Of a DNA stretch of 64,000 bases, positions 1-64,000 are shown one piece after another. A model generated the notes under the pieces. The model searched no databases, was not told the DNA's origin, and saw nothing but the letters and a program-made list of their open reading frames with translations. The translations under genes were made by a program, and so were the position numbers. Each line of letters begins with the position of its first letter. The first letter of the stretch is position 1. The stretch is taken from assembly GCF_027622875.1 (NCBI RefSeq), contig NZ_JAPZVP010000002.1, positions 235,006 through 299,005 of the forward strand, given 5' to 3'. The stretch comes from Glycomyces luteolus. Its GTDB lineage: Bacteria > Actinomycetota > Actinomycetes > Mycobacteriales > Micromonosporaceae.

Positions 1-273
1 CCCCCCCCGGAACACTCACCGGAAGCACACACCGGGGGGGCCGGACCTCCCGGCCCGCCCCCGCCCGAAAGGTCGTTGTCGCTAGTCGAAGAGCTCTTCG
101 ACGCGCTCGATCTCGAGTGCCCGGTCGCCCCAGCTGTCGAGCTGGTCGAGGCCGGTGCATGCGAACGACACTGTCGGTTGCGAGACAGTGTCGTGAAGTC
201 GTTTTCCGAGTGGCGACGGTGGTAGGCGGTTGCAGCGGGGTTGGCATAGGGTGGGGCGCGTAACTCCCGGAAG
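1..273. other. Gene-free left edge and presumed promoter region of the MoxR/DUF58 operon
   Basis: No convincing gene is seen. The first 60 bases are runs of C and G that may be an assembly edge. The stretch contains one perfect inverted repeat (listed separately) and must carry the promoter of the operon starting at 274, although I cannot pick one clear -35/-10 pair. Confidence 0.5.
165..194. repeat. Perfect 11-bp inverted repeat upstream of the MoxR operon
   Basis: Arms ACGACACTGTC (165-175) and GACAGTGTCGT (184-194) flank an 8-base loop. It sits about 80 bases upstream of the first gene of the operon, which suits an operator. It could also be the terminator of a gene lying left of the window, but no good T-tract follows. 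No regulator binding it can be named from sequence. Confidence 0.5.
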
Positions 274-1023
274 ATGAGCACCCCCTTGAGGTTCCGTATG
301 GCGCACCCCGATACGCAGCGGCGAGCCGCGGTGATGCGGCGTTGGCTGCCCGTGCTCGTGGTGGTCGCGGCGCTGCTGGTGGTCGGGTTGGCCGCGCAGG
401 GGGCCGGGCTGCAGTGGGACGAGGCCGAGGTTCCGACGTCGACGGGCGACCGGGAGTCGCCTCCCGCGCAGCTTCAGCCGTCGCTGGAGATCCCGACGGG
501 TATGGAGAACGGCGAGCCCCGCGACACCTTCTCCTTCCCGTCCTGGGTCTCCTGGGCGGTCCTCGGCCTGCTCGTCGGCGTACCGCTCTGCTTCGTGCTG
601 CTCTTCTTCGCGCGCAAGCTCATCGACTGGCTCGCCGACGCGCCGCCCAGCAGCGGTGTCGGCGAACCCGAACCCGAGTACCTGCACCGGGACTTCACGC
701 TCGTCGAGGAGGCCGTCAACGCCGCCCTCGCCGAGATGGACCTCGGCGACGACCCGCGGGCGGCGATCATGGCCTGCTGGCTGCACTTCGAACGGGCCTC
801 CGAAGCCGTCGGCATCGAACGCGAATCCTCCGACACGCCTTCGGATCTCGTCAGGAAGCTCCTGGTCCGCCACGAACTCGACGGCTCCGCGCTGCACCGC
901 CTCTCCGAGGCCTACCTCCGCGCCCGCTACTCGCCGCACCAGGTCGTCGAGGCCGACCGCGACCAGGCCCGGGACGCGCTCATCGCGCTCCAAGCGCAGC
1001 TCGGCGTCAGGGCGGGCCGATGA
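274..1023 (+). CDS. DUF4129 domain-containing membrane protein
   Basis: A 249-residue protein with two membrane spans (about residues 24-44 and 91-113) separated by a Pro/acid-rich extracellular stretch. A cytoplasmic C-terminal DUF4129 region (about 160-245) contains the typical PRAAIMACWLHFERA-type helix. The family is of unknown biochemical function and is found with MoxR ATPases and DUF58 proteins, exactly as here. ATG 274 is used, but ATG 298 has a better spaced GAGG (288-291) and ATG 334 is possible. The stop overlaps the next start (ATGA at 1020-1023), indicating translational coupling in one operon with the next three genes. Confidence 0.85.
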   Translation: MSTPLRFRMAHPDTQRRAAVMRRWLPVLVVVAALLVVGLAAQGAGLQWDEAEVPTSTGDRESPPAQLQPSLEIPTGMENGEPRDTFSFPSWVSWAVLGLLVGVPLCFVLLFFARKLIDWLADAPPSSGVGEPEPEYLHRDFTLVEEAVNAALAEMDLGDDPRAAIMACWLHFERASEAVGIERESSDTPSDLVRKLLVRHELDGSALHRLSEAYLRARYSPHQVVEADRDQARDALIALQAQLGVRAGR

Positions 1024-1529
1024 AGGACTTCCTCGCCCCGTTCGGGCGCCTGCGGCTGTGGCCCGCCGTCGGCGCCGTCGCGCTGGCCGTCGTGTTCTGG
1101 GGCGCCGCCCGAGTCAGCGGGGTCGACTTCGCGATCTGGCAGCTCGTGCTGCTCTCCCTGGCCGCGCTGCTCGCCAACTCCGTCGTGAACGGGATGCGCG
1201 CCGACACCGAGAAGGCCCCGCCGATCCTCACCACCTCCGTGAACGAACCCAGCTGGCGGCCCTTCACCGAGGTCAACCGCTGGGAGGACCGGCTCATCTT
1301 CGCCGAGGCCAAACCCGGCCGCTTCGAAGGCACGAACGCGAAGCAGCAGCTCGTCGAGGTCGCCTCCGAACGGCTCCGGCTCCGGCGCGGCCTCTCGCTC
1401 GCCGAGCAGCCGGACCAGTGCCGGGAGCTGCTCGGCGACCCCGTGTTCCTGTTCCTCACCCAGCCCGCGCCCGACTGCCCGACCCCTCGGCAGCTCGGCG
1501 AATACCTGCAAGCCATCGAGGAGATCTAA
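1020..1529 (+). CDS. Small membrane protein of the MoxR/DUF58 operon
   Basis: A 169-residue protein of unrecognised family. Residues about 13-55 form two closely spaced hydrophobic segments. The rest is a charged soluble domain. It overlaps both neighbours by 4 bases or fewer (ATGA at 1020, TAATG at 1527-1531), so it is translated as part of the DUF4129-MoxR-DUF58 operon. In other actinobacteria a similarly placed small membrane protein accompanies MoxR, and the present one is probably an accessory of the same envelope-linked complex (inference from context only). Confidence 0.8.
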   Translation: MKDFLAPFGRLRLWPAVGAVALAVVFWGAARVSGVDFAIWQLVLLSLAALLANSVVNGMRADTEKAPPILTTSVNEPSWRPFTEVNRWEDRLIFAEAKPGRFEGTNAKQQLVEVASERLRLRRGLSLAEQPDQCRELLGDPVFLFLTQPAPDCPTPRQLGEYLQAIEEI

Positions 1530-2524
1530 TGTCAGACACCCCGAGCATCAGCCTCGACCAGGTCGCCCACCACGCGAGCGCGGTCCTCAAATCCGTCCAG
1601 TCGGTGATCGTCGGCAAGGACGAGCCGCTGAAACTGGTCCTCGCCGGGATCCTCGCCGGGGGCCACATCCTGCTCGAAGACCTTCCGGGCCTAGGCAAGA
1701 CGCTCACCGCGCGCTGCTTCGCCCAGAGCCTCGGCCTCGACTTCCGGCGCCTGCAGTTCACTCCCGACCTGCTGCCCGCCGACGTCACCGGCTCGCTCCT
1801 CTACAACCAGAAGAGCGGCGAGTTCGTCTACCGCAAGGGACCCGTCCACACCAACCTCCTGCTCGCCGACGAGATCAACCGGACGCCCCCGAAGACGCAG
1901 TCGGCGCTCCTCGAAGCCATGCAGGAGCGCCAGGTGTCGGTGGAGGGCGAGACGCACCTGCTCCCCGAGCCGTTCACCGTGCTCGCCACCTCCAACCCCG
2001 TCGAGTTCGAGGGCACCTACCAGCTTCCCGAGGCGCAGCTCGACCGGTTCCTGCTCCGCGTCTCGTTCGGCTACCCGACCCCTGACGAGGAGTGGGAGGT
2101 CCTGCAGCGGCGCATCTCCCGGCGCGCCGAGTCCGTCGACCTCGACCCCGTGATCGACGCCGCGACACTCGTGGGCATGCAGCGGGCCCTCGAGAACGTC
2201 ACCGTCGAGGACTCCGTCGGCCGCTACATGGTCGCCATCACCAACGCGACCCGCGGCCACGCCCAGGTCCAGGTCGGCGCTTCGCCTCGCGGTTCGCTCG
2301 CGCTGCTGCTCGCGTCCCGTGCGCTGGCCGTCCTTTCTGGACGCGACTTCGTGACCCCTGACGACGTCAAGGGCGTCGCGGGCGCTGCCCTCGCCCACCG
2401 CATCACCCTCAAGCCCGAGCTCTGGATGCGCCGCATCGACCCGGCTTCCGTGGTCGCCGACATCTGCCAGGGCGTCGCCGCGCCCCAGACCGCTCAGGCC
2501 CCCACTTATTCTGTGCCGCAATGA
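1529..2524 (+). CDS. moxR: MoxR family AAA+ ATPase
   Basis: A 331-residue MoxR-type AAA+ ATPase. Walker A is GLGKT around residues 54-58. Walker B is LLLADE at 110-115 followed by NRTPPKTQSALLEAMQE. A sensor motif ATSNPVEFEG and the C-terminal lid with ASPRGSLAL are present. MoxR ATPases act as chaperone-like remodelers for a VWA or DUF58 partner. The adjacent DUF58 gene is the expected partner. The start is supported by GAGGAG at 1518-1523, and ATG overlaps the preceding stop by one base. The stop overlaps the next gene as ATGA (2521-2524). Confidence 0.95.
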   Translation: MSDTPSISLDQVAHHASAVLKSVQSVIVGKDEPLKLVLAGILAGGHILLEDLPGLGKTLTARCFAQSLGLDFRRLQFTPDLLPADVTGSLLYNQKSGEFVYRKGPVHTNLLLADEINRTPPKTQSALLEAMQERQVSVEGETHLLPEPFTVLATSNPVEFEGTYQLPEAQLDRFLLRVSFGYPTPDEEWEVLQRRISRRAESVDLDPVIDAATLVGMQRALENVTVEDSVGRYMVAITNATRGHAQVQVGASPRGSLALLLASRALAVLSGRDFVTPDDVKGVAGAALAHRITLKPELWMRRIDPASVVADICQGVAAPQTAQAPTYSVPQ

Positions 2525-3879
2525 CACTCGCAGGCGATCCCGCGCTGAGTCTGCGCACTGACAGCGCCCGGCCCGTCGGCCGGGTGCAGTCCGAGCCGCC
2601 CATCACGTGGCGCCGCACGCCGGCCCTGACGCGGGCCGTCGCGCTCGTCGCGGTCTGCCTGCTCGTCTCGGTCGCGTTCGGCCGCATCGACCTCGTGCTC
2701 ATCGCCGCGCCCTTCGCCATCGGCACCGCGATGCTGCTCCAGCACCGGCCGACGCGCCCGCCCGAGGCCAGGCTCGTCCCGGTCGACGACGCCACCACGG
2801 CCGAGGGCGCGACGGCCGCCGCGAGCCTCACGGTCGTCAACCCCGAGCCGGTCCCGATCACCACGCTCGTCACCGCGGCCGCCGATCCCTGGATCGACCT
2901 GCACACCGGCAAGGGCGACTTCGCCGAACGCCTCGCCCCCGGGTCCGGGCGCGACATGATCGTCGCCGGGCGGGCCCGCCGCTGGGGCGGCCATCATCTC
3001 GGGCCGATCCACGTCCGCTCGATCGCGTGCGGCGGCCTCCTCGAGACCACGGTGCAGCGCCTGCACGGCGCGACCGTGTGGGTCCTGCCCGTCCCCGACT
3101 GGTTCGACTCGGCCGAGTCCCTGCCGTTCGCCGACGGCGTCACGGGCGTGCACCGCTCCCGCCGCGGCGGCGACTCCGGCGAGCTCGCCGAGGTCCGCCT
3201 CTACCAGCCGGGCGACCGCCTGCGCCGCATCGACTGGCGCACTTCGATGCGCAGCCAGGACCTGTACGTCAACGCCACGCTCTCGGAACGCGACACGGAC
3301 GTGACACTGGTCCTCGACCTCCAGGTCGAGGCCGGCGTCTCCGGCGGCCTGGACGGCGCGGCCTCGATCGCCGACCTCACCGTGCGCGCGGCAGGGGCCG
3401 TGGCCTCCCACTACGCGCTCCAGGGCGACCGCGTGGCCTGCATCGAGTTCGGCGCCCGCGGCCGCCGGATGCGGGCCGGGGCCGGCCGCCGCCACGCCGC
3501 CGCGACACTCCGCTGGCTCGCGTCGGTCGACATGCCGCCGGACCCGCTGCCGCCCTCGCCCGAAATGCTGCGCCGCCAGCTCGCCGGGCAGCGCAGCCTG
3601 AACGTCGTCTTCACACCGCTGCTCACCGACCGCTCGCTGGCGCTGGTCGCCGCGATCGCCCGCGCGGGTCGGCCGGTGCTCTGCGTCGACACCCTGCCGC
3701 CGCACGTCTCGCCGCCCGACCGCACACATTGGACGCCGTACGCGGAGCGGCTGTGGCGGCTCTCGCGGGCCAACACCGTGATGGAGCTGCGCGACCTCGG
3801 CGTCGCCGTCGAGCCCTGGCAGGGTTCGGCGTCGCTCGACAACGTGCTCGCCGAACTGAACCGGAGGCGCTACCGATGA
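2521..3879 (+). CDS. DUF58 domain-containing membrane protein
   Basis: A 452-residue protein with two membrane spans (about residues 37-53 and 57-74) and a cytoplasmic DUF58 domain whose signature YQPGDRLRRIDWRTSMR lies at about 228-244. DUF58 proteins resemble VWA-type substrate-binding partners of MoxR. The gene is coupled to moxR by an ATGA overlap. Its own stop (3877-3879) overlaps the ATG of a repeat-derived mini-ORF, so ribosomes leaving DUF58 meet a relay of overlapping starts before the next membrane protein gene. Confidence 0.93.
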   Translation: MTLAGDPALSLRTDSARPVGRVQSEPPITWRRTPALTRAVALVAVCLLVSVAFGRIDLVLIAAPFAIGTAMLLQHRPTRPPEARLVPVDDATTAEGATAAASLTVVNPEPVPITTLVTAAADPWIDLHTGKGDFAERLAPGSGRDMIVAGRARRWGGHHLGPIHVRSIACGGLLETTVQRLHGATVWVLPVPDWFDSAESLPFADGVTGVHRSRRGGDSGELAEVRLYQPGDRLRRIDWRTSMRSQDLYVNATLSERDTDVTLVLDLQVEAGVSGGLDGAASIADLTVRAAGAVASHYALQGDRVACIEFGARGRRMRAGAGRRHAAATLRWLASVDMPPDPLPPSPEMLRRQLAGQRSLNVVFTPLLTDRSLALVAAIARAGRPVLCVDTLPPHVSPPDRTHWTPYAERLWRLSRANTVMELRDLGVAVEPWQGSASLDNVLAELNRRRYR

Positions 3880-3914
3880 GCCCCCCCTTGACGAAGCTTG
3901 CGAGTCATGAATGA
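3876..3914 (+). CDS. Repeat-derived mini-ORF 1 (12 codons) linking DUF58 to the next gene
   Basis: ATG at 3876 overlaps the DUF58 stop in an ATGA. The frame encodes MSPPLTKLASHE and stops with TGA at 3912-3914, which again overlaps an ATG (3911) as ATGA. It consists of one copy of the dispersed CGAAGCTTGCGAGTC repeat. Nothing suggests a folded product. Its likely effect is to preserve translational coupling across an inserted repeat. That translation occurs is inference. Confidence 0.4.
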   Translation: MSPPLTKLASHE

Positions 3915-3937
3915 GCCCCTCGAAGCTTGCGAGTCAT
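3892..3937 (+). repeat. Two direct copies of a dispersed 17-bp repeat
   Basis: CGAAGCTTGCGAGTCAT occurs at 3892-3908 and again at 3921-3937, each followed by a stop/start overlap. Related copies, on one strand or the other, occur at 24175-24273, 29754-29772 and 54810-54827, giving a family consensus of roughly GGCGAAGCYTGCGAGYC. The two copies here form the body of two mini-ORFs in the intergenic gap. Confidence 0.75.
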
Positions 3938-3943
3938 AGATGA
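3911..3943 (+). CDS. Repeat-derived mini-ORF 2 (10 codons)
   Basis: ATG 3911 overlaps the stop of mini-ORF 1. The frame encodes MSPSKLASHR and ends in TGA at 3941-3943. That stop overlaps ATG 3940 of the following membrane protein gene. It is a second, slightly shorter copy of the same repeat unit. With mini-ORF 1 it makes an unbroken ATGA chain of four consecutive overlaps from moxR to the 3940 gene. Translation is inferred from the geometry only. Confidence 0.4.
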   Translation: MSPSKLASHR

Positions 3944-4554
3944 GCGACATCCGCCGCAGCCTCGTCCAGGCCGTCAGCGAAGGCGCCCGCGACCGACTCA
4001 GAGCGGGCAAGGCCGGCAGCGTGTCCTGGGCCCGCCGCGTCGCGCCCGCCGGTGTCCTGCTGCGGCTGGTGATCGCGCTGCCGCTGTTCGCCGCCGCCGA
4101 GATCGCGGTCCCGCTCGAGTGGGCCGCGGCCGGGTTCTACGTCGGCGCCGCCGCGCTCTTCGCGCTCGCCGCGGTCCTGCGCCCCGGCGGGCTCGCGCCG
4201 ACCCTCGCGATCCTGTTCGTGCTCGCCTCCTGGCTCGTCAGCGGCGCCCTGAACGAAGGCGGGTCGTCCTTGTGGACGGCCACCGCGATCGCGTGCCTGC
4301 TGTATACGGCCCACGCCACGGCCGCCGTGACGCAGCGCTTCCGAACAACTACCGCAATGGACGGTGAGATCATCCTCACCTGGGCCCGCCACCTGGGGAT
4401 CGTCCTTGCATCGACTGTGGTCGTGGCCGGTATTCTGGCCCTGTTCACCGCGTATTTCACCGGTCTCGCGGCCGGTCTCGTCATCGCGGCCGGGATCGTG
4501 GCAGCGGTAACAGTGATCTACGTCCTCGCGCGTTCACTACACAAGAACCCCTGA
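3940..4554 (+). CDS. Polytopic membrane protein, unknown function
   Basis: A 204-residue protein with about six hydrophobic segments after a basic N-terminus (SLVQAVSEGARDRLRAGKAG). No family is recognised. It follows the MoxR/DUF58 operon through an ATGA relay and so is probably co-translated with it. It ends 20 bases before ndh. The start ATG overlaps the stop of mini-ORF 2. A supporting membrane role for the MoxR system is possible but unproven. Confidence 0.75.
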   Translation: MSDIRRSLVQAVSEGARDRLRAGKAGSVSWARRVAPAGVLLRLVIALPLFAAAEIAVPLEWAAAGFYVGAAALFALAAVLRPGGLAPTLAILFVLASWLVSGALNEGGSSLWTATAIACLLYTAHATAAVTQRFRTTTAMDGEIILTWARHLGIVLASTVVVAGILALFTAYFTGLAAGLVIAAGIVAAVTVIYVLARSLHKNP

Positions 4555-4574
4555 GTAAGGACAGAATTGAACCC

Positions 4575-5951
4575 GTGAAACGTATTGTCGTGATAGGTGC
4601 CGGTCACGTCGGTTTCTACGTTGCCGAACGCTTGAGCAAGCTCTTGAAGAGCGATATCAAGCGCGGTCAAGTTGAACTGATGGTCATCGACCCCAACCAG
4701 CACATGACCTACCAGCCGTTCCTGCCCGAGGCGGCCGCTGGCTCCATCTCCCCGCGTCACGGTGTCGTGCCGCTCCGACAGGCCCTCAAGCTCTGCACCA
4801 TCCTCACCGGTGCGGTCACCGAGATCAACCACGCCGAGCGCAAGCTCGTCGTGCAGCCGTTCGTCGGACCCGCCCGCGAGGTCGAGTACGACGAGGTCAT
4901 CGTCGCCCCCGGCTCCGTCACCCGCCCGCTGCCCATCCCGGGCCTGGCTGACGTCGCCATCGGCATCAAGTCGATGGGCGAGGCGATCTGGCTGCGCAAC
5001 CACGTGCTCCAGCGCTTCGACATCGCCGCCACCACCGAGGACCCGGACGTGCGCCGCAAGGCCCTCACGTTCGTGACCGTCGGCGGCGGCTTCGCCGGCG
5101 CGGAGACCCTCGGCGAGCTCGAGGACCTCACGGCGAACATCGTGAAGAACTACCCGATGCTCGACGCCGACGAGATCAAGTGGTACCTCGTCGAGTACGC
5201 GAACAAGATCCTCCCCGAGGTCGGCCCCGAGATGGGCGCCTACGCGGCCCGCGAGCTCACCAAGCGCGGCGTCGACATCCGGCTCGGCACGACCCTCAAG
5301 TCCTGCATCGACGGCCACGTCATCCTCACCGACGGCGAGGAGTTCGACACCGACACGATCATCTGGACCGCCGGCGTCATGCCGCACCCGATGCTCAAGA
5401 AGTCGGACCTGCCGATCGGCCCGCGCGGCCACCTCGAGTGCAACACCCGCCTCCAGGTCGCCACCGGCGTCGAGGCCGGCAAGCACACCGTCGGCGAGGT
5501 CGTCGAGGGCGCCTGGGGCGCCGGCGACTCCACGCAGGTGCCCGACACCTCGGACTTCCCGATGGACTGGTGCACGCCGTCCGCGCAGCACGCCGTCCGC
5601 CAGGCCGCGATCCTGGCCGAGAACGTGTACCGCACGCACGTCGGCCGCGAACTCAAGCCGTACGAGCACAAGTACATCGGCTCGGTCGCGGGTCTCGGCC
5701 TGTACAAGGGCGTCGCGAACACCTACGGCTTCAAGGCCAAGGGCCTGCTCGCCTGGCTCATGCACCGCGGCTACCACCTGTCGCGCGTGCCCGGGACCGG
5801 CCGCAAGGGCCGCGTCCTCGCGGACTGGATCGTCGGCTTCTTCACGAAGCGCGAAATGGTCCAACTCGGTGAAATCCAGGCCGGCCGCGAGCCGTTCGAA
5901 GCCATCGCCGCAGGCACTGACCCCGCACGGGCCGCCAAGTCCGTCGGATAG
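4575..5951 (+). CDS. ndh: Type II NADH:quinone oxidoreductase (NDH-2)
   Basis: A 458-residue flavoprotein that oxidises NADH and reduces menaquinone without pumping protons, at the inner face of the membrane. The FAD-binding GAGHVG is at residues 8-13. A second dinucleotide motif, GGGFAG, is at 170-175. The FAD-contacting WGAGDS lies near 315-320, and the quinone-site-like region DWCTPSAQHAVRQA follows. The start is GTG 4575, preceded by AAGGAC. The C-terminal 60 residues are amphipathic, as expected for membrane docking. A strong terminator follows immediately. Confidence 0.93.
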   Translation: MKRIVVIGAGHVGFYVAERLSKLLKSDIKRGQVELMVIDPNQHMTYQPFLPEAAAGSISPRHGVVPLRQALKLCTILTGAVTEINHAERKLVVQPFVGPAREVEYDEVIVAPGSVTRPLPIPGLADVAIGIKSMGEAIWLRNHVLQRFDIAATTEDPDVRRKALTFVTVGGGFAGAETLGELEDLTANIVKNYPMLDADEIKWYLVEYANKILPEVGPEMGAYAARELTKRGVDIRLGTTLKSCIDGHVILTDGEEFDTDTIIWTAGVMPHPMLKKSDLPIGPRGHLECNTRLQVATGVEAGKHTVGEVVEGAWGAGDSTQVPDTSDFPMDWCTPSAQHAVRQAAILAENVYRTHVGRELKPYEHKYIGSVAGLGLYKGVANTYGFKAKGLLAWLMHRGYHLSRVPGTGRKGRVLADWIVGFFTKREMVQLGEIQAGREPFEAIAAGTDPARAAKSVG

Positions 5952-5964
5952 TCGTTACAGTTGG

Positions 5965-5993
5965 AGCACCACGGGTAAGAGACCCGTGGTGCT
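5965..5993 (+). terminator. Intrinsic terminator after ndh
   Basis: A perfect 12-bp stem (AGCACCACGGGT, 5965-5976; ACCCGTGGTGCT, 5982-5993) with a 5-base loop, followed by TCAGCCTTT. It separates ndh from mtrA, whose Shine-Dalgarno starts only 13 bases further on, so the mtrA promoter must lie within or just upstream of it. Confidence 0.75.
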
Positions 5994-6019
5994 TCAGCCT
6001 TTAGCGAGGTGGAAAACTG

Positions 6020-6715
6020 GTGTCCATGAGAGCACGTGTACTCGTCGTCGACGACGATCCGGCCCTGGCGGAGATGCTCGGCATCATCCTCCGGACCGAA
6101 GGCTTCACCCCCACGTTCGTCACCGACGGCGAGAAGGCGCTTGCCGCGTTCAAGGAGCACCGACCCGACATCGTCCTGCTGGACCTCATGCTCCCGGGCA
6201 TGAGCGGCATAGACGTCGCCAAGGCGATCCGCGGCGAATCCGGCGTGCCGATCGTCATGCTCACCGCGAAGTCGGACACCGTGGACATCGTCCTCGGCCT
6301 CGAATCGGGCGCTGACGACTACATCGTCAAGCCCTTCAAACCCAAGGAGCTGGTGGCCCGCATCCGCGCCCGCCTGCGCCGCGGCGACGACGTCACGCCC
6401 GAACGCCTCGAGATCGGCAAGCCCGGCCTCCAGGTCCAGATCGACGTGCCCGCCCACCAGGTCACCCTCAACGGCGCCGAAGTCAAGCTCACGCCGCTCG
6501 AGTTCGACCTGCTCGTGGCCCTGGCCCGCAAGCCGCGCCAGGTCTTCACCAGGCAGGTGCTCCTCGAGCAGGTCTGGGGCTACCGGCACTCGGCCGACAC
6601 GCGCCTCGTGAACGTCCACGTGCAGCGCCTGCGGGCCAAGATCGAGCCCGACCCCGAGCGCCCCCAGCTCATCCAGACCGTGCGCGGCGTCGGGTACAAA
6701 GCCGGATTGGGCTAG
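6020..6715 (+). CDS. mtrA: Response regulator MtrA
   Basis: A 231-residue OmpR/PhoB-type regulator. The receiver domain has acidic residues D11-D13, phospho-acceptor D55 (LLDLMLPGMSG) and switch Lys in IVKPFKPKEL. The C-terminal winged helix ends RLRAKIEPDPERPQLIQTVR. MtrA is the conserved actinobacterial regulator of replication, cell-wall hydrolases and division. Identity is fixed by the following mtrB-lpqB. The start is GTG 6020 with GAGGTGGA 7 bases upstream; ATG 6026 is the alternative. The stop TAG shares its last base with the mtrB start. Confidence 0.96.
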   Translation: MSMRARVLVVDDDPALAEMLGIILRTEGFTPTFVTDGEKALAAFKEHRPDIVLLDLMLPGMSGIDVAKAIRGESGVPIVMLTAKSDTVDIVLGLESGADDYIVKPFKPKELVARIRARLRRGDDVTPERLEIGKPGLQVQIDVPAHQVTLNGAEVKLTPLEFDLLVALARKPRQVFTRQVLLEQVWGYRHSADTRLVNVHVQRLRAKIEPDPERPQLIQTVRGVGYKAGLG

Positions 6716-8343
6716 TGGCTCCGGATCGGGGCCGGACTCGCGAGAGGCCGGCTTGGCTGCGGCGTCTCGCCCAGGGCGCCGCCCGCTACGCGGGCCGCGC
6801 CTCACGTCCGCTGGTCGACCGCTTCCGGGCGTCGCTCCAGCTGCGCGTGGTCTCCTCCACCCTGATCGCCTCCACGATCCTCGTCCTCATCTTTAGTTTC
6901 GTCGTGGCCGGCTCGGTCACCTCGGGGCTCCTCGACGAACGCCAGGACACGGCCGTCGAGGAGACCGAGAACGCCGCCGAGCGCGCCGCCGAGCAGCTCG
7001 GCACCTTCTCGACCACCTCTGACGAAGCGCTCGCCAAGGCCATGCAGCGGATCGTGAACGAGCTCGCCGAGGACCCGGTCTACGCGCCGTACATCATGCT
7101 CCGCACCGCGGACGGCGCGGTGACCGCGACCCACCCGACCTCGGGCGGCGCCGAACCGAGCGCGGACCTCCAGGCCACGGTCGCCGAAGGCAAGATCGCG
7201 ACCCAGTACGCCGAGTTCGACATCGAAGGCGGAGACCCCCAGCCCTACCTCATCGTCGGCTCCTACATCGACCTGAACATCGACTACGAGATCTACGCGT
7301 TCTACCCGCTCGAATCGCAGCAGGAGGCCATCGGGCTCCTGCGCACCAACCTGGCCCTCGCCGGGGTCGCGCTCGTGCTGCTCCTCGGCGTCATCGCCGC
7401 ACTCGTCACCCGCCTCGTCGTCACCCCGGTCCGCGAGGCGGCCCGCACCTCGCAGCGCCTCGCCGCGGGGCTCCTCCACGAGCGCATGGAGGTGCGCGGC
7501 TCGGACGACCTGGCCCGCCTGGCGGGGTCGTTCAACCTCATGGCCGAGAACCTCCAGAACCAGATCCGCAGACTCGAAGAGATGTCGATGATGCAGCGGC
7601 GCTTCACCTCCGACGTCTCGCACGAGCTGCGCACCCCGCTCGCGACCATCCGCATGGCCGCCGACCTGCTCTACGACAACCGCGACGAGTTCGACCCGCT
7701 CACGAAGCGCTCCACCGAGCTCCTCCAGCACGAGATCGACCGCTTCGAGGACCTGCTCCAGGAGCTGCTGGAGATCTCCCGCTTCGACTCCGGGTTCGCC
7801 TCGCTCGAAACGGAGGCCGTGGACGTCGGCCGCATCGCCGAGGACGTGGTGGAGGGCCTGTCCCGCCTCGCGGGCGAATGCGGCGTCGCGGTCACGATCA
7901 AGAAGCCGCAGCGCCGCGTCATCGCCGAGGTCGATCAGCGCCGCGTTCACCGCATCCTGCGCAACCTCGTGTCGAACGCGATCGAGCACGCCGAGGGCCG
8001 TCCGGTCGAGATCAGGATCGCCGAGAGCGACACGGCCGTGGCCGTGTCCGTGCGCGACCACGGGGTGGGCCTCAAACCCGGCCACGCCGACCGCGTCTTC
8101 GACCGGTTCTGGCGCGCCGACCCCTCCCGCAACCGCAAGACCGGCGGCACCGGCCTGGGCCTCGCGATCAGCCTGGAGGACGCGAAGCTCCACTCCGGCA
8201 CGCTCAAGGCCACCGGCGCTCCCGGCGAGGGCACGCTGTTCGTGCTCACCCTCCCGCTGCAGGCCGGGAACCGGGTCATCAACTCGCCGATCCCGCTGCG
8301 ACTCGAACCGAGCAAGGAGGCCCGCCGTGCGACGCAGGACTAG
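6715..8343 (+). CDS. mtrB: Sensor histidine kinase MtrB
   Basis: A 542-residue two-span sensor kinase. TM1 is at about residues 47-69, followed by an extracytoplasmic sensor region to about 213 and TM2 at 214-236. A HAMP domain follows to about 285, then HisKA with phospho-His 303 in SDVSHELRTPLAT. The ATPase domain has NLVSNAIEHAE (N box), DHGVGL (G1) and GGTGLGLAIS (G2). It phosphorylates MtrA. The start is GTG 6715, overlapping the mtrA stop, which gives coupled translation. The 3' end overlaps lpqB by 17 bases. Confidence 0.96.
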   Translation: MAPDRGRTRERPAWLRRLAQGAARYAGRASRPLVDRFRASLQLRVVSSTLIASTILVLIFSFVVAGSVTSGLLDERQDTAVEETENAAERAAEQLGTFSTTSDEALAKAMQRIVNELAEDPVYAPYIMLRTADGAVTATHPTSGGAEPSADLQATVAEGKIATQYAEFDIEGGDPQPYLIVGSYIDLNIDYEIYAFYPLESQQEAIGLLRTNLALAGVALVLLLGVIAALVTRLVVTPVREAARTSQRLAAGLLHERMEVRGSDDLARLAGSFNLMAENLQNQIRRLEEMSMMQRRFTSDVSHELRTPLATIRMAADLLYDNRDEFDPLTKRSTELLQHEIDRFEDLLQELLEISRFDSGFASLETEAVDVGRIAEDVVEGLSRLAGECGVAVTIKKPQRRVIAEVDQRRVHRILRNLVSNAIEHAEGRPVEIRIAESDTAVAVSVRDHGVGLKPGHADRVFDRFWRADPSRNRKTGGTGLGLAISLEDAKLHSGTLKATGAPGEGTLFVLTLPLQAGNRVINSPIPLRLEPSKEARRATQD

Positions 8344-10057
8344 CCTCGCCGCCGCGACCGCGCTGGCCGCCGCCTGGGCGCTGGCCGGGTGCGGCATCCC
8401 CACCGGCAAGGCACCGGAGGTCGTGGGCGACGCCCCGACCGACTTCGACTCCTCCTCGGGGGCGAACCCGACGGTCTACCTCCCCACCACGAGCGCCACT
8501 GACACCGTCGCGAACTTCCTCAAAGCCGCCTCGGGCGACCCGGACGGGCGCGACGACCGGCTCAACGAGTTCACGGTGAGCGGCGAGGAGCCGTTCTCCG
8601 AGCCTGATGCCGGCATCAGCCTCGTCGCGTCCCTTTCGATGTCCCTCAACGAATCAGAGGACCTCAACGTGGTGACGGTGACGGTGACCGGCTCGGTCGT
8701 CGGCTCCTACGCCGATGACGGTTCGGTCCGCATGCACTCGAACCCGGGCGAGTACGACGAGACGTTCACCATGCAGCGACAGGACTTCCAAGAGCCCTGG
8801 AAGATGAGCACCCTGCCGGTTCAGGTGGCCCTCGACTACGACCACTTCACCCAGGACTACGAGCAGGCGCCCATCTACTTCCAGGCCGCCGGCCAGGAGG
8901 ACCTCCTCGTCCCGGAACTGCACTGGATCTACAACGAGCTCGACATCGAGACCCGCCAGCGCCTGCTCTTCACCTGGATCCTCCAGCGCCCGGCCCCCGA
9001 CTTCGCGGGCGTCGCGGCGAGCAATGCGATCCCGCTCAACAGCAGCGGCAGGTACGACGGCGAGGACGGCTTCGAGGTCGACCTCTCGCCCAGCGAGGCC
9101 ATCGAAGACGAGGCCGCCGACGCGATCGCCGCGCAGATCGTCTGGAGCTTCGGCATCGAAGGGGCCTTCACGCTCAAGATCGACGGCGACATCCGTTTCG
9201 AGGGTGACGCGGCCGAGTTCCGGGACTGGAACGCCATCCCGCCGAATCTGCCCGAGACGGCGTACTTCATCGCGAACAACACGGTATGGCAGTACTCGGC
9301 CGAGGAGGGGGTCACGCAGCGCTCCGCCGAGCACCCCTGGGTCGGTTACAAGGCCGCCGGGCTCGAGCAGGTCGCGGTCGGGCGTACGGGGACCGTCGCG
9401 GCGGTCGTGGCCGGTTCGAGCGGCGACGTGCTGCAGACCGGCGCCTCGACCACCGCGATGCGCGAGGTCGCCGGTCTCGGCGGGACGCTCACCGATCCGC
9501 AGTGGCTCAGCCAGGACGCCGTGCTCGTGATCGACGACGGCGTGCCGACGCTGGTCGACCCGTCCACCGACACCGCGCAGGCGCTCGGTGTCGGGGAGGA
9601 GGTGACCGCGATGACGCTCGCGGCGGACGGGCGGCGCCTGGCGTACGTCGAGGACGGCAACGCCTGGGTGGCGCCGCTGAAGGTGGACGCGGACCGGAAC
9701 GTGACCGTGGGGTCTCCGCGGCGTATCGGGCTGGACATCGAGAGCGTGTCGGACGTGGCCTGGAGTTCCGAGAACTTCCTGTGGGTGGCGGGGGAGCGGG
9801 GCGATGACCAGCTGTTCCGGGTCGCGATCGACAATTCGCGGACCGTTCCGCAGGAGGGCACTGTCGGGTTCCCTCCGATCACGCAGATCGCGGCGAGCCC
9901 GGCCGAGCCGTCGCGGGTGAATGCCGAGCGCGGCGAGCCGGTGATCATCGTGGCGAACTCGACCTTGTACCGGGTCTTCACGAACAGCCTCGACGACGTC
10001 AGGAACGGCGACGAACCGGTGGGCGGCACGGCGCCGTTCACGGTGCTGCAGCAATAG
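8327..10057 (+). CDS. lpqB: Lipoprotein LpqB, MtrAB accessory protein
   Basis: A 576-residue exported lipoprotein with a lipobox LAGC (Cys 22) after a basic/hydrophobic signal. A GerMN-type region occupies the first half. The second half is a beta-propeller-like LpqB domain with repeated strands. LpqB interacts with the MtrB extracytoplasmic domain and modulates MtrA signalling. The start is GTG 8327 inside the end of mtrB, with AAGGAGG at 8314-8320 deciding the start. The last gene of the operon; a 12-bp-stem terminator follows at once. Confidence 0.95.
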   Translation: MRRRTSLAAATALAAAWALAGCGIPTGKAPEVVGDAPTDFDSSSGANPTVYLPTTSATDTVANFLKAASGDPDGRDDRLNEFTVSGEEPFSEPDAGISLVASLSMSLNESEDLNVVTVTVTGSVVGSYADDGSVRMHSNPGEYDETFTMQRQDFQEPWKMSTLPVQVALDYDHFTQDYEQAPIYFQAAGQEDLLVPELHWIYNELDIETRQRLLFTWILQRPAPDFAGVAASNAIPLNSSGRYDGEDGFEVDLSPSEAIEDEAADAIAAQIVWSFGIEGAFTLKIDGDIRFEGDAAEFRDWNAIPPNLPETAYFIANNTVWQYSAEEGVTQRSAEHPWVGYKAAGLEQVAVGRTGTVAAVVAGSSGDVLQTGASTTAMREVAGLGGTLTDPQWLSQDAVLVIDDGVPTLVDPSTDTAQALGVGEEVTAMTLAADGRRLAYVEDGNAWVAPLKVDADRNVTVGSPRRIGLDIESVSDVAWSSENFLWVAGERGDDQLFRVAIDNSRTVPQEGTVGFPPITQIAASPAEPSRVNAERGEPVIIVANSTLYRVFTNSLDDVRNGDEPVGGTAPFTVLQQ

Positions 10058-10059
10058 GA

Positions 10060-10087
10060 AAGGCCCGGAGCGGGCGCTCCGGGCCTT
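10060..10087. terminator. Bidirectional terminator between lpqB and the DUF3107 gene
   Basis: A perfect 12-bp stem, AAGGCCCGGAGC (10060-10071) and GCTCCGGGCCTT (10076-10087), with loop GGGC. It lies three bases after the lpqB stop and 54 bases from the stop of the oppositely oriented DUF3107 gene, so it can serve both converging transcripts. Confidence 0.85.
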
Positions 10088-10141
10088 CAATTGCGCGCAA
10101 ACGGTGTCGGGCCGCGTGTCGGCGGCCTGGCCTTCGCGAGC

Positions 10142-10369
10142 TCAGGCGTCGACGGTGAAGCCAACCGACCGTACGTTGGTCGCGGCGACCTCGACGTAAG
10201 CGATCTTCTCCACGGGGATGAACACCTGTCGGCCCTTGTCGTCTTCGAGACGGAGGACGCCGCCGTTCGTCACGGCCTGCTCGATCGTCTCGGACAGGTC
10301 CTTCGGCGACAGCTTGCTCTCCAACACCAGTTCGCGTGGGGCGTACTGGACACCGATCTTGACCTCCAC
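10142..10369 (-). CDS. DUF3107 family protein
   Basis: A 75-residue protein of the small actinobacterial DUF3107 family (M. tuberculosis TB9.4/Rv3208A type), function unknown. It starts MEVKIGVQYAPRELVLES and ends VRSVGFTVDA. The GTG start at 10369 has an excellent GAGGAGGT just upstream. It lies next to a TetR gene as in mycobacteria and streptomycetes, though in the same orientation with a 155-base gap and its own likely promoter. Confidence 0.9.
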   Translation of the reverse strand: MEVKIGVQYAPRELVLESKLSPKDLSETIEQAVTNGGVLRLEDDKGRQVFIPVEKIAYVEVAATNVRSVGFTVDA

Positions 10370-10385
10370 GGGACCTCCTCAATCG

Positions 10386-10413
10386 AAATACTGTGACGTC
10401 GCTACGGTTGCAA
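10386..10413 (-). promoter_or_regulatory. Probable promoter of the DUF3107 gene
   Basis: On the minus strand, TTGCAA (10413-10408), a 16-base spacer and GTATTT (10391-10386) form a sigma70-like promoter about 17 bases ahead of the GTG start. The -10 is not ideal. Confidence 0.4.
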
Positions 10414-10524
10414 GACTACTCGCGGGCCCCGCCCCGGAGCGGCGCGGCGGAGTGCGCCGAGAGCGAACGGGGCGGCGCGGGGGCGTGGCATGGCTCACGC
10501 GAAACGCTTCGAAGGGGGCTCCGG

Positions 10525-11151
10525 CTACTGGTGCTCGGCTTCGCCTTCGCGCGGGAAATGCGAAATGCCGCGCCAGGCCAGTGTGCTCATGAGCTGCACG
10601 GCCTCGTCCTTCGGAATGGCGCGGCCGGAGGCGATCCACTTCCGCGCGGAGATCTCGGCGATGCCGAGCAGGCCGGTCGCGAGCAGTTCAGCGCGGGCCT
10701 TGTCGACGTGCGTGTCGCTCATGATGGTCTCGGCCATGGCCGCCACGCAGTCGGCCTCCATCTTGAGGACCCGCTCCGCCACTTCGGGGTCGTTGCGCTG
10801 GTCGGATTCGAAGACGAGGCGGAACGCCTCGCCCTGGGCGTCCACGAACTCGAAGTAGGCCCGCATGGCGCGGTTGACCCGCTCCTTGTTGTCCTCAGTG
10901 GATTCAAGGGCGTGCCGCACCTGGCCGACGAGTTCGGCCGCGCGGCCGTCGAGGAGTGCCAGGTACAGCTCCAGTTTCGAAGTGAAGTGCTGGTACAGCA
11001 CGGGTTTGGAGACCCCGGCGTTCTCGGCGATGTCGTCCATGGAGGTGCTGTGGTAGCCCTTGGACACGAAGACGTCCTGGGCGGCTCGCAGCAGCTGCGC
11101 CCGGCGTTCGCTCCTGGGCAGTCGGACCCGGCCCTCACCAGCGCTGTTCAC
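10525..11151 (-). CDS. TetR/AcrR family transcriptional regulator
   Basis: A regulator of about 208 residues. The N-terminal TetR helix-turn-helix reads RRAQLLRAAQDVFVSKGYHSTSMDDIAENAGVSK...LYQHF. An all-helical ligand-binding domain follows. Position (DUF3107 - TetR - hydrolase/DUF3152/moeZ) matches M. tuberculosis Rv3208, a TetR of unknown ligand. The frame is open to 11292, but GAGAGG at 11164-11159 points to GTG 11151 (7 bases away; GTG 11154 is the alternative). It is divergent from the Pro/Gln-rich gene at 11329. Confidence 0.9.
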   Translation of the reverse strand: MNSAGEGRVRLPRSERRAQLLRAAQDVFVSKGYHSTSMDDIAENAGVSKPVLYQHFTSKLELYLALLDGRAAELVGQVRHALESTEDNKERVNRAMRAYFEFVDAQGEAFRLVFESDQRNDPEVAERVLKMEADCVAAMAETIMSDTHVDKARAELLATGLLGIAEISARKWIASGRAIPKDEAVQLMSTLAWRGISHFPREGEAEHQ

Positions 11152-11328
11152 CACGGCACCTCTCTTCGGCACATGTCGGCCATCCGTCAGCGGTCCGCTC
11201 TTGCGACCTGAACGAAGTTTACGGAAACCTGAATTACAGTCTCCCAGCGTACGGGGGCGACAAACGCGGGTTCGAGTCACTGGGCACGCCACGGTACCTT
11301 GAGGGCGGGAATATGAAGGAGTTGTCTA

Positions 11329-13296
11329 GTGGTGTATGACCAGAACCGACCGGATGAGCCGCAGCGTCCGAGCGGGGAGGAACGACCCGCCCGCAGGCGC
11401 ATCGGCAGGTCTTGGGGCCCGCCCGCCGAGGAGGCTCCCGAGCCCGCCGAGGAGGCGCGCCAGGGGATGGGCCAGGCGCCGGAGCAGTACCGGTTCGACC
11501 CGGACCGGGGGCGCCGCCACCGCTACAGCGAGGACCCCACCGGGCAGGTGCCGAACGTGCCGGTGGAGATCGCCGAGACCGGCCCCATGGTCCCGGCCAC
11601 CCGCCGTACTTCCGGCGAGCAGTTCGAACCGATCCCTCCCGCCCCGCAGCATTCCCAAGCCCCCCAGAACTTCCAAGGCGAGCAGCAGCAGTCGCCGTTC
11701 GCGCCGCCGCCAGGGGCGAACCAGGAGTACAGCGCGCCGCCCGCGCAGGAGCAGGGCACGCAGCAGGACTTCGGTGCCCCGCAGCAGCACCCGGGCTACA
11801 GCGCCCCGCCGATGCCGGGCGACTACGCGGCCCAGCAGCAGCACCCGAACCAGGGCCCGCCGCAACCGAACCAGGAGTTCGGGCAGCCGGGCGGCAACCA
11901 GGAGTACAGCGCGCCGCCCGGCGCGAACCAGCAGTACAGCCCCTCGCCCGCCGGGAACGCCGACTACGGTCCGCCGAGCGCGAACGGGTCCGCGCCCGCT
12001 GCGAACCAGGAGTACAGCGCGCAGGACCGGAACGCCGCGGCGCAGCAGTTCTACAGCGCCCCCCGCCAGGCCGTGCCGAGCGAGCCTGTGAACCCGCAGT
12101 TCGGCCAGCCCGTGAACCAGGACTTCAACGCCCAGCCGCCGCAGACCCCGAACCCGGAGTTCGGCGCCGCTCCGGGCATGAACCAGGAGTACGCCCCGCC
12201 GGGTGCGAATCGTGAGCTCAGTGCGCCTCCGGGCGCCAACCAGGAGTACGCCCCGCCCGGCGCCAACGGCTCGGCCCCCGGCCCGACCCAGGATTACAGC
12301 GCGCCGCCCGCCACCCCGCAGGAGTCCCCGGCGCAGGAGGCGCCGCAGGACCAGACCCAGCCGTCGCCGGTCCAGATGCCCGCTCCGCAGCAGCACACCG
12401 GTCCGATCGAACTCCCGCACCAGGCCGCGCCGCCGACGCCGAGCGCGCCCACCCCGATGCCGCGCTCGCTTTCGAACGCGGAGCAGCAGACCGAGCAGTT
12501 CCCGATCGTGCAGCCGCAGCCGCCGGTCACCGAGGTCTCGCCCGCGGCGGTCCCCAGCCCGCCCGTGACCGAGCAGGCCCCGCTGCGCACGCCTCCGGCG
12601 AACCGCCCGCCGCTCGCCGAACCCACTCCTCCCGCGACAGTAGAGAAAGACGTGAACGACCCCGAATCCGTGCGCCTCGTCGACGCCGTGCGCCAGGTCC
12701 CCGGCGTCCGCGACGCCTTCCACGTGACCGCGCCCGACGGCAACGCCAGCCTCCGCCTCGAACTCGAGGAGGGCGTCGACCCCGACGAGGTCCACGCGGT
12801 CGTCTCGGCCGTGGTCGCCGAGCAGCGCGCGGTCGAGCCCGGCCCGCAGACCGCCGACGAGCTGGAGGTCCACGACCAGGTCGAGTCCCCGTCCGCCGAG
12901 GTCGAGCTGGCGAAGGTCGGCCCGGTCGAGCTGCGCCGCGTCGAGATCGAGTCCGCCGGGCTCGAAGCCGAGGTCAGCGTGACCCTCGCGCTCGGCGACA
13001 CGGAGTCCACGGGCAAGGTGGCGGTGCCGCCGATCGACTGGCACATCCAGCACGCCGCCGCCGCGGCCACCGTCGAGGCCCTGCGCCCGCGCCTGGGCGC
13101 GAACGACGTGCGGGTCGAGGTCGAGCACGCCTCGATCGTCCCCACCGGGCCGGTGAAGACCGCCGTCGTCGTCATCCTGTGGCTCGACGGCCGCTCGGTG
13201 CGCCGCCTCTCGGGCGCCTCGGTGGTCACCGCCGAACGCTCTCGCGCGGTGGTTTCGGCTACCTTGGGCGCGCTGGCGGGTGAAGTGACACACTAG
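11329..13296 (+). CDS. Pro/Gln-rich repeat protein with C-terminal conserved domain
   Basis: A 655-residue protein with no signal peptide or membrane span. Residues about 1-430 are low complexity, rich in P, Q, A, N and G, with many degenerate repeats of the type NQEYSAPPGA, NQEFGQP and NQQYSPS. The last 225 residues are ordinary sequence with a helix-strand pattern (start about VNDPESVRLVDAVRQVPGV) and may bind a partner. GTG 11329 has GAAGGAG 7 bases upstream. No function can be assigned. The disordered tract suggests a scaffold or phase-separating region. It lies four bases ahead of a hydrolase gene, probably as an operon. Confidence 0.8.
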   Translation: MVYDQNRPDEPQRPSGEERPARRRIGRSWGPPAEEAPEPAEEARQGMGQAPEQYRFDPDRGRRHRYSEDPTGQVPNVPVEIAETGPMVPATRRTSGEQFEPIPPAPQHSQAPQNFQGEQQQSPFAPPPGANQEYSAPPAQEQGTQQDFGAPQQHPGYSAPPMPGDYAAQQQHPNQGPPQPNQEFGQPGGNQEYSAPPGANQQYSPSPAGNADYGPPSANGSAPAANQEYSAQDRNAAAQQFYSAPRQAVPSEPVNPQFGQPVNQDFNAQPPQTPNPEFGAAPGMNQEYAPPGANRELSAPPGANQEYAPPGANGSAPGPTQDYSAPPATPQESPAQEAPQDQTQPSPVQMPAPQQHTGPIELPHQAAPPTPSAPTPMPRSLSNAEQQTEQFPIVQPQPPVTEVSPAAVPSPPVTEQAPLRTPPANRPPLAEPTPPATVEKDVNDPESVRLVDAVRQVPGVRDAFHVTAPDGNASLRLELEEGVDPDEVHAVVSAVVAEQRAVEPGPQTADELEVHDQVESPSAEVELAKVGPVELRRVEIESAGLEAEVSVTLALGDTESTGKVAVPPIDWHIQHAAAAATVEALRPRLGANDVRVEVEHASIVPTGPVKTAVVVILWLDGRSVRRLSGASVVTAERSRAVVSATLGALAGEVTH

Positions 13297-13301
13297 GTTC
13301 C

Positions 13302-14288
13302 ATGAAACGGGCGCGACTGGCTGAGGCGGACGGGGTTCGCAATCCGATCCGCCCGCACCCGCCGTTCCCTGGCGTGGAGCATCAGCTCAGCCGTCGCCGC
13401 CTGTTCATCAGGCACACCCCGCCGACCGCGCCCGGCGCCGAGCCCGCCGTGTTCATCCACGGACTCGGCGGCTCCGCGCAGAACTGGACCGATCTGGCCG
13501 ACGCGCTCTCGGACCGTCTCGCGGCGGACGCGATCGACCTGCCCGGGTTCGGGCATTCGGCCCCGGCCCCGCGGGTCACGGTCCCGCTCCTCGCACAGGA
13601 CGTGGCGGCGTGGATCATGGAGTCCGGCCGCGCCCCGGTGCACCTCGCGGGCCATTCGCTCGGCGGGGCCGTCGCGGTCTACCTCGCGGCGACCCGTCCG
13701 AACCTCGTGCGCACGCTGACGCTCATCTCGCCCGCGATGCCGTTCGCGAACCCGCGCCGCTCGCACCAGTCGCGATTCGTGCCGATGCTCGCACTCCCGC
13801 GAATGGCCTGGTTCGCCGAGCGGGCCATGAGGTCGCGCACGCCCGAGCAGGTCGTGGACGACATCATCCTCGGCACCTGGGAGGACCCCACGGTGATCCA
13901 CCCGCAGCGCCGCCGCGAGGCGATCGCCGAGGCCCGTCGCCGCCTCGCCGTGCCGTGGAACTCGCGCGCGTACATCCAGACCTACCGTGGCCTCATGGCC
14001 TCGTTCTTCCAGGCGTTCGTGCCCGGCACGCATTCGCTGTGGCGGCTCGCCCGGACCATCGAGTGCCCGACCCTCGTAGTATGGGGCAAACAGGATAAAG
14101 TCATCGATGTGCGACAGGCGCCGCCCACCGCGCTCGCGATCCCCGACTCCCGGCTGCTCATCCTCGACCGGACCGGGCACGTGGCGATGATGGAGCGCTG
14201 GCAGGCCGTAGCCCGCGCGATGACCGCGATGCTCGACGAATACCGAGACGCGCTGGAGCCCACTGATAGCGCTATGTCCGTAATGTGA
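13302..14288 (+). CDS. Alpha/beta hydrolase
   Basis: A 328-residue alpha/beta-hydrolase-fold enzyme. The oxyanion HG lies at 53-54 (FIHGLGGSAQNW). Nucleophile Ser 119 is in GHSLGG. The acid is Asp in VWGKQDKVID, and the catalytic His is in RTGHVAMME. The fold fits esterase or C-C hydrolase types; substrate is unknown. ATG 13302 lies five bases after the preceding stop. The position next to DUF3152 and moeZ is conserved in actinobacteria. Confidence 0.88.
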   Translation: MKRARLAEADGVRNPIRPHPPFPGVEHQLSRRRLFIRHTPPTAPGAEPAVFIHGLGGSAQNWTDLADALSDRLAADAIDLPGFGHSAPAPRVTVPLLAQDVAAWIMESGRAPVHLAGHSLGGAVAVYLAATRPNLVRTLTLISPAMPFANPRRSHQSRFVPMLALPRMAWFAERAMRSRTPEQVVDDIILGTWEDPTVIHPQRRREAIAEARRRLAVPWNSRAYIQTYRGLMASFFQAFVPGTHSLWRLARTIECPTLVVWGKQDKVIDVRQAPPTALAIPDSRLLILDRTGHVAMMERWQAVARAMTAMLDEYRDALEPTDSAMSVM

Positions 14289-14355
14289 ACAAGAACCGCG
14301 CCACACAGACCACGGTGTCGGCCCCTCGCCGCTCTGTCTGTCTTAGACTCGCGGG

Positions 14356-15201
14356 GTGACCGAGGGACGGCTGGAACGCAAGCGCAGACTCCGCAGGAGG
14401 CGGCGCTTCGTGTTCTTCGCGATCCTGGTCGTCATGGCCGGCGCGGGCCTGTACTTCGCGTTCGGGATCGGCGGCACCGAGAAGCCGCAGGCCCTCGACG
14501 AGGACGAGCGGATCGCTCCGACCAGCATCGCCGACCCCGCCTCGCCCCAGTCGGTCCCGCCGTCGCCCGAGGTGGCGGCCGAGGTCACGCCGCCGCTGTA
14601 CTTCTCCGGCACCGGCACCTGGACGTACGCCGTACCCGTGGACGACGCGGTCGTGGGCGACTCCGGGACCCTCCTCCAGTACGACGTGGCCGTCGAGAAC
14701 GGGCTCGAACTCGACGCCGCCGAGTTCGGCGCGTTCGTGAACGCGACCCTCGCCGACCCCCGCTCCTGGACCGCCGGCGGAGCCTGGCGCTTCCAGCAGG
14801 TCCCGCACGGCGGCGGCGCCGACTTCACGGTCTTCCTCGCCAGCCCCGAGCAGCGCGCCTACCTGTGCGGCTCCCAGAACACGACGGTCTCATGCCGCAA
14901 CGGCGACAACGTCGTCATCAACTCGGCCCGCTGGATCACCGGCGTCGGCCACTGGGACGGCACCCTCGACACCTACCGCCAGTACGCCGTGAACCACGAG
15001 GTCGGGCACCGGCTCGGCCACGGCCATGAGGTCTGCCCCGCCGAGGGCGAGCCCTCCCCGGTGATGGCCCAGCAGACGTACCAGCTCGCGGGCTGCACCG
15101 GCAACGCCTGGCCCTACCCCGACAGCTCGACCTACGTCTCGGGCCCCGCAGGGGACTACAACGGCCCCGACCTCCCGCCGGACGACTTCATCGACCGCTG
15201 A
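14356..15201 (+). CDS. DUF3152 zincin-like membrane-anchored protein
   Basis: A 281-residue protein with a very basic N-terminus, one membrane span (about 19-38) and an extracytoplasmic DUF3152 domain. It carries a metalloprotease-like signature HEVGHRLGHGH (residues 214-224) with the spacing HExxHxxGHxH. Cys 171/180 and two later Cys may form disulfides. A peptidase activity is plausible from the motif but I know of no proven one. GTG 14356 has TAGACT (14344-14349) six bases upstream and no Shine-Dalgarno, suggesting a leaderless message. It corresponds to Rv3207c by synteny. Confidence 0.88.
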   Translation: MTEGRLERKRRLRRRRRFVFFAILVVMAGAGLYFAFGIGGTEKPQALDEDERIAPTSIADPASPQSVPPSPEVAAEVTPPLYFSGTGTWTYAVPVDDAVVGDSGTLLQYDVAVENGLELDAAEFGAFVNATLADPRSWTAGGAWRFQQVPHGGGADFTVFLASPEQRAYLCGSQNTTVSCRNGDNVVINSARWITGVGHWDGTLDTYRQYAVNHEVGHRLGHGHEVCPAEGEPSPVMAQQTYQLAGCTGNAWPYPDSSTYVSGPAGDYNGPDLPPDDFIDR

Positions 15202-15218
15202 ACGCCGCCCCGGCGTTC
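15200..15218 (+). terminator. Weak hairpin after the DUF3152 gene
   Basis: GAACGCC (15200-15206) and GGCGTTC (15212-15218) form a 7-bp stem starting at the stop codon. There is no T-tract, so termination is uncertain. Confidence 0.4.
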
Positions 15219-15225
15219 CGGATGA

Positions 15226-15242
15226 TGAGACGATCCGTCTCA
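15226..15242. promoter_or_regulatory. Perfect palindrome upstream of moeZ
   Basis: TGAGACG and CGTCTCA are separated by three bases (15226-15242), about 70 bases before the moeZ start and just upstream of its likely promoter. This suits an operator; the binding protein is unknown. Confidence 0.4.
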
Positions 15243-15312
15243 CGCGGGTGAAGAACCGCACATCGCGCTTCCCAGTGGAATATCCAGCCTGTGGACATGC
15301 ATTATTGACAAT

Positions 15313-16491
15313 ATGAGTTTGCCGCCGCTGGTCGAACCAGCCTCCGAGCTGTCGGTCGACGAGGTGCGCCGCTATTCGCGCCACCTCATCATCCCCGACG
15401 TCGCCATGGACGGTCAGAAACGACTCAAGAACGCCAAGGTGCTCTGTGTGGGCGCGGGCGGCCTCGGGTCCCCCGCCCTGATGTATCTGGCCGCGGCCGG
15501 GGTCGGCACGATCGGCATCGCCGAGTTCGACACCGTCGACGAGTCGAACCTGCAGCGCCAGATCATCCACGGCCAGTCCGACATCGGCCGCCCCAAGGCC
15601 GAGTCCGCCGCCGCCTCGATCCGCGAGATCAACCCGTACGTCAACGTCGTCATCCACAACACGGTGCTCGACAACGACAACGTGTTCGAGATCTTCGGCC
15701 AGTACGACCTCATCGTCGACGGCACCGACAACTTCGCCACCCGCTACATGGTCAACGATGCGGCCGTGCTGCTCGGCAAGCCGTACGTGTGGGGCTCGAT
15801 CTACCGCTTCGACGGCCAGGCCTCGGTCTTCTGGGCCGACCAGGGCCCGTGCTACCGCTGCCTCTACCCCGAGCCCCCGCCGCCCGGCATGGTCCCGAGC
15901 TGCGCCGAGGGCGGCGTGCTCGGCGTCCTCTGCGCCTCGATCGGCTCGATCCAGGTCACCGAGGCCATCAAGCTCCTCACCGGCATCGGCGACCCGCTCG
16001 TGGGCTCGCTCATGGTCTACGACGCGCTCGAGATGACCTACCGCAAGATCAAGGTCCGCAAGGACCCCAACTGCGCGGTCTGCGGCCCGAACGCCACCGT
16101 CACCGAACTCATCGACTATGAAGACTTCTGCGGTTCAGTGACCGACGAAGCAGCGGAGGCAGTCATCGGTTCCACCATCACCGCGCGCGAGCTCGAGACG
16201 TGGATCAAGGAAGGCCGCGACATCGACCTCATCGACGTGCGCGAGCCCGCCGAGTACGAGATCGTGCGCATCCCCGGCTCCCGGCTGATCCCCAAGGGCG
16301 ACATCGTCTCCGGTGCCGCGCTCGCCGATCTGCCGACCGAGAGGCAGGCGGTGTTCTACTGCAAGGCGGGCGTCCGCTCCGCCGAGGCGCTGGCCGCGGC
16401 GAAGGCCGCCGGCCTGAAGAACGCCGTCCACGTCCAGGGCGGCGTGCTCGGCTGGATCAACCAGGTCGACCCGAGCCTGCCCACCTACTAA
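15313..16491 (+). CDS. moeZ: Adenylyltransferase/sulfurtransferase MoeZ
   Basis: A 392-residue fusion of a ThiF/MoeB-type E1 domain and a C-terminal rhodanese. The nucleotide loop GAGGLGS is at residues 47-53. Zinc-binding pairs are C180/C183 and C254/C257. The rhodanese Cys 350 is in YCKAGVRS. MoeZ adenylates the C-terminal glycine of sulfur-carrier proteins (MoaD/CysO/ThiS type) and transfers sulfur to them for molybdopterin, cysteine and thiolated metabolites. There is no Shine-Dalgarno; CATTAT (15300-15305) ends seven bases before ATG, so the mRNA is probably leaderless. Confidence 0.94.
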   Translation: MSLPPLVEPASELSVDEVRRYSRHLIIPDVAMDGQKRLKNAKVLCVGAGGLGSPALMYLAAAGVGTIGIAEFDTVDESNLQRQIIHGQSDIGRPKAESAAASIREINPYVNVVIHNTVLDNDNVFEIFGQYDLIVDGTDNFATRYMVNDAAVLLGKPYVWGSIYRFDGQASVFWADQGPCYRCLYPEPPPPGMVPSCAEGGVLGVLCASIGSIQVTEAIKLLTGIGDPLVGSLMVYDALEMTYRKIKVRKDPNCAVCGPNATVTELIDYEDFCGSVTDEAAEAVIGSTITARELETWIKEGRDIDLIDVREPAEYEIVRIPGSRLIPKGDIVSGAALADLPTERQAVFYCKAGVRSAEALAAAKAAGLKNAVHVQGGVLGWINQVDPSLPTY

Positions 16492-16510
16492 GGGGCACAG
16501 CGACATAGAA

Positions 16511-16604
<94 letters not shown>

Positions 16605-16695
16605 TTCCGCGTACCCTCCGCAGTGCGGTTTGGTTGCCTCGGTCGGATATGAGATATCGAACCCCTGCTGTTCAATGAATTCCCTTGATGGGGCA

Positions 16696-16725
16696 TTGAC
16701 TCTCGCTTGACCGGTTCCGTACCCT
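16696..16725 (+). promoter_or_regulatory. Promoter of the first beta-lactamase-like gene
   Basis: TTGACT (16696-16701), an 18-base spacer and TACCCT (16720-16725), with the ATG seven bases after the -10. The transcript is therefore expected to start at or next to the start codon. Confidence 0.65.
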
Positions 16726-16732
16726 CGCAAGG

Positions 16733-17626
16733 ATGATCCGCAACAGCGAACCAGCCTCCCGACGCCTCACCCCGACCCGCCGCAACCTCCTGCGGATCGG
16801 CGTGCCCGCCGCGGCCGTCCTCGTCGGCGGCGGCGCGATAGCCACGGTCGCCGCCAACGCCTCGGAGAACGGGATCGTCTCGCTCTTCGGCCCCTCCCGC
16901 GAGGACCTCGAAGCCGACCTCAAGACCCGGATCGACGAATACCTCGCGGGCACCGGCACCGCCGTCGAAGCCTCCGTCGCCATCGAGCGCGGCGACATGC
17001 ACCTCGACTACAACCCCGAGCAGACCCACATCACCGCCTCCATCGTCAAAGTCGAGATCCTCGCGATGGTCCAGCAGTACTGGGGCTCGGTCGACGCGAT
17101 CCCCGAGGACCAGCGAGAGCAGTTGCGGCTCATGATCACCGAGTCCGACAACAACTCGACGACCACCCTCTACAACTACCTCGGCGGCGTCGCGGCCCTC
17201 GAAGCCGCCCACGAGCGCTACGGCCTCCAGAACACCACCGTCGACGCCCAGGGCCGCTGGGGCGTCGGCTGGTCCAGCGCCCCGGACCAGCTCATCCTCA
17301 CCGACCTCAACCTCTATGAAGGCGTCCTCACCGAGGAGCAGGTCGACCTCGGCCGCGAACTCATGGGCGCCGTGATCGAAGAGCAGGCCTGGGGCATCTC
17401 GGCCGCCGCCGCGGAAGGCGAGACCGTCTGGCTCAAGAACGGCTGGGACGTCGAGTCGCAGCTCGACGGACTCTGGGTCGTCAACTCGATCGGCGTCCTC
17501 GGCGGCGACGGCGACGCCCCCGTCAAGCTCGCCGTCCTCACCAGCGGCGCCGTCGACGACGTCGAAGGCATCCCGATCGTGGAGGAGATCGCCAAGATCG
17601 CCCGCGACGTCATCGAGACCGAGTAG
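16733..17626 (+). CDS. Exported class A beta-lactamase-fold serine hydrolase, copy 1
   Basis: A 297-residue protein with a twin-arginine-like signal (RRNLLRIGVPAAAVLVGGGA, about residues 16-35). It keeps the active-site S103-x-x-K106 (SIVK) and S138-D139-N140, while the usual KTG triad is KNG (235-237, followed by W). The fold is that of beta-lactamase/PBP enzymes. The altered third motif argues against efficient beta-lactam hydrolysis and for a peptidase, esterase or non-catalytic role in the envelope. It is paralogous to the next gene. A leaderless start is likely. Confidence 0.87.
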   Translation: MIRNSEPASRRLTPTRRNLLRIGVPAAAVLVGGGAIATVAANASENGIVSLFGPSREDLEADLKTRIDEYLAGTGTAVEASVAIERGDMHLDYNPEQTHITASIVKVEILAMVQQYWGSVDAIPEDQREQLRLMITESDNNSTTTLYNYLGGVAALEAAHERYGLQNTTVDAQGRWGVGWSSAPDQLILTDLNLYEGVLTEEQVDLGRELMGAVIEEQAWGISAAAAEGETVWLKNGWDVESQLDGLWVVNSIGVLGGDGDAPVKLAVLTSGAVDDVEGIPIVEEIAKIARDVIETE

Positions 17627-17761
17627 CGGGTCCCCTGCGGCGCAAGCGAAGTCCACGGGCGTCCGGCCGAGGCCGGGCGCCCCTGGCACGCCCGGGACTC
17701 CCGGACGGCAACGGGGGCACCGGCCTCCACGGGACTTGAGTCAGTTTCATACTCTTGCCCA

Positions 17762-18637
17762 ATGACGCAGCACGCCCCCGAACGACGTCCCCCCATGCCC
17801 TCCCGCCGCACCCTCCTGCGCGTCGGCATCCCCGCCGCCGTCGCCCTCGCCGGAGGAGCCGCCCTCTACGGCGCGACTGTCGCCTCCGCCGCCGGACCGA
17901 CGGACGCCGAGCTCTCGACCGAACTCGCCAACCGCATCAAGACCTACTTGGGCACCACGGGAACCCAGACCGTCGCCTCGGTCGCCGTCTCGCGCGGTTC
18001 CCGCCTCATCACCGCCAACAAGACCCTGATCCACGACACCGCCTCCATCGTCAAGATGGAGATCCTCCTGATGCTGTTGGAGAAGTACAGCTCGGTGAGC
18101 GCGATCCCCGCCGACATCCGGGAGCACGCGCGGCAGATGATCGTCTGGTCCAACAACGACTCCGCCACCAAGGTCTACAACCACGTCGGCGGCTGCAGTG
18201 CGCTCTCCGCCGCCCACATCAGGTACGGCCTGCAGTACACGAAGGCCTCCTCCGACTGCCGCTGGGGCCTGACCACCACGAACGCCACCGACCAGCTGAA
18301 GATCATGGGCCAGCTGCTCTACAAGGGCCGGCTCACCCAGGCCGAGGTGGACCACGCGCGCTGGCTCATGGGCGGCGTCGCCTCCGTCCAGCGCTGGGGC
18401 GTCAGCTCCGCACTGAAGACCGGCGAGAAGGTCTGGATCAAGAACGGCTGGGACTCCCGCTCCTCGCTCGGCGGCCTGTGGGTCGTCAACTCGTGCGGGA
18501 TCATCACCAAGTCCGGCGTCCCCTCGATCCGGATGGCGATCCTGACCAGCAAGGCCCCCAACGAGTCCAAGGGCGTCTCGATCGTCAAGGAGATCGCCAA
18601 GATCTCCCGCTCGGTCATCGACAAGGCCGTGCTCTAG
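17762..18637 (+). CDS. Exported class A beta-lactamase-fold serine hydrolase, copy 2
   Basis: A 291-residue tandem paralogue of the previous gene, with twin-arginine-like signal RRTLLRVGIPAAVALAGGAA (about 15-34). It keeps S95-x-x-K98 (SIVK). The SDN motif is S130-N131-N132 and the third motif is again KNGW (227-230). Three Cys in the mature part could allow a disulfide that copy 1 lacks. TACTCT at 17750-17755 lies six bases ahead of the ATG, so this copy seems to have its own promoter and a leaderless message. Function is unassigned; one terminator follows. Confidence 0.87.
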   Translation: MTQHAPERRPPMPSRRTLLRVGIPAAVALAGGAALYGATVASAAGPTDAELSTELANRIKTYLGTTGTQTVASVAVSRGSRLITANKTLIHDTASIVKMEILLMLLEKYSSVSAIPADIREHARQMIVWSNNDSATKVYNHVGGCSALSAAHIRYGLQYTKASSDCRWGLTTTNATDQLKIMGQLLYKGRLTQAEVDHARWLMGGVASVQRWGVSSALKTGEKVWIKNGWDSRSSLGGLWVVNSCGIITKSGVPSIRMAILTSKAPNESKGVSIVKEIAKISRSVIDKAVL

Positions 18638-18646
18638 ACACGCAGA

Positions 18647-18676
18647 AGCGGCCCGGACCGAATGGCCCGGGCCGCT
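18647..18676. terminator. Terminator between copy 2 and sahH
   Basis: AGCGGCCCGG (18647-18656) and CCGGGCCGCT (18667-18676) form a perfect 10-bp stem with a 10-base loop between convergent genes. It can serve both transcripts. Confidence 0.75.
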
Positions 18677-18726
18677 CCGCATTGCCTAGTACCGGCTGTG
18701 CCGCCGCTACCGTCCCTTCGCTTCGC

Positions 18727-20175
<1,449 letters not shown>

Positions 20176-20256
20176 GGCAGAAATGCTACGCGCCGCCCCT
20201 CGAAGACCTGAACAACGCCACTGCCGGGGCAGCGTGGAGCACTGAGGCGGGCGCCA

Positions 20257-20272
20257 CGGAAAAAATTTTCCG
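20257..20272. repeat. A/T-rich palindrome in the sahH/GNAT gap
   Basis: CGGAAAA and TTTTCCG with two central A form a near-perfect 16-base palindrome, the most A/T-rich spot in this region. It lies about 20 bases upstream of the -35 at 20290 and could act as an UP-element-like tract for that promoter, or as an operator in the divergent region. Confidence 0.45.
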
Positions 20273-20289
20273 GCAACGCGTGTTTCGGC

Positions 20290-20317
20290 TTGACACTGCT
20301 GAGTCTGTGGGTAATAT
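20290..20317 (+). promoter_or_regulatory. Near-consensus promoter of a short structured RNA
   Basis: TTGACA (20290-20295), a 16-base spacer and TAATAT (20312-20317). This is the closest match to the sigma70 consensus that I see in the whole window. Transcription should start near 20324-20326. Confidence 0.75.
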
Positions 20318-20324
20318 TGCAGAT

Positions 20325-20442
20325 ACGCAGCGTCACGGAGATGCGGAGGGCCCACAGGGTCCGGAACCATCACCGAGACGCCGGGGAATACCAAACCGGG
20401 GGGAGTGCCGGGCGGTCTGGGGTGGCCGCCCGGCACATTTTT
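20325..20442 (+). ncRNA. Candidate structured small RNA or leader attenuator of about 118 nt
   Basis: Between the strong promoter at 20290 and a terminator with a T-tract lies a sequence that folds well by eye. GCGTCACGG (20330-20338) pairs with CCGAGACGC (20373-20381) with a single mismatch. It encloses a hairpin GGGCCC (20348-20353) and GGGTCC (20357-20362). A purine-rich linker GGGGAATACCAAACC follows, then the terminator hairpin. It shows no sensible reading frame with a start signal. It may be an independent small RNA, or a riboswitch/attenuator controlling the GNAT gene 72 bases downstream. By eye it matches no riboswitch class I know well. Confidence 0.55.
20405..20442 (+). terminator. 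Intrinsic terminator ending the small RNA
   Basis: GTGCCGGGCGG (20405-20415) and CCGCCCGGCAC (20426-20436) form a perfect 11-bp stem with a 10-base loop, followed by ATTTTT (20437-20442). It is one of very few hairpins in this window with a proper U-tract, and it lies upstream of a gene rather than after one. Confidence 0.85.
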
Positions 20443-20514
20443 GCGCGCTGAACGCGATGCATCCTCATTTATTCGCTTGCACCCCATCCCGTGATGCGAG
20501 ACGGTACGGGGGCC

Positions 20515-21543
20515 ATGAGTGACATTGAGATTCTCCCGATCGATCCCCTCGACACCGACCTCGTCGAGGCGTGGATCGCCATGCAGAACGTCGTCATCGA
20601 GCACGACCGGCCCGGCGACGCCCCTTACAGCCCCGCTCACCAGCGGCTCCGTCTGCTCCTCCATCCGTCCGCCGTCAACGTCGAGCGCTACGCGGCCCGC
20701 GTCGACGGAGTGATCGTCGGCGCCTTCGAACTCGTCCTCTTCCTCAAGGACAACCAGCACCTGGCGAGCTTCGAGCTCGAGGTCCACCCCGACCACCGCC
20801 GCCGCGGCGTCGGCTCCCGCATGCTCGAATCCCTCGAGCAGCGCGTCGCCGAACTCGGCCGCGACACGCTCCTGTCCGGCGTCGCCGAAACCGTCGAAGA
20901 CGCGCCGGAGATGGACCACGCGGGCCGCGAATTCGCCAAGGCCCGCGGCTACGCCGCCGTCGACAACGAGATCCACCGCCGCAACGACCTCTTCGCCGTG
21001 AACGACGACGACCTCGCGAAGCTCTACGCCGACGCCTGGGCCAAGGCCGCCGGGTACGAGCTCGTGCAGTGGGTCAACCACGCCCCCGAGGACATCGTCG
21101 AGGGCATCGCCGCGATGCGCGCCCGCATGTACACCGACCCGCCCATGGGCGAGGAGCTGGACATCCGACCGGCCGTCTTCGACGTCGAGCGGGTCCGCGA
21201 CGAGGAGCGCGTGCGCGCCGACCGCGGCGAACTCCAACTCGCCGCCGCCGTCAGGCACGTCGAGTCCGGCGAAGTCGCCGGGATGACCGACATCCTCGTC
21301 TACCCGGGCAGCGAACTCCATGCGGGCCAGAACGACACGATCGTCGACCCGGCCCACCGCGGCAAGCGGCTCGGCACGATCCTCAAGATCGCCAACCAGC
21401 GCCTGCTGCGCGAGTACCGGCCGAGGCTCCGGTACGTGCACACCTGGAACGCCGAGGTCAACAGCCACATGATCGCCATCAACGAGGCCGTCGGCTACCG
21501 CCGCTTCTGCCGCGACATCGACGTCCAGAAGAAGCTCGCCTAG
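20515..21543 (+). CDS. Tandem-domain GNAT family N-acetyltransferase
   Basis: A 342-residue protein made of two GNAT folds. The N-terminal domain has the acetyl-CoA loop [15 protein letters not shown] (about residues 92-106). The C-terminal domain has [15 protein letters not shown] (about 277-291) and ends with a conserved NEAVGYRRF-type element. This architecture resembles the mycothiol-synthase-like and related actinobacterial acetyltransferases; substrate is unknown. ATG 20515 is chosen by conservation (GTG 20491 is in frame). It follows an attenuator-like RNA and is divergent from sahH. Confidence 0.85.
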
Positions 21544-21573
21544 TACGCGAAGTTCCCGCGTTGCACAAGGGAA

Positions 21574-21601
21574 ACGGCCCCGCACTCGAGTGCGGGGCCG
21601 T
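21574..21601. terminator. Bidirectional terminator between GNAT and manA
   Basis: A perfect 28-base palindrome (14-bp arms beginning ACGGCCCCGCACTC) lies 30 bases after the GNAT stop and 17 bases from the manA stop on the other strand. Confidence 0.85.
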
Positions 21602-21618
21602 CATTCGCTCTGGGGGCG

Positions 21619-22767
21619 TTACGCGCTGGCGATGAACAGCTCGCCCTCGCCGCTCGCCGTGATCGGGCCGGCAGCGCCCGCCGAGAAGGCCGCGCGGCCG
21701 GGGGAGAGGGCGACCTCGCCCTGGTCGTCGGCGACGGTGACGCTCCCGCCCGTGCTCAGGCAGATCCGCGGGCCGTCGATGTCGATGCGGACCGGCTCGC
21801 CGGTGAGCTCGACCCGGCGCAGCGCGAAGTCCTCGATCGGGACCGGCCACGAGCGCACCGGCCCGGCGTCCTCGATGAGGGCGCGCGGCTCGTCGATCGC
21901 GTTGAAGTCCAAGACCCGCAGCAGTTCCGGCACGTCGACGCGCTTGTTCGTGAGGCCGCCGCGCAGCACGTTGTCGCTGGCGGCCATGATCTCGACGCCG
22001 AAGCCCTTGAGGTACGCGTGCAGGTTCCCCGCGGGCATGTACACGCCCTCGCCGGGCTGCAGCGTGATGTGGTTGAGCAGCAGGCTCACCAGGACGCCCG
22101 GGTCGTCGGGGTAGGAGCGGGCCAGGTTCACCAGGTCCGCCGCATCGGCGGTCCCGAGTTCGGCGGCCGCTTTCGCGGCGGCGTCGATGATGCCGCGGCA
22201 CTCCTCGCGGCCGAGGCCGAGCAGGTCCGGCACGGCCCGGCGCAGCCCGGCCTTCGGGTCGCGCAGCGTGGCGACCAGCGATTCGAGCTCGGAGACGCCG
22301 AGCGCCTCGATGTCCGCGGCGGCCGCGAGCGGGTCGCGGAAGCCGCACATCGCGCGGAACTCGGTGAGCGCCACCAGGAGTTCGGGCTTGTGGTTGTCGT
22401 CGACGTAGTTGCGGTAGGCCATGTCGATGCCGATGCGCATCTCCCGCTGGTGGCCCGAGTTGGCCTGGCGCAGGTTCGGGTGCGCCTGGAGCGACAGGGG
22501 CTTCCCGGCGGCGAGCAGCTTCAGCAGGAACGGCAGCTTCGGGCCGAAGCGGTCGAGGACGCGCCGGCCGAGCATCTCGGCGGGGGCCGAGGCGATGGCG
22601 TCGTCGAGGGGCCGTCCGTCGTGGAGCGTCGATGGGGCGCTGTGGTGGGCCCCGAGCCATTCCTCGGCTTCGGGGAGGTCGGCAGGCACCTCCCGGCCTT
22701 GCAACTGGGCGATGTCGACTTGCGATCCCCACGCGTAGTTGCGGATGACACCGTAGAGCCCCTGCAC
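21619..22767 (-). CDS. manA: Mannose-6-phosphate isomerase, class I
   Basis: A 382-residue zinc enzyme interconverting fructose-6-phosphate and mannose-6-phosphate, the entry to GDP-mannose for mannolipids and glycoproteins. Type I signatures seen are YAWGS near the N-terminus, SLQAHP and DDNHKPEL (metal ligands), and MPAGNLHAYLKG and NVLRGGLTNKR towards the C-terminus. It begins a minus-strand group with the SIS gene, Trm112-like and manB upstream, the same set as in M. tuberculosis. Start ATG 22767. Confidence 0.94.
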   Translation of the reverse strand: MQGLYGVIRNYAWGSQVDIAQLQGREVPADLPEAEEWLGAHHSAPSTLHDGRPLDDAIASAPAEMLGRRVLDRFGPKLPFLLKLLAAGKPLSLQAHPNLRQANSGHQREMRIGIDMAYRNYVDDNHKPELLVALTEFRAMCGFRDPLAAAADIEALGVSELESLVATLRDPKAGLRRAVPDLLGLGREECRGIIDAAAKAAAELGTADAADLVNLARSYPDDPGVLVSLLLNHITLQPGEGVYMPAGNLHAYLKGFGVEIMAASDNVLRGGLTNKRVDVPELLRVLDFNAIDEPRALIEDAGPVRSWPVPIEDFALRRVELTGEPVRIDIDGPRICLSTGGSVTVADDQGEVALSPGRAAFSAGAAGPITASGEGELFIASA

Positions 22768-22859
22768 CGCCGCTCCTCACTGTTCGGGTTGAAGGCCTCA
22801 ACTCTAACGGTTCGGCCCGCGCGGCTCGCGGCCCCGGCCCGTCTGAGCGCGGGACGCCG

Positions 22860-22892
22860 AAGGCCGCGGACGACGACGCCGTCCGCGGCCTT
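22860..22892 (-). terminator. Hairpin terminator after the SIS-domain gene
   Basis: AAGGCCGCGGAC (22860-22871) and GTCCGCGGCCTT (22881-22892) form a perfect 12-bp stem, 27 bases past the SIS gene stop. No T-tract is present on either strand. It separates the SIS gene from manA, which must then have its own promoter or depend on read-through. Confidence 0.6.
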
Positions 22893-22919
22893 GAAAGCAT
22901 TGCCGCCCTTGCGGTTGAG

Positions 22920-24113
22920 CTAATCCGAACCGAGGGTGGCGTCCTTCATCTCGGAGACGGCCGGGACGCGCATCGGGTCGAGGCCGTGGGCGAGCGCCAG
23001 GTACACCGACGCGAAGTCGGGGACGGCGATCAGCGAGGCGAGCCGCTCGAGCGCGCATCCGCCCTCGGCGGGGAGCACGTCGCAGCGGATGCCGCGGCGG
23101 GAGGCCAGGTCGGCGACGGCGTCGGCGCGCCGCACGTCCGGCTTCGGGCCGGTCTCGTCGCCGTCGAGGCCGTCGTCGCGCATGAGCACGATCCGCAGTC
23201 GCGTCAGCTCGTCGTCCTCGGGGTCGGCGAAGATGTCCGTCTGGCCTTCCGCGAGCGAGCCGAACACGCCGTCGAGGAGGCCGACGCGGCCGCGCCCGAC
23301 CTCGCCGAGCTCGCCGGAGACCACCGGGTAGCGGGAGTTGGCGGCGAGCATGTCGCCGAAGCGCCGGGCGGCCACGCCCGCGAGCGGGCTCGAGCCCCAC
23401 ACCACGGGAATCGACCCGGCCAGGTTCATGGCGAGTTCCTTCGCCGGGTTGACGTACGCGTCGGCGTCGGGGCGGCAGCGCTCGGCGTCCTCGTCGAGCC
23501 GCCTGGCGGTCTCGGCGATGTCGGCCTCCACCAGGTTCACGAGCCCGAGTTCCCTGGCGGCCATGAGGACCGGGACAGTAAGCGCCCACAGGCTGAGGCG
23601 CGCCGGGGCGCGCCGGGGCACGGCCACGAACGGGGCGCGGGCGCGCTCGGCGAGGGCCTGCAGCTCCGAGTCCGGGGCGCCGATGGCGACCAGGCGCGCG
23701 CCGCGGCGTCCGGCCGCCTCGGCGGCGGCGAGCGCCTCCGGGCTGCGTCCCGAGGCGGACACGGCGATGACGACGTCGGCCGCGCCCACCCAGCCGGGGA
23801 CGCCGGCCGAGCGGTGCCCGAGGATCGGGACGGGGCAGCGGGGCCCGGCCACGGTGGCGAGGATGTCGCCGGTGCGCGCGGCGGTGCCGACGCCCGCGAC
23901 GACGACCGCCCGGGGGCGGCCCTCCTCGGCGAGCGCGCCGAGTCCGGCGTCGGCGGCGAGCGCCGCCGACTCGCGGAGCTGCGGTCCGGCCGAGGCGAGC
24001 GCCCACAGCGCGCCGCCGGGCCGGATCGACTCGCTCAGGTCGCCTTCGATGCGGCGCTCGTCGGGGAGCCGATCGCCGGTGATGCCGGCGAGGCCGTCGT
24101 CCTCAAGACCCAT
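22920..24113 (-). CDS. SIS-domain phosphosugar isomerase-like protein
   Basis: A 397-residue protein of the bifunctional phosphoglucose/phosphomannose isomerase-like family (SIS domains), position-equivalent to Rv3256c. The first SIS half has AVVVAGVGTAARTGD and DVVIAVSASGRSPEAL (sugar-phosphate loops). The C-terminal half has ELAMNLAGSIPVVWGSSPL. It may help interconvert hexose phosphates for the mannose pathway; activity is inferred. ATG 24113 is supported by AAGGAGGA seven bases upstream. Confidence 0.85.
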   Translation of the reverse strand: MGLEDDGLAGITGDRLPDERRIEGDLSESIRPGGALWALASAGPQLRESAALAADAGLGALAEEGRPRAVVVAGVGTAARTGDILATVAGPRCPVPILGHRSAGVPGWVGAADVVIAVSASGRSPEALAAAEAAGRRGARLVAIGAPDSELQALAERARAPFVAVPRRAPARLSLWALTVPVLMAARELGLVNLVEADIAETARRLDEDAERCRPDADAYVNPAKELAMNLAGSIPVVWGSSPLAGVAARRFGDMLAANSRYPVVSGELGEVGRGRVGLLDGVFGSLAEGQTDIFADPEDDELTRLRIVLMRDDGLDGDETGPKPDVRRADAVADLASRRGIRCDVLPAEGGCALERLASLIAVPDFASVYLALAHGLDPMRVPAVSEMKDATLGSD

Positions 24114-24174
24114 GCTGTACTCCTCCTTGGCCGTGCGGCCTCGACGGTTCACTTCATTGCCGGGCTGTTCAAAT

Positions 24175-24273
24175 CTACGGGTCGCAAGCGTCGCCGAGGG
24201 GACAAGCCTACGGCTCGCAGGCGTCGCCGAGGGGACAAGCCTACGGCTCGCAGGCGTCGCCCAGAGGACCTCC
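24175..24273. repeat. Three tandem 33-bp repeats
   Basis: Units at 24175-24207, 24208-24240 and 24241-24273 share CTACGGCTCGCAGGCGTCGCC followed by a purine-rich tail; the third copy diverges in its last 12 bases, and a degenerate fourth may follow. Each unit holds one copy, in reverse orientation, of the dispersed GGCGAAGCYTGCGAGYC-type repeat. The array fills the gap between the SIS gene start and the Trm112-like stop. Confidence 0.8.
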
Positions 24274-24356
24274 GGGCGGTTCGCCGGCGTTGCCGCACTG
24301 CCGAAGTGCGGCCCGCCCGCGAGGTGCCCTGCCCGGCCCGGGGCCGGGCGGTGCGG

Positions 24357-24530
24357 CTATTCCGGGCCGTCGAGGAGCATCACGGGGATGCCGTCCTCGA
24401 CCCGGAAGACCTTGGCGCACTCCGAGCAGGTGAGCGCGTTCGCCTCGCGGTCGTACGAGAGCGGGGCGTGATGGGGCTCAGGGCAGCGCAGCAGTTCGAG
24501 GAGCACTGGCTTGGGCGCGGTGGCGGGCAT
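24357..24530 (-). CDS. Trm112-like small zinc-ribbon protein
   Basis: A 57-codon gene that is easy to miss. The product starts MPATAPKPVLLELLRCPEPHH and continues LSYDREANALTCSECAKVFRVEDGIPVMLLD. It has a Cys in the first motif and a CxxC (TCSEC), with the typical GIPVMLL ending of Trm112/YcaR-type proteins. Family members bind methyltransferases or other enzymes as small activators. It lies between manB (3-base gap) and the SIS gene, as in streptomycetes, so it is most likely co-expressed with the mannose genes. Confidence 0.88.
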   Translation of the reverse strand: MPATAPKPVLLELLRCPEPHHAPLSYDREANALTCSECAKVFRVEDGIPVMLLDGPE

Positions 24531-24533
24531 GGG

Positions 24534-25913
24534 CTAGTTCCTTACGGTGCGGAGGATGTCGTCCCGCAGCAGCTCCATGGACGCCTGGTCGGGGCCCTCG
24601 GCGTTGAGGCGCAGCAGCGGTTCGGTGTTGGACGGGCGCAGGTTGGCCCACGAGCCGTCTTCGAGCGTGATCGTGAGGCCGTCGAGGCGGTCGGTCTCGA
24701 CCCCTTGGCGGGCAGCGTACTGCGCGGCGACCTCTTCGATCTTCGCGTGAGGGTCGTCGACCTTCGAGTTGATCTCGCCGGAGGGCACGTAGCGGACGAA
24801 CTCGTTCGCGAGGTCCGAGGCGCTGCGGTCGCTCTCGCCGACTGCTGCGAGGACGTGCATCGCGGCGAGCATCCCGGTGTCGGCGAACCAGAAGTCGCGG
24901 AAGTAGTAGTGCGCGGAGTGCTCGCCGCCGAAGACGGCGTTCTCATCGCCCATGACGGACTTGATATAGGAATGGCCGACGCGGGTGCGCAGCGGGCGGC
25001 CGCCGTGCTCGGCGATGATCTCGGGGACGGCCTTCGAGGTGATCAGGTTGTGGCACACCGCGGAACCGGGGTGCTTGGCGAGTTCGCGGGTGGCGATGAG
25101 CGCGGTGATCGCGGACGGGGTGACGGGCTCGCCGTCGGCGTCCACGACGAAGCAGCGGTCGGCGTCGCCGTCGAAGGCCAGGCCCAGGTCGGCGCCGACC
25201 TCCTTCACGCGGGCCTGCAGGTCGACGATGTTCGCCGGCTCCAGCGGGTTCGCCTCGTGGTTGGGGAAGGTGCCGTCGAGCTCGAAGTACATCGGCACGA
25301 TCTCGAGCGGGAGCCCGGCGAGGATCTCATCTCCGAGGACGGCCGGGACGGTGTGGCCGCCCATGCCGTTGCCGGCGTCCACGACGATCTTGAGCGGGCG
25401 GATCGCGGAGAGGTCCACGAGTTCGCGCAAGTACGCGGCGTAGGAGGCGAGGAAGCCCTCGCTCGTGACCGTCCCCGGAGCGTCGGCCTCGGGTGCCGGT
25501 TCGCCGTCGAGGATCGCCTGCGCCTTGTCGCGGATGTCGGCCAGACCGGTGTCGAGGCCGATCGGGCGGGCCGCGGGCAGGCACAGCTTCAGGCCGTTGT
25601 ATTCGGCGGGGTTGTGGCTGGCGGTGAACATCGCGCCGGCGACGTTGCGCTGGCCTGCGATGAAGTAGATCATGTCGGTCGAGCAGAGCCCGGCCTCGAT
25701 GACGTCCGCGCCCGCGCGGGTCGCGCCGCGCGCGAAGGCCTCGGCGAAGCCGGGGCCGGAGTCGCGCATGTCGTGCCCGACCGCCCAGGTCCTCTCACCG
25801 GTGACGGCCACTGCGGCCGCGCCGATGGCCTCCATGACCTCGGGTGTGAGCTGCGAACCGACAAGTCCGCGCACGTCGTAGGCCTTCACGAAATCGCTGA
25901 GCTTAGGAGCCAC
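24534..25913 (-). CDS. manB: Phosphomannomutase/phosphoglucomutase
   Basis: A 459-residue alpha-D-phosphohexomutase converting mannose-6-phosphate to mannose-1-phosphate. All four family loops are visible: phosphoserine loop TASHNPAEYNG, metal loop DGDADR, sugar loop GGEHSAHYYF and phosphate loop RPSNTEPLLR. It supplies ManC (28539). Start ATG 25913, conserved MAPKLSDFVKAYDVRG. Probably the first gene of a manB-Trm112 unit; the SIS gene follows after the repeat array. Confidence 0.95.
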   Translation of the reverse strand: MAPKLSDFVKAYDVRGLVGSQLTPEVMEAIGAAAVAVTGERTWAVGHDMRDSGPGFAEAFARGATRAGADVIEAGLCSTDMIYFIAGQRNVAGAMFTASHNPAEYNGLKLCLPAARPIGLDTGLADIRDKAQAILDGEPAPEADAPGTVTSEGFLASYAAYLRELVDLSAIRPLKIVVDAGNGMGGHTVPAVLGDEILAGLPLEIVPMYFELDGTFPNHEANPLEPANIVDLQARVKEVGADLGLAFDGDADRCFVVDADGEPVTPSAITALIATRELAKHPGSAVCHNLITSKAVPEIIAEHGGRPLRTRVGHSYIKSVMGDENAVFGGEHSAHYYFRDFWFADTGMLAAMHVLAAVGESDRSASDLANEFVRYVPSGEINSKVDDPHAKIEEVAAQYAARQGVETDRLDGLTITLEDGSWANLRPSNTEPLLRLNAEGPDQASMELLRDDILRTVRN

Positions 25914-25992
25914 TCAGATGCCGCCTTTCCGGTGTTGCGGGTCCGGTCGGGGAGCGTCTGGCAGCACCGCTAGAGGCCACCCCGTGACGAGA

Positions 25993-26427
25993 CTAGCGCT
26001 GTAGGTCCTCGTCGCCGGACACCACCCGGAGGTGACGCCTGGCACCGATCTGGGGCGCGGCGGGGCGGAGCCCTTGGCGCTGAGACGCATCGGTCCCGTC
26101 GTATCGGCCGCCGGCCATCGGGGGCGCTTCGGGCGGCTCGAGCTCGGGCCTTTCGCCCACGGCGGCTTCCCGTACGGCGTTGGCCAGTGCGACCAGGTCG
26201 TCGTCGGTGGGCATGGGCACCGTGTAATCGCCTTGATGGCGGACCAGTTCCCAACCATGGGGCACGGTGAGGCGCCGGGCATGCGCATCACACAGGTCAT
26301 AGCTGTGGGGTTCCCGCGTCGTCGAGAGCGGGCCGACCACAGCCGTCGAATCCGAGTAGATATATGTCAAAGTGGCCACCGCAGGCTGGCGGCAGCCGTT
26401 CCGGGAGCAACGCCGATCCGACCTCAC
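25993..26427 (-). CDS. DUF3499 family protein
   Basis: A 144-residue protein with an N-terminal zinc-ribbon-like pair (RCSRNGCRQPA) and a second putative ligand pair in YDLCDAHARRL, both typical of actinobacterial DUF3499. The C-terminal third is Pro/Arg-rich and poorly conserved. Function is unknown. It lies between manB and the zincin-like gene with which it is divergent, an arrangement also seen in mycobacteria. Confidence 0.87.
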   Translation of the reverse strand: MRSDRRCSRNGCRQPAVATLTYIYSDSTAVVGPLSTTREPHSYDLCDAHARRLTVPHGWELVRHQGDYTVPMPTDDDLVALANAVREAAVGERPELEPPEAPPMAGGRYDGTDASQRQGLRPAAPQIGARRHLRVVSGDEDLQR

Positions 26428-26548
26428 ACCACGAAACTACCACTCGCGGTGGCGAAGTCAGCGACGCTGAACTGTGGTCCCATGCGGAATTGTCCGGATC
26501 GCGATCGCGGGGACCGAAATCGTCGGGCGCGAACGCTATGGTTTCCCC

Positions 26549-26980
26549 ATGCGCAGAGATCGACACGGACGGGGGATGCGGGGGCCGCTGGCGCCTCGCG
26601 CCCTGCCGCTGCGGCACACGCCCGTCGAGCAGTTCGACGCGCTGGTGATGGATTCGGTGGTCGAGATCGAGCGCCGTCTCGCGGAGTCGCTGGGCGCGAA
26701 GTTCACCGATCTGCGGCACATCGAGTTCGCCGTAGACGAAGTGCCGCCGGAATCCCAGAACTACGACGCCGACATCGTGGAGGACCGGGGGGTGCCGCTC
26801 TCGAAGCTGTACCCGGCGCAGCCGGGCACGGTCGCGGCCTCACCTCGGATTGTGCTGTACCGCAGACCGATCGAGCTGCGGGCCGAGGGCAAGGCCGAGA
26901 TGGAGGGACTGGTGCGCTCGGTGCTCGCCGAGCAGCTCGCGTCCCTGCTGAACCTGCCGCCAGAGGATCTGGAGTTCTGA
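26549..26980 (+). CDS. Zincin-family (metallopeptidase-like) protein lacking HExxH
   Basis: A 143-residue member of the small 'metallopeptidase family' (Rv3259 position). Conserved features are DALVMDSVVEIERRLAESL and FAVDEVPPES, and a later PRIVLYRRPIE strand. Where family members with an intact site carry HExxHH, this protein has VLAEQLASLLNL, so the zinc site and catalytic Glu pair are missing and hydrolysis is unlikely. ATG 26549 is chosen over an in-frame 26474 start. TATGGT (26537-26542) lies six bases upstream without Shine-Dalgarno, so leaderless translation is likely. Confidence 0.85.
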   Translation: MRRDRHGRGMRGPLAPRALPLRHTPVEQFDALVMDSVVEIERRLAESLGAKFTDLRHIEFAVDEVPPESQNYDADIVEDRGVPLSKLYPAQPGTVAASPRIVLYRRPIELRAEGKAEMEGLVRSVLAEQLASLLNLPPEDLEF

Positions 26981-27115
26981 GCCGGGTTCGCTTCTTGTTC
27001 GAAGCATGTGGTGTCGTACCAATGGCTTAGGGTTAGATCAAGGGGTCCCCCGGCGGGACAAATCAGGAATATCCCGTTTCATGTTCGGCAGTTCGGCACT
27101 GGCCTTGATGTCGGC

Positions 27116-27147
27116 GCGGGGGCGGGACTTCGACGTCCCGCCCCCGC
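27116..27147. terminator. Bidirectional terminator between the zincin-like gene and whiB
   Basis: A 13-bp perfect stem (GCGGGGGCGGGAC, 27116-27128; GTCCCGCCCCCGC, 27135-27147) with a six-base loop lies between two converging genes. Confidence 0.8.
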
Positions 27148-27172
27148 CGCTCGCTCGCAGGGATGCACTTCG

Positions 27173-27679
27173 CTACGCGGCGACCGGAATGCGCTCCTGC
27201 GCGACCGGCTCCTCCACGAGTTCGCCGATCGGAGCGGGCAGGCGGGCGCCGACCAGCTCCTCCAGCAGGCCCACCTGGCCGCCGATGCCGCCTCCGACCA
27301 GGACGGGTTCGACGTGGCGCTGCTCTGCCGCGAAGACGACCTCCGAAGTCAGCGCGGGATTGATCATCGGGCTCGGGAAACACACCACCACCGGCAGGCG
27401 CTCGGTGCGCCGCCGTGCCGCTTCGCGCGCCTGGCGCTTGATCTTGCGGCGCTCCCGTTCGGATAGCCCGCCCCAGATGCCGAAGCGCTCATCGTGGTCG
27501 AGTGCGTACTGCAGACAGTTCTCTTTGACCTCGCACCTCGCGCAGATGCGTTTCGCATCCCGCGTGGATCCCCCTTTTTCGGGGAAGAACGCCTCCGGAT
27601 CGGTCTGCGCGCACAATGCGCGAGCCTGCCACTCCGGAACGTTACCCAACAGGTCGGCCAAGTAGTCACGGCCGTCCAT
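27173..27679 (-). CDS. whiB2: WhiB-family iron-sulfur transcription factor with C-terminal extension
   Basis: A 168-residue Wbl protein. Cluster ligands are C23, C46, C49 and C55, followed by the turn GIWGG (67-71) and a basic tail RERRKIKRQAREAARRR. Position beside Rv3259-, DUF3499- and manB-like genes matches whiB2/whmD, which controls septation with WhiA. Start ATG 27679 has GAGGAGG nine bases away. Unlike the usual 80-130 residues, a further 75 or so residues follow the basic tail (PVVVCFPSP... to IPVAA). They are hydrophobic/acidic and not recognised. Confidence 0.88.
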   Translation of the reverse strand: MDGRDYLADLLGNVPEWQARALCAQTDPEAFFPEKGGSTRDAKRICARCEVKENCLQYALDHDERFGIWGGLSERERRKIKRQAREAARRRTERLPVVVCFPSPMINPALTSEVVFAAEQRHVEPVLVGGGIGGQVGLLEELVGARLPAPIGELVEEPVAQERIPVAA

Positions 27680-28008
27680 ATACGTCCGCCTCCTCGTTCG
27701 CGCACCGGCAGAACCGGTGCTCCCCCCTTGCAATCACTTGCGCTGCACCGGATGCGGATGGCCGGCTGGACGCGTCCCCTCCCCTGAAAACGCGTACGGC
27801 CGTGCTGCGGACGAGCCGGTCGTCCGCTGTTGCCTGTCCTACATGGTTGTGCTTCTAAAGAAGCCCGGTGCCCGCGGGGCGGCCTGTGGATGAGGCCGCA
27901 CCGCCATTACTCGTCGCTATGGACGATGAGTGCTCATCGCTATTCGGTCACGGTTCGAGATCAGACGATAGCGCACAGTGAACTGTTTGATGGAAGGACC
28001 CCTCAGAC
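27680..28008 (-). promoter_or_regulatory. Long whiB leader/promoter region with palindromes
   Basis: No credible gene is seen in these 329 bases. Just before the whiB Shine-Dalgarno a hairpin GCACCGG/CCGGTGC (27702-27720) could affect translation. A palindrome CGATGAG-TG-CTCATCG lies at 27924-27939, flanked by two copies of TCGCTAT (near 27914 and 27936) and a reverse copy ATAGCG near 27969. These are the obvious candidate operator sequences. Part of the region also receives the end of the membrane protein gene at 28009. Confidence 0.45.
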
Positions 28009-28530
28009 TCACGCTTGTGGGGGACTTAACTTGACAGGTTTCGGAGTGGAGGATCGCTCGCGAGTTCCGTTCCATCGCACGAAGACGAGGCCGATGCCGG
28101 CCAATGTCAACCACACCGTGTCGAGCAGGAGTCGCTCCACGGCGGCGCGCGTGTCGATGAAGACCTGTCCTTCCTCAGCCAATTGCCTGGCATCGTCGAA
28201 TCCGTACCGGGCTGCCGACAGTGCCAGCAGTACACCGATAACGAGGTAGGCGACATAAACGAGACGGGTAAGGCGGACTGTCACCCGTCCGGGTCGGGTG
28301 TCCGGGGCCAGGAAGGCCGCGAGCGCGGGCAGGACCACCGGGAGGATCGAGAAGAGCGTGCCCCTGGCCTCGTCCGTGAAGCCGATCCCCGCGGCGCGGC
28401 GGATCGTGTCGTCGCGCGGATCGAGACCGACCCCGAACAGCCACTGGGACAAGGCGACCGCGATGACGACGACCGCGAGGGCGAGCAGCAGGCCGGCGAG
28501 GACCGACCGTTGACGAGACCCGAGCTTCAT
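28009..28530 (-). CDS. Four-span membrane protein downstream of manC
   Basis: A 173-residue protein with four hydrophobic stretches (about residues 8-29, 49-67, 80-101 and 134-155) and short polar loops. The C-terminus is RERSSTPKPVKLSPPQA. No family is recognised. It starts eight bases after the manC stop and is presumably co-transcribed, but no sequence feature ties it to mannose metabolism. ATG 28530 is the first plausible start and has no strong Shine-Dalgarno. Confidence 0.7.
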   Translation of the reverse strand: MKLGSRQRSVLAGLLLALAVVVIAVALSQWLFGVGLDPRDDTIRRAAGIGFTDEARGTLFSILPVVLPALAAFLAPDTRPGRVTVRLTRLVYVAYLVIGVLLALSAARYGFDDARQLAEEGQVFIDTRAAVERLLLDTVWLTLAGIGLVFVRWNGTRERSSTPKPVKLSPPQA

Positions 28531-28538
28531 GGCCGCAA

Positions 28539-29627
28539 TTAGACCAGATCGGTTCGATTGGCCTGCTTGAGTTCCTCGACCAGGCCCTTGACCTCCTGGG
28601 CCCTGTCCCTGGGGCACACCAGGAGCGCGTCGGGAGTGTCGACGATGATGAGATCGTCCACGCCCACGGTGGCCACGAGCCGCCCGGCGGCCGGGACGAC
28701 CACGTTCCGCTTCGACTCGGTCAGGAGCGTCTGGCCGGAGCCGCGCGGCTCGACGATCACGTTGCCCACCTTGTCGTTGGCCTTGAGCACCTGGCCGAGG
28801 GTGTTGTAGTCGCCCACGTCGTGCCACTCGAAGTCGCCGGGGACGACGCCGACCTTGCCCGCCGCGGCGGCGGGTTCCATGACGGCGTAGTCGATCGAGA
28901 TCTTCTCGAGGGTCGGCCACAGCTGCGCGAACAGGGCTTCGCGGCGGTTGGAGTCCCAGGCGGCGGCGAGGGTCCGCACCGCGTCGTGGAGGGCGGGGCG
29001 GTGGCGCTGGAGCTCGGCGAGGTAGGCGTCGACGCGCCAGACGAACATGCCGGCGTTCCACAGGTAGTTCCCGGCCGAGACGTACTCGACGGCCGAGACC
29101 TGGTCGGGCTTCTCGACGAACGCGCCGAGCTGGTATCCGGGTCCGACCGGCGGGCCGAGCCGCAGGTAGCCGAAACCGGTGTCAGGGCCCGTGGGGGTGA
29201 TGCCGATGGTCATGAGCAGGCCCGTCGAAGCCAGCTCCATCGCCTTCTGGACGGTCTTGGCGAAGGCCTCGCCGTCGAGCACGAGGTGGTCGGCGGCGAA
29301 CGAGCCCATGATCGCGGTCGGCTCGCGCTCGGCGATGACGGCCGCGGCGAGGCTGATCGCGGCCGCGGAGTCGCGGGGCGAGGGCTCGACGAGGATGTTG
29401 TCGCCGGGGACCTCGGGCAGCTGGCGGGCCACGTCGACGGCATGGGCCGCGCCCGTGACGACGTAGACGTGGTCGGGATCGGACAGCAGCCGGGCGCGCT
29501 CGACCGTGGATTGCAGCAACGACGAATCAGTGCCCGTGAGGGGCAGCAGGAACTTGGGTCGTTGCGCGCGAGACAGGGGCCAGAGCCGAGTTCCGGAACC
29601 GCCCGCGGGGACCACCGCGTGAAGCAT
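28539..29627 (-). CDS. manC: Mannose-1-phosphate guanylyltransferase
   Basis: A 362-residue nucleotidyltransferase making GDP-mannose from GTP and mannose-1-phosphate. Signature loop VPAGGSGTRLWPLSRAQRPKFLL is at the N-terminus. FVEKPD and GNYLWNAGMFVWR are the sugar-binding and family motifs. DYAVMEPA and FEWHDVGDY follow. It completes the manA-manB-manC route whose other genes lie at 21.6-25.9 kb. ATG 29627 is where conservation begins. Confidence 0.94.
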   Translation of the reverse strand: MLHAVVPAGGSGTRLWPLSRAQRPKFLLPLTGTDSSLLQSTVERARLLSDPDHVYVVTGAAHAVDVARQLPEVPGDNILVEPSPRDSAAAISLAAAVIAEREPTAIMGSFAADHLVLDGEAFAKTVQKAMELASTGLLMTIGITPTGPDTGFGYLRLGPPVGPGYQLGAFVEKPDQVSAVEYVSAGNYLWNAGMFVWRVDAYLAELQRHRPALHDAVRTLAAAWDSNRREALFAQLWPTLEKISIDYAVMEPAAAAGKVGVVPGDFEWHDVGDYNTLGQVLKANDKVGNVIVEPRGSGQTLLTESKRNVVVPAAGRLVATVGVDDLIIVDTPDALLVCPRDRAQEVKGLVEELKQANRTDLV

Positions 29628-29753
29628 GCCAATAGTCTTGCATGCCGCTCCCACGTGCCCGTTCACCACCTGCGGGGGCCCTTCGGAGTGACGCGGCGGT
29701 TGCGCGGGCGTGAAAAACGCGGCAACTCCGGTGCTCCTCACTCTGCAAATTCA

Positions 29754-29772
29754 GAGCTCGCAGGCTTCGCCC
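29754..29772 (-). repeat. Single copy of the dispersed short repeat
   Basis: GAGCTCGCAGGCTTCGCCC is, on the minus strand, GGGCGAAGCCTGCGAGCTC, a copy of the GGCGAAGCYTGCGAGYC family in the gap between the divergent manC and alpha-galactosidase genes. Confidence 0.6.
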
Positions 29773-29848
29773 AGAGTGTGATACCGGTTTCTATCCCGAG
29801 CGATTCCCGGGGCAGACTGGAGCCGATCGTGATCTTGAGGAGTAACGC

Positions 29849-31939
29849 ATGTCCATCCGCTTCGACGAAGCCGCCCTCACCTGGCATCTCTCCGGGCCCG
29901 GCCTTTCCTACGTCGTCGGCCTGCAGGGCGGCCTGCCCCGCCAGCTGCACTGGGGCCCCGCGATACCGGACGAGGCCATCGCCTCGCTCGCGGTCGAGTG
30001 GCGCGAGGCGTACTCGTGGGACGACCGGCGCCACACCGGCGCCGAGCTTCTCGGCGAACTCGGGCCCCAGTTCGCGACGCCGTCCCTCCAGCTGCGGCAC
30101 CCGGACGGCGCCAAGGGCTTCGCATGGAACTACGCCGACCACACTGTTGCAGAAAGCGTTGTCGACGGCGACCACCTGGCGATCCGGTTCACCGACCGGG
30201 ACCTGGCGCTGACCCTGCACTACCGGCTGTGGGACACCGGTGTGCTCGACCGCTGGGCCTCGCTCGAGGCCGCTCGCCCGGTCGAATTGTCCCGCTTCGA
30301 CTCCGCCGCGTGGACCCTCCCGCACTGGGGCGACTACCGGCTCTCGCACCTGAGCGGCGAATGGGCCGCCGAATGGCAGCTGCGGCGCGTCCCGCTCCCC
30401 GTGGGCGAGACCGCGATCGGCTCGCGCCGGGGCGGCACCAGCCACCAGGCCAACCCCTGGGTCGCCGTCGACGACGGCACCGCCACCGAGACCGCCGGCA
30501 CCGTCTACTCCGCGAACCTCGCGTGGTCGGGCTCGTGGCGGGTCCTGCTGCGCCGGTCCGCCCAAGGGCGCGTGTCGATCACCGGCGGCGCGGGGCACGA
30601 GGGCCTGCGCTGGACCCTCCGCGAGGGCGAGACCTGGACGACCCCCGCCTACTCCGGGCTGTTCACCGCCGAAGGCTTCGGCGGGGCCTCCCGCGCCTGG
30701 CACGAGCACCTGCGGCGCCACGTCATGCCCACCCCCGAGGAGGACGCGCCGGTCCTGTTCAACTCCTGGGAGGCCGTGTTCTTCGACGTCGCCGAGGAGA
30801 AGCAGCTGCCGCTCGTGGAGCTCGCCGCGCGCATCGGCTGCGAGCAGTTCGTTGTCGACGACGGCTGGTTCGGCCAGCGCGTGAACGACAACGCCGGCCT
30901 CGGCGACTGGCAGCCCAACCCCGACAGGTTCCCGAAGGGCCTCGGGCCGCTGATCGACGCCGTGCACGCGACCGGGATGAAGTTCGGCATCTGGGTCGAA
31001 CCCGAGATGGTCAACCCCGACTCGGACCTCTACCGCGCCCACCCCGACTGGGTCCTCCACCAGGTCGGGCGCGACCGCACCGAGCTGCGGCAGCAGCTCG
31101 TCCTGGACTACGGGCGCCCCGAAGTCGCCGCGTGGGCCTATGCCCGACTCGACGAACTGCTGAGCGGCAACGACATCGACTACGTCAAGTGGGACCACAA
31201 CCGGCCCTGGACCGAGGTCGGCCGCCCCGACTCGGCCGATCCCGACCGGGCCTGGTTCGAGCACGTCGCAGCCGTGTACGACATCAAGAAGCGCCTGCGC
31301 GCCAAGCACCCGAACGTGCGCATCGAGGGCTGCGCGGGCGGCGGCGGCCGCGTCGACCCGGGGATGCTGCGCTACGTCGACCAGGTGTGGACCTCGGACA
31401 ACACCGACGCGGGCGACCGCGTCACCATCCAGTACGGCTTCGGCCAGGCCTATCCGGCGCGCGCCATGGACACCTGGATCACCGACGAGCCCAGCGGGTT
31501 CAACCAGCGCACCACTTCGCTGCGGTTCCGCTTCCACGTCGCCAGCGCGGGCGTGCTCGCGGTGGGCGGCAACCTGACCGAGTGGTCGGAGGCCGAGCTG
31601 GAGGAGGCCGCCGAGCATGTGGCGCACTACAAGCGGCTGCGGCCGGTCGTGCAGCACGGCGTGCAGTACCGGCTCGGCGACCCGGAAGCGTCGCCGCTCA
31701 CGGGGGTGCAGTACGTGCGCGGCGACCAGATCGCGGTGCTGGCGTTCAAGACGCCCTGGCACTGCAACCGGCCCGTGGCGCCGCTGCGGCCTGAGGGGAT
31801 CGCGGCGGACTCGCGCTGGTTGGACGAGGACACAGGTGAAGTCCACTGGGGAGCGACACTGAACGTGCTCGGCCTGCCACTGCGTTGGGCGAACGCCGAC
31901 TGGGACTCGGCCATTCTGCGACTGCGCAGAGTCGGGTAG
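29849..31939 (+). CDS. Alpha-galactosidase, glycoside hydrolase family 36
   Basis: A 696-residue cytosolic retaining glycosidase without signal peptide. It has an N-terminal beta-sandwich (to about 300) and then the catalytic barrel. Nucleophile Asp 449 is in YVKWDHNRPW, and the acid/base Asp 517 is in SDNTDAGDR. FVVDDGWF and GIWVEPEMVNPDSDL are further GH36 signatures. It releases terminal alpha-galactose from melibiose/raffinose-type sugars. The start is supported by GAGGAG upstream. It stands alone with no transporter or regulator adjacent. Confidence 0.93.
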   Translation: MSIRFDEAALTWHLSGPGLSYVVGLQGGLPRQLHWGPAIPDEAIASLAVEWREAYSWDDRRHTGAELLGELGPQFATPSLQLRHPDGAKGFAWNYADHTVAESVVDGDHLAIRFTDRDLALTLHYRLWDTGVLDRWASLEAARPVELSRFDSAAWTLPHWGDYRLSHLSGEWAAEWQLRRVPLPVGETAIGSRRGGTSHQANPWVAVDDGTATETAGTVYSANLAWSGSWRVLLRRSAQGRVSITGGAGHEGLRWTLREGETWTTPAYSGLFTAEGFGGASRAWHEHLRRHVMPTPEEDAPVLFNSWEAVFFDVAEEKQLPLVELAARIGCEQFVVDDGWFGQRVNDNAGLGDWQPNPDRFPKGLGPLIDAVHATGMKFGIWVEPEMVNPDSDLYRAHPDWVLHQVGRDRTELRQQLVLDYGRPEVAAWAYARLDELLSGNDIDYVKWDHNRPWTEVGRPDSADPDRAWFEHVAAVYDIKKRLRAKHPNVRIEGCAGGGGRVDPGMLRYVDQVWTSDNTDAGDRVTIQYGFGQAYPARAMDTWITDEPSGFNQRTTSLRFRFHVASAGVLAVGGNLTEWSEAELEEAAEHVAHYKRLRPVVQHGVQYRLGDPEASPLTGVQYVRGDQIAVLAFKTPWHCNRPVAPLRPEGIAADSRWLDEDTGEVHWGATLNVLGLPLRWANADWDSAILRLRRVG

Positions 31940-32126
31940 CGGCTTCTCGGGGTAATTGCTATTTGGACGCACACGTTATGTGATTGTCCTGGTCCGAACG
32001 GTTGAAGTGAGCAGTATCTCGGGAATGGGCGAGCTGTGCACCCGCTGCCGATTTGCACCATTGCTTTAGAATCCACGCTGTTCCGCCCGAACAAACCGAT
32101 CGATCGACATCAATAGGAGTTACCCC

Positions 32127-32555
32127 GTGGCTTACCAGCCCGCCCCGGCCCCCATGCAGCAGCAGTCCGCCCCCGTCAAGCAGGGCAACGGCTTCGGCGT
32201 CACCGCGCTCGTGCTCGGCATCGTCGCGATCGCCGGCTTCTGGATCCCGATCCTCAACATTGGCAGCATCATCATCGGCGTCATCGCGCTGATCTTCGCC
32301 ATCATCGCCCTCGCCAAGGCCGGCTCGCGCGGCGGCAAGGGCAAGGGCACCGGCGGCACCGGCCTGGTCCTCGCCGTGCTCGCGATCGCCGGCTCGATCG
32401 TCTGGAACATCGTCATCGTCGACATGCTCAAGGACGGGGCCGACACGATCAAGGAAGAATCGATCAAGGAGTGCGTCGAGACCGGCGAAGGCCTCCTGAC
32501 CGAGGCGGACTGCGAGGCCGAGTGGGACCGCCTCCAAGGCGAGCTCACCGAGTAG
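32127..32555 (+). CDS. DUF4190 domain-containing membrane protein
   Basis: A 142-residue protein: a short Pro/Gln-rich N-tail, then the DUF4190 double span (about 25-67, VTALVLGIVAIAGFWIPIL...). A third span (about 76-97) and an acidic exposed C-tail containing two Cys (about 116 and 129) that could pair outside the cell. Function is unknown. The GTG start follows AGGAG. A strong terminator closes the gene. Confidence 0.85.
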   Translation: MAYQPAPAPMQQQSAPVKQGNGFGVTALVLGIVAIAGFWIPILNIGSIIIGVIALIFAIIALAKAGSRGGKGKGTGGTGLVLAVLAIAGSIVWNIVIVDMLKDGADTIKEESIKECVETGEGLLTEADCEAEWDRLQGELTE

Positions 32556-32566
32556 ACCTTGAAACA

Positions 32567-32602
32567 GTAAGGGCCGCAGCGCAATCACGCTGCGGCCCTT
32601 AC
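32567..32602. terminator. Bidirectional terminator between the DUF4190 gene and nucS
   Basis: A perfect 15-bp stem (32567-32581 with 32588-32602; arm GTAAGGGCCGCAGCG) and a six-base loop lie between converging genes, nine bases from the nucS stop. Confidence 0.88.
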
Positions 32603-32610
32603 TCGTCGTC

Positions 32611-33276
32611 TCAGAACAGCCGCGGCTGGCTCTCGTCGATCGCGCCGCGCAGATCGTCGTAGTCGAGGACGACGCAGCGGATGCCGCGGTCCTCGGCCAG
32701 GACCCGGGCCTGGGGCTTGATGGCCTGGGCGGCGAAGACGCCGTCGACCGGGGCGAGGAGCGGGTCGCGGTTGAGCAGCTCCAGGTACCGGGTCAACTGC
32801 TCGACGCCGTCGATCTCCCCGCGCCGCTTGATCTCGACCGCGACATGCTTCCCGTCGGAGTCGCGGCACATGAGGTCCACCGGCCCGATCGCGGTCGGGT
32901 ACTCGCGGCGCACGAGCGACCAGCCCTTCCCGAGCGGCGCGGTGTCGGCGGCGAGCAGCTCCTGGAGGTGCGCCTCGACGCCGTCCTTCTGCAGCCCCGG
33001 GTCGACGCCCAGCTCATGGCTCGAGTCGTGGAAGACCTCTTCGATCGTGATCTTCAACTGGTCCCCGGTCTTCTTCGAGGTCACGGTCCACTCAGTGGCC
33101 CCCTCGACGACCGTGCACGGCGGCGTCATCCAGTTGAGCGGCTTATACGACCCCCCGTCGGCGTGCACCAGCACGCTCCCGTCCGCCTTCCATATTAGCA
33201 AACGGGTAGCCATGGGCAAATGGGCGGAAAGCCGACCTGTGTAATCAACCTGGCACCTTGCCACCAACAAACGCAT
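32611..33276 (-). CDS. nucS: Mismatch-specific endonuclease NucS (EndoMS)
   Basis: A 221-residue enzyme that cuts both strands at G-T, G-G and T-T mismatches and replaces MutSL mismatch repair in actinobacteria. It has an N-terminal dimerisation/DNA-binding domain and a C-terminal RecB-like nuclease with the catalytic [10 protein letters not shown]...VAVEIKRRG core. The C-terminus QPRLF resembles the beta-clamp-binding tail. ATG 33276 has TAGGGT ending seven bases upstream and no Shine-Dalgarno, so it is probably leaderless. A decayed duplicate of its 5' end lies 4.6 kb away. Confidence 0.95.
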
Positions 33277-33361
33277 GCAGAAGACCCTACCGGCCGTGCT
33301 GCGGCACAGACCGCGCCACGCATCCGTCTGTGCGGCGTGACAGGTCCAGGGTCGCGAACGA

Positions 33362-36300
33362 GTGTCACACCTGTCTCATAGCCTTACTCCTATGAAGAGA
33401 GTGAACCCCTCGACCCCTCGCCAACTTCCCGATGAAAGCCTGCTTGAGCTGCCCAAATCCTGGCAGCAGCACACCTTCGACCGGCCCGGCCGTGGAGCGC
33501 CTCGGCCGGTCGAGATCAAGCAAGACGCCCCGGCCGAACTCAACAAACGATTCACACAGAGTGCCCGGTATCTCGAGTACGCGTTCCGTGCGCTCCCTGA
33601 CCCCTCCCTCGAAGCGCCCATTCGCGCTGGTATCGCTGGAGAACCGGACCCACACGGAGCCGCGCTGGCAGTGAAATTGCTAGATTGGGTGGATGCTTCT
33701 AGCGATAACCGGGAGCTTGCCCGGGATGCCTGGATTGCACAGTACGGAATCGGCTTCGCAGTTAAAGCTGCAGTAGAAGCGTTGAGTACCAGCGTTACCT
33801 GGCTGCATCCTCAAATCGTCTCTCGGCAGCAGGTCCGAATCGGGCCGATGCGTATCGAGCGCCTGGCAGGGACGCGGGGGGTCGCCAGCTGGATCAGCCC
33901 AATCCGGTCGTTGCTCGCTGCGCTTGACTCCTCGGCGTATGCCGAGGCGGTTGCCTCGATCGGTGGTATGCGATCGGATGATGCGAAACGATTCGTCAGC
34001 GCCATGCTGTTTCCTGACCAGGAACCTTGGGTCGAGGAAGCTTGTCTGCTCCATGGGTCGAAAGGCCCGTTGAACGTCGGCAAGGATGCCCTGTGGTCCT
34101 TCGTGTCGAGGCGGGAACACCTCGAAGTCAGTGGTGCTTCGATGATCGATGCCTATCAGTGCGAAGTGGGAACGGTAGCCCGCCTCGTAGATGCGCTGGG
34201 TGTCGAGGCGTTTCCGGTCCTGGTGAAGTCCCTGAATAGCCGGTCGGTCAAGCGTCCCGAGGTAGCACGGGCGATGGTCGACGCCCTCGGCATGCTGCCT
34301 TCTGACCCGGCGATCGAATACCTTCTCGAACGCAGTGGCGAAGCGCGGCCGATGGCTGCAGCGCGTGCAGCGGCGAAGCGCTTCCCGGTCCGGACACTGC
34401 GGGCGATCGCCTCGGTGTCGGGGGCATCTACCGGCCCTGCCAAGTCCAGGCTCGCTGGAATCTCGCAGTCGAATGCATTGATACAGAAGGCGGTCGCGAT
34501 GCTCGACGAAGCCGATCGAAAGGAGATCGAGCAGCTCCAGGCAATGTCTGCGGGGGTTCCGGTGGCTGGCAAAGCCACACTGCCAGCGTGCTTCACATCG
34601 CCGCCGTGGGCGGCTTACGTGAACCAAGCAGCACCGACTCCGCTCGCTGGACTTTCTGCACCCCCGCTGAATGAACTGCGCTGGAACGAAGGCGAACAGG
34701 AGGCCTTCCAGGTCCTCCCAGACGACGAGAACTACCTCGCCCACCAGGGGTTCTGGGAACGTTCGATGCCGGACGGTCCGCGAACCGATCACTTGTGGTT
34801 CCCTGAGCTCCTCGCTTACGCCCCCGAGGAGCTGGTCGGATCGGCTCTCGACCAATGGGATGGTCAGGCCCGCTCGGCCTCGGTTTCCACGGTGAAGGCG
34901 ATTCTTGCCCGGCACTCGGGAGCCGCGATCGACCGTGTCATGCAGAACGTCCGGTCGAAGAAGGACTTCCGTCCGGCAATGCTTCCCATCGTGAACATCG
35001 AGGCGGCCAGGACTGCAGCCGACTGCATGACGCGGTCGCAAAGCGACCGCGCCGTCGCATTGGCCTGGCTCGACCGGCATCCCGACGCTGCGGCGGCGCT
35101 ACTCATCCCGGACGCGCTCGGTGCAGACGCGAAGTTGCGAGGACCTGCTGTCAGAGCGCTGCGGTACCTGGCCCAGCCAAGCCGGGAAGTCCTGGACACC
35201 CAGGCGAAGCAGCACGGCGAGCCTGCTGCGGAGGCGGTTCGCGCGCTTATCGAGCCTGATCCGTTCGACCCGAAACTCGACAGCCTTCCGCGTATCGGCA
35301 CATGGGCTGATCCGCACTCGCTGCCGCAGGTACTGCTCGCGGGCGGTGCTACCGCGTTGCCTGCGGATGCTGTCAAGACGCTGATGCTCGCGCTGGCGAT
35401 CGATGGACTCGAGGGGCCTTATGGGGGTGTCGACGTGCTCGTTATCGAATGCGATGCGGCTTCACTCACCGCGTTCTCGTGGGCCTTGTACGAGCTGTGG
35501 ACGGCCGCGGGCTGCCCCTCCAAGGACGTATGGGCCATGACGCAGTTGGCGAGGTTCGCCGATGAGCACACGGTGCGACGCCTCGCCACGCTGATCCGCG
35601 ACTGGCCCGGACAGGGGCAGAGCGCCAAAGCCGTCAGAGGCGTCGAGGTTCTCGGCGCCACGGGGACCGAGGCTGCGCTCTGGGCGGTGCGGGGGATCGC
35701 GGAGGAGACGAAGTTCAAGGCGCTCAAGAAAGCGGCCGCCGATCAGATCGACGCGATCGCGCAGCGGCTCGGCCTCGATCGCGAACAGCTCGCCGACCGT
35801 CTCGTCCCAGACTTCGGCCTGGATGCGGATACACCGCCCATCCTCGATTACGGTCCCCGCTCCTTTACCGTCAAGTTCGACGAGCAGCTGCGGCCCTACG
35901 TGGTCGAGGACTCGGGGAAACGTCGCGCCAACCTGCCGAAGCCCGGTGCGAAGGACGACCTCGAGCTTGCCCAGCCGGCATATGAGCGATTCACAGCGAT
36001 GCGCAAGGACCTCAAGAAGGTCGCGGTAGAGCAGGTGCGGCGCCTCGAATCCGCGATGGTCAACGGCCGCACCTGGACCGGCGATGAGTTCCAGACCTAC
36101 ATGGTCGACCATCCGCTGCTGAGGCACCTCACGAGTCGCCTGGTCTGGCGGGCCGACTCTGCTTCAGGACGGACCTCGTTCCGTCTCGCAGAGGACCGCA
36201 CTTTTGCTGATCTCGAAGACGAGCCGATGGTCCTGATTGAAGATGCCGTCGTCCAACTCGCACACCCGGCCACCTTGGGCGATGAGGTCGAGCAGTGGGC

Positions 36301-36700
36301 CGCGGTCCTAGCCGACTACGAGATCCTCCAACCGTTCGATCAGCTCGCGCGTCCTGTGCTTGTACTGACCGAGGAAGAGCGGCTGTCCGGGCGGCTGAGT
36401 CGATTCGAGGGCCGGGAAGTGGACGGCGGCCCTCTGATGGGACTTCTCAAACGTGGCTGGCAGTACGGGGACCCCGACCCCAGCGGAAGCCGACGGAGCG
36501 TCTACTTCGAGTTCCCCGAGGGCGGCTTCATCGCGATGGAGACCGAGCCGTCGTTCTACCCGTCCTACCGCCCGGACGAGAACCTCACGCTGGATCACGT
36601 CGAACTGGCGTTGTCTGATCCGAACCAAGCGGTCGACCTTGTGTTGCTCTCGGAAGCGCTCGCCGCAATCGCCAAGATCGCTCGAACCCCACAGACGTAA
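33362..36700 (+). CDS. DUF4132 domain-containing protein, copy 1
   Basis: A soluble protein of up to 1112 residues. An N-terminal helical-repeat-like region (HEAT-type runs such as [19 protein letters not shown], and later [20 protein letters not shown]) leads to a C-terminal DUF4132 domain (about 800-1060) with [17 protein letters not shown] and [20 protein letters not shown]. coli YehI/MolR belong to the same family; function is unproven. GTG 33362, ATG 33392 and GTG 33401 are candidate starts. Third positions are less G/C-rich than in neighbours, suggesting transfer. It is paralogous to the gene at 44407. Confidence 0.87.
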
Positions 36701-36736
36701 CGCAAGCGACCTGAGAGATTCTGGAGCCTTCTGCTG

Positions 36737-37384
36737 ATGGATGTTCGACCTGACGATGCGGTGCTCGGCCGGCTGACTCCGAGCGCTCGCAGGTTCGTCT
36801 GCTCGCACGGTGTGCGGACGAAGCCCCGGCGACTGGACCAATATCGGGAGGCCTGGCTCGGTCACGGTATTCCGGCCGAAGCGGTCGATCGGGCCGTCGA
36901 ATTCCAGAGTCTCTGGGGCGGCCTCGTTCTGCCACCAGGTCCGTTCTACGACGGCGGACCCAAGTACTTCGACGTCGGCGGCTTTGAGTGCTCTGAGTCC
37001 GGCGAGTGGCTGTTCGAGGTCGGGCCTTCGAGGACCGCGGTGCCATATGGGTACATGATCGGTCCCGACGGGGCGTTCGGGATTGCCGCTTCTCAGTGGG
37101 TGCCGCTGCACCGAACGATCGAGGGCTGGATCGAATCGCTCTCCTGGGCGCATGACGCTTTCACGTACACCGAACAGGTCACCCGCTATACCAACGCCCG
37201 TGTGGAGACCGATCTCGAACCTGTCGAGGTGGTCGGGGGCATCACCGACCGCTGGTGGCGGGGGGACGGCGTGCTTGTCGCCTGCTGCTCGGGTGAGGCC
37301 GAGGCGTTTGACGCCCCGCAATCGCGTGTGGCGCTGCGGTTCACGGGTCGCCTCGATTGGCTTGCGGACCGCGGTGTGCGGTGA
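36737..37384 (+). CDS. Possible SUKH-type (immunity-like) protein
   Basis: A 215-residue protein of unrecognised family. FQSLWGGLVLPP, followed by beta-rich sequence and VPLHRTIEGWIESLSW, resembles the layout of SUKH/SMI1-KNR4 proteins (the WGGL motif and the terminal helix), many of which are immunity proteins of polymorphic toxins. This is a pattern resemblance, not a firm assignment. It lies 36 bases downstream of DUF4132 copy 1 in the same orientation and ahead of gene debris. Confidence 0.6.
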   Translation: MDVRPDDAVLGRLTPSARRFVCSHGVRTKPRRLDQYREAWLGHGIPAEAVDRAVEFQSLWGGLVLPPGPFYDGGPKYFDVGGFECSESGEWLFEVGPSRTAVPYGYMIGPDGAFGIAASQWVPLHRTIEGWIESLSWAHDAFTYTEQVTRYTNARVETDLEPVEVVGGITDRWWRGDGVLVACCSGEAEAFDAPQSRVALRFTGRLDWLADRGVR

Positions 37385-37580
37385 GCCGCAACGCCCCGGC
37401 ACTCCGCCTTGCAACGCTGAAGGCCGCTCAGTCGAAGGGCGTCCCGTACGGGCCCGTGTGCTTCACCTCTGAGGTGTCGGCGTGCATATTTAGGTGCGTG
37501 GGGAAGCACCTGCCGATAGGGTCTTCATGTTCAGCGGGAGAAGCCTTCTTGCGGGTCCAATCGTTTTGAAGGTGGTCGTG

Positions 37581-37740
37581 GTGTCGGACAAGTGGAAACA
37601 GGTCGGCGGCGATGAAGCGCAATGGCTGGCCGAGCGTGACCCTGGGGCGATTACCGGGTTCGATCTCGACAGGTCTGGGCCTGAAGGGCTTTGGATCTTG
37701 AACGCGATGTATGAGACCTCGCCTTCGCGCATCATCTCAG
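37581..37740 (+). pseudogene. 5' fragment of a gene, truncated at the nucS remnant
   Basis: GTG 37581 follows GAAGG at eight bases. The frame begins MSDKWKQVGGDEAQWLAERD and continues PGAITGFDLDRSGPEGLWILNAMYE, which looks like genuine protein. At about 37737 it runs into the antisense of a decayed nucS start and continues only as junk. It appears to be a gene cut by a rearrangement. Family not recognised; an immunity-type relative is possible. Confidence 0.5.
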
Positions 37741-37859
37741 GCCGGAATGTCGGCCGCGGTCCCGTCGGCCTTCCAAATGATCAGCCGGGTCGCCATGGGC
37801 AGATGGGCTGCGAGCTGCCCCGTGTGATCGACCTGGCACCGTGCCACCAGCAAACGCAT
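37737..37859 (-). pseudogene. Remnant of a second nucS: promoter plus first 33 codons
   Basis: The minus-strand frame [20 protein letters not shown], then PMATRLIIWKADG, is nearly identical to the first 33 residues of intact NucS and then diverges, ending after AADIPA with a TGA. Upstream, TAGGGT again lies exactly seven bases before ATG, as in nucS, so the promoter was copied or inherited too. No nuclease domain remains. It marks a recombination junction; a short 40-residue peptide could still be expressed. Confidence 0.8.
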
Positions 37860-37948
37860 GCCCAGCACCCTACCCGTGAGGATTCGACGCGCGGGAATGA
37901 CGGGGTTGGACCGATGGGCTGCTGGTTTGCTACCGCTCAGGGGGCCGC

Positions 37949-39034
37949 TCACCGGAGTACGGCCTCTAGGACGTCGTGGCCCAGTGCTGTCAGGTCGGGG
38001 AGGTTGAGGGTGTAGCGGACGTAGCGGCCGTGTCGCTGGGCGGTGAGGAGGCCTGCGCGGCGCAGGTGGGCGAGGTGCCGGGAGACTTCGGGGGGCGAGA
38101 GTTCCCAGGCGTGGGCGAGTTCGCCGGTGGTGTGTGGGCCCCGGGCGAGGGTGCGGAGCAGGCGCAGGCGTACCGGATGGGCGAGCGCCTCTAGTCGGAG
38201 CGTGACGGTTTCCAGCGATACCGGCTCCGACGGATTCGGCTCGGCCACGGGGTACTGCACCACCGGTTGCCACCCGGGCGCGGTGATCACGACCAGGTGC
38301 GGGCGGCCGAAGACGCTGGGGAGGAAGGTGACTCCGGTGCCGTTGGCGGTGATCGCCTTGTCCTGCAGCTTGTCGACGATGATGCGGTCGCCTCCCGGTG
38401 ACAGGGAGACGGCACTGGAGACCGATGCGAGCGCCGCCCCGATTCCCTGGCGTTGGAGCAGGTGGTGCTTCAGGCGGAGATCGGTGGCGAGTGGTACCGC
38501 CGCGTTCGCCCACGCGTCGTCGAAGAAGGCCTCGGCGCACTGTTCGAGGGTCTGCCGGACCCGCGCCCTCACGGCCGCGGGGTCCGCGAGCAGCCGTTCC
38601 GCGAACGCTTCCTGGAGCGCGCCGCGGGCCTGGGCGAGGTCGAGGGCGCGGTCTCGCGCGTCGGCATCGGTGAGCGGTGACGGCGCGCCGAAGTGGACCC
38701 GGTTGTTGCCGCACGTGGTGGTGAGTGCGGCGCTCACATAGGTTTCGTCCTCGATGCGGTCGACATCGTCCAGCTCCTCGGCGAGGGTGAGTCGAGGACG
38801 GGAGGGGACCAGGAATCCGGCTCGTGAAGAGCGCCAGAGGAACTCCGCCTCCCGCAGCCGCTCGGCCAGCTCCGGCCGCAGTCCTGCCCAGACGTCCCCG
38901 GCCCATGCGGCGAGCTGCGGGTGATGCGCGGGTTCGGCCAGGACGTGCAGCATCGCGGTCAGCTCGGCCAGCGGAGAGGCGGCGAACCGCAGCCGCTCGG
39001 ACGGCACACTGCTGATGTCGATCCTCAACGTCAT
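37949..39034 (-). CDS. DUF5937/ArsR-type winged-helix transcriptional regulator
   Basis: A 361-residue regulator. Residues 1 to about 260 are a DUF5937-type ligand/effector region (TLRIDISSVPSERLRFAASPLAEL). The last 90 residues form an ArsR winged helix (ALAHPVRLRLLRTLARG, LSPPEVSRHLAHLRRAGLL, RHGRYVRYTL). No metal-site cysteines are seen in the HTH. It is divergent from an MFS transporter with a 13-bp-arm palindrome between them, so it very likely represses that transporter and itself. Confidence 0.9.
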   Translation of the reverse strand: MTLRIDISSVPSERLRFAASPLAELTAMLHVLAEPAHHPQLAAWAGDVWAGLRPELAERLREAEFLWRSSRAGFLVPSRPRLTLAEELDDVDRIEDETYVSAALTTTCGNNRVHFGAPSPLTDADARDRALDLAQARGALQEAFAERLLADPAAVRARVRQTLEQCAEAFFDDAWANAAVPLATDLRLKHHLLQRQGIGAALASVSSAVSLSPGGDRIIVDKLQDKAITANGTGVTFLPSVFGRPHLVVITAPGWQPVVQYPVAEPNPSEPVSLETVTLRLEALAHPVRLRLLRTLARGPHTTGELAHAWELSPPEVSRHLAHLRRAGLLTAQRHGRYVRYTLNLPDLTALGHDVLEAVLR

Positions 39035-39068
39035 CCGCTCATCTTCACCGACCGGGCGGGCGGCGACC

Positions 39069-39099
39069 GCGTCGGTTGACGAAGTCCGTCAACCGACGC
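39069..39099. promoter_or_regulatory. Operator between the DUF5937-ArsR regulator and its MFS transporter
   Basis: A perfect inverted repeat: GCGTCGGTTGACG (39069-39081), five bases, CGTCAACCGACGC (39087-39099). Each arm contains TTGAC, a -35-like hexamer pointing outward, so a bound regulator would block both divergent promoters. Confidence 0.8.
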
Positions 39100-39133
39100 C
39101 GACTGCGCGGGGGCCGACCACACCGTTGACGCC

Positions 39134-40360
39134 ATGGCAACCACCACCAAGATCCGGCCGCGCACCCTCATCCGCGCCTCCGGAGGTCCCCGCTATGCCG
39201 CGGCTCTGGCCGTGGACGCGCTCGGCACCGGTTTGCTCCGACCGTTCCTGCTGCTCTACGGGGTGACGGTGCTGCAGCTTTCCGCGCCGGTCACCGGCAT
39301 CGCGATGACCGCAGGGGTCGTCCTGGGCCTGGCGTGCATGCCCGCGGTGGGCCGATGGCTGGACCGCGGCGCGCGAAGCACGGTCGTGGCCGCATCGATG
39401 CTGGTGCGGGTGCTGGGTGTGGCGCTGCTCCTGGCCGCCCCTTTGGGAAACGCCTGGATGTTCGCGGCGGCAGCACTGTTCCTCGGTATCGGCAACCAGG
39501 CCTGGCCTGCCGCCCACGCGGCGCTCGTCGCCACCGTCGCACATGGCCGCGAACGCGACGCCGCTCTCGCGGGAGGCCGCGCACTGCGCAACGCCGGCCT
39601 GGGCGCGGGCGCCCTCCTCGCCGCAGCATGCCTGGCGGGCGGCGCCACCGCATTGCAGGCGCTGGCAGCCGCCACCGGTCTCGCCTATCTCGCCGCGGCG
39701 GCCCTGGCGTGGTCGGTCCGCCTGCGCGCCGAGCCGGCCGACAACTCCACAAGCGACGATGTCGGCGGCCCCGCGCCGCGGATGCGAACCCTGCTGGCCG
39801 CCAACGTCGTCTATGTCTTCTGCCTCAACATCCCCGAAATCGCGCTCCCGCTGATCCTAGTGACCCAGTTGCATGCGTCTCCGATGTGGACGTCGGCCGT
39901 CTTCGTGGCCAACACCGTGCTGGTGGTCACTCTCCAAGTGCCGGTCACCGTGCTGTTGTCCCGCTTCTCCCGCCGGGCGGTGCTGGCCTTCGCCGGCGTC
40001 GTGATCGCCGCGTCCTACCTCGGATTCCTGGCGGCGAGCGCACTGGGACACGGCTGGGCCGCCCCGGCCGTCGCCATCGTGTCCGTGGTCTGCACCCTCG
40101 GCGAGATCGTCTACGCCGGCAGCGCCACCGCGCTGGTCGCCGCCCTCGCCCCGGCCCCGGTCCTCGGACGTGCCCTCGCCCGCTTCCAGCTCTCGACCGG
40201 CTTCGGCCTCGCCGTTTCCCCGGCGGTCATCACCGGTCTCGCCGCCCTGGGCCCGACTTCGCTCTGGGGCGGTCTCGCCGCCGCGACGCTGCTCTCCGCA
40301 GGTGCCGTGGCCACCGACAAGGACCGGGGAACGCGGTTCAGTGGGCGAGATGGAGATTGA
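39134..40360 (+). CDS. MFS transporter
   Basis: A 408-residue major facilitator protein with about 12 spans and a central cytoplasmic loop rich in charged residues (RLRAEPADNSTSDDVGG). A GRWLDRGARST-type loop 2 motif follows span 2. The divergent DUF5937-ArsR regulator and shared operator point to an inducible drug/metabolite exporter; the substrate is unknown. Its 3' end overlaps the convergent oxidoreductase gene by 23 bases. Confidence 0.88.
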   Translation: MATTTKIRPRTLIRASGGPRYAAALAVDALGTGLLRPFLLLYGVTVLQLSAPVTGIAMTAGVVLGLACMPAVGRWLDRGARSTVVAASMLVRVLGVALLLAAPLGNAWMFAAAALFLGIGNQAWPAAHAALVATVAHGRERDAALAGGRALRNAGLGAGALLAAACLAGGATALQALAAATGLAYLAAAALAWSVRLRAEPADNSTSDDVGGPAPRMRTLLAANVVYVFCLNIPEIALPLILVTQLHASPMWTSAVFVANTVLVVTLQVPVTVLLSRFSRRAVLAFAGVVIAASYLGFLAASALGHGWAAPAVAIVSVVCTLGEIVYAGSATALVAALAPAPVLGRALARFQLSTGFGLAVSPAVITGLAALGPTSLWGGLAAATLLSAGAVATDKDRGTRFSGRDGD

Positions 40361-41102
40361 ATCCGGTGGTGCCGGGGGTTTCGCGGTCGGGGCGGAGTTC
40401 GGAGCCGTCCGGGTGGGTGAGGGCGGTGTAGTCGCCTCCGGTCTCCGAGCGGTAGGGGATCGGGTCGGTGGTGAAGGCGGTGGTGAGGCGCATGCGGAAG
40501 CGATCGGTGATCTGGCCGTAGTGGTCGTCGCTGAGGTGGACGGCGCTGTGTTCGACGAAGGGCGGCAGCACGTCGAAGCCGGTGAAGTGGAGGAGGCCGT
40601 GGTTGAGCGGGAAGAGCAGGTCCTCGATGGGGCCGTTGACGCCTCGTGGCGTGTAGTGGCCGGCGCGGCCGCCGGTGAGGGTGGCGAGCATGGCGCGCTT
40701 GCCGGCGAGGGGGCCGTCGCCGTAGCGGGGGAGTGCTGCGCCGTAGGCGAAGTTGTAGGTGAAGACGCGGTCGATCCATCCTTTGAGGATCGCGGGCACG
40801 GTGAACCACCAGAGCGGGAAGAGCAGGAGGACGAGGTCGGCGTCGAGCAGCTTCTGCTGCTCGGCGCGGATGTCGGGGGAGAGGCGGCCGGTCTCGAAGG
40901 CGGTGCCGGAGGCGTGCATGAAGTCCGGGCCGGTGATGCCGTCGAAGTCGGTGAAGTCGGCGGCCGACTGCCATTTCATGGCGTAGAGGTCGGAGACGAC
41001 GACGTCGTGGCCCTCGGTGCGGAGGGTGCTCACAGCGAGGTCCTTCAGCGCGGCGGTCAGCGAGTTCGCGTCGGGGTGCGCGTAGACGATCAGTGCTTTC
41101 AT
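40338..41102 (-). CDS. NAD(P)H dehydrogenase (quinone) of the flavodoxin-like fold
   Basis: A 254-residue flavoprotein of the NQO1/MdaB type. N-terminal FMN/FAD-binding fold MKALIVYAHPDANSLTAAL. VLLLFPLWWFTVPAILKGWIDRVFT is the classic flavin-contact motif, followed by LATLTGG. It performs two-electron reduction of quinones or nitro compounds in the cytosol. ATG 41102 is where conservation begins. The 3' end overlaps the MFS gene by 23 bases, tail to tail. Confidence 0.9.
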   Translation of the reverse strand: MKALIVYAHPDANSLTAALKDLAVSTLRTEGHDVVVSDLYAMKWQSAADFTDFDGITGPDFMHASGTAFETGRLSPDIRAEQQKLLDADLVLLLFPLWWFTVPAILKGWIDRVFTYNFAYGAALPRYGDGPLAGKRAMLATLTGGRAGHYTPRGVNGPIEDLLFPLNHGLLHFTGFDVLPPFVEHSAVHLSDDHYGQITDRFRMRLTTAFTTDPIPYRSETGGDYTALTHPDGSELRPDRETPGTTGFNLHLAH

Positions 41103-41242
41103 GCCGCCAAGCCTGACCGGGATCGGCCGGGTCCACCAGAGTCCGCTTGACCCCCGGACGGTTGTTCCCGGGTCCGGCAGACCGAGGATTGAGAGAACCA
41201 CAGGGCCGCAAGAGGATGCGGAATTGTGACCGGCTCCACCCA

Positions 41243-41272
41243 TTGAACGGGTTCTATTCCACCCAATAGACT
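41243..41272 (+). promoter_or_regulatory. Promoter of the Hsp70-PASTA gene
   Basis: TTGAAC (41243-41248), an 18-base spacer and TAGACT (41267-41272), with the ATG seven bases later. There is no Shine-Dalgarno, so a leaderless mRNA is expected. Confidence 0.65.
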
Positions 41273-41279
41273 CATTGGC

Positions 41280-42818
41280 ATGCAACCCTCGCCCCGAGCA
41301 GTCGCCGTGGGGGTCGACCTCGGGTCCTCGACCACGACCGTGTCGACCCGTCGCATCGATCATCGGACCGAGGCCGGGGAGGCGCCGCCGGGAGCGGCCC
41401 GCTCCGGGACCGCGTCCGATGACGCGGCCCCGCCCGCCCTTCCCGTCGGCGAAACCGCGCTCGTCGTGCTCGCCGTGCCCGCCACCTGGACCTCGACCCG
41501 CCGCCGGGCGCACGCCGAGGCGGCCGCGAACGCCGGGTTCGAACCGTCCATTCTCGTCTCCGAGCCCGAGGCGGCCGCCCGGCAGTACGCCGAAGTCCAA
41601 GGGGGCGAAGCGGAGTCGCAGGCGCCGCTGGTGGTCTGCAACATCGGCGCGGGCTCGTGCCACATCGGCGTCGTGAGCCGCGAGAGCGACCACTACACGG
41701 TCCAGGCCGCCAAGAGCGCCGACGACATCGGCGGGCGCGAGTTCGACCGGCTCCTGCTCGAGCACTTGGCGGCCCGCCATCGCCAGGCCGAGCCCGAGTT
41801 CTGGGCTCGCGCAGGGGACCCCGCCGAAACGGTGCTGCGCGCCGGGGTGCTCGACGAGGTCAGGCGCGCCCGCGAGTACCTGACCGACCATCCTTCAGTG
41901 GCCGTCTCCCTGCCGGGCCTCGCCCGCGACCTGCGCCTGACCCGGGAGGACGCCGACCAGTGCCTCACCCCGGCGATCCTGCGGACCGTCGGCCTCGTCG
42001 AGGAGGCGATGCGGGACGCGGCGATCGAGGCCGACCAGATCGCGGGCGTGCTGCTGGTCGGCGGGGTGAGCCGGATGCCGTTGGTGGCCGCGGTCCTCGG
42101 CCATCATCTCGGCGTCGATCCGGTGCGCACCGACCTGCCGGACCTGGTGATCGCCGAGGGCGCGGCGCTCGCCGGACTCGCCCGGATACGAAGCGACAGC
42201 GGCGAACCGGCTGAGGCTCCCGCGGGATTCGCCCGGCTGCGCACGAGCCCGGACGTGCTGGCGACGATCATGGTGGTCGTCTTCGCGGTCGCCTCGTTCG
42301 CCGGCGTCGTGCTCCTCAACCGCGGCGGACCCGACGCCGACGAGATCGACAGCGGCCTCGAGCCGACGTCGGAGGTCGTCGGCGAGACGACTATCGGCGA
42401 GGCCGAGCCCGGGCCCGAGCTCACCCCGTCGGACGCCGGCGGCTCGACCGAGCCTTCCGCGACCGAGCCGGCAGAGTCCGCAGAGGAGGTCATGGCGTCG
42501 CCGAGCGGAACCTCGCCCTCGCCTTCGGACTCCACGCCGGTCTCGAGCGCGACGCCGCTCGCTCCGCCCGCCTCCGACCAGGCGGCGACCACCGCCAAAG
42601 TGCCCGATGTGGTTGGTGCGACGGTGGCCGACGCGAGGCGGATGCTCGCCGAGGCCGGTTTCACCAACGTTGCGGCCCAAGGCGACCGCCGCGACACCGA
42701 GAGCCCTTCATACGACGACTGCGAGGTCACCGCCCAGACGCCCAGCGGCGGGTCGCGGGCCGAGCAGGATGCGGCGGTCGCCCTGCAGTACGTCTACGTC
42801 GGGACCGACTCCTGCTGA
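41280..42818 (+). CDS. Membrane-anchored Hsp70-like ATPase with extracellular PASTA domain
   Basis: A 512-residue protein. The N-terminal 300 residues follow the Hsp70/actin fold: GVDLGSSTTT phosphate loop, LAVPATWTSTRRR, SEPEAAA, then VCNIGAGSCHIGVV and GVLLVGGVSRMPLV. No Hsp70 substrate-binding domain follows. Instead there is one membrane span (about 324-344), a 90-residue Ser/Thr/Pro/Glu-rich linker and a single PASTA domain (about 441-512, VPDVVGATVADARRMLAEAGF) with a Cys pair. PASTA domains bind peptidoglycan or muropeptides, so this looks like a cell-wall sensor coupled to an Hsp70-type ATPase. Function is inferred. Confidence 0.88.
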   Translation: MQPSPRAVAVGVDLGSSTTTVSTRRIDHRTEAGEAPPGAARSGTASDDAAPPALPVGETALVVLAVPATWTSTRRRAHAEAAANAGFEPSILVSEPEAAARQYAEVQGGEAESQAPLVVCNIGAGSCHIGVVSRESDHYTVQAAKSADDIGGREFDRLLLEHLAARHRQAEPEFWARAGDPAETVLRAGVLDEVRRAREYLTDHPSVAVSLPGLARDLRLTREDADQCLTPAILRTVGLVEEAMRDAAIEADQIAGVLLVGGVSRMPLVAAVLGHHLGVDPVRTDLPDLVIAEGAALAGLARIRSDSGEPAEAPAGFARLRTSPDVLATIMVVVFAVASFAGVVLLNRGGPDADEIDSGLEPTSEVVGETTIGEAEPGPELTPSDAGGSTEPSATEPAESAEEVMASPSGTSPSPSDSTPVSSATPLAPPASDQAATTAKVPDVVGATVADARRMLAEAGFTNVAAQGDRRDTESPSYDDCEVTAQTPSGGSRAEQDAAVALQYVYVGTDSC

Positions 42819-42821
42819 ACG

Positions 42822-42861
42822 GCGGAGCGGCCCCCTCCCGACCGGGAGAGGGCCGCTCCGC
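42822..42861. terminator. Bidirectional terminator
   Basis: A 12-bp outer stem (GCGGAGCGGCCC, 42822-42833, with 42850-42861), extended by an inner CTCCC/GGGAG stem, lies between the Hsp70-PASTA gene and the convergent hydrolase gene. Confidence 0.85.
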
Positions 42862-42870
42862 TTGCGCCGC

Positions 42871-44365
<1,495 letters not shown>

Positions 44366-44406
44366 GCGCCTGGCCCGTCGCAGAGACGCTGTCGTACTCG
44401 GTTCCT

Positions 44407-47400
44407 ATGCTCTTGAGCGTGAATGGAACTGATCCCTCAATCCCGGCTCCCGTCAACGAGGGCCACGTGGACTTCCCCGACGAGTGGCGAGCGCACCTCC
44501 TCGACCGGCGCGGGCACGGCACGCCCCGCGCCGTCAAGGTCGACCCCGATGCGCCCCAACGGCTGAAGGCGCTCTTCACCGAGCACGCCGAGCTGCTCGC
44601 ACACCTCCTCGAGATCATGGACGACCCCGCCTACCCGGACCCGATCCGGGCCGGCATCGCGGGCGAGCCCGACCCGCTCGGCGCCGCCCTCGCCCTCGCC
44701 CTCATCGGGAAAGTGGCCCCCGGTCCGTACCTCGACATCGAGGACATCGGCCGGGACGCCTTGATCGGCATGCACGGACTCGCCTTCGCGTGCCGGGCGG
44801 CGGTCGAGATGACCGGCTACGAAGTGCACTACTGGGGCCGCGGCTACCGGCAAGGCCGCGCGACCGTCTCCGTACCGGACGTGCACCGGGTCGCGCTCCT
44901 CAACGAGCACCTGCGCCGGTTCGGCCCGCTGCGCTCCCTCCTTGCGGCCCTTCCCGAAGCGGAGTACTTGGAGATCCGCGACGCGGTCGAGCCGCACCGC
45001 ACCACCGACGCCAGGAAGTTCGCCGCCGCACTGCTCATGCCCGACCAGGTGGACTGGGTCCGTGAAGCACTCGACCTCCACCACGGATCGCGCTACGGGG
45101 AATACGGCTACGACCTGGTCTGGGCGATCGCCTCGAACGCCGCCGACGCCGCCCGGGCGGGCGCCCGGGTGCTCGGCATTCACGCCAATGTGGACGAACG
45201 CTTCGCCCTGCTCCTCGACGCGCTCGGCGCCGACGCGTTCCCAGTGCTGGTGAACACGATCGAGGGCGAGCCGCGCCCGAGCGTCGAGTTGCGCGAACGC
45301 CTCTTCGACACCATCGGCCGCCTGCCCTCCGAAGCCGCCATCGCGTACCTCCTCGGCGACCTCACGAACCCGCCCGCGCTCGCCGCGGCCGAGCAGGCCG
45401 CCCGCCGGTTCCCGGTCCGCACCCTCCGCACGATCGCCGCCGTCGCACCGAACACCCACCCCGCCACCAAGGTCCGCCTCGGCGGATTCGCCCGCGCGAA
45501 CGGCCTCCTCGACTTGGCCGACGCCTTGAACGAGACCGAACGCGAGCGCATCACCTCGCTGGTGGAGCGGCGACATGCCGTCGCCGAGACGGTCCCCCAG
45601 GCCTTCGTCACGCCCCCTTGGACTCCGTACGCCAAACCCGCCTCCAAGCGGCAGGCATTGGAGCTCGCACCTCCGGGAACCGACGACCTTCGCTGGACTC
45701 CGGGAGAACAGGACGAGTGGCGCGAGATCGACGCCGGCTCGGCCGCCTACTGGGCGGACGCGTCCCGCTGGCGTCGGAGCACCGTCGACGACCCGAAGGA
45801 CTGGGCCTTCAACGGCTTCATCGCCTTCGCACCCGAAGAGCACGCCCGCCCCGCATTCGCGAAATGGGACGGCACCTCGGCATCCCTCAACACGACGGCA
45901 CTCAAGGCGATCGTCGCCCGCTACGGCGACGAGGCCACCGCGCACACGATGGCGCTGCTCAAGCGCAAGTCCTCGTTCCGCGAGGCCCTGATGCCGTTCG
46001 TGAACCTCGCCGCCGCGCGCATCGCGGCGGGCTGGCTCTCCCGCTCCCGCAACGAACGCGCCACCGCCAGGGCCTGGATCGACCGGCACGCCGCCGACGC
46101 CGCCGCGCTCCTCATCCCGGACGCCGTCGGCAAGGACGCCAAGCTCCGCAAGGCCGCCGCCGACGCGCTCCGGTACCTCGACAGATCCATTGTGGATGGA
46201 TCAGCCGCATCCTACGGCGACGAAGCGGCCGCGGCGGTCGCAGCGCTCCTGGACGCCGACCCGTTCGACCCGCAGCTCCCGCGCATCCCCAAGCCGGGCA
46301 AATGGGCGGACCCCGACATGCTCCCGCAGGTCCTCCTCGCCGACGGTTCGGCGGCCCTCCCGGACGCGGCACTCCGCACGCTCATGACCGCGCTGGCGAT
46401 GGACGACCCCGAGCGGCCGTACGCGGGCGTCGACGTGCTCGCAGCCGAGTGCGATCCGGTGTCGCTCACGGCGTTCTCGTGGGGCCTGTTCGAGCTGTGG
46501 CTCTCGTCCGGTTCGCCCTCGAAGGACGCGTGGGCGATGGACCAGCTGCGGCGGTTCGCCGGCGACGACGCGGTGCGCCGTCTGACCGCGCGCATCCGCG
46601 AGTGGCCGGGCCAGGGCCAGAACCGCAAGGCGATCCGGGGCCTGGAGATCCTGGGCGCGGTCGGCTCAGAGGCCGCGCTGCGCTCGGTCCACGGCCTCGC
46701 CCAGAAGGCGAAGTTCAAGGCGCTCAAGCAGACCGCGACCGAACAGATCGAGGTGATCGCCGAGCGGTTGGAGCTCACCCTCGACCAGCTGGAGGACCGG
46801 CTCGTGCCGGACTTCGGGCTGGCCGACGAGTCGCTGGTGCTCGACTACGGACCGCGCTCCTTCACGATCAAGTTCGACGAGGCGCTGAAGCCGTACGTGA
46901 TCGACGAGAAGGGCAAGCGCCGGGCGAGTGCTCCGAAGCCCAACGCCAAGGACGACCCGGAGCTCGCGCAGCCCGCGCACGAGCGGTTCGCGGCGCTTCG
47001 TCGCGAGCTCAAGACCACGGCCGCCGAGCAGGTCAAGCGCCTCGAAGGGGCGATGGGGACCCGCACCTGGACTCGCGCCGAGTTCCAGGAGTACCTGGTC
47101 GACCACCCGCTGATGTGGCACCTCTCGAGCCGCCTCGTCTGGCAGGCCGGGGACGTCGCGTTCCGGCTCGCCGAGGACCGGACCCTCGCCGACGTCGAGG
47201 ACGAGCCGTTCGAACTGCCCGAGGACGCAACGGTGCGCTTGGCGCACCCGCTCACGTTGGGCGACGAGGTCGAGGCGTGGGCCTCGGTGCTCGCCGACTA
47301 CGAGATCCTGCAGCCGTTCGATCAGCTCGCCCGCCCGGTGTTCGAACTGTCCGAAGAGGATCGAAAGAGCGGCCGCGTGTCGCGGTTCGAAGGTGCGACG

Positions 47401-47685
47401 ACCGGCGGAGGCCCGCTCATCGGGCTGCTCAGCCGCGGCTGGAAGTTCGGCGGGCCGATGGCCCGCGGCGGCGGCTACGGCCTGTACCGGGAGTTCCCCG
47501 AGGGCGGTTACGTGTTCCTCGACTCGACGCCCGGCGTCCACCCCGGCTACGGGTTCGACAACAGCACCGAGCAGACGCTCACGAACGTCGAACTGGTCCT
47601 GCCCGAAGGAGACGCGGTCGGCCCGGTCGCGGTCTCCGAGGTCCTGCTCGTGGTCTCGCGCCTCCTCCGCACCGCCCCAGCGTCA
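44407..47685 (+). CDS. DUF4132 domain-containing protein, copy 2, without its own stop codon
   Basis: About 1093 residues colinear with copy 1 (33362): helical repeats first, then GPRSFTIKFDEALKPYV and [18 protein letters not shown] in the DUF4132 domain. The conserved end (VLLVVSRLLRTAP) is reached near 47676, but no stop occurs. The frame stays open to 48774, antisense to the aldo/keto reductase gene. I end the feature at the point where the reductase stop lies. ATG 44407 is used; GTG 44419, with TATGCT seven bases before it, may be the real leaderless start. Codon use is fully G/C-biased, unlike copy 1. Confidence 0.8.
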
Positions 47686-48618
47686 GATTCGGGCCTGCGG
47701 GGCCAGCGCCTCGAGCTCTTCCCAGAGGGACTCGGAGATCTCGACGTCGAGGAGCGCGATGGTCTCGGCGGCCCGCTCGGGACGCGAGATGCCGACCACT
47801 GTGGAGTCGGTCAGCGGGGAGCGGGTCGAGAACTGCAGGGCGGCCGCGATGAGCGGCACCCCGGCGCGCGCGCACGCCTCGCCCATCGCGAACGCGGCGG
47901 CGGCGATGGCCTCGTCGCGTTCGCCGTAGCAGTACTTCGGCTGCTGCGCAGGGCCTTTGGCGAGCATCCCGCCGCCGTAGGGGGCCGCGTTGAGGACGCC
48001 GAGGCCGCCCGCGCGGGCCTTGGTGAACAGTTCTTCGGCCTCGCGGTTGAGCAGCGTGTACCGGTTGTGGTTGAGGACGAGGTCGAACTCGCCGGTGTCG
48101 AGGTAGCGCTGGCTGAGCTGCACGTCGCCGGAGGCGACGGCGAGGTGGTCGGCGACGCCGGATTCGCGGATCTCGATGAGCGCTTCGAGCGCGCCGCCGG
48201 GCGCGAAGCCGTCCTGCTTCATGAACTCGGGGTCGTGGAGGGCGAGGATCGGCAGGTGGTCGACGCCGAGCCGTTCGAGGCTCTCTTCGAGGGACCTGCG
48301 CACGCGGTCGCCGGAGTAGTCGCCGGTCTCGGGGTCCGCGTCTACTTTGGTCTGGAGAATGAAGCCCTCGGGGAGGCCGCCGCGGCGCCGGATGGCCTCG
48401 CCGATGCGGCGTTCGGACAGGCCGTCCTTACCGTAGTTGTTGCCGGTGTCGAGGTAGTTGACCTCGCTGTCGAAGACGGCGAGGATCGTCTGGACGGCCC
48501 GCTCATCGTCCACTTCATACCCGTACACCGAGTCGAACCCGGCGAGCGTGCTGGTGCCGATGCACAGGGGCGTGACTTCGAGTCCTGTCTGGCCGAGAGT
48601 GTTGCGCTGCATGTTCAT
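47683..48618 (-). CDS. Aldo/keto reductase
   Basis: A 311-residue NAD(P)H-dependent TIM-barrel oxidoreductase close to the fucose/threo-aldose 1-dehydrogenase group. Catalytic region YLDTGNNYGKDGLSE (Asp and Tyr), ILQTKVD (Lys) and LALHDPEF (His) are visible. ATG 48618 overlaps the ROK regulator stop as ATGA, so the two are translationally coupled. It probably oxidises a sugar handled by the isomerases encoded divergently at 50065-51904. Confidence 0.92.
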   Translation of the reverse strand: MNMQRNTLGQTGLEVTPLCIGTSTLAGFDSVYGYEVDDERAVQTILAVFDSEVNYLDTGNNYGKDGLSERRIGEAIRRRGGLPEGFILQTKVDADPETGDYSGDRVRRSLEESLERLGVDHLPILALHDPEFMKQDGFAPGGALEALIEIRESGVADHLAVASGDVQLSQRYLDTGEFDLVLNHNRYTLLNREAEELFTKARAGGLGVLNAAPYGGGMLAKGPAQQPKYCYGERDEAIAAAAFAMGEACARAGVPLIAAALQFSTRSPLTDSTVVGISRPERAAETIALLDVEISESLWEELEALAPQARI

Positions 48619-49877
48619 CCGTTCGTCTTGAAATCGGTGGACGCGTCGAGTCGGGCGGGGTCGAGGGCGTGCTCGATGACCATGGCGCCCGCGCCGATCG
48701 CGCCGCTGGTCTCGCCGGTGCGGGCGGCCGCGATGCGGAGGTGCCTGGTGGCCAGCGGGAGCGACCGCTGGTAGATGACCTCGCGGACGCCCGCGATGAG
48801 GTGGTCGCCGGCGAGTGAGAGGGAGCCGCCGATGACGATGATCGACGGGTTGAAGAAGTTGACGGCCCCGGCGAGGACTTCGCCGATGTCGCGTCCGGCC
48901 TGGCGGACGAGGCGGAGGGCGGGGACGGAGCCGGAGCGGGCGAGTTCGACGACGTCGAGGGAGCCGCCCGCGCGGATCCCCTGCTCGGTGAGGTGCTTGG
49001 CGATGGCCGCGCCGGAGGCGACGGCTTCGAGGCAGCCGGTGTTGCCGCAGCGGCAGGGGACGTCGTCGGCGCCGGCGACGCGGATGTGCCCCATGTCGCC
49101 CGCTGCGCCTTGCGCTCCCCTGTAGACCTGGCCGCTCGCGATGATGCCGCAGCCGATGCCGGTGGCGGCCTTGACGAACAGCAGGTGCGCGTACTCGGGC
49201 CAGGCGGTGAAGTGCTCGCCGAGGGCCATGATGTTGACGTCGTTGTCGACCATGACGGGCACCGGGATGCGTTCGCGCACATAGGCGGGGACGTCGAAGC
49301 CGTCCCAGCCGGGCATGATCGGCGGGTTGACGGCGCGGCCGGTGCCGTGCTCGACGGGCCCGGGGAGGCCGATGCCGACGCCCAGGAGATCGGCGGCGGG
49401 GCGGCCGACCTCGGCGAGGAGCGCGAGGCCGTGTTCGACGGTCCAGTCGAGGACGGCCTCGGGGCCCAAGGCGATGTCGAGGTCGGCGCTGGTGACGGCG
49501 AGGACGCTTCCGGCGAGGTCGGTGACGGCGAGGCGGGCGTGGGCGGCGCCGAGGTCGGCGCCGAGGACGATGCGCGCGGCGGGGTTGAACGCGAAGGTGG
49601 CCGGGGGCCTGCCGCCGGTGGAGGCGGTCTCGCCGGTGGGGGCGATGAGCCCGGCGGCGAGGAGGGCGTCGATGCGGCCGGTGACGGTGGAGCGGGCGAG
49701 TCCGGTGAGGGCCGCGAGTTCGGAGCGGGTCCGCGGGGCGCCGTCGCGAAGGAGCCGGAGCAGCGCTCCGGCGCCGGCCGAGGCCCCGGGGGCGCCACGG
49801 CGGGGCACGGTTGAACCAGGCGCCGTCGAACCATCTGTCACTCCCATAGTCAACCACACGGGTTCGGACGCTGACAT
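48615..49877 (-). CDS. ROK family transcriptional regulator
   Basis: A 420-residue NagC/XylR-type repressor. The N-terminal winged helix reads GAPRTRSELAALTGLARSTVTGRIDALLAAG, with GRPPATFAFNP at the wing. The ROK domain follows: phosphate loop VLGADLGAAHARLAV, and the zinc motif CRCGNTGCLEAV complete with Cys residues. It senses a sugar or sugar phosphate. ATG 49877 is the furthest start (ATG 49847 possible). It heads an operon with the aldo/keto reductase and faces the isomerase operon. Confidence 0.92.
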   Translation of the reverse strand: MSASEPVWLTMGVTDGSTAPGSTVPRRGAPGASAGAGALLRLLRDGAPRTRSELAALTGLARSTVTGRIDALLAAGLIAPTGETASTGGRPPATFAFNPAARIVLGADLGAAHARLAVTDLAGSVLAVTSADLDIALGPEAVLDWTVEHGLALLAEVGRPAADLLGVGIGLPGPVEHGTGRAVNPPIMPGWDGFDVPAYVRERIPVPVMVDNDVNIMALGEHFTAWPEYAHLLFVKAATGIGCGIIASGQVYRGAQGAAGDMGHIRVAGADDVPCRCGNTGCLEAVASGAAIAKHLTEQGIRAGGSLDVVELARSGSVPALRLVRQAGRDIGEVLAGAVNFFNPSIIVIGGSLSLAGDHLIAGVREVIYQRSLPLATRHLRIAAARTGETSGAIGAGAMVIEHALDPARLDASTDFKTNG

Positions 49878-49879
49878 GA

Positions 49880-49897
49880 CGTAACTCTCTCATTACG
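49880..49897. promoter_or_regulatory. Candidate operator between the ROK and isomerase operons
   Basis: CGTAA (49880-49884) and TTACG (49893-49897) separated by CTCTCTCA form a short inverted repeat right at the ROK start. The arms are short, so this is only a candidate. Confidence 0.3.
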
Positions 49898-49930
49898 CCG
49901 ACAACTTTTGCTTGTGCTCTGTCAGAATGG

Positions 49931-50068
49931 GTGCTGCCGCAGGAGCCGATCACGGAGGCCGACTTGGACGACTACCTCGAACGCAACGCCGACATGCCCT
50001 CGCCGCACTGCGGCGAGTCCGGCGGCGAGGACCTGCCCGGATGCCGCGACGACTGGCGCGACCGTTGA
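49931..50068 (+). CDS. Small acidic protein upstream of the sugar isomerase
   Basis: A 45-codon frame: MLPQEPITEADLDDYLERNA, followed by DMPSPHCGESGGEDLPGCRD and DWRDR. The composition is acidic with two Cys. GTG 49931 has no good Shine-Dalgarno, but an internal TTG 49964 follows GGAGG at five bases. The stop overlaps the TTG start of the isomerase (TTGA at 50065-50068), and no other ribosome site serves that gene, so coupled translation is likely. Not recognised in any family. Confidence 0.45.
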   Translation: MLPQEPITEADLDDYLERNADMPSPHCGESGGEDLPGCRDDWRDR

Positions 50069-50910
50069 CCCGGAGCATCGGCGTCAACACCTGGGTCTGG
50101 GCCTCGCCGCTCGACGACGAGGCCCTCGCCCGGCTCGCAGTGCGCGTGCGCGACTGGGGCTTCGACGCCATCGAGCTCCCCGTCGAGAACCCCGGCGACT
50201 GGGACCCGCAGCGCGCCGATGAAATCCTGAAAGGACTCGGCCTCGGCGCCACCGTGGTGCTCGTGATGGGCCCGGGCCGCGAGCTCGTCGACGCCCCGCG
50301 CGACGTGGTCGCCCGGACCCAGGACTACCTGCGCCGCGTCGTCGACGCCGCCGTCACGGTGGGCTCCAAGGTCATCGCCGGACCGGCCTACGCCTCCGTC
50401 GGCCGCACCTGGCGCGTCCAGGACCGGTCGGCCGCCTACCGCGACCTGCGCGAGCACCTCGCCCCGGTCGCCGACTACGCCGCCGAACGCGGCGTCACCG
50501 TCGCCGTCGAGCCGTTGAACCGCTACGAGACCAGCCTCATCAACACCGTCGACCAGGCACTCGATGCACTCGACGGTCTTCCGGGCACCGCGCTGGCCCT
50601 CGACGTCTACCACATGAACATCGAGGAGACCGACATCCCGGCGGCGATCATCCGCGCCGGGGACCGGATCGGGCACGTCCAGGTGAGCGGTAACGACCGC
50701 GGCTCGCCCGGCAGCGACCACCTCCCATGGGGTGAGATCCTGCACGCGCTCGACCTGGCCGGTTATCCCGGCCCCCTTGTCATCGAGTCCTTCACCGCGC
50801 ACAATGCGACTATCGCGACGGCCGCTTCCATCTGGCGGCCGCTCGCGCCGACCCAAGACGCCCTCGCCGTCGACGGACTGACCTATCTGAGGAGTCTCAC
50901 GGATGCCTAG
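50065..50910 (+). CDS. Sugar phosphate isomerase/epimerase (TIM barrel), 1
   Basis: A 281-residue AP-endonuclease-2/xylose-isomerase-like TIM barrel. It starts (from TTG) with [12 protein letters not shown]. Metal/substrate residues lie in [10 protein letters not shown] (Glu), [11 protein letters not shown] (Asp, His), [10 protein letters not shown] and PLVIESF (Glu), the D-tagatose/psicose 3-epimerase layout. A TTG start at 50065 is chosen because conservation begins there and it overlaps the preceding small ORF stop. It overlaps the next gene by eight bases. Confidence 0.88.
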
Positions 50911-51904
50911 ACCGATCACACTGTTCACCGGCCAGTGGGCCGACCTGCCGTTCGAGGAGGTGTGCCGACTCGCCGCGGGCTGGGGCTACGACGGGCTCGA
51001 GGTCGCCTGCTGGGGCGACCACCTCGACGTGGTGCGGGCCGCCGAGGACGACGACTACGTCGCCGAGCGCAAGGCGATCCTCGAATCGCACGGGCTGGGA
51101 TTGTGGACGATCTCCAACCACCTGGTGGGCCAAGCGGTCTGCGACGACCCGATCGACGACCGCCACAAGGCGATCGTGCCCTCCCGCGTGTGGGGCGACG
51201 GCGAACCCGAGGGCGTGCGGCGGCGCGCCGCCGAGGAGATGAAGGCGACCGCGCGGGCCGCCGCGAGACTCGGCGTCGACACCGTCGTCGGCTTCACCGG
51301 CTCGGCCGTGTGGAAGTACGTGGCGATGTTCCCGCCGGTCTCGGAGGCGGTCATCGAGGCGGGCTACGACGACTTCGCGGCCCGCTGGAACCCGATCCTC
51401 GACGTGTTCGACGAGGTCGGCGTCCGGTTCGCGCACGAGGTGCACCCCTCCGAGATCGCCTACGACTACTGGTCGACGCACCGCACCCTCGAAGCGGTCG
51501 GGCACCGCACCGCGTTCGGGCTCAACTGGGACCCGAGCCACATGGTGTGGCAGGACATCGACCCGGCGGCGTTCCTGTGGGACTTCCGGGAGCGGATCTA
51601 CCACGTGGACTGCAAGGACACCCGCAAGCGCTTCGACGGCCGCAACGGCCGCCTCTCCTCGCACCTGCCCTGGGGCGACCCGCGGCGCGGCTGGGACTTC
51701 GTGTCCACCGGCCACGGCGACGTGCCGTGGGAGGACTGCTTCCGCGTGCTCAACGCGATCGGCTACGCGGGCCCGATCTCGATCGAGTGGGAGGACGCGG
51801 GCATGGACCGCCTCCGCGGGGCGCCCGAAGCCCTTGCGTACGTGCGGGACCTGAACTTCGACCGGCCCGCCGCGTCCTTCGACGCCGCGTTCAGCTCCGA
51901 ATAG
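50903..51904 (+). CDS. Sugar phosphate isomerase/epimerase (TIM barrel), 2
   Basis: A 333-residue relative of the previous protein with a longer barrel insert. Key stretches are [28 protein letters not shown] (Glu, His), [13 protein letters not shown] (Asp, His), IYHVDCKDT and [10 protein letters not shown] (Glu). It starts eight bases inside the first isomerase gene. Together with the ROK regulator and the aldo/keto reductase it forms a small carbohydrate-catabolic module; substrate is unknown and no transporter is present. Confidence 0.9.
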
Positions 51905-51913
51905 GACCGATTT

Positions 51914-52023
51914 CGGGCCGCGGGGGCGGGGCGCGCGCGCCGCGGGCCCGCCGGCCCGGGGGGCGCCACCCCCCCCCCGGGGCCCCCCCCCCGCCCGCCC
52001 CCCCCCCCCCGCGCCCCCGCGGC
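51914..52023. repeat. G/C-only tract, probable assembly artefact
   Basis: About 110 bases of nearly pure G and C with long C runs lie in the gap between two converging genes, where a strong terminator hairpin would be expected. The texture matches the tract at 16511. The true sequence is probably different or longer. Confidence 0.65.
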
Positions 52024-52034
52024 CCTTGGGCTCC

Positions 52035-53393
52035 CTACGCGAAGGCGAAGATCGGCGGGAACGCCAGCACCACGACCCATGCCCACGCGGCGTACACCGG
52101 CACGTAGTCGGTCTGCCAGCGCTCGAGCCGCGCGAACGGCTTGCGGCCCTTGATGATCGACCAGTACAGCCAGGCCGACCAGGCGAGGTTGACGAACAGG
52201 ATCAGGTTCTCGCCGAGCGCCGCGCTCTTGTTGGGCGTGAAGCCCCACTCGGTGATGCGGCCGGTGATCGCGACGAGCACGAGCACGTCGATGAGCAGGG
52301 CGCTCACGATGAGCGCGAGCTGCGTCCAGTCGAAGAACCCGGCGGGCGCGCCCGGGTCGCGGGCTGAGATCGAGTACAGGACCAGGCCGAGGACGACGAC
52401 CAGGAGCAGGTCGAACAGGATGAGCATGTCGCGTTCGACGTCGATCGCGTTGGTGGTCACGGCGATCGCGACGAGCACGGCTGCGAGGGTCACCGCGAAG
52501 AGGGGCGTGAAGACGCGGGTGAGGACCGGCGCCATGTTCTCGATGACGCTCTGCTTCGCCTCGACCAGCCACGCGGCGACGACCACGGCGGCCGCACCGC
52601 CGCAGGGGACGAGCCATTCGCTGATGAACGTCTCGGCGTCGATCCCGATGGCGCTGAAGGTGCCCACGGTGATGCCGGTGAGCACGCCGCCGCCGAGGCA
52701 GATGAGCACGAAGTAGATGAACCACTCGCCGGTGAAGCGGATGAAGTCCATGCGCTTCTGGCCCGAGCGCCAATCGCCTGCGGCGTAGGCGATGCCGACG
52801 ACGATCCACAGCGCCAGCGGCAGGTGGATCGCGGTGAGCACTATGGACTGCGAGTCGTCGTCGAGCCGGTAGGCGTTGGCGGCGACGGCCCCGAGCGCGA
52901 ACAGGCCGATGAGCGCGGCGGCGGTGCCGCGGTCGACGCCGCGCCGCCACGCGAAGTAGACGGTGAGCGGCGCGAGGACGAGCAGGCCCAGGTTGCGCAG
53001 GTAGAAGGCCGCGCTGTCGTCGAACCCGAAGCCGAAGAGCGCGGGGAGTTTCACCGCGAGCACGGCGAGGGCCGCGCAGGCGATCATGACGAGGAGTCCG
53101 CGGCGGCGCTCGGCTTCGGCGGGCGCGTCGTCGGTGAGCACGAGCTGCTTCCACAGCCGGTCGGAGTGCTCGCGGGCGAACTCGCGCGAGAGCTCGTCCA
53201 TGCGGCCCATGCGCTTCACGGCGATGAGGAAGGCCTCGTCGGGGCGCAGGCCCGTGGCGGTGAGGTCGGCGACGCGCTCGCGGAGGTGGTCTTCGAGTTC
53301 GTCGACGTCGGCGCCGCTGACGGCGCGGCGGCGGAGCATGTAGGTCCGCCATTCGGCGATCTGGGTTTCGAGCTCGGTGTCGTCCACGGTCAT
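52035..53393 (-). CDS. Permease-prefix-type multispan membrane protein
   Basis: A 452-residue protein. The soluble N-terminal 85 residues have the style of the 'permease prefix' domain (ETQIAEWRTYMLRRRAVSGA, LEDHLRERVADL, EAFLIAVKRMG). About ten hydrophobic spans follow to the C-terminus. The function is unknown. It starts two bases after the PadR stop, with GAGGGGTGAG before ATG 53393; PadR/prefix-membrane pairs are common and usually autoregulated. The 3' end abuts a suspect G/C tract but the stop is clear. Confidence 0.82.
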   Translation of the reverse strand: MTVDDTELETQIAEWRTYMLRRRAVSGADVDELEDHLRERVADLTATGLRPDEAFLIAVKRMGRMDELSREFAREHSDRLWKQLVLTDDAPAEAERRRGLLVMIACAALAVLAVKLPALFGFGFDDSAAFYLRNLGLLVLAPLTVYFAWRRGVDRGTAAALIGLFALGAVAANAYRLDDDSQSIVLTAIHLPLALWIVVGIAYAAGDWRSGQKRMDFIRFTGEWFIYFVLICLGGGVLTGITVGTFSAIGIDAETFISEWLVPCGGAAAVVVAAWLVEAKQSVIENMAPVLTRVFTPLFAVTLAAVLVAIAVTTNAIDVERDMLILFDLLLVVVLGLVLYSISARDPGAPAGFFDWTQLALIVSALLIDVLVLVAITGRITEWGFTPNKSAALGENLILFVNLAWSAWLYWSIIKGRKPFARLERWQTDYVPVYAAWAWVVVLAFPPIFAFA

Positions 53394-53394
53394 C

Positions 53395-53763
53395 TCACCC
53401 CTCCAACACGGGCGACGCGGTCGGTCCGATCGACCGCGTGGCCTTCCAGATGTCTTGCAGCGCTTCGGTGACGGCGTCCCACTGCTTGCGCTGCTCGGCC
53501 AGTTCCCTTCGGCCCGAGGGGGTGATGGCGTAGTACTTGCGGCGGCGCCCGCCTTCGGGGGTGCGCCAGCTGGCCTCGACGTGACCGAGCCGTTCGAGGC
53601 GGTGGAGGAGGGGGTAGAGCAGGCCTTCGGTCCATTCGAGGCGGCCGCCGGAGCGCTCGGCGATCGCTTTGAGGATGGCGTAGCCGTAGCTCTCCTCCTC
53701 GGCGAGGATGCCGAGGACCAGCGGTGTCGCCGAGGCGGCGACGAGGTCTTTGGCGATGTGCAT
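53395..53763 (-). CDS. PadR family transcriptional regulator
   Basis: A 122-residue PadR winged helix: PLVLGILAEEESYGYAILKAI, the recognition part EGLLYPLLHRLERLGHV and wing GRRRKYYAITPSG, then a short C-terminal dimer helix. It is probably a repressor of its own two-gene operon with the membrane protein. Confidence 0.93.
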   Translation of the reverse strand: MHIAKDLVAASATPLVLGILAEEESYGYAILKAIAERSGGRLEWTEGLLYPLLHRLERLGHVEASWRTPEGGRRRKYYAITPSGRRELAEQRKQWDAVTEALQDIWKATRSIGPTASPVLEG

Positions 53764-53805
53764 GAGGGGCGCCTCCTAAACCCTAGTAGTTCTATGCCTT
53801 GAGGT

Positions 53806-53820
53806 GCTATGCATCGTAGC
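53806..53820. promoter_or_regulatory. Candidate PadR operator
   Basis: GCTATGCATCGTAGC (53806-53820) has GCTA/TAGC ends and lies about 45 bases ahead of padR. A similar TAGTTCTATGCC stretch sits nearer the gene. Imperfect symmetry; a candidate only. Confidence 0.35.
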
Positions 53821-54048
53821 GCTAGGGTTCGCGGCCCGTCAACTCGTGCCTCGGCGGGTCCACGCCGGCGTCCAGCGGGTGAGCGCGCCCGCCCCCGGAA
53901 ACGCGACACGCCGCCGCACGCCGGTGCGACGGCGTTCGGGGCGGATTCTTGTCGTACCTCTGCGGGACGGCGTCTTTTTCACTGGTAGTGGCGAAGGTGG
54001 GATCGGGTGGGTACCCGGGGCCGCCCATATGGGCGGATTTCGGTCGGT

Positions 54049-54711
54049 TCAGACCTCCGGCCGACCGATCTGCAGCTTCTCGAAATCGAGCACGAGATCG
54101 GCGCGGCGCCGGACCGCGCGGATGCGTTCGGCGTTGCGCTCATCGACCTCGGCCACCCAAGCGCGGGCCCGCTCCGGCGACTTCCCGAACCGCTCGTGGC
54201 GCGCGACCAGCCGCGCCAGGCGCAGCGGCTCGGGCGCCTCGCAGTACCAGACCTCGGTGAGCGCGGCGCGCACCGAGGGCCAGGGCCCGGTCTCGTCGAG
54301 CAGGTAGTTCCCCTCGGTCACCACGACGTCGGCAGTGGGCGGCACCGCGATCGCCCCGGCGACGGGCTCGCCGATCCGCCGGTCGAACTCCGGCGCGTAG
54401 ACCGTCGCTTCCCGTTCCGCCGCAATGCGTTCCAGCAGCGCCCGGTACCCGTGGCCGTCGAACGTGTCGATCGCGCCCTTGCGGTCGCGGCGGCCGAGTC
54501 GCACGAGTTCGGCGTTCGCGAGGTGGAACCCGTCCATCGGCACCTGCACCGCCCGCCGCCGCTCGGGGTCGAGCGCGTGCGCGAGCCACGCGGCGGCGGT
54601 CGACTTGCCCGCGCCTGGGCAGCCCGCGATCCCGATGAGTACCCGCCCGCCGCCCGCGCGGAGGTCCTGCGCGCGGTCCAACAAGAGCTGAGGGTCGTCT
54701 GCGATGTCCAC
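54049..54711 (-). CDS. P-loop nucleoside/sugar kinase-like protein
   Basis: A 220-residue kinase of the uridine kinase/CoaA-like group (often called nucleoside/nucleotide kinase family). Walker A GIAGCPGAGKST is near the N-terminus. MDGFHLANAEL is the substrate-binding part; VVTEGNYLL is Walker B-like. The C-terminus is VRRRADLVLDF. It probably phosphorylates a small sugar or nucleoside. GTG 54711 is chosen because conservation begins just after; the frame is open further upstream. Confidence 0.85.
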   Translation of the reverse strand: MDIADDPQLLLDRAQDLRAGGGRVLIGIAGCPGAGKSTAAAWLAHALDPERRRAVQVPMDGFHLANAELVRLGRRDRKGAIDTFDGHGYRALLERIAAEREATVYAPEFDRRIGEPVAGAIAVPPTADVVVTEGNYLLDETGPWPSVRAALTEVWYCEAPEPLRLARLVARHERFGKSPERARAWVAEVDERNAERIRAVRRRADLVLDFEKLQIGRPEV

Positions 54712-54809
54712 GCGCCCGAACCTATCCGACCGCTGGCGCGCGGGCGCGGGTCGGGCGCGAGCGTGAACGGAGTGATCCCGGCGAATCGGACATTGATGGG
54801 ACCGGTCTC

Positions 54810-54827
54810 GGCGAAGCTTGCGAGCCG
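54810..54827 (+). repeat. Single copy of the dispersed short repeat
   Basis: GGCGAAGCTTGCGAGCCG matches the repeat family at 3892, 24175 and 29754. It lies in the gap between the kinase and MFS genes. Confidence 0.6.
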
Positions 54828-54860
54828 CAGATTGGCGCGGTCCTAACCCTGCCTCCCGTC

Positions 54861-56288
54861 CTACGCCCGCACCCTCAGGCTCAATCCCACGTTCACCAGG
54901 GCCGTCGCCCCCTGGGCCGCGATCGTCCACGCGTACGCCGCCTGCACGCCGAGCTCAGGCGCCAGGGCCAGGAACACAGCCCCGAGCACCGCCACCCCCG
55001 AAGCGAGCGAGATCTGCTGGAACGTGGCCATCACGCCGCTGCCGACCCCGGCCCGCTCCGGCGGGACCTCGGCGAGCACCACCCGGAACAGCGTCGGCAA
55101 CTGCAGGCCCTGCCCGAAGCCGACGGCGAGCAGCGCCGGGGCCATCGCGAGCGCCGCCGTCCCCGACCACGTCGACGTGACTGTCCACACCAGAGTGGCG
55201 AGTCCGGCGATCTGCACGACCACACCCCACGTCACCGCCCGCCCGCCGAGCCGCGGGGCCAACCTCGGCCCGAACGCGGACCCCGCGAAGAACGCCAGCG
55301 CGTACGGCACCAGCACGAACCCCGCCGCGACCGGCCCGTAGTCGAGCCCCTGCTGGATCGCGACCGCCGAGGCGAACAGGAACCCGCCGAACCCTCCCAT
55401 CGACAGCATCATCACCGGCAGCCCTCGCCGCATCCCAGGCAGCGCAAGGAGACTCGGCGGCAGCAGCGGCACCGCCCCGGCCCGCTCCTTGCGCCGCTGC
55501 ATGATGAGGAACACGCCCGCGGCGAACGGGAACGCCCCCAAGCAGATCCACGACCACGCCGGCCAGCCCGCCGCGCGCCCTTCGGTGAGCGGCACGAGCA
55601 GCAGCACCATCGCCGCGCCTAGCAGGACCGCGCCGAGCGGGTCGAGCGGCGCCGACTTCGGCGCGCGCGACTCCGGGACCGTGCGCAGCAGCAGGGCGGC
55701 CGCGATCGCCACGGCCGGGACGTTGATGAAGAACACTGAGCGCCAGCCGGTTCCGGCGATGTCCGCGCCGACCATGAACCCGCCGAGGATCTGCCCGAAC
55801 GCGAACGCGAGGCCCACGACGGCCCCGAACATGCCCATGGCGCGGGCCCGGCCGGCCCCGGAGGTCGTGGCCTGGATGGTCGCCATCGCCTGCGGCAGGC
55901 ACAGCGCCGCCGTGGCGCCCTGCAGCATCCGCGCCGCGACGAGCGCACCGCCCGTGGGGGCGAGCCCGCACAGCAGCGACGTGACGCCGAACCCGATGAG
56001 GCCCAGCACCATCAGCCGCCTGCGGCCGAAGGCGTCGCCGAGCCGCCCGCCGAGGACCAGCAGCGAGGCGTACGCCGTGGCGTACCCGGCCACGACGAGT
56101 TCGAGCGCCGCCGGTCCGGCGTCGAGGTCGGCGCCGATCGTCGGCAGCGCCACGTTCACGATAAACGCGTCCATAGAGGACAGTGAGGCGATGAGGAGGA
56201 TGGTGAAGAGCCCGGCCCCGGAGAGGCCGGCGCCCCGCGCGGGGGCATCGAGCGGCGCCGAAAGCGGCGCGCTGGCGGTCTGCGTCAT
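54861..56288 (-). CDS. DHA2-type MFS drug transporter
   Basis: A 475-residue major facilitator with about 14 spans (EmrB/QacA style). D in SSMDAFIVNVALPTI (span 1), motif A GGRLGDAFGRRR after span 2, and motif C-like GMFGAVVGLAFAFGQILGG in span 5. It most likely exports drugs or a metabolite by proton antiport. ATG 56288. It is divergent from an XRE/MmyB-type regulator. Confidence 0.92.
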   Translation of the reverse strand: MTQTASAPLSAPLDAPARGAGLSGAGLFTILLIASLSSMDAFIVNVALPTIGADLDAGPAALELVVAGYATAYASLLVLGGRLGDAFGRRRLMVLGLIGFGVTSLLCGLAPTGGALVAARMLQGATAALCLPQAMATIQATTSGAGRARAMGMFGAVVGLAFAFGQILGGFMVGADIAGTGWRSVFFINVPAVAIAAALLLRTVPESRAPKSAPLDPLGAVLLGAAMVLLLVPLTEGRAAGWPAWSWICLGAFPFAAGVFLIMQRRKERAGAVPLLPPSLLALPGMRRGLPVMMLSMGGFGGFLFASAVAIQQGLDYGPVAAGFVLVPYALAFFAGSAFGPRLAPRLGGRAVTWGVVVQIAGLATLVWTVTSTWSGTAALAMAPALLAVGFGQGLQLPTLFRVVLAEVPPERAGVGSGVMATFQQISLASGVAVLGAVFLALAPELGVQAAYAWTIAAQGATALVNVGLSLRVRA

Positions 56289-56313
56289 GCACCGACCTTG
56301 GCGCGGCGCCCAA

Positions 56314-56340
56314 CCCGGTATCTGATCGTCGTTATCCGGG
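56314..56340. promoter_or_regulatory. Candidate operator between DHA2 MFS and XRE regulator
   Basis: CCCGG (56314-56318) and CCGGG (56336-56340) flank a 17-base A/T-richer stretch, with inner AT dinucleotides in partial symmetry. It lies in the 100-base divergent gap. Weak evidence. Confidence 0.3.
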
Positions 56341-56388
56341 GACTGGAACCACCTGGCTCGCGGACTCGAACCGGGGCATCCTGGTGGG

Positions 56389-57285
56389 ATGGGAACCATG
56401 ACCGCGACCACCCCGACTGCGGACGCCGCCGGCGACGCGACCCCCGCCGAACCCCCGCACCTGGCCGAACGCCGCCGCGAACTCGCCGATTTCGTGCGTT
56501 CCCGCCGCGAGCGCCTCACCCCCGAAGTCGTCGGCCTCCCGCCCGGCCGCAGGCGCCGCACGCCCGGCCTGCGCCGCGAGGAGGTCGCGCAGCTCGCCTC
56601 CGTCGGCGTCTCCTGGTACACCTGGCTCGAGCAGGCCCGCGACATCACGGTCTCGCCGCAGGTCCTTGACGCGATCGCCCGCGCCCTCCGCCTCGACGCC
56701 CCCGAACGGTCCCACCTGTTCGGTCTCGCCGGTGCCGTCGACCCCGCTCCCAGACCCACCGGAGTCGAAGTGCCGCAGTCGCTTCGGGCCGTGCTGCGGC
56801 AGGTCGAGCCGTTCCCCGCGTCGATCCAGAACTGCCGCTACGACCTCCTGCAGTACAACCGCACGTTCAGCCGCCTGTTCACCGACCTCGACGCGCTGCC
56901 GCCGCGCGACCGCAACTGCATGTGGCTCGCCTTCATGGACCCCGGCTGGAAGCACGCCCTGGTCGAGCGGCGCGAGACCCTCGAGCTCATGGTCGCGAAC
57001 TTCCGGAGGTTCGGCACCGCCCACTACGAGGAGACGCATTGGCGCCAGCTCGTCGACAGGCTGCTCGCGGCCTCGCCCGAGTTCCGCGAGATCTGGGATC
57101 GGCGCAACGTCGCCGACAAGGTCCAGGAGATCAAGCTCTTCCGCAACCGCGACGTCGGCCTCGTGCGCCTCCACGCCGACCGGCTCTGGACCCAGCCCGG
57201 GTGGGGCATGCGCTTGACCGTCTTCAGCCCGGCCGACGACGAGACCGCTGAGAAGCTCGAACGCCTCCGGCGACTCGCCGGTTGA
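56389..57285 (+). CDS. XRE-family regulator with MmyB-like ligand domain
   Basis: A 298-residue regulator. The N-terminal helix-turn-helix reads RRRTPGLRREEVAQLASVGVSWYTWLEQ, the standard MmyB/HTH type. The C-terminal ligand-binding region has YDLLQYNRTFSRLF and ends VRLHADRLWTQPGWGMRLTVFSP. Homologues bind fatty-acid-like ligands and often sit beside the transporter or reductase they control. Here the divergent DHA2 exporter is the likely target. Start ATG 56389 (MGTM; ATG 56398 possible). Confidence 0.92.
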   Translation: MGTMTATTPTADAAGDATPAEPPHLAERRRELADFVRSRRERLTPEVVGLPPGRRRRTPGLRREEVAQLASVGVSWYTWLEQARDITVSPQVLDAIARALRLDAPERSHLFGLAGAVDPAPRPTGVEVPQSLRAVLRQVEPFPASIQNCRYDLLQYNRTFSRLFTDLDALPPRDRNCMWLAFMDPGWKHALVERRETLELMVANFRRFGTAHYEETHWRQLVDRLLAASPEFREIWDRRNVADKVQEIKLFRNRDVGLVRLHADRLWTQPGWGMRLTVFSPADDETAEKLERLRRLAG

Positions 57286-57294
57286 GGGCGGCGC

Positions 57295-58143
57295 TCACGG
57301 CATCGGCACGAACGGCTCCGTCAGGTGCGAGGAGGCCACGTGCAGCACGGCGCCCCCTTCGGTCCGCAGCAGCTGCTCCCTTGAGCGCCTTGCCGTCTCG
57401 CGGTCGATCTCGTACACGTACGCGAGGTCGGGGTACAGGAGCTGGATCGCGTTCACCAGCAGGTCGCCGGTGATGAGCACCGACTCGCGGCCGTCCGCCA
57501 CGACCACGCTCTGATGTCCCGGCGTGTGCCCCGGCGTCGCCACGACCCGGCCCGCGCGGAGCGGCGCGTCCCCTTCGAGCAGCCGCAGCTGCTCCGACGC
57601 CCTGAGCGGGTCGATGAGCGTCTCGCGGAGTTTCGGGTTGAGCATGTCGACGGCGTCGAACTCGGCCTGCTGGATGAGGTACTCGGCGTTGGGGAAGAAC
57701 GGGCTGAGGCCGGTGCTAGGCCCGTCGCCGCTGGTGGTGACCGCCTCCTCGGCCACGACGGCCCAGCCGATGTGGTCGGTGTGGAGGTGCGTGAGCACCA
57801 CGGTGTCCACTTCGGCCGGATCGATCCCGGCCGCCGCCAGCGACTCGGGGAGCTTGCCGGGCAGAGGCGCCCAGGTGGCGGGGGCGTCGGCCGGGCCGAT
57901 CCCGGCGTCCACCAGCGTGATGCCCTTCGGGCCGCGGATCGCGAAGGCCCGGAAGTTGAGCGACCAGCGGCCCTCGGCGTCGACCGCGCCGGGGTCGAAG
58001 CGGTCGACCGCCGCCCATTGCGCGGGCGTCGCGTCCGGGAAAGCCGCTTCCCGGGACGTGAACGGGAAGGGGCCCGCGCCGTCGGCGAGGGCGATGATCT
58101 CGGACGAACCGATCCGGATCGCAGGAGTCGGGGCAACAGGCAT
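57295..58143 (-). CDS. Metallo-beta-lactamase-fold hydrolase
   Basis: A 282-residue MBL protein with the dinuclear site THLHTDHIGW (His 119, His 121, Asp 123, His 124), a later GHTPGHQSVV His and GDLLVN Asp, and a final VASSHL His. Sequence style is that of lactonase/quorum-quenching and similar hydrolases; the substrate is not known. It ends 10 bases from the convergent XRE gene. Confidence 0.9.
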   Translation of the reverse strand: MPVAPTPAIRIGSSEIIALADGAGPFPFTSREAAFPDATPAQWAAVDRFDPGAVDAEGRWSLNFRAFAIRGPKGITLVDAGIGPADAPATWAPLPGKLPESLAAAGIDPAEVDTVVLTHLHTDHIGWAVVAEEAVTTSGDGPSTGLSPFFPNAEYLIQQAEFDAVDMLNPKLRETLIDPLRASEQLRLLEGDAPLRAGRVVATPGHTPGHQSVVVADGRESVLITGDLLVNAIQLLYPDLAYVYEIDRETARRSREQLLRTEGGAVLHVASSHLTEPFVPMP

Positions 58144-58183
58144 GCCGCGATCTTGCCACGTGACACGAGCAGGTGCTGCAGCA

Positions 58184-59434
58184 CTACCGGCCTGCATTCG
58201 GTGCCACGACGGGTCGGCGGAACAAGCCCTCCCCGAGGCAGATCGCGGCGGCGATGAGCACGAGTGCGGCGAGGAGCGCGAACATCCGGGGGTGACCGCC
58301 GGTCCAGTCAATGAGGACCGCACCAGCCCAGGGGCTGAGGGCGATCGCGATGGTGGCGGGGGCACTGAGGATGCCGTGGAGCGTGGCGTAGCCGCTGGGC
58401 CCCCAGCGGTCGGTGATGGCGGTGGCGTCGAGCAAGGTGAAGGCGCCGCGGGCGGCGCCGAGGAGGATGACAGCGGTGAACACCAGGCCGAGGGGCCCCG
58501 CGATGAGTGCGGTGGCCAGAGTGGCCGCGGCGCCGATGGCGAGGATGATCACGGCCCGAATGGTCGGGCCGGTGCGGATCGTGATGGGTGCATAGGCGAT
58601 GCGACCGAGGAGTTGGCCCGCGCCGCAGATGCCGAGGGCCCAGGCGGCAGTGGCGGTGTCCATGCCGCGTCCGGTCATGAGCGGGACCAGGTAGAGGTTC
58701 GAGGTGCTCATCGCGAACGCGGCCAAGGCGATCGCGACGGCGAGGGCGATGAACGTCGGTTTGGTGATGATCTTTCTCCGGTCCGGAACGGGCGAGGTCC
58801 CCTCGCCGTTCGCGTCCGAAAGAGGAGCGGGCCATGGCGGGTTGAGGGCGATGGCGTGGGCCGGGATCGTGACGGCCGCCAGGATCGCGGCGAGAGCGAG
58901 ATAGGCGCCGCGCCAGTCGAGGTGGCTCGCGAGGTACGCGGTGAAGGGTGCGTAGACCGTGCTGGCGAGGCCTCCGGCGAGGGTGAGGATGGTCAGGGCC
59001 TGGACGCGTTTAGGGCCGTACCAGATGGTGATGGCTGCGAATGCGGGCTTGTAGAGGACGGCGGCCTGGGCGATGCCGGCGAGGATCCAGGCGGTGGTGA
59101 ACGTCCATAGGTTCGGCGCGGTCGCAACGCCGGCGAGTGCGACCGCGGCGAGTACCGAGCCCGTGGTCATCACGAGGCGTGGTCCGAGGCGGTCGAGCAG
59201 GTGCCCGACCGCGATCCCCGCCAGGGCGGAGGCGGCGAGCCCGGCGGAGAAGGCGCCCATGACGGCGGCCGTTGACCACCCGGTGTCGGCGGTGATGTAG
59301 CCAAGCAGGACTGGGAGGGCGTAGAAGAGGACGCCCCAGCTGGTGATCTGGGTGGTGCACAGGGCAATGAGGACACGGCGCGGCACGGGTGGGTGCGCGC
59401 TGGCGGTCTCGAGGGGTGCGGTGCGGGTGGCCAT
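58184..59434 (-). CDS. MFS transporter of an ArsR/FAD-monooxygenase cluster
   Basis: A 416-residue major facilitator with about 12 spans. HLLDRLGPRLV is the loop motif A, followed by a charged central loop DANGEGTSPVPDRRKII. It starts 10 bases after the FAD monooxygenase stop, so the two form an operon. Because an ArsR-type regulator controls them, export of an arsenical or other oxidised toxicant is a reasonable guess, not shown by the sequence. Confidence 0.9.
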   Translation of the reverse strand: MATRTAPLETASAHPPVPRRVLIALCTTQITSWGVLFYALPVLLGYITADTGWSTAAVMGAFSAGLAASALAGIAVGHLLDRLGPRLVMTTGSVLAAVALAGVATAPNLWTFTTAWILAGIAQAAVLYKPAFAAITIWYGPKRVQALTILTLAGGLASTVYAPFTAYLASHLDWRGAYLALAAILAAVTIPAHAIALNPPWPAPLSDANGEGTSPVPDRRKIITKPTFIALAVAIALAAFAMSTSNLYLVPLMTGRGMDTATAAWALGICGAGQLLGRIAYAPITIRTGPTIRAVIILAIGAAATLATALIAGPLGLVFTAVILLGAARGAFTLLDATAITDRWGPSGYATLHGILSAPATIAIALSPWAGAVLIDWTGGHPRMFALLAALVLIAAAICLGEGLFRRPVVAPNAGR

Positions 59435-59444
59435 GGGGTCAGGT

Positions 59445-60515
59445 CTATCCGATTTCCTTGCGAGTGTTCAGCACGAGGGCGGACAGCGGTCGGGCGATGC
59501 GGGCCGCGTCGAGGCCGACGCCTCGGATGCTCGCCGAGGAGAGGCTGCGCTGCCATTCGAGTCCGACGAACGCCAGGCCCGTCAGGGTGCTGGCGTGACC
59601 GCCTTTGCGGCGCGGGCGGCCTTGATCGTCAAGGACGTCGAGCCCGGAGAGGTAGTCGAGGGCGGGCCGGTATCCGGTGGCGAGGATGACGGCGTCGACG
59701 TGCTCGTCGGCGCCATCACTCCAGTTGACGTGGTCGGCTCCTAGGGAAGTGAACATGGGCCGGTGGTCGGGTCGCCCGGCGGCGATGGCGGTGCGGTAGC
59801 GGCCGGTGTCCAGGACGGGGACCGTCGGCGGGTGGGTCAGGAGGCGGCCGACGGGGGCGGTGTCGAGCCCGGTGACGGTGTACCAGAAGTGCAGGTCCCG
59901 TCCGAGTGGTCGTTGCGGTGCGAAGCGGAGCTTCCCGCGGGTGGTGACGGTGACGCGGGCGGCCTCGGCGAGTTCGGTGGCGATCTGGACGGCGGAGTTG
60001 CCACCGCCGACGACCAGGACCCGCTGCCCGGCGAAGGGCTCGGGCCGCTGATAGTCGGCGGCATGGAGGACCGTTCCGGTGAATCTGTCGAGGCCGGGGA
60101 GGGCGGGCCGGTGGGGGTTGGTGAAGCCCCCGGTCGCGGCGACAACGGTGCGGGCGTGGAGGCGGCGGCCGTCGGCCAGGTGCGCGATGAAGATCCCGTG
60201 ATGGTGCTCGAGCGCCCGGACGCAGTGGTCGGTGCGGATGTCGGCGTCGAGCCGCTCGGCGTACGCCGCAAGGTAGTCGGTGACTTCGTCGCGGTGCGGG
60301 TAGCGGTCGGGATCGCCGGGGAAGGGCATCCCGGGCAGGGCGGAGTAGCGGGCCGGGGAGAACAGGGTCAGCGATTGGTAATACTTCGGCCATGCACCGG
60401 TCGGGGCGTCACCTGCTTCGAGGACGACTGGGCTGATGCCGTGCTTGCGGAGGGCGTATGCGGCGGCGAGGCCGGACTGACCGGCGCCGATGACGAGGGT
60501 GTCGATGAGGTCCAT
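59445..60515 (-). CDS. FAD-dependent monooxygenase-like protein (ArsO type)
   Basis: A 356-residue flavoprotein of the FMO/ArsO group. FAD motif GAGQSG is at residues 10-15 and an NADPH motif VVGGGNSAVQIA near 166-177. YYQSLTLFSPARYSALPGMPFPG and ATGYRPALDYL are family features. ArsO-type genes occur with arsR and arsenic exporters and are thought to oxidise organoarsenicals or thiols. Here it is divergent from an ArsR gene and followed by an MFS transporter. The substrate assignment is inference. Confidence 0.9.
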   Translation of the reverse strand: MDLIDTLVIGAGQSGLAAAYALRKHGISPVVLEAGDAPTGAWPKYYQSLTLFSPARYSALPGMPFPGDPDRYPHRDEVTDYLAAYAERLDADIRTDHCVRALEHHHGIFIAHLADGRRLHARTVVAATGGFTNPHRPALPGLDRFTGTVLHAADYQRPEPFAGQRVLVVGGGNSAVQIATELAEAARVTVTTRGKLRFAPQRPLGRDLHFWYTVTGLDTAPVGRLLTHPPTVPVLDTGRYRTAIAAGRPDHRPMFTSLGADHVNWSDGADEHVDAVILATGYRPALDYLSGLDVLDDQGRPRRKGGHASTLTGLAFVGLEWQRSLSSASIRGVGLDAARIARPLSALVLNTRKEIG

Positions 60516-60523
60516 CTCCGCAT

Positions 60524-60561
60524 CATATCGTCATTCCACGATTTCACGAAATGACGATATG
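60524..60561. promoter_or_regulatory. ArsR operator
   Basis: A perfect 12-bp inverted repeat, CATATCGTCATT (60524-60535) and AATGACGATATG (60550-60561), with a 14-base spacer. It covers the region just upstream of TAGGAT (60566-60571), the probable -10 of the regulator gene, and abuts the monooxygenase start. Confidence 0.85.
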
Positions 60562-60577
60562 TATCTAGGATGGGACC

Positions 60578-60892
60578 ATGGCGACTGCGACTCACGACCC
60601 TGCTCCGCCCGCCCCCGACGAGACGACCGCGCGGTTCCTGAAGGCCCTGGCGAGCGAGGCCCGCCAGCGGTTGATGCTCCAGTTCGCGGGAGGTGCCGAG
60701 CTGAGCGTGGGGGAGGTGGCCGAGCGGTTGGAAATCGGACAGTCCACCGCCTCCCAGCAGCTCGCACAGCTGAAGGATGGCGGGCTGCTCACCAGCCGCC
60801 GGGAGGCGAAGACCGTCTACTACCGCGCGGACAAGGTCCGGATCGGTGCCGCGCTCGATCGACTCCGCGGCTTCCTCGACGGCTGCTGTTGA
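60578..60892 (+). CDS. ArsR/SmtB family regulator
   Basis: A 104-residue winged helix: FLKALASEARQRLMLQFAG, GQSTASQQLAQLKDGGLLTSRREAKTVYYRAD. Of possible thiolate metal ligands only two Cys occur, both at the very end (DGCC), and the classic ELCVCDL site is replaced by ELSVGEVAERL. ATG 60578 has TAGGAT six bases upstream without Shine-Dalgarno: probably leaderless. It is divergent from the monooxygenase-MFS operon across a perfect operator. Confidence 0.92.
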   Translation: MATATHDPAPPAPDETTARFLKALASEARQRLMLQFAGGAELSVGEVAERLEIGQSTASQQLAQLKDGGLLTSRREAKTVYYRADKVRIGAALDRLRGFLDGCC

Positions 60893-61055
60893 CTCCGCGG
60901 GCGGAGCCAAGGACGAGACGGTCGCAAGCGCACCGCCGAACCGCCCGTTACCAGGCGGGTTGCCCTGGAGCCCACTCCAGGTCCTACACTTCGGGCCGTA
61001 CCAGCCCGGAAGGCGCGACCCGCGCGCGAAGGGCGCGACCAAAAGGGGGAACGCG

Positions 61056-61910
61056 ATGACACGCGTGGCAGTGACCGGCGGCAGCGGCAAACTCGGACGC
61101 GCGTGCGTCCGCGATCTGATCGAGCACGGCTACGAGGTCGTCAACCTCGACCGCGCCCCTTCGCCCGACAACCTCGCGCCGTTCCTCCAGATCGACCTCA
61201 CCGACCACGGCCAGGTCGCCTCCGCCCTCAGCGGCGTCGACGACCGCTACGAAAGCCTCGACGCCGTCGTCCACCTCGCCGCCGTCCCCGCCCCGGGCCT
61301 GCGCCCCAACTCGGCGATCTTCCACAACAACATGCTCAGCACCTACAACGTCTTCGCCGCCGCCAAGACCGCCGGCATCGACAACATCGTCTGGGCCTCA
61401 AGCGAAACGGTCCTCGGCCTCCCCTTCGAGACTCCGCCGCCCTACCTCCCGGTCGACGAGGAGTACGCCCCCCGCCCCGAATCCACCTACTCCCTCGTCA
61501 AGACCCTCGAAGAGACCATGGTCGACCAGCTCTGCCGCTGGAACCCCGGCCTCAAAGCCACCGGCCTGCGCTTCTCGAACGTCATGTACGTCGAGGACTA
61601 CGCCGCCTTCCCGGCCTTCAACGACGATCCGACCCTCCGCAACTGGAACCTCTGGTCCTACATCGACGCCCGCGACGGCGCGCTGGCCATCCGCCTCGGC
61701 CTCGAACGCGAAGGCACCGGCAAGGAGGTCTTCGTGATCGCCTCGCCCGACACCGTGATGACCACGCCCACACCGGAACTCGTGCAGGCGCACTACCCGG
61801 GCCTCGAACTCAAGCGCCCGGTCGAAGGCCACGAGACGCTCCTGTCGATCGACAAGGCCCGCAGGATCCTCGGCTACGACCCGAAGCACACCTGGCGCGA
61901 CCACGTCTAG
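61056..61910 (+). CDS. NAD-dependent epimerase/dehydratase (extended SDR)
   Basis: A 284-residue Rossmann-fold enzyme. Cofactor loop VTGGSGKLG is at residues 6-14, DAVVHLAAVPAPG is strand 4, and the catalytic YSLVK (Y-x3-K) is preceded by a Ser in WASSETVLG. The family acts on nucleotide sugars and related hexuronates (uronate dehydrogenase-like style). ATG 61056 follows an AAAGGGGG ribosome site. It stands alone before a terminator. Confidence 0.9.
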   Translation: MTRVAVTGGSGKLGRACVRDLIEHGYEVVNLDRAPSPDNLAPFLQIDLTDHGQVASALSGVDDRYESLDAVVHLAAVPAPGLRPNSAIFHNNMLSTYNVFAAAKTAGIDNIVWASSETVLGLPFETPPPYLPVDEEYAPRPESTYSLVKTLEETMVDQLCRWNPGLKATGLRFSNVMYVEDYAAFPAFNDDPTLRNWNLWSYIDARDGALAIRLGLEREGTGKEVFVIASPDTVMTTPTPELVQAHYPGLELKRPVEGHETLLSIDKARRILGYDPKHTWRDHV

Positions 61911-61916
61911 GCGTCG

Positions 61917-61944
61917 CAAGGGCGGGACCGGAGTCCCGCCCTTG
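61917..61944. terminator. Bidirectional terminator
   Basis: A 12-bp perfect stem (CAAGGGCGGGAC, 61917-61928; GTCCCGCCCTTG, 61933-61944) with a CGGA loop lies between converging genes. Confidence 0.88.
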
Positions 61945-61958
61945 AGCGACAACGCTGC

Positions 61959-63185
61959 TCAGCCCGCGATCAGCTCCTGCGCCTTGACGGTGTATTCGCG
62001 GATCTCCTCCTGCCAGGCGTACGTGTCGACCTCGATCGCCGCGTACTGCTCGGCCACCACAGTGTCGTAAGTGGACGTCGCGGTCTCGCGGTACCCCGTC
62101 TCGTCACCGCAGTAGGCGAACGCCACCGCCATCTCGACCTCGTACGCGCGCTTCCCGTCAAAGTCGGCGGGCACGTCCGCGGGCAGGTCGGGAGCGGCCG
62201 GGTGCGTGTCCGCGACCGCCTCCTCGCCCGGCGGCAGGCCCTCGTCGAACGGCGCACCCGTGTACAGCATCGCGGCGTAGTCGGCCATCACGAGCCGCCC
62301 GGTGTCGTTGAACTCCCAACCGGCGTAACCGGCCTCGGCGATGCAGTCGAGGAAGACGCCGTGCTCTCCGGCCATGCGGTTCGCGTACTCGGCCTCCATC
62401 GCCTCGTAGTCGACCTCCGGTTGCTCCGGCCGCCACCGCCAGACGAGGTAGCCCCCGTCGAAATCGAGCTCGACCTGCTTCGGCTCCCCGTAGAGCGCCT
62501 CGATCATCTCCAGCAGGCAGCCGCCCGGTTTCGGATCGCCCGGCATATCGCCGTCACCGAACTCCAGCGAACCGTCCTCCGAGGATCCCCCATCGCCGGA
62601 CGGCTCCCCGGTGCCCTCGAGCGCCGCCGTGGCCTCCTCGCCCTGGTAGGCGACGCTCCAGGCGCGGCGCTCGTCATCGGGCAGCGACTCGAACGCCGAG
62701 TTGTCGAACACGGGCTCGTCCGCGAAAGGATCGGGGAACGCCGCCTCGTAGTAGTCCTGCGTCTCGTCGGACTCGAACATCTCCTCGGTATTGGCCCACC
62801 AGCCGAAACCCCAATCCGCGGCGATCGACGCCTCCGGAAGGAATTCCTGCGTCGGGTAGTAGTCGACGAGCGAGCTGAGCTCGTACGGCTCGTGCTGGCC
62901 CAGCTCCCGCTGGTCGTGCACGTCGAAACCCTGCTCCTCAAGGCATGCGGCGATCACGCGGTCCTCCGCCGCGTCCAGTTCCTTCGAGAGCCGCACGTTC
63001 TCGTTGGCCATCTCGAGCAGGCCTGCCGCGTCCACGGTCTCGCCGTCCGCCGCCGCATCGGTCGCGTCGTCGGAACCGCCTCCCGCTTCGGTGCAGGCCG
63101 CGGTGGCGGCCAGCGCCGCGACGCCGATCAGTCCCGCCAGGTGCCGCCAACGGGCAGTGAGGTCTTGCCGGTCGAATTCACGCAT
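61959..63185 (-). CDS. Acidic secreted lipoprotein, unknown function
   Basis: A 408-residue exported protein. A basic N-terminus and hydrophobic core lead to a lipobox-like TAAC with Cys 31. A low-complexity acidic/Gly/Ser spacer follows, and further Cys residues (CLEEQGFDV, GGCLLEM, DCIAEAGY, YCGDE) may form disulfides. CLxEQGFDV and DCIAEAGY resemble each other and may mark two related domains. No known family. It is separated by 41 bases from the upstream DUF6891-like gene. Confidence 0.8.
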   Translation of the reverse strand: MREFDRQDLTARWRHLAGLIGVAALAATAACTEAGGGSDDATDAAADGETVDAAGLLEMANENVRLSKELDAAEDRVIAACLEEQGFDVHDQRELGQHEPYELSSLVDYYPTQEFLPEASIAADWGFGWWANTEEMFESDETQDYYEAAFPDPFADEPVFDNSAFESLPDDERRAWSVAYQGEEATAALEGTGEPSGDGGSSEDGSLEFGDGDMPGDPKPGGCLLEMIEALYGEPKQVELDFDGGYLVWRWRPEQPEVDYEAMEAEYANRMAGEHGVFLDCIAEAGYAGWEFNDTGRLVMADYAAMLYTGAPFDEGLPPGEEAVADTHPAAPDLPADVPADFDGKRAYEVEMAVAFAYCGDETGYRETATSTYDTVVAEQYAAIEVDTYAWQEEIREYTVKAQELIAG

Positions 63186-63226
63186 ACGCCGGAGACGCCG
63201 CGAACCGCCGCGAGAGTTGCAGACGG

Positions 63227-64000
63227 CTACTGAAGCCGTTTGCGCCATTCGAGGTCGGTGATCCGCACCCGCGTGGCCTCCGAGCCGTCCCAGCTGGTCT
63301 GGAACCCGTGCGCCTGGAGGACCTGCACCACCTCGTGCCCGACGGCGACGGTCTCCTCGGTCAGGTTCGACCGCGAACCGTAGGCGAGGTAGAGGACGCC
63401 GTCGCCCGCGGTCTCGGTGTCCTGCATATGGAAGAACACGTAGCCGCGGTGCTCGGGGCCGGCCTCGTCCCAGATCTCGGTCGTCCCGCAGCGCTGGCAG
63501 CACGCGAAGTGCTCGCGGGCGACGATGCCGCCCCGGTCGAGCTCTGCGAACGCCTCGGTGAGCCGGTCGCAGTCCGTTACACCCCAGGTCGCCTGCTCCG
63601 CAACGCGTTCGCGCCACATCGGGGCGAGGATCTCGCGGGCCTGGGCCCGGGTGATCGGCGGGTCCGCCTCGGACATCTCCTCGAGTTCCTGCACCATCCG
63701 GTCGAAGGAGAGGTAGCCCTCGTCGAGGTATTTGGCGGCCAGGACCGTGGTCTCCGCGGCGGCCTCGGGGGCGGGCGCGGGCACCGGCTCGGGGTCCCAC
63801 CAGGCCGCGGGCTCCCACGGATGCGCGCTGTCCCAGCCGGGTTCGTCCCGCGCCCACGCCACGAACAGCGCCGCCGCGGCCTCCACTTCGAGCGACGCCT
63901 CCATCCAGGGATCGTCGCCGATCCGGAAGGACACGTCGACGAGGCCGGTGCCCTCCTCGCCCGCGGCCTGGATCGTGTCGTGCGGCTGGTCGGGGATGCG
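63227..64000 (-). CDS. DUF6891-like protein, 5' end outside the window
   Basis: At least 257 codons are open to the window edge, so the start is beyond 64000 (GTG 63934 is the first internal start). The C-terminal half has FACCQRCGTTEIWDE, RGYVFFHMQDTE and GVLYLAYGSRS, which match my memory of the DUF6891 family. The N-terminal part contains a second short domain and an Ala/Pro-rich linker. Function is unknown. Probably in one operon with the lipoprotein gene downstream. Confidence 0.75.
   Translation of the reverse strand, partial: RIPDQPHDTIQAAGEEGTGLVDVSFRIGDDPWMEASLEVEAAAALFVAWARDEPGWDSAHPWEPAAWWDPEPVPAPAPEAAAETTVLAAKYLDEGYLSFDRMVQELEEMSEADPPITRAQAREILAPMWRERVAEQATWGVTDCDRLTEAFAELDRGGIVAREHFACCQRCGTTEIWDEAGPEHRGYVFFHMQDTETAGDGVLYLAYGSRSNLTEETVAVGHEVVQVLQAHGFQTSWDGSEATRVRITDLEWRKRLQ

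Follow-up and report, generated by a model that had tools for sequence, protein, structure and literature searches.

The question raised by the intergenic region between sahH and a GNAT gene of Glycomyces luteolus is whether the structured stretch that it contains is a leader of the next gene or an RNA gene in its own right. A sequence-only reading of the window (the whole stretch of DNA analysed, 64,000 nucleotides) had proposed both, a transcriptional riboswitch or, if independent, a small RNA. Judged from comparative sequence analysis, the locus is probably a free-standing small noncoding RNA gene of about 100-125 nt, near-universal and single-copy, with its own housekeeping-type promoter and hairpin, acting in trans. 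In the proposed mechanism, the strong housekeeping-type promoter would drive a transcript beginning at ACGCAGCG, the RNA's own hairpin would close it after about 100-125 nt, and the linker and the 5' end would pair imperfectly, over short stretches, with mRNAs in trans.

Organization of the locus

The region shows the following features, with coordinates in the window:

20290..20317, + strand: predicted promoter TTGACA-16-TAATAT (-35 TTGACA at 20290-20295, 16-nt spacer, TAATAT at 20312-20317)
20325..20442, + strand: predicted small RNA, putative transcript of about 110-118 nt (fold z -4.14; covariance model R1 match in 291/300 family genomes)
20325..20334, + strand: conserved 5' end ACGCAGCGTC and 5' arm of stem P1 (column conservation, P1 pairing)
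20335..20376, + strand: variable middle with inner hairpin (identity 0.77 in the genus; hairpin predicted in the G. luteolus sequence)
20377..20381, + strand: 3' arm of stem P1, GACGC, pairing with GCGTC 20330-20334
20390..20405, + strand: near-invariant linker ACCAAACCGGGGGGAG (CAAACCGGGGGG and AACCGGGGG counts in 82 sequences)
20405..20442, + strand: 3' hairpin, predicted terminator, with 13 pairs and a 6-nt loop, then A and T5 (sequence, compensatory changes)
18727..20175, - strand: sahH, divergent neighbour outside the RNA gene (Pfam AdoHcyase, E 1.4e-149)
20515..21543, + strand: GNAT gene, next downstream, outside the RNA gene (Pfam Acetyltransf_1, E 3.4e-15)

The promoter, the structured stretch of about 118 bases, the long-range stem with one mismatch, the enclosed hairpin, the terminator hairpin with T5 and the position between sahH and a GNAT gene had all been described by the sequence-only reading, and each of them is borne out. 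The promoter-like site scores 10/12, with two overlapping sites found against 0.0 expected in shuffles, and the terminator-like hairpin of 13 pairs (arms 20405-20417 and 20424-20436, T5 at 20438-20442) also shows two overlapping sites, against 0.3 expected. From the conserved RNA start, 20325, to 20442, the + strand folds at -62.5 kcal/mol (z -4.14), which none of 200 shuffles equals. Stem P1 reads as GCGTC/GACGC extended by CGG/CCG beyond an A-A mismatch, the enclosed hairpin is predicted inside the middle of the RNA, which varies in length and sequence across genera, and Pfam confirms both neighbours. Among 22 Glycomyces genomes, including that of G. luteolus, the columns upstream (20240-20290) have a mean identity of 0.73. 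The value is 0.91 between the -35 and +1, 0.92 for the 5' arm, 0.77 for the RNA middle, 0.87 for the 3' arm with the linker, 0.99 for the hairpin and 0.93 for the T tract. Since identity falls to 0.48 directly beyond the T tract, the conserved block ends at the same point as the RNA first proposed.

Covariation of the stems

In an alignment of 29 sequences, pairing holds in 90.4% of the cells, compared with 78.7% once the alignment is shuffled, and 16 pairs show two-sided changes, a number that none of 500 shuffles reaches; when the partner is slid by 1-3 columns, pairing falls to 33-49%. The 3' hairpin shows two-sided (compensatory) changes in 12 of its 13 pairs, the remaining pair being invariant, and in 11 of 13 in an alignment of 99 matches (97 distinct rows), which is fitted to the model and hence biased towards it. 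At the level of sequence, these compensatory changes prove the pairing of the 3' hairpin. Stem P1 (CGC-A-GCGT with ACGC-GCG) shows 95.9% paired cells and two-sided changes in none of seven pairs among the 29 sequences, and 97.9% paired cells with two-sided changes in two of four pairs, in only four cells, in the model-fitted alignment, a pattern consistent with a paired stem of weak covariation. The stem 20330-20338/20373-20381, for which covariation had been suggested as a check, is therefore nearly always paired, but it covaries poorly. The inner hairpin shows 71.7% pairing over five pairs, four of them with two-sided changes, and one further pair at 40%, in a 29-sequence alignment that does not accommodate the Glycomyces insert; it is likely to be real outside Glycomyces.

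Promoter and 3' end in other genera

A free-standing bacterial small RNA is expected to have its own promoter, and the predicted one keeps its position: TTGAC precedes the conserved first base at -35 (104 loci) or -36 (14 loci) in 118 of the 119 loci among the matches listed, compared with 8 of 672 control windows. Also among the matches listed, the 101 copies which are not of Glycomyces type show conserved T-15 (98), G-14 (101), T-13 (101), A-11 (94) and T-7 (96), columns that read as an extended -10 element, and the 18 Glycomyces-type copies show TAATAT-like boxes in their place. Just upstream of the -35, many genera (L028-L146) contain a conserved AT-rich stretch, TTTCC-GG-AA-like, at roughly -38 to -52 relative to the RNA, a candidate UP element or regulator binding site.

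The RNA's own 3' end is marked by the covarying hairpin, together with a T tract that is clear in Glycomyces-type copies only. Of the 116 copies examined among the matches listed (the incomplete sequences L132 and L139 were left out of this count and of the arm-swap analysis below), 20 Glycomyces-type copies contain 3-6 T in 8 nt and the remaining 96 contain 1-4. The T5 first noted in G. luteolus thus holds for Glycomyces-type copies, but most copies of other genera show no T tract, which counts against the free-standing reading.

Distribution

The family is taken here as Micromonosporaceae in the GTDB sense, which holds both Micromonospora and Glycomyces. BLAST with a 201-base query matches 27 of the 61 relatives searched, namely all 22 genomes of the genus (that of G. 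luteolus included), five of 15 from the rest of the family, and none of 24 from the rest of the order. A DNA pattern search over GTDB species genomes gave at least 119 stretches; the matches listed include Micromonospora, Actinoplanes and relatives, Catellatospora, Asanoa, Phytohabitans, Hamadaea, Stackebrandtia, Glycomyces and others, as well as some MAGs, one of them labelled Streptosporangiaceae. The covariance model R1, built on 29 sequences with mostly pattern-found training copies, has matches (E up to 0.01) in 291 of the 300 genomes of the family, among them 276 of 282 of good quality, and in 40 of 44 genera. Among the matching family genomes, 290 contain one copy and one contains two, with equal scores (G599:C6:134254-134370 and C12:255087-255203). 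The nine genomes missed by R1 comprise three of genus g12, two of which are single-contig, five assemblies of 610-1080 contigs and one of 350 contigs (G629). When the filters are relaxed and E values up to 1 admitted, seven of them still show nothing and two show only chance-level matches, so the RNA is likely to be truly lost or strongly diverged in g12; another genome of this genus shows a weak R1 match of 48 bits.

All 42 R1 matches among the 249 genomes of the order sample and all three among the 246 genomes of the class sample fall in the family; of the misses, 187 in the order sample and 223 in the class sample are known as totals rather than genome by genome. With laxer filters, none of 39 non-family genomes matches R1, in a set that has no positive genome, the positives of the model coming from the family, order and class searches. 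The RNA is a near-universal single-copy gene of Micromonosporaceae in the GTDB sense. Given this, its near-invariant 12-nt core and its presence in 40 of the 44 genera sampled, the RNA likely does something that family members rarely dispense with. Micromonosporaceae are major antibiotic producers, and, to our knowledge, few actinobacterial small RNAs are understood.

Linker, 5' end and mode of action

Since the search pattern itself selects for ACGCAGCGT and CAAACCGGGGGG, pattern-found copies were excluded from the conservation count, and both motifs were judged only on 82 distinct sequences found by BLAST or the model. Among these, CAAACCGGGGGG is unbroken in 78, AACCGGGGG is present in all 82, and the first nine bases of the RNA, ACGCAGCGT, are 87-100% conserved per column. 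The linker and the 5' end are the putative working surface of the RNA, which would most likely act in trans by short imperfect pairing with mRNAs, a mode favoured here over a protein partner. According to the energy model, the CC of the linker pairs with a GG just 3' of it and the mean unpaired probability of the G run is 0.21-0.72, so that a simple open seed is not favoured; this local pairing counts against the preferred reading. An intramolecular G-quadruplex was judged not conserved, by eye, the Actinoplanes copies reading GCGGTACC instead of the first G tract.

The linker complements and the kgd leader tests gave no convincing mRNA target. A long antisense complement of the linker, CCCCCGGTTTGG, was rejected as a target site in G. 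luteolus, where its sole occurrence is at the RNA gene; a set of 12 genomes has 17 matches, 12 at the RNA gene and five others in three genomes. The 10-nt complement CCCCCCGGTT shows 101 matches in the same number of genomes, 12 of them the gene itself and 89 others, against 28 for a reversed control that is not dinucleotide-matched. Among the CCCCCCGGTT matches listed, 23 of 30 loci were viewed, and these led to the leader of kgd, which we take from its sequence to be the gene of 2-oxoglutarate dehydrogenase E1, in G. luteolus and one sister genome. The G. luteolus kgd leader contains 12 nt complementary to the linker, then downstream a site for the 5' end of the RNA, and it also holds ACGCAGCGTC, which resembles the RNA 5' end; CCACGCAGCGTC is found exactly once in the genome, inside this leader. 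In 29 of 30 kgd leaders (the incomplete L296 was left out), ACGCAGCGT is present in 13 of 13 Glycomyces (L267-L279) and none of 16 of other genera, and CCCCCCGGTT in three of 29. As a null control, 576 windows taken from the G. luteolus window were counted when pairing as well as the kgd leader, and 13 of 15 genomes were scored. For the RNA 5' end, the counts are 6/576 in G. luteolus and 89, 223, 483, 89, 55, 326, 23, 535, 70, 429, 251 and 505 in the next 12 genomes; for the linker, the 13 genomes give 1, 0, 0, 37, 3, 18, 289, 163, 369, 347, 438, 67 and 572 of 576. Therefore kgd was rejected as a target, since it fails against the null windows in most other Glycomyces and its linker pairing is strong only in the clade of discovery. 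In addition, judging from a -10-like TACCCT, transcription of kgd probably starts downstream of the C run in its leader. The failure of kgd and the lack of another CCCCCGGTTTGG site in G. luteolus both count against antisense action.

It is possible, though we consider it unlikely, that the free-standing RNA does not act as an antisense RNA but uses its invariant linker and its two helices to bind a protein or a large complex (RNA polymerase, the ribosome or a regulator). A 12-nt core unbroken in 78 of 82 sequences of a family-wide single-copy gene resembles a recognition site, and the G. luteolus genome contains no exact 12-nt complement apart from the gene itself. However, short seeds would slip past a 12-nt test, and the 10-nt CCCCCCGGTT is more frequent than its reversed control, albeit one not matched in dinucleotides. 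No Rfam family matches, a comparison that takes in models of the 6S and Ms1 type to the extent that Rfam contains them, and we know of no protein partner of this RNA. More tentatively still, the RNA might represent a new housekeeping family, the hallmark of one bacterial family, the invariant core AACCAAACCGGGGGGA of which binds a protein or a large complex and is not an antisense seed; if so, it would be a global regulator of 6S or Ms1 standing, unrelated to either. Because the gene is short and bounded, its role is directly open to deletion and pull-down.

Gene order and relation to the downstream gene

A leader of the riboswitch type would show a consistent regulated gene downstream and an alternative pairing between the aptamer part and the terminator, and neither was found. 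Among the 119 loci listed, the next gene on the same strand is sahH in 68, a HTH_31/DUF5753 gene (named from Pfam on one representative) in 20, GNAT in 15, another gene in three and unknown in 13. manA is upstream on the same strand in 94 loci, and downstream and reversed in 11, which are ten Glycomyces-type loci and that of Catelliglobosispora (L139); sahH is upstream and reversed in 16 loci, including those 11. In the Glycomyces-type loci and L139, the RNA, its promoter and its terminator are together inverted with respect to manA and sahH, and this unit has apparently been turned round between the two genes twice. Such an inversion is compatible with a self-contained gene, but not with a leader of sahH. 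In the arm-swap test (36 sequences), the upstream part gives -16.5 kcal/mol with its own terminator arm and -16.2 with swapped arms, and 17% of 5000 permutations are as good, so no coevolution is seen between them; the hairpin's own ascending arm, the positive of the test, passes with none of 5000 permutations as good.

It is very unlikely that the RNA is a cis-acting leader, a riboswitch or attenuator that controls the gene behind it, be this sahH, as in many genera, or GNAT, as in Glycomyces. Such leaders typically combine a 5' structure with a terminator, and the 68 same-strand sahH neighbours and the constant GNAT, which follows the RNA in all 22 Glycomyces genomes and all 15 Glycomyces-type loci, count for such a leader and against the free-standing reading; within Glycomyces, and in that genus alone, gene order leaves room for a cis effect on GNAT. 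But the downstream gene varies between genera, the unit is inverted away from sahH, the upstream part and the terminator arm are not coupled, and no Rfam riboswitch matches. The riboswitch half of the initial proposal is therefore not supported, and the independent small RNA is, on account of its promoter position, covarying 3' hairpin, inversion and near-universal single copy. The free-standing gene is independent of any one downstream gene, three of which recur. In Actinoplanes-type loci (L030, L048, L055, L059 and others), the HTH_31/DUF5753 gene lies behind the RNA where sahH is missing, and in many of them an OmpR-type response-regulator gene is next.

Coding potential

The length between two conserved motifs falls into frame classes of 65, 37 and 17 among the 119 loci listed; since all three classes are represented, no conserved reading frame runs through the RNA, as expected of a free-standing bacterial small RNA. 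That the RNA is a short messenger encoding a small protein is hardly credible: an 80-codon open reading frame from a GTG spans 20280-20522 and GGGGGG is directly followed by ATG in many copies, but the middle varies in length across all frame classes, and the ATG, placed at the foot of a tight hairpin, is missing in Glycomyces-type copies.

Comparison with known RNAs

At gathering score, no Rfam 15 family, the SAH and SAM riboswitches among them, matches the window or any of 15 loci from other genera. When E values up to 10 are admitted, three sub-threshold matches appear near the site, the best being PtaRNA1 with 21.2 bits against the 47 needed, which agrees with the initial failure to recognise a known class. 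The SAH riboswitch and other sahH-linked riboswitches stand beside sahH, and the present RNA likewise adjoins sahH in many genera, but it has no Rfam match and is often divergent from sahH or found without it. The 6C RNA (RF01066) is a small actinobacterial RNA with homopolymer runs, and shows C runs in its loops, whereas the present RNA has a G run in its linker. The 6C RNA was also considered as a partner of this G run and rejected, as RF01066 has no match in the G. luteolus genome or in the window.

The RNA family is absent from Rfam and was not found in print among the titles and abstract openings listed for the open-access literature; the portions of PMC11109978 and PMC8632094 covered by term searches contain no mention of the genera sought. 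As described in excerpts of two papers, scr5239 of Streptomyces coelicolor is 159 nt long and regulates metE and others (PMC4365011, PMC7025569). By this description it is comparable as an actinobacterial small RNA that is kept within its group and is thought to act on mRNAs (PMC4365011, PMC7025569). It differs in its length and in its range, the present RNA having turned up in none of the class-level genomes beyond its own family. Ms1 RNA, in the passages available of PMC9130861, binds core RNA polymerase, shows conserved synteny in actinobacteria, with many Micromonosporaceae genera tabulated, and is flanked by a HAD hydrolase gene; scr3559 lengths of 227-235 nt are quoted, and Glycomycetales are named in a passage on groups without detected Ms1 (PMC9130861). 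Both are small RNAs with conserved synteny in actinobacteria, but Ms1 is longer, and the HAD-hydrolase synteny is not found at the present RNA, which has manA, sahH, GNAT or HTH genes as neighbours.

Other features of the window

Beside sahH, two adjacent same-strand genes of similar size (16733-17626 and 17762-18637) look alike by eye; the second shows no Pfam match at 0.001, and the first matches Pfam Beta-lactamase2 (E 3.4e-09). Between a ThiF/rhodanese gene and the next gene, positions 16511-16604 contain a G13 run and then long C runs (30, 17 and 17), which may have arisen in assembly or sequencing or may form a slippery tract, and a further cluster of C runs (10, 10 and 13) is found at 51969-52010.
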